A stretch of DNA of 32,768 bases from Actinomycetota bacterium (GTDB lineage Bacteria; Actinomycetota; Actinomycetes; Nanopelagicales; Nanopelagicaceae): assembly GCA_947450545.1 (NCBI GenBank), contig CANFVU010000013.1:1-32768 (forward strand). Reading direction: 5' to 3'. Positions 1 to 32,768 of the stretch are shown in pieces. The position numbers and the translations under genes are program-made. The notes beneath the pieces were generated by a model. It worked only from the letters and a program-made list of their open reading frames with translations. It was not told the DNA's origin and did not search any database. Every line of letters begins with the position of its first letter. The stretch's first letter is position 1.

Positions 1-445
1 AAGGGGCTGCGCGGAGAAGTGCGATCTCACCTTCGAAATCTTCTAAGGAGGCAAAGTTACGATATACCGAGGCAAATCGTAGGTAAGCCACCTCATCGAG
101 TTCACGGAGTGGCGCGAGGATTGCCATTCCGACTTCTTGTGCTTCAACCTCAGCTGATCCATCGAGACGAAGTGCTTCTTCCACACGTTGCGCGAGCAAC
201 GCATAGTCATCATCGTTTACAGGACGGCCTTGGCATGCCTTACGAACACCGGAGATAACCTTTTCGCGACTAAATGGTTCAGTCGCTCCAGAGCGCTTTA
301 CAACCACGAGAACGGATGTCTCTGATGTTGTGAAGCGACGTCCACATTCCAAACATTCACGGCGACGACGGATGAGCGCCCCATCTTCTGCAGGACGCGA
401 ATCAACGACTCGAGAGTCGTCGTGGCGGCAGAATGGGCAATTCAT
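1..445 (-). CDS. nrdR: Transcriptional repressor NrdR (3' end cut by window)
   Basis: NrdR senses ATP/dATP and represses ribonucleotide reductase genes. The visible 148 residues begin [17 protein letters not shown]. They carry the four-Cys zinc ribbon (C3, C6, C31, C34) followed by the ATP-cone region (about residue 48 onward, including [13 protein letters not shown]). The usual family length is about 150-160 aa, so only the last few residues lie beyond the left edge. The ATG at 445 is preceded by AGGAG at a 9-nt spacing. Two NrdR-box-like sites lie about 100-150 bp upstream, suggesting autoregulation. In many actinobacteria nrdR is followed by nrdJ; that gene would lie outside the window, so this is inference. 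Confidence 0.96.
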
Positions 446-545
446 GAGGGTCTTCTCCTGTGTAGTTTCTGTGGTGCTGGGTTATTTCTGAGTTAATGCG
501 GTCTTGTGGGGCAAGAGACGTACAGTAGCGCCTTACGGCTTAAAA
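446..545. other. nrdR leader / intergenic region
   Basis: This is the stretch between the NrdR boxes and the nrdR start. Apart from the ribosome-binding site just before 445 I see no gene and no cobalamin-riboswitch B12-box-like sequence. A minus-strand TACTGT is a possible -10 but has no convincing -35. Confidence 0.4.
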
Positions 546-592
546 CCACACCATATGGGCGAGATTCTTGAGGAAACCCCTAGATGTTGTGG
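546..592 (-). promoter_or_regulatory. Paired NrdR boxes upstream of nrdR
   Basis: Two 16-bp sites lie at 546-561 and 577-592 with centres 31 bp apart, about three helical turns, the usual arrangement for NrdR. On the minus strand the nrdR-distal site (577-592) reads CCACAACATCTAGGGG and keeps all eight core positions of the known consensus (C-w-A-n-A-T-n-T-w-G). The proximal site is degenerate but keeps C, w, A-T, T and G. The spacing and the downstream gene support the call; binding is inferred. Confidence 0.72.
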
Positions 593-677
593 TAACTCTA
601 CACCCGTACTCAAGACTTTCCCCTCGACACGCCGTACCCAAATATCAAACCAACCCTGTCAACTATGCAGGTGCGGC

Positions 678-1079
678 TCAAGCGCCCGTTGGAAGGACCT
701 CGTTCTCCAAAATTGCCCACTCATCGTCGCTAAAGAGGCGAGATCGAATTAAAAAACGCTTACCTTCGGGGGTCTCCAGAGAGAAGCCTCCCCCGCGCCC
801 ATCGACGACATCAACAGTCAGATGGGTGTGTTTCCAATATTCAAATTGCGATGCTGACATCCAAAAACTAATGAGCTCTGGGATGCCAGCAACACGTAAA
901 TCAGCAAGCTTTACATCTTGTCCGCCAGTTTTAAATTCACCAGCGGGATAACACATAGGTGAAGACCCATCACAGCAGCCACCCGATTGATGAAACATCA
1001 AGGGGCCGTTCGCTTTATACAACGTGCGAAGTAACTCGCACGCCGATTCAGTGAGATCTACTCGTGATGGGTTCTCCAT
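678..1079 (-). CDS. DUF779 family protein, aldehyde dehydrogenase partner
   Basis: A 133-aa protein starting MENPSRVDLTESACELL. It resembles the DUF779 family, which typically lies beside AldB/ExaC-type aldehyde dehydrogenases. The visible hallmark is the Cys-rich segment FHQSGGCCDGSSPMCYPAGE, which could bind a metal; the rest is compact and soluble. The reading frame extends 30 codons further upstream, but that part overlaps the end of the aldehyde dehydrogenase, so the ATG at 1079 is preferred. It starts 22 nt after the aldehyde dehydrogenase stop and is probably co-transcribed with it. The biochemical role is not established. Confidence 0.88.
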   Translation of the reverse strand: MENPSRVDLTESACELLRTLYKANGPLMFHQSGGCCDGSSPMCYPAGEFKTGGQDVKLADLRVAGIPELISFWMSASQFEYWKHTHLTVDVVDGRGGGFSLETPEGKRFLIRSRLFSDDEWAILENEVLPTGA

Positions 1080-1101
1080 AACCTTTATCTTAACCGCCGG
1101 C

Positions 1102-2625
1102 TTAAAAGAATCCGAGTTTGTTTTCGTTATACGAAACAAGCAAATTCTTTGTCTGTTGGTAATGATCAAGCATCATTGCATGGTTTTCACGGCCGATACC
1201 TGATGACTTGTAACCACCAAACGCTGCACCTGCTGGGTAAGCGTGATAGCAGTTAGTCCAGACACGTCCGGCTTGAATTTCACGTCCTGCGCGGTACGCA
1301 ACGTTTCCGTTACGGCTCCAGACGCCAGCACCAAGTCCATACAAAGTGTCGTTAGCAATCGACATAGCTTCATCGAAACCATTGAACTTTGTTACAGATA
1401 CAACTGGTCCAAAGATTTCTTCTTGGAAGATACGCATCTTGTTATTGCCTTCAAAGATTGTTGGGGTGACGTAATAACCACCAGAAAGCTCGCCGCCCAA
1501 ATCTGCGCGCTCACCTCCAGTGATGACTTTTGCCCCTTCTTTCTTTCCGATTTCAATGTAGGAAAGAATCTTTTCTAGCTGATCATTTGATGCTTGCGCG
1601 CCAATCATTGTCGAGACATCCAACGGGTGCCCCTGAACAATTGCCTTTGTGCGTGCTGTTACATCACCAAGGAATTTGTCATAAATACCAGCCTCAATAA
1701 GGCCACGAGAAGGACATGTACATACTTCACCTTGGTTCAATGCGAACAAAGTAAAGCCTTCCAACGCTTTGTCGTAGAACGCATCGTTCTTATCAGCAAC
1801 ATCGTTAAAGAAGATATTTGGGCTCTTTCCACCCAGCTCCAACGTGACGGGGATGATGTTCTCTGCTGCATACTGCATAATCAATCGACCGGTTGTTGTT
1901 TCGCCGGTAAATGCGATCTTTGCGATGCGAGGAGATGAAGCCAAAGGCTTTCCAGCTTCGACACCAAATCCATTAACAATATTCACAACACCTGCAGGCA
2001 AGAGATGTGCAATCAACTCCATCAAGAACATGATCGATGCAGGAGTCTGCTCTGCCGGCTTTAATACGATGCAGTTACCTGCAGCGAGCGCAGGAGCCAA
2101 CTTCCAGACAGCCATCAAGATTGGGAAGTTCCACGGAATAATTTGCCCTACGACACCAAGTGGCTCATGAAAATGATATGCAACGGTGTCATTGTCGAGC
2201 TGAGTCGATGATCCCTCTTGCGCGCGAATACATGCAGCAAAATAACGGAAGTGATCGATTGCTAATGGAATATCCGCGTTCAAAGTTTCACGAATTGGCT
2301 TTCCGTTATCCCACGTTTCAGCTACAGAAATTGCTTCAAGATTCGCTTCCATCACATCAGCAATCTTGTTCAAAATGATTGCGCGTTCGGTTGTCGAAGT
2401 CTTTCCCCAAGCCGGCGCCGCTTTATGCGCCGCATCTAAAGCCAAATCAATATCGGCCGCATTTCCGCGAGCGACTTCACAAAATACTTTTCCAGTCACT
2501 GGAGTTACATTTTCAAAGTATTGACCTGAGGATGGTTTTACATATTCCCCACCGATCCAGTGGTCATAACGAGCTTTGAAGTTTGCCTTACTTCCTGGTT
2601 GCCCAGGTGCGACGTAATCCGTCAT
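1102..2625 (-). CDS. NAD(P)+-dependent aldehyde dehydrogenase, AldB/ExaC type
   Basis: A 507-aa protein that aligns over its whole length with E. coli AldB and the ExaC/AcoD group, enzymes that oxidise acetaldehyde and other short aldehydes to acids. Visible sites: IIPWNFPI near 162, the catalytic Glu in [10 protein letters not shown] (E263), and the nucleophile in [11 protein letters not shown] (C302). The C-terminal oligomerisation region carries [13 protein letters not shown]. The start has a strong AAGGAG five nt before the ATG. The DUF779 gene follows at 22 nt, the usual arrangement for this subgroup. A perfect palindrome lies just upstream and may be an operator. The exact substrate cannot be read from sequence. 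Confidence 0.95.
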
Positions 2626-2644
2626 TTCTTCTCCTTAGTAGTGA

Positions 2645-2658
2645 GGGCACCGGTGCCC
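2645..2658. promoter_or_regulatory. Perfect 14-bp palindrome upstream of the aldehyde dehydrogenase gene
   Basis: GGGCACCGGTGCCC is an uninterrupted inverted repeat about 20 nt upstream of the start codon. Its position in the 5' region makes it a candidate operator for a dimeric regulator, or an mRNA hairpin next to the ribosome-binding site. The regulator is unknown. Confidence 0.5.
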
Positions 2659-2679
2659 AGACTTCATAAGGAACGTACT

Positions 2680-2694
2680 CTCGGCGTCGCCGAG
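2680..2694. repeat. Stem-loop between the LysM gene and the aldehyde dehydrogenase gene
   Basis: CTCGGC-GTC-GCCGAG forms a 6-bp GC-rich hairpin downstream of the LysM gene on the minus strand. The minus strand has no clear U-run after the stem, so it is at best a weak terminator. Confidence 0.4.
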
Positions 2695-2721
2695 TAAAAA
2701 GGGTTGAAGTGAGGACTAGCC

Positions 2722-3033
2722 CTACTTAACAGGTACGAGTAAACGTGTACCAGCAGCTACAGAGCTAGAAGATAAATGATTGATCGAGACAATCTCGTCC
2801 ACGACAGAAGCCACATCGGAAGATCCAGCCACAAGAGCAGCCACGCTCCACAGGGTCTCTCCCGGTGCAACAACTACGCGCACATAATCTCCGGATGCAA
2901 CAGATGCAGATGCACCAACAACTTTTTCAGAAGCGCTTGAACCAACAGCGCTAAAACCAGCGCCAATCACTACTAATAGCGATGCAACAGCAACTCCGCG
3001 AACTAGATTCTTGCCACGTGATGTAAGTGCCAC
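2722..3033 (-). CDS. LysM-domain protein, probable SOS-induced cell-division inhibitor
   Basis: About 103 aa from a GTG at 3033: a short positively charged N-terminus, one hydrophobic segment (LVRGVAVASLLVVIGAGF), then a single LysM domain beginning YVRVVVAPGETLWSVAALV. This is the layout of Bacillus YneA and Mycobacterium Rv2719c; Corynebacterium DivS has the same position divergent from lexA. In those systems the protein is SOS-induced and delays division or acts on the cell wall. The frame also opens at an ATG at 3081, but that codon lies inside an SOS-box-like sequence close to the predicted transcription start. The GTG at 3033 has AAAGGA upstream, so it is preferred; a GTG at 3042 is another possibility. 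Confidence 0.82.
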   Translation of the reverse strand: MALTSRGKNLVRGVAVASLLVVIGAGFSAVGSSASEKVVGASASVASGDYVRVVVAPGETLWSVAALVAGSSDVASVVDEIVSINHLSSSSVAAGTRLLVPVK

Positions 3034-3074
3034 GATAACCACTTCCTTTACTACCACCGATATTCGAGGGGATT

Positions 3075-3088
3075 CGAACATCTGTACG
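3075..3088. promoter_or_regulatory. Imperfect SOS (LexA) box
   Basis: CGAACATCTGTACG matches the actinobacterial LexA-box consensus CGAACRNRYGTTYG at 12 of 14 positions. It lies beside the predicted transcription start of the LysM gene and 33 bp from the perfect box. Confidence 0.55.
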
Positions 3089-3095
3089 AAATGAA

Positions 3096-3101
3096 ACTAT
3101 A
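3096..3101 (-). promoter_or_regulatory. -10 element for the LysM gene
   Basis: The minus strand reads TATAGT, a good -10. The perfect SOS box lies just upstream, around the -35 region, so LexA would be expected to occlude RNA polymerase. The -35 itself is weak. Confidence 0.5.
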
Positions 3102-3121
3102 CACACTCCCACTGACAAAAG

Positions 3122-3135
3122 CGAACAAATGTTCG
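3122..3135. promoter_or_regulatory. Perfect SOS (LexA) box shared by lexA and the LysM gene
   Basis: CGAACAAATGTTCG matches the CGAACRNRYGTTYG consensus at every position and lies between the two divergent genes. It overlaps the candidate lexA -35, so LexA should repress its own gene and the LysM gene. Confidence 0.9.
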
Positions 3136-3167
3136 ACAAATTCCCCAATCTCCCCTACTCTTATCCC
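3133..3167 (+). promoter_or_regulatory. lexA promoter (leaderless)
   Basis: TCGACA (3133-3138), a 17-bp spacer and TACTCT (3156-3161) make a promoter whose predicted start is the lexA ATG at 3168, exactly 6 nt after the -10. No ribosome-binding site is seen. The -35 overlaps the SOS box. Confidence 0.7.
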
Positions 3168-3824
3168 ATGACGAAAAAGATCTCTGAACTCCCAGACGGC
3201 CCCGCTGACGCCTCGGGACTCACTCCCCGCCAGATCAAAATCCTCCTGGCCATCAAAGATTCCATCGAAACCAACGGTTTCCCACCCTCCATGCGTGAGA
3301 TCGGTGAGCTCGCAGGCCTCGCCTCCCCAGCTTCCGTCTCCTACCAACTCAAGGCCCTCGAAGAAAAAGGCTGGCTCAAGAAAGACCCCAAAGGCCGCAC
3401 CCTCGAGGTAAAACTCCCGGGCGATGAACCACGCCAGCAAGCAGAGAAGTCCAGAAACGTTCCCCTCGTCGGACAAATCGCAGCAGGTATCCCCATCACT
3501 GCCGATCAAAACATCGAAGAGGTCCACACCCTCCCCGAATCACTCGTGGGCAAGGGCGATATCTACATGCTCAAAGTCAAAGGCGATTCCATGGTCGAGG
3601 CCGCCATTTGCGATGGCGACTTCGTTGTAATCCGCCAACAAAAGAACGCCGAAAAAGGCGAGATCGTCGCCGCCATGATTGATGGCGAAGCAACCGTCAA
3701 AACCTTCAGCAAAAAAGACGGCCACTACTGGCTCCTCCCCGCCAACCCCGACTTCGCTCCCATTCCTGCAGATAACGCAGAGATATTGGGCAAAGTGGTG
3801 GCTGTGCTTAGGAGTGTTCGTTAA
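3168..3824 (+). CDS. lexA: SOS repressor LexA
   Basis: A 218-aa LexA. The N-terminal winged helix contains [20 protein letters not shown]. The linker holds the Ala-Gly autocleavage bond in VGQIAAGIP (A106-G107). The peptidase-like domain has the catalytic Ser in KGDSMVEA (S141) and Lys in GEATVKTF (K178). The frame is open to an ATG at 3129, but that codon lies inside the SOS box and upstream of the predicted transcription start, so the ATG at 3168 is chosen. Third codon positions are markedly C-rich compared with most of the window. LexA cleaves itself on RecA-ssDNA filaments after DNA damage, releasing the SOS regulon. Confidence 0.97.
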
Positions 3825-3841
3825 CTCTTAATCACCGGGTC

Positions 3842-3861
3842 AGTCTTCGTCGAATAAGACT
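3842..3861. repeat. Small hairpin between convergent lexA and the TPR gene
   Basis: AGTCTT (3842-3847) and AAGACT (3856-3861) form a 6-bp stem with an 8-nt loop in the 35-bp convergent gap. It may contribute to transcription ending from either side, but it is short and not followed by a clear U-run. Confidence 0.3.
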
Positions 3862-4924
3862 AATTAACATCCTTAAGTTTCCCCAACCGCTCCTTTGCCT
3901 CTTCGTTCTTGGCATCGTTGGCGAGGATGAGTTCTAGATCTTTGCGGGCGGCGTCGATTTTGCCCATCTTTTCGTAGGTGATGGAGCGCTCGAGGTGCAC
4001 GCGGTTGAGGGCTTCTTGTTGGCGGTTCTTTTTGGCAAGAGCTTGTTTGAAGCACTCAAGGGATGCGTCGTAGAGGGATTGTTCGCGGAAAGCGATACCG
4101 CGGATGACGAGCATGATGAGAGTGGCATCGTCTTCGTTTGTGATGTCGGCGGTGGTTTGGAGAACCGCGTCGTAATCTTTTTGGGAGAGCTCGATATCGG
4201 CAATGGAAATTCCCACGAGTTGGGTTGCGTTCATTTCGTGCAGGACTTCCATCGCTTGGTCGAGTTTGTCATGGGCTTGCAGGACTTCTACCCACATGAA
4301 ACCAAACTGTTGTGTGTTGAGGATTTCGGTGGCGTGGATCCCAGGCGTTACTTGGATGACGGGGCGGATGCCTCTGAAGTATTTGGTGACAATGGAGTTG
4401 GAAAAGTATTCATCGCGGCGTAACCAAATGCGTGCGCCGAGTTCGAGAAGGTGATCTTCATATGCTTCTTCGTTGAGAATATGAATGAAGGTGATGATCT
4501 CGAGTGGGATGTTGAGGTTGGGATGTAGTTCTTCGAGAGCTTTTGTTTTCTCGACGATTTCTTTTGGTGATGGCTGTTGATCGCCGGAGTAGAACTCTAT
4601 GAGCATTTTGGAGAAATCTTTTTCGGCGCCTGATGAGAAGAAGTTTGGGCGTGGAGTTGGGCCGGGAAATGATGTGAGGTCTTCGGGTTGTTGTGAGAGT
4701 TGGCGTTCTTCGCGGGATGCGCGAGCGGCTTGTGTGCGGGGGTTGTAAGACTCGGATGCGTAGAGGCCGGTGCCGGGGATTCCTGAAGAGATTGTTCGAC
4801 GGCCGGTGGAACTCATTGTGTAGTGGGCACCGCGGGGTCCGAGTGTGAGGCTGGTGGAGTGCGTGTTGAAGTTAATGCGAATGCCTGGGGCGATCTTTAC
4901 CGACCGGCGGAAGCGAACTGACAT
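3860..4924 (-). CDS. DUF4236 domain protein with TPR repeats
   Basis: A 354-aa protein. The first ~60 residues (MSVRFRRSVKIAPGIRINFN ... GIPGTGLY) match the DUF4236 pattern, a short beta-rich domain found at the N-terminus of many uncharacterised bacterial proteins. The C-terminal half is helical with tetratricopeptide-like units, clearest near DAVLQTTADI, DASLECFKQALAKK and AARKDLELILAN. No signal peptide or transmembrane segment is evident, so a cytoplasmic scaffold role is possible. The start is supported by a CATCCT located 6 nt before the ATG, a near match to the leaderless pattern seen elsewhere here. The function is unknown. Confidence 0.82.
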   Translation of the reverse strand: MSVRFRRSVKIAPGIRINFNTHSTSLTLGPRGAHYTMSSTGRRTISSGIPGTGLYASESYNPRTQAARASREERQLSQQPEDLTSFPGPTPRPNFFSSGAEKDFSKMLIEFYSGDQQPSPKEIVEKTKALEELHPNLNIPLEIITFIHILNEEAYEDHLLELGARIWLRRDEYFSNSIVTKYFRGIRPVIQVTPGIHATEILNTQQFGFMWVEVLQAHDKLDQAMEVLHEMNATQLVGISIADIELSQKDYDAVLQTTADITNEDDATLIMLVIRGIAFREQSLYDASLECFKQALAKKNRQQEALNRVHLERSITYEKMGKIDAARKDLELILANDAKNEEAKERLGKLKDVN

Positions 4925-4989
4925 GCGTTAAGGATGGTGGTTGTGGGGTGGGATTGCAATGTTCTTCGGGTGATGTCAGTGGTCACCTT

Positions 4990-4995
4990 TATGTT
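4990..4995 (+). promoter_or_regulatory. -10 of a leaderless promoter (CPBP protease)
   Basis: TATGTT lies exactly 6 nt before the ATG at 5002, with no ribosome-binding site between. This supports 5002 rather than the in-frame ATG at 4948. Confidence 0.55.
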
Positions 4996-5001
4996 GTGAG
5001 A

Positions 5002-5793
5002 ATGAAATCGAAGTGGGTGAAGGTGGCGCTGCAGGTGGTTCTGTTTATTGGGCTGCCGACATGGTTGGAATTCTGGGTGATTCCAAAGATGCCACTTCGC
5101 TCGTTGCACTTGTCGAATTTTTGGACGGCGATGATTTATCGTGGGATTGATGCGGTGATTTGGGTTGGGGTTATTTGGTGGTTAAAACCGAAATCGTTGA
5201 CGCGATTGAGTGTGAGGAAAGATCCGAAGAGGTTATTGATTGCTTTGGGAGCTGGCTCGGCTTATGTCGGCGGGCAGATTGTGTGGGCGCCTTATGGGGG
5301 CAATCCGTGGTGGGCGATTGTTGGTGGGTTGGTATTTGCGTTGGGGATCGGTTTGCACGAAGAGATTTTTAGTCGTGGGTTGATCTTTGGATTTTTCGAG
5401 CCATACGGGGTGTGGGTGGCGTCGATTGTTTCGTCGGTCCATTTTGGGTTGATGCACTTCAGCAATTATGTGTGGGGTGGATATTCGTTTTGGTACAACG
5501 TCGCACAGGTGTTGGGTGCAGGTGCCTTTGGATTTATGTGTTGTGGGTTGATGATTTATTCGGGGACAATTTGGTTGCCGATATTGGTGCATGGGTTGAG
5601 TGATTTTCCGATGCAGTTGATGGGAGCTGTGACGTATTCGAAGCTCACGACGGGATCGCCGGATTGGTTTGCGACGGGGCTTGAAGTCTTTTTGTGTGTG
5701 CTCTTTGGGTGGGCGTTGTTGACGCGCTCTGATCATCGCGAGATGCGAAGGATGCGTGACATTGGTTTGCGGTTTGGTTTGGTAGAGGGTTAG
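5002..5793 (+). CDS. CPBP family intramembrane metalloprotease
   Basis: A 263-aa polytopic membrane protein with the CPBP/CAAX-protease (ABI) motifs: EE-x3-R in LHEEIFSRGLIFG (E120, E121, R125), FxxxH-like VHFGLMHF (H147, H152), and LVHGLSDF (H197). These residues form the intramembrane metal site in the family. Such proteins process prenylated or other membrane substrates or give self-protection from bacteriocins; the substrate here is unknown. The sequence is rich in Trp, Gly and Val and its codons are strongly G+T biased. A hairpin follows the stop. It is divergent from the DUF4236-TPR gene across 77 bp. Confidence 0.85.
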   Translation: MKSKWVKVALQVVLFIGLPTWLEFWVIPKMPLRSLHLSNFWTAMIYRGIDAVIWVGVIWWLKPKSLTRLSVRKDPKRLLIALGAGSAYVGGQIVWAPYGGNPWWAIVGGLVFALGIGLHEEIFSRGLIFGFFEPYGVWVASIVSSVHFGLMHFSNYVWGGYSFWYNVAQVLGAGAFGFMCCGLMIYSGTIWLPILVHGLSDFPMQLMGAVTYSKLTTGSPDWFATGLEVFLCVLFGWALLTRSDHREMRRMRDIGLRFGLVEG

Positions 5794-5796
5794 AGA

Positions 5797-5814
5797 GTCC
5801 AGACGAATCTGGAC
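5797..5814 (+). terminator. Hairpin after the CPBP gene, possible terminator
   Basis: GTCCAGA-CGAA-TCTGGAC is a perfect 7-bp stem with a 4-nt loop just after the stop codon. It is followed by only a short pyrimidine run (CCTTTA), so termination would be moderate. Confidence 0.5.
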
Positions 5815-5892
5815 CCTTTACATGATTGCCACTTGCAACGAAAAGAATAACAATAATTCAAGTCACTCGGAGTTGATAATTGAAAAAGAATA

Positions 5893-5921
5893 TTGAAACC
5901 TGAAGATGTTCCTGCTACCTT
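5893..5921 (+). promoter_or_regulatory. Promoter of the HicB-like gene
   Basis: TTGAAA (5893-5898), a 17-bp spacer and TACCTT (5916-5921). The predicted start near 5928 leaves a leader of about 24 nt carrying GGGAGTGAG before the ATG, so unlike many genes here this one looks leadered. Confidence 0.55.
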
Positions 5922-5951
5922 GAAAGAGACAGAAGTGAAGTTGGGAGTGAG

Positions 5952-6185
5952 ATGGTGGAGTTAATGACAAGAGAGCCATTTGTCACCACTGCTGTAAAAC
6001 AAGATAGTGGTTGGCTTCTTGAAACAAGCGTTCAAGGCGTTGGAATCATTCATGCATTTGCCGAAAGTGATGAAGAGATTGACTTAATGATTCGCCAAAA
6101 CATCTGTAGCTTCACGGACTTTCAACCTTTTGACTTTGATATCCATGTGGAATTTCCGAGAGAAAAACCTTCGCTCGGAGTTTAA
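5952..6185 (+). CDS. Small HicB-like fold protein
   Basis: A 77-aa protein. The pattern TAVKQDSGWLLETSVQGVGI, then FAESDEEIDLMIRQNICSF and FDIHVEF, is beta-beta-beta-alpha-beta-like. It resembles short HicB-type antitoxin or DUF1902-like domains, in which a strand pair ending in a Gly is followed by a helix of acidic and hydrophobic residues. There is no separate DNA-binding domain and no HicA-like toxin gene beside it. The start has GGGAG a few nt upstream and its own promoter. The call is from pattern resemblance only; it could be an orphan regulator. Confidence 0.6.
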   Translation: MVELMTREPFVTTAVKQDSGWLLETSVQGVGIIHAFAESDEEIDLMIRQNICSFTDFQPFDFDIHVEFPREKPSLGV

Positions 6186-6203
6186 ATTTATGGCGTTGCC
6201 TTT

Positions 6204-6572
6204 TTAGTTGCGCGAGTTAATCCAGTTGAGAAATCGAGTGACTAGTTTTATAAATTTGGTGTGGCGATGGGTTGCAACCCATGTGTAACTCCAGTTGCCA
6301 ATCGGGCCAGAGAGTTTGATCAAGGTTGAGAGGGCTTTCTTTCCTCGGTGGTAAAGGAGAAAAGCCACAGCGTTCGCTGCTGAGTAGGTCGTCTCATCCC
6401 TTATTGCGTAAACCGATTGAGAACACTCTTCTTTTGTTAAGCCGAACGGTGCGAGATCGGAAGCTTGAAATGGCAGAGCTGTGAATACCAATTTCTTTGC
6501 TAGCCACGTGATGCTTGCTTTGCAGAGATCACAATCTCCGTCATAGATAACGGTTATTGATGTTTTAGGCAT
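6204..6572 (-). CDS. DCC family (DUF393) thiol-disulfide oxidoreductase-like protein
   Basis: A 122-aa protein starting MPKTSITVIYDGDCDLCKAS. The hallmark DGDCDLC (C15, C18) near the N-terminus and the conserved YSAANAVAFLL region place it in the DCC/DUF393 family, thioredoxin-like proteins predicted to handle thiols. The frame is open for 37 more codons upstream, but that part overlaps the DoxX-like gene. The ATG at 6572 begins 2 nt after that gene's stop, suggesting translational coupling. DCC and DoxX-like genes are often neighbours. The substrate is unknown. Confidence 0.87.
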   Translation of the reverse strand: MPKTSITVIYDGDCDLCKASITWLAKKLVFTALPFQASDLAPFGLTKEECSQSVYAIRDETTYSAANAVAFLLYHRGKKALSTLIKLSGPIGNWSYTWVATHRHTKFIKLVTRFLNWINSRN

Positions 6573-6574
6573 CG

Positions 6575-6976
6575 CTAACGCTTGAGCACTTTGATGATGG
6601 ACCAAGCCCAATAAAACAAACCGAACTGCAGAGGTAGGCGGGCATAGGCGATGAGTGGGAGTGGCATTGCACGTGAGCGCCAATCAATTGCCATTTTGAT
6701 ATTTGCTGGATAGACCGCGAGGAAAAGTAGGAGCGCTGCGTAGGCGGCAATGAGTCGAACTGATGTGTTTCCAATTTTGAGTGAAAGTGGGGTGAGGAGC
6801 GCTGCGCCGATTACAAACTCAGCGACTCCGCTGATGTATGTCCAGAGTCGTGGATCACCCGGTAGGAATGACGGAACGATTGAATCTAAAGGCTTTGGGA
6901 AAATGAAGTGGGCGACTCCGGTGATCACGAGAAAGATGCCCATGACTTTCGCGCTAGTGAAAGAGATGCTTGCCAT
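6575..6976 (-). CDS. DoxX-like small membrane protein
   Basis: A 133-aa protein with four predicted hydrophobic segments: AKVMGIFLVITGVAHFIF; LWTYISGVAEFVIGAALLTP; SVRLIAAYAALLLFLAVYPA; and PLQFGLFYWAWSIIKVL. This length and topology, with the Asn-Ile-Lys-Met stretch after the third segment, fits DoxX/DUF417-like proteins. AAAGG lies 6 nt before the ATG. It forms a probable two-gene operon with the DCC protein. An inverted repeat at 6997-7011 may regulate it. The function is unassigned; a redox role is inferred from the family. Confidence 0.82.
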   Translation of the reverse strand: MASISFTSAKVMGIFLVITGVAHFIFPKPLDSIVPSFLPGDPRLWTYISGVAEFVIGAALLTPLSLKIGNTSVRLIAAYAALLLFLAVYPANIKMAIDWRSRAMPLPLIAYARLPLQFGLFYWAWSIIKVLKR

Positions 6977-6996
6977 TGTGGGCCTTTCGGATCGGT

Positions 6997-7011
6997 TACA
7001 TCAAGTGTAAA
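6997..7011. promoter_or_regulatory. Inverted repeat TTACA-N5-TGTAA upstream of the DoxX-DCC pair
   Basis: TTACATCAAGTGTAA is a perfect 5-bp inverted repeat with a 5-nt spacer, about 20 nt before the start of the DoxX-like gene. The position suggests an operator for a dimeric regulator. A minus-strand TGTGATAAT (extended -10-like) lies further upstream. Confidence 0.45.
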
Positions 7012-7060
7012 TCCACAAGGCTTCTTTTCATTCGACTTCGATTATCACATGGCGGGTGGC

Positions 7061-7744
7061 TTAGAGGGCGTAAGCGAGAATCGCAATGAAAGCGATTGTT
7101 ATGGGGAAAGATTCCATCAGACCTCGAAGTGTTGCCATCGTTGATGCAGGACCATAACGGCGATGATTGAAAGCGCTGACGACAGATGCGATGACGGGAT
7201 AAGTTGATAGCGCTCCGGAAACGTTTGCACCGAGATGTGGGGCTAGCGCAGCAAGGCCGATAAATATTGTGAGTGTTACGGCAATGCGAACGGGCAATTC
7301 CCACTGTGGGCTTTCGACAAAGACGGGAGCGTTTGATGACTTTGGCCAAAACTTCATTGCTGCTAACCAAATAGCGATGAGTACTACGAGGGCTTGTGTT
7401 GTTGTGAAAGCAATGTGGGTGGTTGCGTAACCAACAGCGAGCACTGTTGCGGTGGCTGTTGTAATTGCTTGATACCAATTCATACGTGGACTGATGAATG
7501 TGTATACCCAGCAATAAATAGCGAGTGCGATCTGGCCGAGGAGCACTCCGTGCGCAGCGTGCTTTCCAAATTGGGTGCCTTCTTGCAAGGAAATAATCAA
7601 AATGAAAGGTCCCGTTGTAATCGGAAGGCCGATGAGTCGACCGCCCATGCCGTGGCCTTTGAGTTTGCCGAGGTAATGCGAGAGGGCGACCATGAGCGGG
7701 CCGAGAGTTACTTTGAGAATGAGAAGTGTTTGGGTGCTTTTCAT
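7061..7744 (-). CDS. Polytopic membrane protein with internal duplication
   Basis: A 227-aa protein with about seven hydrophobic segments and no family I can name. Its two halves look homologous at a constant offset of 138 residues: G34, G39, T43, S52, G60 and G70 correspond to G172, G177, T181, S190, G198 and G208. The matching motifs are GGRLIGLPITTGP and GANVSGALSTYP. Such pseudo-symmetry is typical of transporters and channels. It starts 7 nt after the stop of the upstream hypothetical gene and shows no strong ribosome-binding site, so translational coupling is likely. A role as a small-molecule transporter is inference. Confidence 0.75.
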   Translation of the reverse strand: MKSTQTLLILKVTLGPLMVALSHYLGKLKGHGMGGRLIGLPITTGPFILIISLQEGTQFGKHAAHGVLLGQIALAIYCWVYTFISPRMNWYQAITTATATVLAVGYATTHIAFTTTQALVVLIAIWLAAMKFWPKSSNAPVFVESPQWELPVRIAVTLTIFIGLAALAPHLGANVSGALSTYPVIASVVSAFNHRRYGPASTMATLRGLMESFPITIAFIAILAYAL

Positions 7745-7751
7745 TTAGATT

Positions 7752-8147
7752 TTAAACTCGAACAACGAGGTTGATGATCTCTTCTGCTGTCGCACCTTGA
7801 CCGAGTTCGTTATTTACGTTAGTTGGAATGTTATTGAGTTGGGCTGCTGAAAGAAAAGCCAATTGTGAAGCGATATCGCTCATCCAATAGAGCGCAGCGG
7901 GACCTGCCTTATCTAGGATCTCTTGAGCTTTGCCGATTTGAACGTCACTGAACTTTTCCTCATCATTGTTGTTGCTAGCTATTGTTGCTAACAGATAATC
8001 CTTGATTGCTTGTGCATTCGCTCGATTCACATTCTCCGTTTGAATGAGTTCTTGGAGTTTGCCATCGAATGTGCGAGGGCGTCGCTTTTTCTTTGAGCGG
8101 CTTAGAAAAAGGAATATGAGCGAGGCGATGAAGAGAGTTTCTAGCAT
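7752..8147 (-). CDS. Hypothetical membrane-anchored protein
   Basis: A 131-aa protein that I do not recognise. It has an N-terminal hydrophobic anchor (MLETLFIASLIFLFLS) followed at once by a basic stop-transfer cluster (RSKKKRRPR), so the remaining ~105 residues should be cytoplasmic. These are polar and helical, with two Asn-rich patches (ASNNNDEEKF and NNIPTNVNNELGQG). The start is supported by TACTTT exactly 6 nt before the ATG, the leaderless pattern of this window. It is followed after 7 nt by the duplicated membrane protein. Confidence 0.72.
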   Translation of the reverse strand: MLETLFIASLIFLFLSRSKKKRRPRTFDGKLQELIQTENVNRANAQAIKDYLLATIASNNNDEEKFSDVQIGKAQEILDKAGPAALYWMSDIASQLAFLSAAQLNNIPTNVNNELGQGATAEEIINLVVRV

Positions 8148-8153
8148 GGCTAG

Positions 8154-8159
8154 AAAGTA
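8154..8159 (-). promoter_or_regulatory. -10 of a leaderless promoter (hypothetical anchored protein)
   Basis: The minus strand reads TACTTT, exactly 6 nt before the ATG at 8147. Confidence 0.5.
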
Positions 8160-8219
8160 CTCTGTTGTATTAGGCGGCGATAGTCTGACCTGAGGGGAAC
8201 GAAAGGCTGAGCGTGGGGA

Positions 8220-8357
8220 CTATTTACCGGCTTTGCAACGCTCAGAACAATATTTAACGTTCTCCCAATCACGAGCCCACTTTTTGCGCCACTCAAATTC
8301 TAAGCCACAACGTTGGCAGACTTTTGGAGCAAATCCGTTTTTAATCTTGGCTTTCAT
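8220..8357 (-). CDS. DUF2256 family small zinc-finger-like protein
   Basis: A 45-aa protein with [19 protein letters not shown] followed by [11 protein letters not shown]. The two CxxC/CxxxC pairs, the WRKKWA core and the KYCSERC ending are diagnostic of DUF2256, a tiny predicted zinc-binding family. DUF2256 genes are frequently found next to cryptochrome/photolyase-family genes, and one lies two genes upstream here. The gene begins 29 nt after the heliorhodopsin stop, so co-transcription is likely; a TAAAAC 6 nt before the ATG could also be a weak own promoter. The molecular role is unknown. Confidence 0.88.
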
Positions 8358-8386
8358 CTCAGAGTTTTAACGGTTCCGATGGATGG

Positions 8387-9151
8387 TTATTGCACAAGAG
8401 TTGAGGCAAAGATTTGCCAAGCCAGAGCTGATTTCGCGACGAGAGAGAGCGTGATGTAAGTCTTCTCTCCTCTGATGTAATCACTCCATTTGCCGACTTT
8501 CTTGTATTGTAGATACTGAACGACTGCAAAACAATTGAAAAGAAGGAAGAGAGAAATCACAATCCCGTAGACGAAAGCTGGGGCTTTTGTGTCTCCTGGG
8601 CCGCCGATAGCGAAAATATAAAAGACGAGTGAGATCCATGGAATAGCACCGGCGATGCAGCCGAAGATAAATGGAAGCCATCCTCCACTTGCTGGTTGTT
8701 CGTACTTTTCTTGGAGCCAACCAAAGAGAATCATGGAAGCGTTGACGCCGAAGATTGCGATGATGGCAGCGACATCGGTGATTCCACAAATTTGTGCAAT
8801 GAGAACAATCATTACAGATGAGCTGATGCTGTATTCGACCCAGCGGAAATAATTGCGTTGGTGAGCTAGACCGTTGCTGTAGCGAGGAAAGTACTTTGGT
8901 GATGCGACAAGGAAGTGAAAGAAAGCTGAAAGACCAAGAAAGATTGCAACTGCTAATCCGACTGGAGTCTTGAGCAGAGTGATTGGTTCTGCAACAAAGG
9001 TACTTCCTGGAGGGCCTGCCATGTACCTCGCAACGATTGGAAGAGAGAAGTCATTGGCCAGAAGCAACACCACGAGCATTTGCGCGAGGTGAAAGAATCC
9101 GGCGATGAGGTTGTAACGTCTTATTGAAGCTGAATTGATCTCTTTGCTCAT
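8387..9151 (-). CDS. Heliorhodopsin
   Basis: A 254-aa seven-helix retinal protein, strongly resembling the actinobacterial heliorhodopsin 48C12 through RWVEYSISSSVMIVLIAQIC, FGVNASMILFGWLQEKY and LSLVAKSALAWQIF. The Schiff-base lysine is K240 in helix 7 and the likely counterion is E106; H21 and H79 match the conserved cavity histidines. Heliorhodopsins sit inverted in the membrane (N-terminus inside), have a long photocycle and show no ion pumping in the studied members; sensory, enzyme-regulating and transport roles have been proposed. The ATG at 9151 has TATCCT 6 nt upstream. No retinal synthesis gene is in this window. Neighbours are DUF2256 and an Fe-S photolyase. Confidence 0.98.
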   Translation of the reverse strand: MSKEINSASIRRYNLIAGFFHLAQMLVVLLLANDFSLPIVARYMAGPPGSTFVAEPITLLKTPVGLAVAIFLGLSAFFHFLVASPKYFPRYSNGLAHQRNYFRWVEYSISSSVMIVLIAQICGITDVAAIIAIFGVNASMILFGWLQEKYEQPASGGWLPFIFGCIAGAIPWISLVFYIFAIGGPGDTKAPAFVYGIVISLFLLFNCFAVVQYLQYKKVGKWSDYIRGEKTYITLSLVAKSALAWQIFASTLVQ

Positions 9152-9157
9152 AAGTAA

Positions 9158-9163
9158 AGGATA
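9158..9163 (-). promoter_or_regulatory. -10 of a leaderless promoter (heliorhodopsin)
   Basis: The minus strand reads TATCCT, exactly 6 nt before the heliorhodopsin ATG, with no ribosome-binding site between. It gives the heliorhodopsin-DUF2256 pair its own promoter. Confidence 0.55.
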
Positions 9164-9204
9164 AGAGAGGCGTTAGAGGTTAAGGGCTATTGAGGCGGTG
9201 GCGT

Positions 9205-10686
9205 TTAAATCTTTCCTGCTTCAAGCCCCTCGAGCACATCGCGAGCACGCTCTTTGAGTTCGGGTAGGTCGCTGAGCCTTTTGAGTCCGAAGAATTGTTG
9301 GGCCATGCGGTGGTTCTTTGAAAAGGTTTCTTGGTTGCGATCGAGGAAATCCCAATACAAAGTTGTGAAAGGACAGGCGCTCTCCCCCGTGCGCAATTTG
9401 GGGTTGTAACTGCAGCCCTTGCAGTAATTACTCATGCGGGAAATGTATGCGCCACCTGCTGCGTAAGGTTTTGTCATCATCGCGCCACCATCGGCGTGAA
9501 CTCCCATGCCAATGACGTTGGGGACCATCACCCATTCTGTTGCATCGATAAAGACTTCGCGCATCCAATCGAGGAACTCTTGTGGGTTCGTGCCGGTGAG
9601 AATTGCGAGATTGCTCAGGACCATGAGGCGAGGAATGTGATGTACCCAAGCACGATTATTGATATCAGTGACGGTTTCTTTCATGCAGTTCATTTGAGTC
9701 TTGGATGGATCGCGAAATAGCGGCAGAAGTTTTCGGTCTGCTTGAAGTTGATTGTTCTTTCGATAATCGGGGCCTAAGAACCAATACATTCCATTGACAT
9801 ATTCGCGCCACCCGATGACTTGGCGAATAAAACCTTCTGCAGATTCGATAGGGACTTTGCCGGTTTTGAAAGCTTTAAGTGCTGCAGTGATTACTTCGGA
9901 TGGATGCAACAAACCATTGTTGAGATAGGGTGAGAGAAGTGAATGGTGAAGTGCCCAATTCTCAACTGTCATCGCATCTTCAAGTGGACCGAACTCTGCA
10001 AAGTGGTTGTCAATGAAGTTGCGTAATTGCTTGAGAGCGCCATCGCGGGTTGTTGCCCATGTTTCTATTGGGGTGTGGCCGAGCTCTTGTGCTACTTCAT
10101 TGTCGATTTCATCGCGGGCGTGGTTGAGATAAGCGGGGCCTTCATACTTCTTTGGTGGTGGAAGTCGATTTTCTTTATCGAAATTCCACGCGCCACCTAC
10201 GGGATCTTTACCTTCAACCAAGATATTTAAGCGGATGCGCTGGGCTCGATAGAAGTTCTCCATAAGGAAACTCTTTTGTTTCTCTGCCCATAGAGTGAAG
10301 AGCGGACGAGGTGTCAGGAAGAAATCATTCTCTACGAATGTTGCGCCATAATTTTTTAGTGCTTCATATTGAGTGAATGAAGAAGGCTCGGCACAAGTAA
10401 TGGGTAGGTTGTTGTGTTTGGCTTTAATCTCGTTGAGGCCATCAATTGTTGTAGGTGCTTTCACATATTCGACTGTGAAGCCTTCATCCTTTAGGGATTG
10501 AGCAAAGTGGCGTGCACTTGAGATGAGGAAGAAGAGTCGCTCTTTGTGCCATGGTCGCCCCGTCGTCATGCGTGCGCTCTCAACGAAAGCGATGACATCT
10601 TCTTTCCGTTGAGCGTCTTTGAGCGCTCCATACGAGCGATGGAGATGATCGAAGGGAATATAGATAATCCGCTTCATGGCACTCAT
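9205..10686 (-). CDS. Cryptochrome/photolyase family protein, Fe-S bacterial type (FeS-BCP/PhrB-like)
   Basis: A 493-aa protein of the prokaryotic (6-4) photolyase/cryptochrome group. The N-terminal segment (KRIIYIPFDHLHRSYGAL) is the DUF523-like antenna domain. The C-terminal FAD domain includes RQVIGWREYVNGMYW and WVMVPNVIGMGVHADGG. The 4Fe-4S ligands fit PhrB: a Cys in MNCMKET, then CKGC and, 12 residues later, SACPF. Members repair UV (6-4) photoproducts with light or act as photoreceptors. ATG codons exist at 10686 and 10677 and neither has a clear ribosome-binding site. It lies 12 nt after the VOC gene, so translational coupling is likely. Heliorhodopsin follows downstream. Confidence 0.95.
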   Translation of the reverse strand: MSAMKRIIYIPFDHLHRSYGALKDAQRKEDVIAFVESARMTTGRPWHKERLFFLISSARHFAQSLKDEGFTVEYVKAPTTIDGLNEIKAKHNNLPITCAEPSSFTQYEALKNYGATFVENDFFLTPRPLFTLWAEKQKSFLMENFYRAQRIRLNILVEGKDPVGGAWNFDKENRLPPPKKYEGPAYLNHARDEIDNEVAQELGHTPIETWATTRDGALKQLRNFIDNHFAEFGPLEDAMTVENWALHHSLLSPYLNNGLLHPSEVITAALKAFKTGKVPIESAEGFIRQVIGWREYVNGMYWFLGPDYRKNNQLQADRKLLPLFRDPSKTQMNCMKETVTDINNRAWVHHIPRLMVLSNLAILTGTNPQEFLDWMREVFIDATEWVMVPNVIGMGVHADGGAMMTKPYAAGGAYISRMSNYCKGCSYNPKLRTGESACPFTTLYWDFLDRNQETFSKNHRMAQQFFGLKRLSDLPELKERARDVLEGLEAGKI

Positions 10687-10698
10687 GTTGGATCTCGG

Positions 10699-11175
10699 TT
10701 AATTCCCGAGGTATGCCTTCTCCATTGCAGCAAGATCAATCTTCTTCATCTGAAGCATCGCCATCGTGGCACGTTGCGCACCCTCGCCATCAGGTCCGCC
10801 AAGGAATTGACCCATGATTGGTGAGGTGACCTGCCAAGAGAGGCCAAATTTATCTTTTAGCCAACCGCATTGGCTTTCTTGCCCACCATCAGCAAGCAGA
10901 AGGTCCCAATACTTATCTATTTCAGCTTGATTCGCGCAAGGAATCTGAAATGAAATTGCTTCGCTGTGTGGGAATTGAGGTCCACCATTAAGGCCGATAA
11001 AAGATTGTCCGAAAATTTTGAAGTTCACGACAACTTCTTCACCCTGTTTATTGCCAGGTGTTTCGGTGGGAGCAATCCAATTATCTGCAATCTCGCTATT
11101 AGGAAAGATGCTTGTGTAGAAAATTGCAGCTTCACGCGCGCGGCCATCAAACCAAAGACAAGTCGTAAGTTCCAT
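10699..11175 (-). CDS. VOC family protein (PhnB-like)
   Basis: A 158-aa protein starting MELTTCLWFDGRAREAAIFY, with paired beta-alpha-beta-beta-beta units and late motifs LLADGGQESQCGWLKDKFGL and MLQMKKIDLAAMEKAY. These are typical of PhnB-like vicinal-oxygen-chelate proteins, often annotated as 3-demethylubiquinone methyltransferase-like, a name that is usually unreliable. The frame is open to a TTG at 11193, but TACCCT lies exactly 6 nt before the ATG at 11175, which supports a leaderless start there. It is the first gene of a unit with the photolyase. Substrate and metal are unknown. Confidence 0.88.
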   Translation of the reverse strand: MELTTCLWFDGRAREAAIFYTSIFPNSEIADNWIAPTETPGNKQGEEVVVNFKIFGQSFIGLNGGPQFPHSEAISFQIPCANQAEIDKYWDLLLADGGQESQCGWLKDKFGLSWQVTSPIMGQFLGGPDGEGAQRATMAMLQMKKIDLAAMEKAYLGN

Positions 11176-11181
11176 TCGAGA

Positions 11182-11187
11182 AGGGTA
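11182..11187 (-). promoter_or_regulatory. -10 of a leaderless promoter (VOC-photolyase unit)
   Basis: The minus strand reads TACCCT, 6 nt before the ATG at 11175. A second -10-like TACAAT on the minus strand (11228-11233) could give an alternative start with a short leader. Confidence 0.5.
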
Positions 11188-11268
11188 ATCCAAAGCTAGC
11201 GTTTCAGAGTCACTTTCAGAGCGGGCAATTGTATTCTTTGGTTATAACGACCTAGGAATAGAGGGTAT

Positions 11269-11784
11269 ATGCCAAAGTTAGAAGAGCTTCTTGAGCGGTT
11301 GATATTTGCAGGGCGTTGGTTGCTAGCACCTCTTTACATCGGTCTGCTCGCTGCGCTGCTTCCAATTTTGTATCGCTTCTTCCACTCTTTCTGGCACATG
11401 ATCTCGCATATCTCATCTCTCACCGCAAACGAGATTACGCTCCAGGTTTTGGAGCTCCTGGATACCGTGCTTCTAGGAAACCTCATCATCATTGTTCTCT
11501 TCGCGGGCTATGAAAACTTTGTTTCGAAAATCAAAGTCGCTGAAGGAGCAGAAGATCGTCCTCATTGGATGGGGCATGTTGATTACAGCGGACTAAAGAT
11601 AAAATTAATTGGTTCGTTAGTTGCGATTTCAGTTATTGAATTGTTGAAGGACTTCATGCAAGAAGGACCATTCGATGCAAAGCGCGAAGGATGGAGAATC
11701 GGAATTCACGTGACATTCGTGATTTCTGGTGTGCTCTTTGCCTACATGGATAACTTGGCTGATCGCCATAAATCAGAACGCTAG
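11269..11784 (+). CDS. yqhA: YqhA / UPF0114 family membrane protein
   Basis: A 171-aa protein colinear with E. coli YqhA. The diagnostic stretches are AGRWLLAPLYIGL, LELLDTVLLGNLIIIVLFAGYENFVSKI and LKIKLIGSLVAISVIELLKDFM. It has four predicted membrane helices. The family is widespread and its function is not established. The ATG has AGAGGG a few nt upstream and a -10-like TATAAC at 11243-11248. It is divergent from the VOC-photolyase unit and convergent with the copper monooxygenase-like gene. Confidence 0.93.
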   Translation: MPKLEELLERLIFAGRWLLAPLYIGLLAALLPILYRFFHSFWHMISHISSLTANEITLQVLELLDTVLLGNLIIIVLFAGYENFVSKIKVAEGAEDRPHWMGHVDYSGLKIKLIGSLVAISVIELLKDFMQEGPFDAKREGWRIGIHVTFVISGVLFAYMDNLADRHKSER

Positions 11785-11786
11785 AA

Positions 11787-12905
11787 CTAGTTTCGAGCTA
11801 CTCCCATAACACCGAGGCACATCTCATCGGATGAGCCCTCTCCCCATGTGACATAACGCGGAGCAAGCTTCTTTAGCGCCGGCAGAATCGTTCGTAAATT
11901 CGGATCGAAAGTACACACAACGCGAACAGTGTCGCCCGCTTTCAGGGCAATTGGAGATTTCAGCACTGTTGGGGATTGATCATCAAAGTTGTATTTAGGA
12001 CGATTGAGGATGATTTTCTCTCCAGGAGTACCCGGATTAAGAATCAACTTAAGCGACGTTCCCAATAGGTGCATGTGGGGCGTTGCTTTTACAACGAGCT
12101 CGTTCTGCATAATTCTCTTGTCGCACGTCGATGTAGTGCTTGGTGTTGGCTTGAAAGCGCTTTGACCACACATCAAATTGATTCCAGCAGATTCAAAAGC
12201 GCTTGCCTGTGATGTGCGACGAGCTAAATCAGTGAGCGATTTACCGCGGTCACATAGCTCCCCTGCGACACCAGTAGGACAAGCGAGTTCGACAGGTGCT
12301 GCGACCATATCTCCGTAAAGAGTGCGCAGTTTTGATCCCTTTGCAGGAACCGCAGTGATTTCTACTTTCGATTGATCGGTGACTGTCATTCCGAGCTGAC
12401 GAAGCAAGAGGTTGTAGTGCACTTGCATGACAATGCGATCGCCTTTATGAAATGGCGTTCCGAACCCGGTTGGCATGACATCAACATCTCGTCCTGGTGC
12501 CCATGATGAGAGCCATGGTGATGTAAGGAACGAGGAGAAGCTCGCTCCACTACCAATGCCACCAAAGCAAGGCCAGCCTTCACCGTTGTTATCAAGTGTG
12601 ATTGCTTCCGGTAAATCTTTCGCACTTACTTGGAACAAAATTGCGTGGTGAAAAAGAATTCGCTGTTGTGGAATGAACTTCACGGAAGTGATTAGAGAAT
12701 CTTGTGTGACTTTGGGATCCATCAGGAAGCATCGATAATCATCAGTTCCATCGGCAGGTGCGGTAGGAAGGTGTGGCTTTGTCATCGTTGCCGTGTAGAC
12801 AGTTTTTCCACTTGTGGAGCTCACCGAGTTGGCAGGTGAGACCGAGGTAATAAAGCTTGCGATCAATGCGACCGCGATCACAATTCCAAGGCGCTTTAAT
12901 TTCAT
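11787..12905 (-). CDS. Secreted copper type II monooxygenase-like protein (PHM/DBH fold)
   Basis: A 372-aa protein with an N-terminal signal segment (KRLGIVIAVALIASFITSV). It keeps the ligand pattern of peptidylglycine/dopamine monooxygenases: CuH site LFHHAILF (H86, H87) and MQVHYNLL (H163); CuM site PHMHLLG (H277, H279) and SDEMCLG (M362). All six family ligands therefore appear present. Family enzymes hydroxylate C-H bonds outside the cytoplasm using ascorbate or another reductant; the substrate here is unknown. The frame is open for 61 more codons upstream, but TATCGT 6 nt before the ATG at 12905 and the signal peptide fix the start. It is divergent from the hydrolase-ABC fusion across 61 bp. 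Confidence 0.85.
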   Translation of the reverse strand: MKLKRLGIVIAVALIASFITSVSPANSVSSTSGKTVYTATMTKPHLPTAPADGTDDYRCFLMDPKVTQDSLITSVKFIPQQRILFHHAILFQVSAKDLPEAITLDNNGEGWPCFGGIGSGASFSSFLTSPWLSSWAPGRDVDVMPTGFGTPFHKGDRIVMQVHYNLLLRQLGMTVTDQSKVEITAVPAKGSKLRTLYGDMVAAPVELACPTGVAGELCDRGKSLTDLARRTSQASAFESAGINLMCGQSAFKPTPSTTSTCDKRIMQNELVVKATPHMHLLGTSLKLILNPGTPGEKIILNRPKYNFDDQSPTVLKSPIALKAGDTVRVVCTFDPNLRTILPALKKLAPRYVTWGEGSSDEMCLGVMGVARN

Positions 12906-12911
12906 GGCGCA

Positions 12912-12917
12912 ACGATA
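12912..12917 (-). promoter_or_regulatory. -10 of a leaderless promoter (copper monooxygenase-like gene)
   Basis: The minus strand reads TATCGT, exactly 6 nt before the ATG at 12905. It lies only 37 bp from the opposing -10 at 12955-12960, so the two promoters must share upstream sequence. Confidence 0.5.
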
Positions 12918-12954
12918 GCCGGATTTAGAAATGGCTAATGCCCTCTTAAAGCAA

Positions 12955-12960
12955 TAACGT
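12955..12960 (+). promoter_or_regulatory. -10 of a leaderless promoter (hydrolase-ABC fusion)
   Basis: TAACGT lies exactly 6 nt before the ATG at 12967, in the short divergent region shared with the copper monooxygenase-like gene. Confidence 0.5.
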
Positions 12961-12966
12961 AACGCC

Positions 12967-15513
12967 ATGCGAATGAAAGATGTCACAGACCCACGGTTTA
13001 CAAGGCTTTCGGCAGTAGTAAGTGCCGCTCTCATCTTTCTCTCAACTCTCTTTATAGGAACATCTTTCGCATCGTCGCCTGTTACCACTCACGATCTCAC
13101 TCTTCCTGGTGCATCAGGTGTGCAATTAGATTCAACAATCTTTATTCCTTCTGTTACACCAGCGCCTGCAATCTTGTTAGCGCATGGCTTTGGTGGAGAT
13201 AAATCTTCTGTTGCTGCGCAAGCGCGCGAATTAGCGCAAGCGGGATACGTTGTATTGACCTGGACTGCGCGCGGTTTTGGAAAATCGACTGGAGAGATCT
13301 CTATGGATTCTCCAAGCGGTGAAGTTGCTGATGCGTCAAAGCTCATTGATTACCTTGCACATCAAAAGGAAGTCATCGTTCAAAGTTCTAGAGATCCGCT
13401 CGTTGGTGTTGCTGGATCTTCATATGGTGGAGCTCTCGCTCTCTTAGCCGCTGGTTATGACAAGCGAGTCGACGCAATTGCTGCAAACATCACGTGGAAT
13501 AACTTGGAGCGCGTGCTCTTCCCACAAAATGTTATTGGTTCAACGGCTACCGGTCCCTACAAGAAGTTTTGGGCTGGCACATTTTTCTCGATTGCAACTC
13601 TGCCAAACTCTCTTGCAGGTGAGTGCGGAACATTTACCAAAGAGTGGTGTAATGCATTTAAGAGCGCAGTTGCAACAGGTGCGTCAACGGCTTCACAATC
13701 AAAGCTTTTGAACGCGTCTTCTCCTTCGTCCATCGCAGAAAAGATCACAGCACCAACACTTTTGATGCAAGGAGAGAGTGATTCACTCTTCCCGCTTAGT
13801 GAATCCACTGCGACAGCTGATGCGATTCGCGTGGCACATCCCAAGACTCCCCTAGCCATGATCTGGCACGGTGGTGGTCATGATGGTGGGTTGGATGAAA
13901 CAAAGCGTTTGAATCAAGCAACGCTCGATTGGTTCAATACATACCTAAAGAAGCAAGCAGTATCTATCCCCGCTTTCCAAGTCACCAATACCAACGGCTC
14001 GATTTCGCTCATTGATTCTTCTGTTATTCCAAAGTTTCTCCAAGCAGATCGCTTTCCAAACCAAAGCGGCTCGCGCCAGATTCCAATAACCACTCCATTC
14101 ACAGCGCTTGTCGCACCAATCGGTGGAATACCTGCCGCAATCTCTTCGCTTCCTGGCGTTGGATCTGCAGCAACAGCGCTCTCCATCGCAGGTGGTTCAG
14201 CTGCATTCCTGCCGGGTCAATCTGGATTCCTTGAATCCGATCCGCTCACAACACCAGTCTCGATTGTTGGTGCATCAAAAGTTTCAGTAAAGATTTCATC
14301 TAGCGTGAAAGATGCAACGCTCTTCTTCTCACTTGTTGTGCGCACTCCATCGGGACAGACAAAACTTCCTAACGGAATCGTTGCTCCTGTACATGTCACA
14401 GGGTTAAGTGGGGCCGGTTCAATCTTTACTATCTCACTTCCATCGGTTGTGGTTGATGCATCGATTGGCGACAAACTTGCGGTGGCCATTTCAACGACAG
14501 ACCAGGGTTACACACTTCCCCAAGATGGTCGCCTGTACTCAGTAAGCATTGCATCTCCGCTCACGATTCCTCTCCTCGACTTTAAATCTTCAGCAAGTAA
14601 GAGTGCGCAATTTGTGTGGCCAGTCTCAACTGTTGTTGTGATTCTGCTTGCTGCGCTCTTTGCATATATCCGACGCGCTCGCCATTCAGGCAAGCCTCAA
14701 GTGGAAAGCAACGCTCTCGTCAGTGTCACCAATCTTTCTAAAGTGTATAAAGATGGGTACCAAGCAGTCACCGATTTGTCATTCGAAGTTGAACGTGGAC
14801 AGGTACTTGGACTTCTCGGACCAAATGGCGCAGGTAAAACAACAACGCTTCGCATGATGATGGGCTTGATTTTCCCAACTGAAGGTGAAATTGCGATTGA
14901 AGGGAAGCCTATTTATCCAGGCTCGCCTACTCTTGCAAACCTCGGCTCATTCGTCGAAGGTTCAGGCTTCCTTCCGCATCTTTCCGGACGTGAAAATCTT
15001 GAGCTGTATTGGAAATCCATCGGCCGCGAAGAAGATCCGTATATCGAGGAAGCTATTGCGATTACTGATCTTGGTTCTGCATTAGATAAGAAAGTTCGCT
15101 CGTACTCACAAGGAATGCGCCAGCGTTTGGCTATTGCTCAAGCGATGTTGGGTATGCCTGATCTTCTTGTGCTCGATGAGCCTACAAATGGCTTAGATCC
15201 TCAGCAAATCAAAGCCATGCGCGGAGTTTTGAAAGATTACGCGAAGACGGGACGCACGGTCATTGTCTCTTCTCACCTCTTGGCTGAAGTTGAGCAGACT
15301 TGCTCGCATGTTGTGTTGATGCACCGCGGCAAGCTCATCGCTTTCGGGCCTATGAAGAAGATTCTGAAGCGCAAGGGCAAAGTTGCTGCAAATCTAGAGG
15401 AGATCTTTATCGAACTGGTGGGAGATGAACTCACCATTGGTTTAAATGACACTTTGCAAAAGAAGACGAATTCGTTGCTCAATCAAATTATTCAGAAAGG
15501 GAAGGGTAATTAA
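12967..15513 (+). CDS. Fusion: extracytoplasmic alpha/beta hydrolase (CocE/X-Pro peptidase-like) + ABC transporter ATPase
   Basis: An 848-aa two-part protein. An N-terminal signal/anchor (about 13-35) leads into an alpha/beta hydrolase with nucleophile S152 (GSSYGG), probable acid D272 (GESDSLFP) and His H305 (GGGHDGG). A beta-rich region (about 340-535) resembles the C-terminal domain of X-Pro dipeptidyl peptidase/CocE proteins. One transmembrane helix (about 549-568) then leads to a complete ABC ATPase: Walker A GPNGAGKTT (618-626), signature YSQGM (713-717), Walker B LLVLDEPT (D737, E738), H770. The hydrolase should lie outside and the ATPase inside. The ABC-2 permease begins 1 nt after the stop. 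The frame is continuous, so this is not a merged pair. The substrate is unknown. Confidence 0.9.
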   Translation: MRMKDVTDPRFTRLSAVVSAALIFLSTLFIGTSFASSPVTTHDLTLPGASGVQLDSTIFIPSVTPAPAILLAHGFGGDKSSVAAQARELAQAGYVVLTWTARGFGKSTGEISMDSPSGEVADASKLIDYLAHQKEVIVQSSRDPLVGVAGSSYGGALALLAAGYDKRVDAIAANITWNNLERVLFPQNVIGSTATGPYKKFWAGTFFSIATLPNSLAGECGTFTKEWCNAFKSAVATGASTASQSKLLNASSPSSIAEKITAPTLLMQGESDSLFPLSESTATADAIRVAHPKTPLAMIWHGGGHDGGLDETKRLNQATLDWFNTYLKKQAVSIPAFQVTNTNGSISLIDSSVIPKFLQADRFPNQSGSRQIPITTPFTALVAPIGGIPAAISSLPGVGSAATALSIAGGSAAFLPGQSGFLESDPLTTPVSIVGASKVSVKISSSVKDATLFFSLVVRTPSGQTKLPNGIVAPVHVTGLSGAGSIFTISLPSVVVDASIGDKLAVAISTTDQGYTLPQDGRLYSVSIASPLTIPLLDFKSSASKSAQFVWPVSTVVVILLAALFAYIRRARHSGKPQVESNALVSVTNLSKVYKDGYQAVTDLSFEVERGQVLGLLGPNGAGKTTTLRMMMGLIFPTEGEIAIEGKPIYPGSPTLANLGSFVEGSGFLPHLSGRENLELYWKSIGREEDPYIEEAIAITDLGSALDKKVRSYSQGMRQRLAIAQAMLGMPDLLVLDEPTNGLDPQQIKAMRGVLKDYAKTGRTVIVSSHLLAEVEQTCSHVVLMHRGKLIAFGPMKKILKRKGKVAANLEEIFIELVGDELTIGLNDTLQKKTNSLLNQIIQKGKGN

Positions 15514-15514
15514 T

Positions 15515-16360
15515 ATGTATAACGCTCGTAAAACGCTTCCCTATCGCATTGAGATGTATCGCCAACTCAAGCGCAAGCGCACTTTGTTTGCCTACGTCTT
15601 TGTGATGTCACTTCCTATCATCGTCGCTTTAGCTGTGAAATTCGGAACATCAGGCAACTCAACTGGTCCGACACGTTTTGGATCGGGCACAGCAGATCTC
15701 ATCGGTCTTGCAACAAAAGGTGCGCTGAACTTCACCTCGACTATGTTTTACTTTGCAACACCATTCTTATTGGTCGCTGTTATTTCAATTTTTAACGGTG
15801 ACACTGTTGCATCTGAAGCAAACTGGTCAACACTTCGATATCTCCTTGCATCACCTGTGCCACGCTCACGATTGCTCTTCCAGAAATTAAAAGTCAGCCT
15901 GACTTTGTCAGCCTTTGCAATAGTGATTCTTGTGGGTACATCGTGGGTAGTTGGTGAAATCGCATTTGGTAATGCGCCGTTGCTGACTCCCCTTGGAGTA
16001 ACCATGGCTCCGCATATGGCGATACCGCGTTTATTGATTGTCGCTGGATACCTTGCAATCAACTTACTTTCAGTTGCAGGGTTAGCTTTCTATCTCTCTG
16101 TCGCAACCGATGTACCACTAGGCGCTGTAGGTGGCGCAATTGGAATCATGATTCTCTCTAATATTTTGGATGCCATCACCGGTCTTGGAACTCTGCGGAA
16201 TTGGCTTCCTACCCATTATTCCTTCTCGTGGTTTGATGCCTTTTCAGCCACTATTGATTGGACACAGATGATCCGTGGCGCGAGCTACGCAGTCATGCTC
16301 TTTGGAATATTGATTTCACTCGCTGTGCTTCGCTTTGGTAAGAAAGATGTGACCTCTTAA
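15515..16360 (+). CDS. ABC-2 type transporter permease
   Basis: A 281-aa protein with about six membrane helices. The ABC-2 hallmark after helix 2 is SEANWSTLRYLLASPVPRSR, a cytoplasmic segment that contacts the ATPase. The frame opens earlier (15446), but that part lies inside the fusion gene; the ATG at 15515 has AAGGGAAGGG upstream and follows the fusion stop by 1 nt. It should form the membrane pore for the fused ATPase. ABC-2 permeases usually export lipids, peptides or antibiotics; no direct clue to cargo is visible. Confidence 0.92.
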   Translation: MYNARKTLPYRIEMYRQLKRKRTLFAYVFVMSLPIIVALAVKFGTSGNSTGPTRFGSGTADLIGLATKGALNFTSTMFYFATPFLLVAVISIFNGDTVASEANWSTLRYLLASPVPRSRLLFQKLKVSLTLSAFAIVILVGTSWVVGEIAFGNAPLLTPLGVTMAPHMAIPRLLIVAGYLAINLLSVAGLAFYLSVATDVPLGAVGGAIGIMILSNILDAITGLGTLRNWLPTHYSFSWFDAFSATIDWTQMIRGASYAVMLFGILISLAVLRFGKKDVTS

Positions 16361-16363
16361 TTC

Positions 16364-17065
16364 CTACCAATCGATAACGCTGCGCTCTTCCCAGAGCAAA
16401 CCTGTTTTATCAGTTGCTGGATCGAATGATCGGGTCGCTAACCAGAACGCTGTGTCTGCGCCTTCTTCAACTGAGAGCGGCGCATCTGGTCCGCCCATGT
16501 CTGTGCGAGTGTGATTAGGGCAGACTGCATCTACGAGCAATCCGCGAGATCCATGTCCTGTTTCGTGTGCAATATTTCGCACAAGTGCGTTCACTCCAGT
16601 TTTGCTCACTCTGTATGGCACAAGTCCCCCTGCATTTCCTGGACCTGACATGCGTCCGAGACAAGCAGAATAAATAATGATGCGACCGTTACGGGCTTCT
16701 GCCATCGAAGGACCAAATGTATTTACTGCAGTGAAGACAGAGTCGAGGTTGATTGCCATAACGCGGCGCCATTCCTCGTTGGTTGTTTTGAGAGTTTTCG
16801 ACATTTTTTCACTCATCACACCGTGCGCGAGAATGAGAATCTGTGGTGTTCCGAAAGATGCGAGCATTTCAGAAAAAGTGGCTCTCGCTGCATCGATATC
16901 AGCAAGGTCAACAACGCGATAATCGCAACTTAGTTTTGCTGCTGATTCTTTGAGGCGTACTTCATCTTTTGCAACAAGGACAACGGTGTGGCCTGCAGCT
17001 TTTAAAGCGCGGGCATTTTCAAAACCCAATCCTCGAGATCCGCCAGTCACGATTGCAAGCGACAT
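16364..17065 (-). CDS. SDR family oxidoreductase
   Basis: A 233-aa classical short-chain dehydrogenase/reductase. Cofactor motif TGGSRGLG (residues 7-14), NAG-equivalent AHG (80-82), N106, then catalytic S133 (IIYSACLG) and Y151-x3-K155 (YRVSK). The fold is soluble and cytoplasmic. The specificity for NAD or NADP and the substrate cannot be read. It starts 8 nt after a 56-aa membrane protein gene, with which it probably forms an operon, and converges with the ABC permease, 3 nt apart. Confidence 0.92.
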   Translation of the reverse strand: MSLAIVTGGSRGLGFENARALKAAGHTVVLVAKDEVRLKESAAKLSCDYRVVDLADIDAARATFSEMLASFGTPQILILAHGVMSEKMSKTLKTTNEEWRRVMAINLDSVFTAVNTFGPSMAEARNGRIIIYSACLGRMSGPGNAGGLVPYRVSKTGVNALVRNIAHETGHGSRGLLVDAVCPNHTRTDMGGPDAPLSVEEGADTAFWLATRSFDPATDKTGLLWEERSVIDW

Positions 17066-17073
17066 CTTTGTGG

Positions 17074-17244
17074 CTACTTTCGCTTCAGTTCGCGTAGAGA
17101 TTTCTTAAGAGCTCTGCGGTGCGCACGATCTTCAGGGTTCTTCTTAGAAGGAAAAGCCCAACGAAGCAGCACAATGATGACAGGCAGAACGAGGAAGCCT
17201 CCGAGGCCTTTGAAGAAGAGAGCGGTATTGATTCCACCAAGCAT
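17074..17244 (-). CDS. Small membrane protein (56 aa)
   Basis: A short protein starting MLGGINTALFFKGLGG, with one hydrophobic helix (FLVLPVIIVLLRWAF) and a strongly basic C-terminal tail (RAHRRALKKSLRELKRK). I do not recognise a family. The gene is supported by TAGATT exactly 6 nt before the ATG and by tight spacing (8 nt) to the SDR gene downstream. The cytoplasmic tail is likely by the positive-inside rule. Confidence 0.7.
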   Translation of the reverse strand: MLGGINTALFFKGLGGFLVLPVIIVLLRWAFPSKKNPEDRAHRRALKKSLRELKRK

Positions 17245-17250
17245 GGGGAG

Positions 17251-17256
17251 AATCTA
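17251..17256 (-). promoter_or_regulatory. -10 of a leaderless promoter (small membrane protein-SDR unit)
   Basis: The minus strand reads TAGATT, 6 nt before the ATG at 17244. It faces another leaderless promoter 27 bp away. Confidence 0.5.
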
Positions 17257-17282
17257 CACGTGATTTAACGCAGGGATTCCTT

Positions 17283-17288
17283 TACGCT
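17283..17288 (+). promoter_or_regulatory. -10 of a leaderless promoter (DUF4287-DUF1801 gene)
   Basis: TACGCT lies exactly 6 nt before the ATG at 17295; no ribosome-binding site is present. Confidence 0.5.
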
Positions 17289-17294
17289 TCTGAT

Positions 17295-17849
17295 ATGGCT
17301 ACTAAAGATAAGAGTCGCGAGGCACACTTCCCCGCAATTGAAAAGAAGTACGGCGAGAAGATGTCGTACTGGCACAAAGTGATGAAGGAGATGCTGGACG
17401 AGAAATATCCTGCACAGATGGCACATTTGATGGAGAACTATGGTTTTTCGCGTGCCCACGCGAATGCCTTGGTGATGTATTCACGTGGATCTGTTTCATC
17501 CCAACGTTTCTCAACGATGACCGATTATTTAAAGAGTGTTGATCCCATCCAAGCCAAGACTATTCGCGCGATGTTTAAAGCTATTCAAAGCAAGCACCCC
17601 AAACTCACTGTTGAAATTGCTTGGAATAAGCCGATGCTCAAGGATGGAGATAAATATGTATTCGGAGTTTCAGCATCGAAGAAGAGCATTTTGATTCATC
17701 CATGGAGCAACACAGTTGTTAAATCATTCCTGCCTAAGCTTGAAGAACTTGATGTAAAGATCAAAACTATTGGGGTACCCAACGACTGGAAAGTTGATGC
17801 GAAGCTTCTCCAAGATATGGTGAAGGCACGAATGGCTGAGAAGAAGTAG
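17295..17849 (+). CDS. DUF4287-DUF1801 domain protein
   Basis: A 184-aa soluble protein. The N-terminal ~70 residues (EKKYGEKMSYWHKVMKEML ... YGFSRAHANALVMYSRG) match DUF4287, in which a Lys/Trp-rich helix pair precedes an RAHANALV motif. The C-terminal ~115 residues (YLKSVDPIQAKTIRAMFKAI ... FGVSASKKSILIHPW) resemble DUF1801, a small fold related to the Fra/YdhG iron-chaperone-like proteins. The function is not established. It is divergent from the small membrane protein-SDR unit and convergent, 2 nt apart, with the secreted protein gene. Confidence 0.83.
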   Translation: MATKDKSREAHFPAIEKKYGEKMSYWHKVMKEMLDEKYPAQMAHLMENYGFSRAHANALVMYSRGSVSSQRFSTMTDYLKSVDPIQAKTIRAMFKAIQSKHPKLTVEIAWNKPMLKDGDKYVFGVSASKKSILIHPWSNTVVKSFLPKLEELDVKIKTIGVPNDWKVDAKLLQDMVKARMAEKK

Positions 17850-17851
17850 GT

Positions 17852-18310
17852 CTACTTCTTTTTGATGTAACCCTTGGGGCACACAGGTGCAAGCCCCATG
17901 ACTTTCTTAGTTGTCTTTCCCTTAGCGCAATTAATGGTCTTTACTTTTGCAGCCATCTGTTCAAGAAGATAAACGGTGTTATCAAATTCGCCGACTTCTT
18001 CGGTGGCGAAATCATCGGTGGTTTTTAAGTCGGCACTCTCGCTAGCGAGGGCTTCCTTAATTGTGTTGACCGACCCGGTGTAATCGGCAAGGAAGGCTTT
18101 GTATTGTGCCCACAGTGAGGGTTCAGATGCCATCTTCGCTTTAATTGCGTTGAGGCGAGTGAGCTCGGAATCGAAACGACCCATGTACGTGTTGGTGATG
18201 TACTGGACTTGTTGGTCGCGAGGCACAGTGGCATCAAAGGCGTGCGCTGGAAGTACTTGCGAAATTAGAGCTGTTGCAATCAGCGTGATCAATGTATATC
18301 GCGCTCTCAT
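17852..18310 (-). CDS. Secreted protein with Cys/Lys-rich C-terminal motif
   Basis: A 152-aa protein with a clear signal peptide (MRARYTLITLIATALISQVLPAHA). The mature part is helical and acidic. It ends in INCAKGKTTKKVMGLAPVCP followed by KGYIKKK, two cysteines within a basic Gly/Pro-rich tail. I recall similar tails on other secreted actinobacterial proteins, but cannot check that here. They could mediate surface retention or be a small disulfide-bonded module. TAGATT exactly 6 nt before the ATG supports the start. The function is unknown. Confidence 0.78.
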   Translation of the reverse strand: MRARYTLITLIATALISQVLPAHAFDATVPRDQQVQYITNTYMGRFDSELTRLNAIKAKMASEPSLWAQYKAFLADYTGSVNTIKEALASESADLKTTDDFATEEVGEFDNTVYLLEQMAAKVKTINCAKGKTTKKVMGLAPVCPKGYIKKK

Positions 18311-18316
18311 GTCATC

Positions 18317-18322
18317 AATCTA
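18317..18322 (-). promoter_or_regulatory. -10 of a leaderless promoter (secreted protein)
   Basis: The minus strand reads TAGATT, 6 nt before the ATG at 18310, the same hexamer as at 17251-17256. Confidence 0.5.
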
Positions 18323-18413
18323 CTTGATTGCATTACTCGGAATGTCTGGATTGGTCGAAAAGAAAGATGCATGAGGGCTGTCCCTAGTGATGTACGAGAC
18401 ATATGGCTTTAGA

Positions 18414-18419
18414 TAGAGT
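18414..18419 (+). promoter_or_regulatory. -10 of a leaderless promoter (tyrosine phosphatase)
   Basis: TAGAGT lies exactly 6 nt before the ATG at 18426. Confidence 0.5.
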
Positions 18420-18425
18420 TCACCC

Positions 18426-18971
18426 ATGCTCGCACATAACGAATATCTGAAATCAATTCAGAATTTCGACACTGTGCGCGTGGAGATGGTCTGCCACGGA
18501 AATATCTGTCGCTCCCCTATGGCCGCAGCGATGTTGCATGGAAAATCACTTGAGATTTCTTCCCCCAACTTTGTAGTGACTTCTTCTGGAACTTCTGCGT
18601 ATCACCAAGGGGAACCTGCGCACCCGCTTTCACAGAAAACGTGGGAGAACCATGGATTTGATTACCGCCATCGCTCTCAACCTTTTAGCAAGCAATCCTT
18701 CTTAGATACAGATTTGATTTTGGTTGCAGACCAGACAAATCGCGCGATGATTCTGGGTTCAACCACTAATACCGCTGACCGTGCAAAAGTCTTCATGTTG
18801 CGCGAATTTGACGTGAGTCTTTCGCACATCGACCCACAGGGAAAAGAGGCTGGAGATTTAGCCGTTCCAGATCCTTGGGGTTACGAAATAGATGCCTATG
18901 AAGCCGTGTATGAACAGATTGAAAAAGCCGTTGATGGTTTGATTACCTTCTTTACATCACATCGTAAGTAA
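18426..18971 (+). CDS. Low-molecular-weight protein-tyrosine phosphatase
   Basis: A 181-aa protein with the P-loop CX5R(S): VCHGNICRSPMAAA (nucleophile C23, R29) and the general-acid loop VPDPWG near residue 147. Both match the low-molecular-weight PTP family, which dephosphorylates phosphotyrosine, or arsenate-reductase relatives; the PDP loop favours the phosphatase. The N-terminus carries about 16 residues before the first strand, slightly longer than typical. The ATG is supported by the leaderless -10. The Gfo/Idh gene follows after 36 nt, so co-transcription is possible. Confidence 0.93.
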   Translation: MLAHNEYLKSIQNFDTVRVEMVCHGNICRSPMAAAMLHGKSLEISSPNFVVTSSGTSAYHQGEPAHPLSQKTWENHGFDYRHRSQPFSKQSFLDTDLILVADQTNRAMILGSTTNTADRAKVFMLREFDVSLSHIDPQGKEAGDLAVPDPWGYEIDAYEAVYEQIEKAVDGLITFFTSHRK

Positions 18972-19007
18972 ATAACCAGTGTTGGTTGCCGAGAAAGGTT
19001 GCACTTC

Positions 19008-19994
19008 ATGAGTCTTCGTTGGGGATATATGGGAACCGGGCGTATCGCCCATGTGGTTGCAGAAGATTTCAAAATTGCCGGACTGACTATTCAAGCGGTC
19101 GGGTCACGTAACCTTGATTCAGCACAAGCTTTTGCTGAAAAGCATGGGATTGCTGATGTTCATGGATCTTATGAAGATCTTGTTGCTAATCCCAATATCG
19201 ATATCGTCTATATCTCCACGCTTAACTATGTACATGCCGAGAATGCCCTTCTCGCTATCAACGCTGGCAAGCATGTGTTGCTTGAAAAGCCATTCACAAT
19301 GGATGCAAAACAAGCTCTCAAGATCCAAAAAGCAGCTCGCGAAAAGAACGTATTCGTGATGGAAGCAATGTGGACACGCTTTCTTCCATCGATGGATGCC
19401 ATCTTTGATGTCTTGAAGAAAGGCACTATTGGAAAGCCGCACATGGTGATGGCAGACCACAGCCAATACCTTCCACCTTCAGTCTCCACACGTATGTGGG
19501 ATTTACATACAGGCGGTGGCGCACTTCTCGATCTTGGGATTTATCCCATCTCATTCGCGGCGCGCGTGCTTGGACTTCCTGATGAAGTGTTAGCAGTTGG
19601 TCGCCTTGCTTTTGAAGGAATGGATGAAGCCACATCAATAATTTTCAATTACGAAGATGGATCTCAAGCCGCTCTGACAACCTGCATGACAGTAGCAGGA
19701 CCTGTTACAGCAACGATTCTTGGTGATAAAGGTTCAATCGAGATCGATAATACTTTCTACGCCCAAACAACCTTCACTGTCTACGACAATGAGCGAAATG
19801 TCTTGCTTCGTTATGACACTCCCCCAGTTCCTGGAACGGGCCGCCAACTCCAAGCACTCCATGCTGAAAAATGTATTGCAGATGGATTAATCGAATCCCC
19901 TGTGATGTCGGTTGAAGAATCCGTCGATTTGATGCAAATCATGGATGATGTCCGCTTAGAGATCGGCGTTGTCTGGGATTACGAGGATCAGTAA
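19008..19994 (+). CDS. Gfo/Idh/MocA family oxidoreductase
   Basis: A 328-aa NAD(P)-dependent oxidoreductase. The N-terminal Rossmann domain has GYMGTGRIA (residues 6-14) and the family EKP motif HVLLEKPFTMD (E93-K94-P95). The C-terminal alpha/beta domain includes GGGALLDLGIYPI, where the conserved Asp and nearby residues bind substrate. Members act on sugars, inositols or related compounds, and trans-dihydrodiol dehydrogenase-like enzymes are close in pattern. The frame opens with TTG at 18999, but the ATG at 19008 with GAGAAAGG upstream fits the family N-terminus. The exact substrate is not readable. Confidence 0.9.
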   Translation: MSLRWGYMGTGRIAHVVAEDFKIAGLTIQAVGSRNLDSAQAFAEKHGIADVHGSYEDLVANPNIDIVYISTLNYVHAENALLAINAGKHVLLEKPFTMDAKQALKIQKAAREKNVFVMEAMWTRFLPSMDAIFDVLKKGTIGKPHMVMADHSQYLPPSVSTRMWDLHTGGGALLDLGIYPISFAARVLGLPDEVLAVGRLAFEGMDEATSIIFNYEDGSQAALTTCMTVAGPVTATILGDKGSIEIDNTFYAQTTFTVYDNERNVLLRYDTPPVPGTGRQLQALHAEKCIADGLIESPVMSVEESVDLMQIMDDVRLEIGVVWDYEDQ

Positions 19995-20005
19995 GCCTCA
20001 TCACT

Positions 20006-20022
20006 GCCAGCTGAGTGCTGGC
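20006..20022 (+). repeat. Hairpin between the Gfo/Idh and CoA-transferase genes
   Basis: GCCAGC-TGAGT-GCTGGC forms a 6-bp GC-rich stem with a 5-nt loop just downstream of the oxidoreductase stop. It lacks a U-run, so it is only a weak terminator or attenuator candidate. Confidence 0.4.
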
Positions 20023-20069
20023 TCGCAGATTCTGTTCAGTGCGACTTCTGGTAATGGAAGAATTGCGTT

Positions 20070-21293
20070 ATGAGAACAGTTGATGGAGAGCAACTTAAAA
20101 AAGTTCTACAAGGTTTGCCAAAGAATCCACGGGTTTTAGTTTCCGGAAATTTTGCAACGCCTAAAGAGCTCTTAAAGATAATCGATGAAGTCGTTCCTGA
20201 ATACACCCTTCATATGCTCAATGCCCAGCCGGGCATTCCCAATCGCCCTGGCGTTACTTACGAGACAGCATTCGTTGGCGCAGGAATGCGACGTTCTGAG
20301 CGCTTGAACTATGTGCCATCGCGCCTCTCTCTATTACCGGTGATGCTTCGAGATCACTTGGTACCTGATGTAGTTCTGATTCATACCTCTTCCCCGCGCT
20401 TTGACACAGTCTCTTTGGGAATTGAAGTCAATATTCTTCCTGCAGCAATTGAAGCTGCCCGTGAACGTGGTGGCGTTGTCATCGCGCAATCCAATTCCAA
20501 TATGCCGTATACATACGGCGATGCCCAGATTTACGAAAATGAAATTGATTTCATTTTTAACCATGATGAGCAATTGAATTTCCACACACCTCCTGCAATA
20601 CCCGAGACAGCAAAAGAGATTGGTCGAAAGATTGCTGACCTCGTGCCATCAGGGTCAACTCTTCAACTTGGTATCGGATCTGTTCCAGATGCTGTCCTTG
20701 AATTAATGACGAAGCGCACCGATCTTCGAATTTGGACTGAGATGTTTAGTGATGGGGTGCTGAACCTCGAGAAAATCGGAGCACTTGATACTGATATACC
20801 GATTACGGCATCTTTCATATTTGGCTCTGAAGAGTTGTACTCGTGGCTTCACCTCAATCGCCGTGTTCGAATGCTGCGCACAGAAAAAACAAATGACCCT
20901 GCCCAAATCGCAAAGCAAGCGAAGATGACATCAATCAATGCAGCGCTTCAAGTGGATTTACTTGATCAAGCAAATGCTTCTCGTGTGCGCAATCACATTT
21001 ATTCTGGTTTTGGTGGCTCAACTGATTTTATCGTTGGAGCGCTACATAGCCGCGGCGGTAAATCCTTTATGACTCTGCCCTCATGGCATGCAAAGAGCAA
21101 TACCTCGAAGATTGTGCCGATGATCGATGAAGGTGTAACAAGCTTCCAGCATTCATATGTCGTCACTGAACAAGGAATTGCAGAGTGTTTTGGTCATGCC
21201 GAAAGTGAACAAGCAAAGAATCTCATCGAAAAGGCGGCCCACCCAGATGCTCGCGCATCTTTACGTGAAGCTGCCCTCAAGATGGGCTTCTAA
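20070..21293 (+). CDS. Acetyl-CoA hydrolase/CoA-transferase family protein
   Basis: A 407-aa protein of the family that includes 4-hydroxybutyrate CoA-transferase, butyryl-CoA:acetate CoA-transferase and acetyl-CoA hydrolase. Visible blocks: GSTLQLGIGSVPDAVLELM, then IWTEMFSDGV, whose Glu (E224) corresponds to the reported catalytic Glu in this family. Later come GFGGSTDFIVGA and YVVTEQGIAE of the C-terminal CoA-binding half. The length is near the usual 430. A weak GGAAG lies upstream of the ATG. It converges with prmC: its stop directly abuts the prmC stop. Which acyl donor it uses cannot be told from sequence. Confidence 0.87.
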   Translation: MRTVDGEQLKKVLQGLPKNPRVLVSGNFATPKELLKIIDEVVPEYTLHMLNAQPGIPNRPGVTYETAFVGAGMRRSERLNYVPSRLSLLPVMLRDHLVPDVVLIHTSSPRFDTVSLGIEVNILPAAIEAARERGGVVIAQSNSNMPYTYGDAQIYENEIDFIFNHDEQLNFHTPPAIPETAKEIGRKIADLVPSGSTLQLGIGSVPDAVLELMTKRTDLRIWTEMFSDGVLNLEKIGALDTDIPITASFIFGSEELYSWLHLNRRVRMLRTEKTNDPAQIAKQAKMTSINAALQVDLLDQANASRVRNHIYSGFGGSTDFIVGALHSRGGKSFMTLPSWHAKSNTSKIVPMIDEGVTSFQHSYVVTEQGIAECFGHAESEQAKNLIEKAAHPDARASLREAALKMGF

Positions 21294-22118
21294 TTACTTT
21301 CGAATAGCTGTTGTAAAGCGTGGTCGTTCAGTTAAATCGTTGTGCAAGCGAATTGCTGTGAAATCCGAAGTGAGCGCCGTATTGATTGCTGCGCCTTGAG
21401 TCTCGTGGTGCTCCATTGCGAGCAAACCGCCGGGCTTCAGAAGTCTGGAAGCGGCAGCAATAAATATGCGCGGAACATCCATGCCATCAGCTCCACCGAG
21501 TAGAGCAACGCTTGGTTCTTTGGTGACATCTTCAGGAAGAGCTTCAGAATTGGGAATATAGGGCGGGTTAGCTACAACGATGTCGCATTTGATGCCCTCG
21601 AGCGCTGTTTGCACATCCTCTTCAATGACACGAATCGGCAAATCATATTTTGCTATGTTCTTGTGGAGCCAAGGAAGCGCTTCTCTGCTCTTCTCTACAG
21701 CAATAACAGCGACTTTCTTCTTATCAGCTGTTTCTGTCTGAAGTGCGATCGCAATTGCGCCAGATCCTGAACCTAAATCAACAATGGAAACTGTTTCATC
21801 ATATTTATTGAGATTGTGCAGAACTTCATCAACCAACATCTCTGTCTCTGGTCGAGGAATTAATACCCCCTCACCTACCTCAAGATCAAGATATCGAAAC
21901 GCTGCTTCCCCGATGATGTATTGAGTCGGGCGACCTTCCAAACGTTCATTGATGAATCCTTGAAAGTCTTCTCGGATTTGAGGTGTGAATTCAATAGCTT
22001 TGGAATGTAAATCCATTCGCGTGACATGCGCTGCGTGTGCAAGGAGAAGTTCGGCATCAACTGGGTTGATGTTCTTAGTTGCCAATTGATCTTTGGCGTT
22101 TCGAAGAAGTTCCTTCAT
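21294..22118 (-). CDS. prmC: Peptide chain release factor N5-glutamine methyltransferase
   Basis: A 274-aa SAM-dependent methyltransferase that methylates the Gln of the GGQ motif in release factors. An N-terminal helical domain precedes the SAM motif VDLGSGSGAIAIAL (residues 113-126) and the diagnostic catalytic NPPY (184-187) in VVANPPYIPNSEAL. It starts 2 nt after prfA, its substrate protein's gene, the classic bacterial arrangement. The convergent CoA-transferase gene lies where a Sua5/YwlC gene often follows in related bacteria. Confidence 0.95.
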   Translation of the reverse strand: MKELLRNAKDQLATKNINPVDAELLLAHAAHVTRMDLHSKAIEFTPQIREDFQGFINERLEGRPTQYIIGEAAFRYLDLEVGEGVLIPRPETEMLVDEVLHNLNKYDETVSIVDLGSGSGAIAIALQTETADKKKVAVIAVEKSREALPWLHKNIAKYDLPIRVIEEDVQTALEGIKCDIVVANPPYIPNSEALPEDVTKEPSVALLGGADGMDVPRIFIAAASRLLKPGGLLAMEHHETQGAAINTALTSDFTAIRLHNDLTERPRFTTAIRK

Positions 22119-22120
22119 TC

Positions 22121-23212
22121 TTACGCTGTTTGGTTTGCGAGCTTTTCAGCTTTATCGGCAGCGAGAAGCGCATCGATCATGTCATCGAGATCTCCATTGA
22201 GAACTGCATCTAAATTGTTGGACTTGTAATTCACGCGGTGGTCGGAGATTCGGTTTTCAGGATAGTTGTATGTGCGAATACGTTCGGAGCGATCAACGGT
22301 ACGAACTTGTGACTTACGTTCAGCCATTGCTGCGGCATCGGCTTGCTCTTGGGCATGTGCCAAAAGTCGTGCGCGCAAAATACGTAAAGCGCTTTCTTTG
22401 TTTTGGAGCTGAGATTTTTCATTTTGGCATGAAACTACAACGCCCGTAGGAATGTGAGTGATACGCACCGCAGAGTCGGTGGTATTCACGGATTGTCCGC
22501 CTGGGCCAGATGAGCGGTAGACATCGATACGCAGATCTTGTTGGCGCACTTCAATATCTACTTCATCAGCTTCAGCGAGGATCAATACGCCCGCTGCAGA
22601 AGTGTGAATACGGCCTTGTGATTCGGTTTCAGGAACACGTTGAACGCGGTGAACGCCGCCTTCAAATTTCAATTTTGCGTAAGGGGTTTCACCAGGTTGT
22701 GGCGTTCCTTTAGATTTAATTGCCATGCTGAGTTCCTTATATCCACCCATTTCAGAATCGGTGGTGTCGATGATTTCAGCTTTCCAATTATGTTTTTCTG
22801 CATAGCGTGTATACATGCGAAGAAGATCGCCTACGAAGAGAGCAGATTCATCTCCGCCAACTCCCGCTTTAATTTCAAGAATAACGTCTCGATCTTCATT
22901 GGGATCGCGAGGAAGAAGAAGTTCTTCAAGTTTTTCTTCTGCTTCAAGAAGGGCTGCTTCGAGTGCAGGAATTTCAGCAGCGAATGATTCATCTTCGGCA
23001 GCCATTTCACGGCCGGCAGCAAGATCATCTTCCGCAGATTTAAATGCGCGATATCCACCAACAACGGGACCGAGCGCGGCATAGCGCTTACCGAGTTGGC
23101 GAGCTTTACCTTGGTCGGCGTGAATGGATGGATCGGCAAGATCTTTTTCAAGTTGTGCGTATTCGGTTAATAACCCTGGGACTTGTCCAAAGCGTTCTTT
23201 CTTATCTGCCAT
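22121..23212 (-). CDS. prfA: Peptide chain release factor 1
   Basis: A 363-aa RF1, which reads UAA and UAG stop codons and triggers peptide release. Hallmarks: GGQ at 238-240 in [16 protein letters not shown], and the codon-reading region [19 protein letters not shown]. The tripeptide there is P-E-T, where many bacteria have P-A-T or P-V-T. An AAAGGAG lies 6 nt before the ATG. The upstream rpmE gene is separated by a strong terminator, so prfA-prmC probably has its own promoter or relies on readthrough. Confidence 0.97.
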
Positions 23213-23259
23213 CTCCTTCTCCTTTCACTTCTTGGTTGTCACACGTACTAGTTAGTTCG

Positions 23260-23313
23260 TCACAAAATAAAAGAGACCCCACGCACCGCAATGGGTGCGA
23301 AGTGGGGCCTCTT
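23260..23313 (-). terminator. Rho-independent terminator after rpmE
   Basis: On the minus strand a long GC-rich stem with arms at 23294-23313 and 23271-23287 (AAGAG, CCCCAC and GCACC segments pairing with small bulges) is followed by CTCTTTTATTTT. It lies just downstream of the rpmE stop, the clearest terminator in the window. Confidence 0.88.
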
Positions 23314-23321
23314 AAGTAAAA

Positions 23322-23594
23322 CTACTTGAGAACTTGCTTGCGCTTTACTGGCGCCTTCTCCGCTTTTGGAGCTGCTGCTTGAGCTGCTGCTGTCTTTGCT
23401 TGACGAGCTTCGAATGCTGCAACGCGGCCGCCTGTATCGAGGATACGTTGCTTGCCTGTGTAGAAAGGATGACACTGCGAGCAAACTTCAACGTAGATCG
23501 AACCGGAAGTCTTTGTGCTACGAGTGGTGAAAACTTCGCCGCAACCGCATGTAACAGTTGTCTCGACGTATTCTGGGTGAATCTCGTTCTTCAT
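23322..23594 (-). CDS. rpmE: 50S ribosomal protein L31 (zinc-binding form)
   Basis: A 90-aa L31. The start [20 protein letters not shown] gives C16 and C18, and [13 protein letters not shown] gives C38 and C41, the complete Cys set of the C+ (zinc-binding) type. From about residue 62 there is an Ala/Lys-rich tail ([18 protein letters not shown]) that makes it longer than the usual ~70-75 aa. It lies between rho and prfA, as in many actinobacteria, and is followed by a strong terminator. In other bacteria zinc status can switch expression to a C- paralogue; no such gene is here. Confidence 0.97.
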
Positions 23595-23702
23595 ATTCTT
23601 TTCCTATCAGCCATTGGTTTTAGCGGAACTGGGTCCTCATCTATTGCTAGATGCGGTGAACCAGAGGGTTGAATGTTACAGGGGGCTCTGAACTGCGCCT
23701 AA

Positions 23703-25412
23703 TCAGCCGCCGTTTACGCTGGAACCAGGAGCCTTTTCAGCACTTGCTTCGCTGATGGTGGTCTTCTGGATCTGGAGCAAGAATTCGACGTTGGACTTGG
23801 TGCCCTTCATCTTCTCAAGGAGAAGTTCAAGTGCTTGTTGGGAATCAAGAGCGTGAAGTACGCGACGCAAACGCCACACAATATTGAGCTCTTCAGTTCC
23901 CATAAGGATTTCTTCCTTACGTGTACCTGAAGCATCAACATCAACTGCTGGGAAGATGCGCTTATCTGCGAACTTACGATCGAGTTTCAACTCCATATTT
24001 CCTGTGCCCTTGAACTCTTCAAAGATAACTTCATCCATCTTTGAACCAGTTTCAACAAGAGCTGTTGCAAGAATTGTGAGTGATCCACCGTTTTCGATAT
24101 TACGTGCAGCTCCAAAGAACTTCTTTGGTGGATACAACGCTGCTGAATCCACGCCACCGGACAAGATACGTCCAGATGCAGGTGCTGCAATGTTGTACGC
24201 ACGTCCAAGACGTGTAATGGAATCGAGAAGAACAACAACATCGTGGCCAAGTTCTACAAGACGCTTTGCGCGCTCGATAGCAAGTTCGGCAACTGTGGTG
24301 TGATCATCTGCAGGGCGATCGAAAGTTGAAGCAATAACTTCACCCTTAACGCTGCGCTGCATATCTGTAACTTCTTCCGGACGCTCATCAACGAGAACAA
24401 CCATCAAATGACATTCAGGGTTATTGGTGGTGATTGCGTTTGCGATCGACTGCAAAACCATTGTCTTACCAGCTTTAGGAGGCGAAACGATTAGTCCGCG
24501 TTGTCCTTTACCGATAGGAGCAATTAAATCGATGATTCGAGTTGTGAGAATTCCTGGTTCTGTTTCAAGGCGAAGGCGCTCTTGAGGATAGAGAGGTACA
24601 AGTTTTGCGAAATCAACGCGATTTTTTGATTCCTCAGGATCTTTTCCATTGACTGTATCGAGCTTGACGAGTGCGCTGAACTTTTCCTTGCGCTCTCCTT
24701 CTTTAGGCTCACGAACTTGTCCAGTAATGACGTCACCTTTGCGAAGTCCGTAACGGCGTACTTGTTGGAGTCCAACATAAACATCGTTCGGGCTTGGGAG
24801 GTATCCGCCAGTGCGAATAAATGCATAGTTATCGAGGATATCGAGCAATCCACCTACAGGCAGAAGCACATCATCGTCGCTCAAAACGATTTCGCGCTCA
24901 TTGCGATCTGGTCGGTCGCCACGATCACGGAAGCGATTGTTGCGATCTCCGCGGTCACCCCGGTCACTGCGGTCACTGCGGTCACGATTGCGGCGGTTGC
25001 CACGATCGCTGCGATCATTGCGGTTGCCACGATCATTGCGGTCGTTGCGATCGTTACGGTCGTTACGACTAGAAGAATCGTTATTTGAATCTGAGCTCTC
25101 GTTATTCGAGCTGTTCTCTGAGCTATCACTCACGTCGGAGTCCTCATTCTGGTCTTGGTTATTCTGAGAATTACGGTTGTTGCGCGCTTGTTGTTTCGCT
25201 GCGCGGCGTTCTTCCTTCTCAAGCTTCGCTGCTTCGCGATTTGCGGCTTGGAGGTCGCCAATGGATTGCACGAGATCTGCCTTTGCCATCTTTGTCGCAC
25301 CATCAATACCGAGTGCGCTTGCGGTCTTCTTGAGTTCTGGCAGCGTCAGTGCGCTGAGATCGCCAGGAGCTTTTTCAGCTTTTGCTGGACGTGATGTTGT
25401 CTTTTCAGCCAT
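23703..25412 (-). CDS. rho: Transcription termination factor Rho with large disordered insertion
   Basis: A 569-aa Rho, the hexameric RNA helicase that ends transcription. The N-terminal SAP-like helical part ([18 protein letters not shown]) is followed by a low-complexity insert at about residues 70-174 built from Asn/Asp/Ser/Arg, including many NDR, SDR and GDR triplets. The RNA-binding fold follows ([18 protein letters not shown]), then the ATPase: Walker A SPPKAGKT (310-317), [34 protein letters not shown]. Insertions here are characteristic of high-GC Gram-positive Rho proteins and can affect RNA binding or condensate formation. The ~195-bp upstream gap suggests its own promoter. Confidence 0.97.
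24900..25085. repeat. Degenerate tandem repeat coding the Rho insertion
   Basis: The plus strand shows repeated cgatca/cggtca/cgttg(c)-type units of about 9-15 bp. They encode the NDR/SDR/GDR repeats of Rho. The repeat is in frame and within the gene, so length changes would alter only the disordered insert. Confidence 0.75.
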
Positions 25413-25607
25413 GTACTTTGGTTTTACCTTTGTTAGTTATTACTTCGGTTCTTGCGGTGGATTCTTTTTGATTATCTGACCCTGTAAGCAGGGAAACATC
25501 AAATATGTAAAGTGATTGTGGCTTTTGTGACCGGCCCTAATTTCAAGGAATTAAAGGAGTTATGGTCTCGCCTTCAGACAGGAGAAACGTAACACAAAAA
25601 GCGGGGC
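25413..25607. other. Intergenic region between thrB and rho, probable rho promoter
   Basis: This 195-bp gap contains no gene I can support. The minus strand carries a GATAAT (in TCAGATAATC) and a small hairpin CCCTG-CTTA-CAGGG just upstream of it. An AAAGG lies about 17 nt before the rho ATG, further than ideal. Autoregulation of rho through its leader is known in other bacteria, but no specific element is seen here. Confidence 0.4.
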
Positions 25608-26549
25608 TTATGCCACTCCTTGAGCGGAGATAGCCAGTTTCTTCGCTGTGAATCCGGCTCCAGCCGCGTGAATAATGTCATCAGCATCCTGCTCGGTTCC
25701 TGTGTGAAGGACCAGAACTGTTGGGCCAGCGCCAGAGATTGTTGCTGCAACACCGGCTGCGCGAAGCTTTTTCAGCAAAGCAGCTGATTTTGGCATTGCT
25801 TCGGCGCGGTAATCCTGGTGCAGAAGATCTTCTGTTGCTGGGAAAAGTAAATCAGGACGATGTGAAAGAGCATGCACAAGCAGTGCAGCATGTGAAGTAT
25901 TGAGAACCGCATCTTTATGAGGAACAACTTCTGGCAATAACTTGCGAGCTTTACTTGTTGCAAGATGAGTTTCAGGAATAAACGCGATTGCTTTAATGCG
26001 ATCATCAACATGAATATTTACTGCTCGGCCTGCAGTGTGTTCGACGCCGCCCACAATCGTGGTCTCCATCCAAGCAATGGTTGCGCCGCCCAAGAGAGCT
26101 GCAGCAACGTTATCTGGGTGTCCTTCTAATTCTGTTGCAAGAGCAAGCAAGTCTTCGTTGGTGAGAAGTTCATCGCCACCAAGTACGAGCGCGCGAGCAA
26201 GTGCCAATCCCCCGACAATCGCAGATGATGAAGATCCAAGTCCACGACCATGTGGAGTGTTATTCAAAGCGCGAAGTGCAATTCCACGAGGTTTAGCTCC
26301 CATGAAATCAAAACCTTTCATCATCGCTTTGATGACTAAGTGGTTCTTATCTTTCTTGAGATCCTCAGCACCTTCACCGGTGACATCAACATCAAATGTT
26401 GCATCATCGAGAATTTGTGCTGCGTAATAATCGCGAAGATCTAAAGCAATTCCCAATGAATCAAAACCAGGTCCGATATTCGCACTCGAGGCAGGGACTG
26501 ATACCTGCGCCATTGTTGCGCGGAATGTCACTCGATTCATGGATGCCAT
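25608..26549 (-). CDS. thrB: Homoserine kinase
   Basis: A 313-aa GHMP kinase that phosphorylates homoserine on the way to threonine. Motifs: PASSANIGPGFDSLGIAL (about 19-36), and the ATP loop PHGRGLGSSSSAIVGG (about 97-112). Near the C-terminus comes AAGVAATISGAGPTVL, the third GHMP motif. Start options are ATGs at 26549, 26540 and 26513; AAGG 7 nt before 26549 supports the longest. It follows thrC after 9 nt in the hom-thrC-thrB order usual in actinobacteria. Confidence 0.96.
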   Translation of the reverse strand: MASMNRVTFRATMAQVSVPASSANIGPGFDSLGIALDLRDYYAAQILDDATFDVDVTGEGAEDLKKDKNHLVIKAMMKGFDFMGAKPRGIALRALNNTPHGRGLGSSSSAIVGGLALARALVLGGDELLTNEDLLALATELEGHPDNVAAALLGGATIAWMETTIVGGVEHTAGRAVNIHVDDRIKAIAFIPETHLATSKARKLLPEVVPHKDAVLNTSHAALLVHALSHRPDLLFPATEDLLHQDYRAEAMPKSAALLKKLRAAGVAATISGAGPTVLVLHTGTEQDADDIIHAAGAGFTAKKLAISAQGVA

Positions 26550-26558
26550 AGCTAAACC

Positions 26559-27614
26559 TTAGAGGCCCATCGCTTTGGCTGCCGCTTTAACGTCGACAGG
26601 AATAATTGTTGGAGCGGCTGCATCATCAAGAATCCAGCCAACATCCTTCAAACCATTTCCGGTAACCGTAATAACAATTGTCTTATCTTTAGGAAGCTTG
26701 CCTTCCGCTTTCTTCTTCAACAAACCGGCAATTCCCGCAGCAGATGATGGCTCAACAAAGACGCCCTCCTTACCTGCAACGAGGCGATATGCCTCAAGAA
26801 TTTGCTCATCTGTAACAGAATCAATAAGTCCACCTGATGAATCACGAGCTTCAACCGCTTGCTCCCATGATGCTGGATTACCAATACGAATCGCAGTTGC
26901 AATAGTTTCTGGGTTTTCAACAACTTTGTTTTGAACGATTGGTGAAGCACCTTCTGCTTGGAAGCCCCACATTGCTGGAAGTTTTGTTGAGACTTTATCG
27001 TTGTAGTACTCCTTGTAGCCTTTCCAATATGCAGTGATATTCCCTGCATTGCCGACGGGAAGGACGTGCATATCTGGTGCATCTCCAAGGAGATCGACAA
27101 CTTCAAATGAGGCAGTCTTCTGGCCTTCGATACGGAATGGGTTTACTGAGTTAACAAGTGAGACGGGATAATCTTTGGAGAGGTTGCGCGCAAGGTTGAG
27201 GCAATCATCAAAGTTGCCATCCACTTGGAGCAAGCGTCCACCGTGAGCAATGGCTTGTGCAAGTTTGCCCATTGCAATTTTCCCTTGAGGAACAAGCACA
27301 ACAGGAAGCATTCCTGCTTTCGTTGCATACGCAGCGGCTGAAGCAGATGTATTTCCAGTTGATGCGCAGATCACGGCTTTCGCGCCATCTTCTGCAGCTT
27401 TCGACATCGCCATTGTCATGCCGCGATCTTTAAAGGATCCGGTTGGGTTGGCGCCTTCTACTTTAAGCCAAACATTATTGCCAAGCATCTCAGAGAGAAC
27501 GCATGCATAAACAAGTGGTGTGCCACCTTCGCGCAATGTGATGACAGGAGTCTTATCGCTGACAGGTAAACGGTCGCGATATTCATCGATAACTCCACGC
27601 CATTGATGTGCCAT
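26559..27614 (-). CDS. thrC: Threonine synthase
   Basis: A 351-aa PLP enzyme that converts O-phosphohomoserine to threonine. The PLP lysine is K62 in [11 protein letters not shown], and the phosphate-binding [15 protein letters not shown] and [16 protein letters not shown] motifs are present. Its length fits the short (class II-like) bacterial form. The start overlaps the hom stop in a TAATG arrangement, so translation is coupled to homoserine dehydrogenase. Confidence 0.96.
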
Positions 27615-28915
27615 TACGCAGAAAGCCCCTCTACTCGGATCACACTTGCAATTCGCTTTACGAACTCCAAGCCATTTAATTGCTTAACAGTGTTAGCAAG
27701 TGACTCTTCTGTTGCAAGGTGAGTTGTAACAGTGAGCTCGGCTGTATCTTCCTGGCCGGTCTGACGAACGGTCGAAATAGATACGTTATTAGCTGCAAAA
27801 GTATTAGCAACGCCAGCAAGAACGCCTGGCTTATCTTGGACATCAAGACGAATCAAATAACGAGTATGTGTTGTGCCGATATCGGCAATTGTGAGTGATG
27901 CGTAATCACTTGTTGCTGGAGCAGTACGTCCATCGACAAGGTTACGTGCGATGGCAACGAGATCTCCGAGAACAGCAGACGCTGTAGGAACTCCACCTGC
28001 GCCACGACCGTAGAACATCAACTCGCCAGCTGCTTCAGCTTCAACGAAAACAGCGTTGAATGCGCCGCGAACTGCAGCAAGTGGATGAGTCTCTGGCAAG
28101 AGCGTTGGATGAACGCGTACTGAGAGTTTCTCGTCATCAATATTCTCGGCAATAGCAAGAAGTTTGATAACCATGCCCATATCTTTTGCAATCGCAATAT
28201 CGCGAGCAGTTAATTTGGTAATACCTTCACGGTACACATCAGCATCCGTAACTGTGTGATGGAAAGAAAGTGTGGCAAGGATTGCAGCTTTCGCAGCAGC
28301 ATCGAATCCTTCAACATCTGCAGTTGGGTCTGCCTCGGCAAATCCCAGTGCTTGTGCTTCCTTAAGCGCAACATCGAAATCTGCGCCAGTCTCGAACATC
28401 TTGGTCAAAATAAAGTTAGTGGTTCCGTTAACGATTCCCATGATCTTGGTGACGTAATCGCCAACGAGAGATTCAGAGAGTGGGCGAATAATTGGAATCG
28501 CACCTGCAACAGCTGCTTCGTAATAGAAATCAACATCTGCTTTATCTGATGCTGTTTCAAGTTCATCTCCGTGACGAGCAAGCAGCGCTTTATTTGCAGT
28601 GATAACTGCTTTCCCGTTGTTGAGAGCTTTGAGAAGATAATCGCGAGCAGGATCAATGCCGCCCATAAGTTCAATCACGACATCGATTTCAGGATCGTTA
28701 ACAATCGAAAGCGCATCTGTTGTGAAAAGGCTCTTATCAATTCCAGGGCGAGCTGCACCAAGGTCGCGAACAGCGATTTTCTTGATGACGAGGTTGGCTC
28801 CTGAGCGAGCTTTGAAGTCGATGCGGCTTTCAGCGAGGAGGCGTACTACCTCTGAGCCCACGACACCGCAGCCGAGCAGGCCAACGTAAAGGGTGTCTGT
28901 ATCGAGTTTAGGCAT
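27614..28915 (-). CDS. hom: Homoserine dehydrogenase
   Basis: A 433-aa enzyme reducing aspartate semialdehyde to homoserine. The N-terminal NAD(P) motif [13 protein letters not shown] (from residue 12) leads to the catalytic core with [10 protein letters not shown] and [14 protein letters not shown]. The C-terminal ACT domain (about 354-430, [20 protein letters not shown]) is the site of threonine feedback in related enzymes. No aspartokinase part is fused. GATAAT, preceded by TGC (an extended -10), lies exactly 6 nt before the ATG, so hom-thrC-thrB may have an internal leaderless promoter besides readthrough from lysA. Confidence 0.96.
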
Positions 28916-28921
28916 GGGTTA

Positions 28922-28927
28922 ATTATC
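28922..28927 (-). promoter_or_regulatory. Possible extended -10 before hom
   Basis: The minus strand reads TGC-GATAAT with 6 nt to the hom ATG, between lysA and hom. It departs from TANNNT at the first base, but the TG extension and position make it plausible. Confidence 0.4.
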
Positions 28928-28936
28928 GCAAACTAA

Positions 28937-30280
28937 TTAGATATCTAGAGCCAATAAATCTTCGACCGTCTCACGGCGGACAATTACGCGTGCTTTTCCA
29001 TTTTTTACAGCTACTACAGCAGGGCGCGTTAAATGATTGTAATTACTGCCCATTTGGCGGCCATATGCACCAGTAACGGGCACAGCGATGAGATCGCCAG
29101 GATGAATATCTTCAGCGAGCTCGATATCGCGAATGATGATGTCCCCAGATTCGCAGTGCTTGCCAACAATGCGGCTTGTCACACGGTGCGATGAGGATGT
29201 GCGGTTTGCAAGAACAGCGTGATATTTCGCGTCATATAAAGCAGGACGCATGTTGTCTGTGAAGCCACCATCGACTGCGATGTATCGTCGTGTGTTGCCA
29301 CCATCGAGTTCAATATTTTTTGTTGTTCCAACGGTGTACAACGTTGTAGTTGTGGGAGCTGCAATAGCTCGTCCAGGTTCGATAGAAATATGTGGAACAC
29401 GAATTCCCGCTTTTGCACATTCTTCTGCGACAACTTTTGAAAGTTCAGCAAGAACTGAATCAGGATTTACAGATTCTTCACCTGGTAAATATGCAACGCC
29501 AAATCCTCCACCTAAATCAAGTTCAGGAAGTTCATCAGCATAGTGTTCGCGGAATTTTGCTAAGAGAGAGATGAGACGTTCCGCTGCAACGCCAAATCCT
29601 TGCGCATCAAAAATTTGTGAACCGATATGTGAATGCAAACCAATGAGATGAAGACTCTTGTGTGCTCGAATTTCTTCAATAGCTTTCCACGCAGCACCAG
29701 ATGCAAGTGAGAATCCGAATTTCACATCCTCGTGCGCTGTTGCAATGAACTCATGTGTATGCGCTTCAATGCCCGCAGTCACGCGAATGAAGACTCGTTG
29801 AATTTTCTTGTGATTCACCGCTATGCGAGCAACGCGCTCTATCTCGTGAAATGAATCGACAACGATTGCTCCAACGCCAGCCATGATGGCTTTTTCAATT
29901 TCATCTTCACTTTTATTGTTGCCATGCACCTGGATGCGATCTGCTGGAAAATTAACAGCGAGCGCAACAGCGAGCTCTCCACCACTTGCCACATCAATCC
30001 CAAGTCCTGATGCCTCAATCCAACGAGCAATCTCTTTGTTGAGAAAAGCTTTGCTGGCGTAATAGACCTTGCCAGCGTGGTGACCAAAGTGAAGATCTAA
30101 GGCTGCTTTGAAAGCCAGCGCACGTGAAGTGAAATCTGCTTCATCCACGACAAAGAGTGGGGTTCCAAACTCTTTGGCGAGCGCAGTTGCGCTTACTCCC
30201 CCAATGGTGAGCTCAGATGAGAACGCTGAGTTGCTGGAGAAGATCTCGGGAGCGAAGCCATGCGAAATATCGGTAGACAT
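28937..30280 (-). CDS. lysA: Diaminopimelate decarboxylase
   Basis: A 447-aa fold-type III PLP enzyme that makes L-lysine from meso-diaminopimelate. The PLP lysine is K77 in KVYYASKAF. Further blocks are GIDVASGGELAVAL, HIGSQIFD, ELDLGGGFGVAYLPGE, SIEPGRAIAAPTTTTLYTVG, and the C-terminal CESGDII where the Cys contacts substrate. AAAGGAG before the ATG is a strong ribosome-binding site. It follows argS after 17 nt, the common actinobacterial argS-lysA-hom-thrC-thrB order. Confidence 0.97.
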   Translation of the reverse strand: MSTDISHGFAPEIFSSNSAFSSELTIGGVSATALAKEFGTPLFVVDEADFTSRALAFKAALDLHFGHHAGKVYYASKAFLNKEIARWIEASGLGIDVASGGELAVALAVNFPADRIQVHGNNKSEDEIEKAIMAGVGAIVVDSFHEIERVARIAVNHKKIQRVFIRVTAGIEAHTHEFIATAHEDVKFGFSLASGAAWKAIEEIRAHKSLHLIGLHSHIGSQIFDAQGFGVAAERLISLLAKFREHYADELPELDLGGGFGVAYLPGEESVNPDSVLAELSKVVAEECAKAGIRVPHISIEPGRAIAAPTTTTLYTVGTTKNIELDGGNTRRYIAVDGGFTDNMRPALYDAKYHAVLANRTSSSHRVTSRIVGKHCESGDIIIRDIELAEDIHPGDLIAVPVTGAYGRQMGSNYNHLTRPAVVAVKNGKARVIVRRETVEDLLALDI

Positions 30281-30297
30281 ATCTATTAGCTCCTTTC

Positions 30298-31995
30298 TTA
30301 CATCTTCTCGGGTGCGCTTACACCCAACAAGGCTAACGAATTAGCGATTACCTGCGCTGTTGATTTGCAAAGGGTTGCGCGTGCAGCGTGAAGATCGCTG
30401 GGAGCTTCATCTCCCATAGGCAGTACTCGGCAATCGGCGTAGAAGCCGTGGTAGAGACCTGCTAATTCTTCGGCATATCGAGCGATGCGATGAGGTTCGC
30501 GTAGTTCAGCCGCGCTTGCAACCACACGTGGGAATTCACCCAAAGCCCCAACGAGTTCGCGTTCGCGCTCGTGAACGAGCAATTCAGGATGAATATGCTC
30601 TGGCCCAAATGCGATCTTGAGGTCGGCAGCATTACGAAGCACGGCACAGATACGCGCATGAGCATATTGAACGTAATAAACAGGATTTTCGTTGGTGCGG
30701 CTGCGAAGAAGATCAACATCCATCACCATCGGAGTATCGACGGGGTAACGAATCAAGGTATATCGAGCAGCATCGACGCCAACTTTTTCAACCAATTCTT
30801 CAAGAGTGATAATCGTTCCAGCGCGCTTAGAAAGTTTTACTTCTTCGCCGTTCTCCATAATTTTTACAAGCTGCCCGACCAACGTCTCAACGTTGTACTT
30901 AGGATCATCACCAGCGCATGCTGCCAACGCTTTAAGGCGCGCAATATATCCATGGTGATCTGCACCGAGCATGTAAATGCAGATATCAAATCCGCGTTCA
31001 CGCTTTGAAATGTAATACGCTGAATCCGATGCGAAGTACGCCTGCGAACCATCGCTCTTGATCATGACGCGATCTTTATCATCACCAAAATCCGTTGTAC
31101 GAAGCCACGTTGCGCCCTCATGAATAAAGACGTGTCCTTGTTCTTTCAAGCGATCTTGGACGTGGTCAAAGAAATTATTTTCATACAGCGATTTTTCTGA
31201 GAACCAAACATCAAAGTGTGTTCCAAATGCATCAAGCACATCTTGTTGTTGCTTGAGTTGAAGGGCGTAGCCACGATCACGAAACGCTGCGATGGCATCC
31301 TCTTCGCCAAGGTCTTTCAATTGCGGTTCAGTTGCAAGGATCGCCGTAGCTAAATCTTGAATGTATGCGCCGTGATAGCCATCTTCCGGTGTTGGTTGGC
31401 CAAGTGCAGCAGCGCGAATAGATGCGCCGAACTTATCCATCTGCACTCCCCGGTCGTTAATGTAAAACTCGCGAGTGACTTTTGCGCCAGCAGCAGTAAG
31501 CACGCGGCCAAGTGCATCGCCGACAGCGGCCCATCGTGTATGGCCAAGATGCAATGGGCCTGTTGGGTTGGCGCTGATGAATTCCAAATTGATTGCTACG
31601 CCAGTCAGCGTTGAACCAGTTCCGAATTCTTTTCCACTTTTCAAAATAGCTGCGATGGTGCCACCTTGACTTGCCTTTGCAACCGTGAAATTTATAAATC
31701 CTGGTCCAGCGATATCCACTGCATCTAATAGAGATGAAAGAGAATCTTTTTCTAAACCACTTTTCAGAAGTTCAGCGATTGCCCGTGGTTGAAGGCCTGC
31801 AGGTTTTGCTAAAGCGAGCGCAATCGATGTTGCAAAATCCCCGTGATCACGATTCTTTGGCCGATCCAGTGTGATCTCATCAGGAATGACCACTTCCTGG
31901 GATAGTGAGCCATTAGCTTGAGCTGCTATTAATACACGCTTAACGCCCGCGACTATGGACTCGTGAATTGTGAGTTCAGTCGATTGTGGGCTCAT
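30298..31995 (-). CDS. argS: Arginyl-tRNA synthetase
   Basis: A 565-aa class I synthetase charging tRNA-Arg. HIGH-type motif PTGPLHLGHTRW (HLGH 149-152) and KMSKS-type motif KLSKRAGT (387-391) are both present. The N-terminal Add-1 domain and the C-terminal anticodon-binding helices (LVGALGEFPRVVASAAEL, ending in ANSLALLGVSAPEKM) are complete. TAAACT lies 7 nt before the ATG with no ribosome-binding site, so the operon head may be leaderless. It is divergent from the sugar-binding protein gene. Confidence 0.97.
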   Translation of the reverse strand: MSPQSTELTIHESIVAGVKRVLIAAQANGSLSQEVVIPDEITLDRPKNRDHGDFATSIALALAKPAGLQPRAIAELLKSGLEKDSLSSLLDAVDIAGPGFINFTVAKASQGGTIAAILKSGKEFGTGSTLTGVAINLEFISANPTGPLHLGHTRWAAVGDALGRVLTAAGAKVTREFYINDRGVQMDKFGASIRAAALGQPTPEDGYHGAYIQDLATAILATEPQLKDLGEEDAIAAFRDRGYALQLKQQQDVLDAFGTHFDVWFSEKSLYENNFFDHVQDRLKEQGHVFIHEGATWLRTTDFGDDKDRVMIKSDGSQAYFASDSAYYISKRERGFDICIYMLGADHHGYIARLKALAACAGDDPKYNVETLVGQLVKIMENGEEVKLSKRAGTIITLEELVEKVGVDAARYTLIRYPVDTPMVMDVDLLRSRTNENPVYYVQYAHARICAVLRNAADLKIAFGPEHIHPELLVHERERELVGALGEFPRVVASAAELREPHRIARYAEELAGLYHGFYADCRVLPMGDEAPSDLHAARATLCKSTAQVIANSLALLGVSAPEKM

Positions 31996-32002
31996 TGGAG
32001 TG

Positions 32003-32008
32003 AGTTTA
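32003..32008 (-). promoter_or_regulatory. Possible -10 of the argS operon
   Basis: The minus strand reads TAAACT with 7 nt to the argS ATG, one base more than the other leaderless candidates. Two GATAACA repeats lie 19-41 nt further upstream. Confidence 0.45.
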
Positions 32009-32026
32009 GTCGGTCAATGAAGCAAG

Positions 32027-32044
32027 TGTTATCAGAATGTTATC
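32027..32044. repeat. Direct repeat TGTTATC with 11-bp period
   Basis: TGTTATC occurs at 32027-32033 and 32038-32044, one helical turn apart, in the region between the divergent argS and sugar-binding protein genes. It could be a tandem regulator site; no regulator is identified. Confidence 0.4.
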
Positions 32045-32107
32045 CAGCGATGTGGGGTTTTTGAGCGTGCTGGACTAGCGTTACCCACGTTCACAACCAA
32101 TCAGCGA

Positions 32108-32124
32108 GCCAAAGCAGGTTTGGC
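32108..32124 (+). repeat. Hairpin in the leader of the sugar-binding protein gene
   Basis: GCCAAA-GCAGG-TTTGGC, a 6-bp inverted repeat 30-47 nt before the start codon. It may be an operator or a leader hairpin. Confidence 0.4.
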
Positions 32125-32136
32125 CGTGGCTGTGAT

Positions 32137-32148
32137 CCTTTCGAAAGG
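32137..32148 (+). promoter_or_regulatory. Ribosome-binding site inside a perfect palindrome
   Basis: CCTTTCGAAAGG is a 12-nt perfect palindrome whose 3' arm GAAAGG is the ribosome-binding site of the ATG at 32155. Folding of CCTT with AAGG would mask it, a possible control point, though the stem is short. Confidence 0.5.
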
Positions 32149-32154
32149 TAATAC

Positions 32155-32768
32155 ATGACAAAGCGCAATGGAATCGTTGCCGCAATTGCAGCAGTTGCAA
32201 TCGCAGTAACAGGTTTGTCTACATCAGTACATGCAGCTTCAATCCAGGTTGGCGTAATCCTTCCTGATGCTGCTTCATCAGCTCGCTGGGAAACAGCGGA
32301 TCGTCCATTCCTCGCATCAGCTTTCAAAGCTGCTGGCGTCACATACGACATCCAGAATGCAAATGGCGATAAGACAGCTTTCGCAACAATCGCAGACCAA
32401 ATGCTCTCAAACGGTGCAAAGGTCCTTTTGCTTGTTAACCTCGATTCTGCATCAGCAACAGCTGTACAGGTTAAGGCTGCAAAGCAAGGCGTAAAGACAA
32501 TCGACTACGACCGCCTAACAAAGGGTGGATCAGAGTCCTACTACGTTTCATTCGATAACGTTGCAGTTGGCAAGCTCCAAGGAACAGGTATCTACAACTG
32601 TCTCAAGGCTAAGAACATTGCTAACCCACGTATCGTTTACTTGAACGGTTCACCAACAGACAACAACGCAACACTCTTCAAGCAGGGTTACGTTTCAATC
32701 CTCGGCAAGTACGTCACAGCTAAGAAGATGACACTTGTTGCAGATCAGTCTGTCCCAGATTGGGATAA
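32155..32768 (+). CDS. Sugar ABC transporter substrate-binding protein, XylF-like (cut by window end)
   Basis: The first 204 residues of a periplasmic-binding-protein-like gene. A signal peptide (MTKRNGIVAAIAAVAIAVTG ... HA) is followed by IQVGVILPDAASSARWETAD. Later motifs are ADQMLSNGAKVLLLV, GVKTIDYDRLTKGG, YYVSFDNVAVGKLQG and IVYLNGSPTDNNA, typical of D-xylose (XylF) and related sugar-binding proteins. The ATPase and permease would be expected downstream, beyond the window. There is no lipobox Cys after the signal peptide, unusual for a Gram-positive binding protein. The exact sugar is inferred only from resemblance. Confidence 0.9.
   Translation, partial: MTKRNGIVAAIAAVAIAVTGLSTSVHAASIQVGVILPDAASSARWETADRPFLASAFKAAGVTYDIQNANGDKTAFATIADQMLSNGAKVLLLVNLDSASATAVQVKAAKQGVKTIDYDRLTKGGSESYYVSFDNVAVGKLQGTGIYNCLKAKNIANPRIVYLNGSPTDNNATLFKQGYVSILGKYVTAKKMTLVADQSVPDWD

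Follow-up and report, generated by a model that had tools for sequence, protein, structure and literature searches.

A hydrolase and an ABC ATPase in one reading frame

In a contig from a member of the Nanopelagicaceae, a single unbroken frame of 848 aa (positions 12967 to 15513, forward strand, of the window, that is, the whole stretch of 32,768 nucleotides analyzed) runs from a secretion signal through to an ABC ATPase, which raises the question of what a hydrolase would do in the same chain as the motor of a transporter. The answer that we favor, with a probability of roughly one half, is that this gene and the permease gene behind it form an ABC-2-type exporter whose outer-face hydrolase cleaves the extruded compound.

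The first-pass annotation had read a hydrolase, a beta domain, a helix and an ABC ATPase in this frame, and a frame check, Pfam and hydropathy confirmed this architecture. Together with alignment and homologues, they give the order signal, S15/CocE-type hydrolase, PepX_C-like domain, transmembrane helix and ABC ATPase. The permease that it had placed 1 nt downstream was found there as well, with its ATG at 15515, 1 nt past the TAA of the fusion gene. This second gene (15515 to 16360, forward strand) encodes an ABC-2 permease of 281 aa, for which ABC2_membrane_2 and ABC2_membrane_4 (PF12679/PF12730) both scored over the Pfam cut-off. A permease lies directly downstream in all 66 fused rows long enough to reveal one (62 by simple pick, plus L023, L046, L052 and L053 by tblastn). 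Across 51 loci, the hydrolase, the ATPase and the permease show correlated pairwise distances (r 0.93–0.96), relatedness accounting for part of this correlation.

That two separate genes were merged by an error of assembly or annotation is extremely improbable, since the fusion was matched in 60 of 246 genomes sampled from the class, single-contig ones included, and since Tsukamurella carries it on a plasmid as one annotated protein (WP_232066410.1). The check for an assembly join, by which the first-pass reading could have fallen, revealed none; one of the 60 genomes (G623) is broken in frame. The matches fall in 26 of the 103 sampled genera; the named records among the matches listed belong to Streptomyces, Micromonospora, Nonomuraea, Rhodococcus and Tsukamurella, and in the scan of named genomes the best 33 loci all come from records with actinobacterial titles. 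The annotation of the Tsukamurella pair reads only "alpha/beta fold hydrolase" beside "ABC transporter permease". In the hydrolase tree and in the ATPase tree, the fused form makes up one side of a branch, and by their sequences both trees are compatible with one fusion event. In L065, L084, L095 and L078 the unfused ATPases have long extensions at the N-terminus, which were considered as further fusions and rejected by eye as spurious frames.

The hydrolase half and its predicted place outside the cell

The alpha/beta hydrolase domain (aa 51–305; 13117 to 13881, forward strand) matched Peptidase_S15 (PF02129) with 75.2 bits against a cut-off of 23. The catalytic residues named in the first-pass annotation, S152 (13420–13422), D272 (13780–13782) and H305 (13879–13881), all on the forward strand, are invariant in the 17 sequences of alignment A1, and the Ser-Asp-His triad is present in 75/75 aligned rows, made up of 70 distinct fused genes, 3 rows that lack the ATPase and 2 repeats. 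The PepX_C-like beta domain (aa 423–521; 14233 to 14529, forward strand) scored 22.0 bits with PF08530 in the window's member, just under the cut-off of 22.5, and was matched at E ≤ 0.001 in 17/17 A1 members. Among NCBIfam models, the top-ranked one for this half was the lactonase UilS, far under its cut-off (65.8 of 400), and TIGR00976 scored 62.8 bits against a cut-off of 66.3. The triad and the ATPase motifs, the latter wherever the sequence reaches, are kept although the hydrolase halves share just 49% identity on average (51 loci), which we count in favor of the exporter reading. The second check by which the first-pass reading could have fallen, a look for homologues deficient in one of the two catalytic sets, therefore did not overturn it either.

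Where this half would lie depends on the N-terminus and on the junction. The first-pass annotation had described a signal anchor: the N-terminal hydrophobic segment (aa 14–32) was found, the anchor type is less sure, and a cleavable signal peptide of about 36 residues (12967 to 13074, forward strand), with a predicted cleavage site and an approximate end, may fit instead, given an AxA-like site past the hydrophobic core in 58/66 fused rows (a raw count from a loose pattern, without background control). Signal-like N-termini were seen in all three unfused hydrolase relatives inspected, in agreement with a hydrolase outside. Hydropathy placed a single transmembrane helix at the hydrolase/ATPase junction (aa 550–568; 14614 to 14670, forward strand), and a helix-like segment occurs here in 66/66 fused rows. 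A weaker peak at aa 380–398 (1.53, threshold 1.5), which falls within the hydrolase half, was not accepted as a second helix. Net charge after the helix exceeds that before it in 57/66 rows, not in every row, which supports the predicted topology, though not cleanly. The stretch from R569 to K592 measures 23–29 residues in 60/66 fused rows and 32–116 in the other six, so that the hydrolase would be kept near the membrane in most of them; the longer tethers of the six weigh against the exporter reading.

Could the ATPase subunit merely display the hydrolase on the surface, the two activities having different targets? We consider this unlikely. The unfused relatives speak for it, as 19 of the 20 regions fetched lack a related ATPase or permease nearby, and one relative (in L120, the same gene as in L165) carries an LPATG-like tail and its own helix, indicating that such hydrolases can be surface-attached without a transporter. 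For anchoring, however, the helix by itself would suffice, and this reading is also opposed by the way in which the fused form is set apart by one branch in each tree, by its spread over about a quarter of the sampled genera and by the presence of the permease in every row long enough to reveal it.

The ATPase half and the direction of transport

The ATPase domain (aa 583–806; 14713 to 15384, forward strand) was delimited by motif alignment and by ABC_tran (PF00005; 104.5 bits). Walker A starts at G618, the signature SQG lies at 714–716, Walker B with DE at 737–738 and the H-switch at H770, the full set expected of an ABC transporter ATPase. At the Q-loop position (residue 664) Gln is replaced by Glu, as in 68/69 fused rows (Ala in L118) and in 47/47 of the nearest unfused ATPases, the comparison covering the fused rows and this nearest set. 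We take this replacement to mark E-loop (BcrA/LanF-like) ATPases. The best NCBIfam names were those of lantibiotic protection (TIGR03740, 181.8 of 309.75) and DrrA (TIGR01188, 170.6 of 312.45), both scores being far below the curated cut-offs. The closest solved ATPases by sequence were ABCA phospholipid transporters, followed by 1vpl and NosF; for the permease, a profile search of the PDB returned no match. PADLOC gave eight matches for the fusion, the best being mad3 (99.9 bits), and none for the permease or the neighboring copper gene; all eight fall within the ATPase part (aa 590–787), so we read them as generic ATPase matches and dismissed a role in anti-phage defense.

Permeases of this ABC-2 type work as exporters, and by this family resemblance the direction of transport would be outward. 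In the exporter that we propose, two fused subunits would assemble with two permeases. The N-terminal signal would export the fused chain, the serine hydrolase and the PepX_C-like domain would fold outside, and the single helix would span the membrane, leaving the ATPase in the cytoplasm, docked on the permease. ATP use would then let the permease drive a hydrophobic compound (lipid-like, drug-like or a peptide) outward, and the hydrolase, tethered near the exit, would cut this compound at an ester, amide or peptide bond. The likely role would be detoxification or else the turnover of a compound that is lipid-like or a peptide.

The resemblance to NosF opens another reading, in which ATPase and permease move no cargo and instead exert a pull on the domain outside, by which the hydrolase would be opened or activated. 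NosDFY is an ABC machine that acts on a periplasmic partner, and the stalk between D512 and R569 is similar in length across all 66 rows (58–72 residues), as such a pulling device might have it. We hold this reading to be rather unlikely, because the permease fits ordinary ABC-2 models and no regulatory partner recurs beside the fusion-permease pair across lineages (34 loci).

A copper monooxygenase-like neighbor and the wider surroundings

A gene that the first-pass annotation did not mention lies next to the fusion and diverges from it: it encodes a type II copper monooxygenase-like protein of 372 aa with a signal-like N-terminus (11787 to 12905, reverse strand), and the divergent starts are separated by 61 nt (12906 to 12966), putatively a shared promoter region. 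PF03712 scored 25.0 bits in this protein (cut-off 23), and PHM and dopamine beta-hydroxylase were among the matches of a PDB profile search. The motifs for the copper ligands of PHM, six positions in all (HH, H, HxH, M), are present in 27/27 aligned copper-gene rows. The N-terminal PF01082 was matched in 11/17 members and not reported for the window's protein.

In a family sample of 201 genomes, the copper gene adjoins the hydrolase half in 25 of the 32 genomes that have this half. It was rejected as an obligate partner, since the other seven lack it at that place and since ten genomes in which the hydrolase half found no match (G654, G670, G687, G695, G711, G716, G745, G761, G763 and G779) carry relatives of it at 53–62% identity. 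In the window's family, the enzyme may act on the same compound as the exporter. We entertain, as a doubtful extension, a module in which the secreted copper monooxygenase would hydroxylate the compound, the transporter-borne hydrolase would cleave it as it emerges, and the ATP-driven change would be coupled to hydrolysis; if so, the ABC exporter itself would destroy or mature its own cargo.

Beyond the window's family, a universal gene neighborhood was rejected: in the 34 loci compared, all from named records, the permease alone is widely recurrent, and no neighbor that could point to the cargo is shared between lineages. An inositol-catabolism-like cluster lies upstream of the fusion in ten of these loci, all from Streptomyces (its families were named by Pfam in one locus, L031). 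It could favor a scavenging importer, in which the hydrolase would release a product outside for the transporter to take in; restricted to Streptomyces as the cluster is, with no binding protein recurring in the unit over the same 34 loci and with permeases of an exporting kind, we judge uptake to be improbable.

Relation to known systems

Parts of the proposed exporter have counterparts in four known systems. With the S15/CocE-NonD hydrolases (PF02129 and PF08530; TIGR00976) it shares the catalytic and PepX_C-like domains and the triad, whereas the TIGR00976 cut-off was missed here; to our knowledge, known members are soluble enzymes without helix or ATPase. Glu at the Q-loop position, an ABC2_membrane_4-type permease and adjacent genes are common to BcrAB/LanFEG/DrrAB-type exporters, but their named NCBIfam models scored far under cut-off, and we know of no outside enzyme on an ATPase of that type. 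C39-type PCATs likewise combine a protease-like enzyme and an exporter in one chain. Theirs is a cysteine peptidase that lies in the cytosol and belongs to a different type of exporter, in contrast to the fusion, which has a serine hydrolase with a predicted place outside and is paired with an ABC-2 permease; no C39 peptidase family was found among 17 Pfam matches at E ≤ 0.1. NosDFY-type mechanotransmitting machines have a NosF-like ATPase and an outside working partner, which in the fusion is a covalently joined hydrolase.

In the open-licence part of the literature we found no published description of a hydrolase-ABC ATPase fusion, and nothing there contradicts the first-pass statement that no characterized example was known. 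The self-processing exporter that the first-pass annotation gave as an example would be a speculative reading of the architecture. A hydrolase predicted at the surface and an ATPase in one protein suggest a pump that would degrade its cargo during exit. If this is true, the motor subunit of an exporter would include an enzyme for degradation or maturation that works across the membrane from the motor. Many Streptomyces, and actinobacteria besides them, have the fusion. The family is open to knockout in easily handled laboratory strains of Streptomyces, and the system lets one ask directly whether the activity of an outside enzyme and ATP-driven transport can be coupled in one chain.

Fusion gene in the window and its distribution

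The frame at 12967-15513 (+) holds 848 open codons, and the start of an ABC-2 permease gene (15515-16360, +; 281 aa) lies 1 nt past its stop. By Pfam, the encoded protein carries an S15 hydrolase at aa 51-305, ABC_tran at aa 602-741 and, between them, a PepX_C domain that scores slightly below the cut-off (aa 423-521); the permease matches two ABC-2 models. Hydropathy adds an N-terminal hydrophobic segment and a membrane helix at aa 550-568, with a weaker peak at aa 380-398 within the hydrolase half. Within its own genome (1.31 Mb, 41 contigs, given as 88% complete; the window is contig C13), the sole full-length DNA match of the gene pair is the pair itself.

Full-protein matches (E<=1e-80) were found in 60 of 246 genomes sampled from the class, covering 26 of 103 genera, which rules out an artefact and bears out the proposal of the first-pass annotation that the fusion is a single real gene. 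The 60 include G623, a genome in which the hydrolase frame of the fusion gene (locus L164) is broken; the ATPase and permease downstream still match. Two genomes of the class sample, G052 and G556, carry the fusion twice. At genus level it is present in 13/32 genomes, the window's own counted. Used as the query over 396 genomes of the phylum, the hydrolase half matched 18 (E<=1e-40), among them G065, whose sole frame is unfused and 599 aa long. The best 80 loci listed from a scan of named genomes comprised 33 fusions and 47 other ABC ATPases; named bearers, among the matches listed, include Streptomyces, Kitasatospora, Geodermatophilus, Rhodococcus, Nocardioides, Pseudonocardia, Actinoplanes, Micromonospora, Planomonospora, Streptosporangium and Nonomuraea. 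On a Tsukamurella plasmid the two genes overlap by 4 nt and are annotated as 'alpha/beta fold hydrolase' and 'ABC transporter permease'. Another fusion, with 52% identity to that of the window, lies on a contig of 3.7 kb whose title is Bifidobacterium breve MAG (L024, CAMCSO010000266.1) and which is possibly misbinned. The fusion is a real, widespread combination of two known protein kinds and, as far as our limited literature searching shows, an undescribed one.

Conservation of the active sites, tether and permease

The Ser, Asp and His of the hydrolase triad (S152, D272, H305) are present in 75/75 aligned rows, and the HG ahead of the oxyanion site is kept in 74, the remaining row having NG. 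These rows amount to 70 distinct fused genes, since L114 repeats L020, L123 equals L124, and L120, L125 and L126 are without ATPase. None of the 72 fused rows lacks the Walker A lysine. The only rows without signature, Walker B or H-switch are those cut by the locus end (L018, L121, L124) and the three ATPase-less ones. Both catalytic sets are kept; the first-pass annotation had described both as complete in the window's own protein. At the Q-loop position 68/69 fused rows have Glu, the exception being Ala in L118, as do 47/47 of the nearest unfused ATPases. We take this Glu to be a mark of BcrA/LanF-type ATPases; our literature search found no paper tying the two together. A C-terminal ATPase extension of ~60 residues is kept in the five more distant members of the 17-sequence alignment A1 (L019-L023) and missing from the window's genus and L017.

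Geometry was measured on 66 fused rows, the 75 minus nine unfused, repeated or cut ones. All have a helix-like segment, and 58-72 residues separate the conserved D512 from R569. From R569 to K592 the distance is 23-29 residues in 60 rows and 32, 32, 35, 41, 81 and 116 in the other six. In 57/66 rows the net charge rises from the N-terminal to the C-terminal side of the helix, the sense expected of an outside hydrolase. An N-terminal hydrophobic segment was found in 65 rows, followed in 58/66 by a cleavage-like site (a loose pattern with no background control); the eight rows lacking this site include Actinoplanes and Nonomuraea rows resembling uncleaved anchors.

The next frame matched the window's permease in 62 of 74 candidates, several of these matches being partial because the locus ends early, and tblastn recovered four further permeases (L023, L046, L052, L053). 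The remaining eight candidates are cut (L018, L024, L039, L121, L122) or without ATPase (L120, L125, L126). Hydrolase, ATPase and permease distances correlate across 51 loci (r 0.93-0.96), and relatedness accounts for part of this.

Origin of the fusion

In quick trees, fused sequences form one side of a branch, both for the ATPase (68 fused, 47 unfused; support 99) and for the hydrolase (70 fused, 19 unfused; support 98). Both trees carry long-branch warnings and their unfused sets were picked by similarity to the window's protein, so they fit a single fusion event without proving one. Around weaker hydrolase matches, neither a related ATPase (E<=1e-10) nor a related permease (E<=1e-3) was present in 19 of 20 regions (4 to 7.5 kb fetched); the twentieth is the broken fusion of G623, excluded from the hydrolase tree. 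The three unfused hydrolases whose N-termini were inspected (L120, L125, L126) have signal-like starts. Unfused cousins differ at the C-terminus: L120/L165 has an LPATG-like tail and a helix there, and L126/L166 a long additional part that by eye resembles cell-wall-binding repeats.

A divergent copper monooxygenase-like gene

A gene on the opposite strand (11787-12905, -; 372 aa) starts 61 nt from the fusion start. The ORF listing puts its start at 13088, overlapping the fusion; translation more likely begins with the ATG at 12905, after which comes a signal-like segment. The protein matches PF03712; PF01082, the N-terminal domain, is found in 11/17 relatives and not in the window's protein. 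A PDB profile search returned peptidylglycine monooxygenase and dopamine beta-hydroxylase (best E 3.7e-5). HH, H, HxH and DEMC motifs, with copper-ligand positions taken from the mammalian enzyme, occur in 27/27 aligned rows, L183 being excluded for a stop in the frame used.

The copper gene adjoins the fusion in 11 of 13 regions (not L177 or L180), where other neighbours mostly differ. Among 32 genomes of the genus, 13 have both genes, 18 neither, and one (G025) the copper gene alone, its match ending no more than about 40 nt short of the end of the contig (Fisher p 4e-8, uncorrected for kinship). Fusion and copper-protein distances correlate over nine genomes (r 0.94, kinship contributing). 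In the family sample, the hydrolase half was found in 32/201 genomes, with frames of at least 766 aa in 25 and shorter ones in seven. By listed positions, the copper gene lies beside it in 25 of the 32. Of the others, G644, G655 and G724 gave no copper-gene match, G036, G647 and G665 a distant one (36-37%) located elsewhere, and G641 one on a different contig. An obligate partnership is ruled out, since 22 of the 51 family genomes with a copper-gene match had none to the hydrolase half; ten of the 22 hold a relative at 53-62% identity. The gene was found in none of 35 loci from named records, covered with flanks up to about 10 kb; two of these loci, L024 and L039, are very short. The copper gene is a partner of the fusion within the window's family and not an obligate one.

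Likely function

The nearest solved structures of the ATPase half are ABCA phospholipid transporters, then 1vpl and NosF; those of the hydrolase half are two chains called 'Lipase' (8yzo, 8yzn). The topology, direction, substrate and hydrolysis-transport coupling of the system are inferred. With a permease of the ABC-2 type and no binding protein that recurs, the system most likely exports a hydrophobic compound or flips it outward. The hydrolase likely acts on cargo delivered by the pump, given that its triad is invariant and the tether short in most rows.

As a lead only, ten to twelve loci share upstream genes resembling inositol catabolism. All are Streptomyces except L104, where the gene is an aldehyde dehydrogenase downstream of the fusion. 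The fusion follows such genes on the same strand in Streptomyces L026, L027, L028, L031, L034, L036, L043, L045, L049 and L056; in L031, the one locus checked by Pfam, they are KduI/IolB, a TPP enzyme and an aldehyde dehydrogenase.

In conclusion, each part of this system is ordinary alone, and the surprise is that the two are joined covalently in a chain predicted to span the membrane, and that this linkage is conserved.
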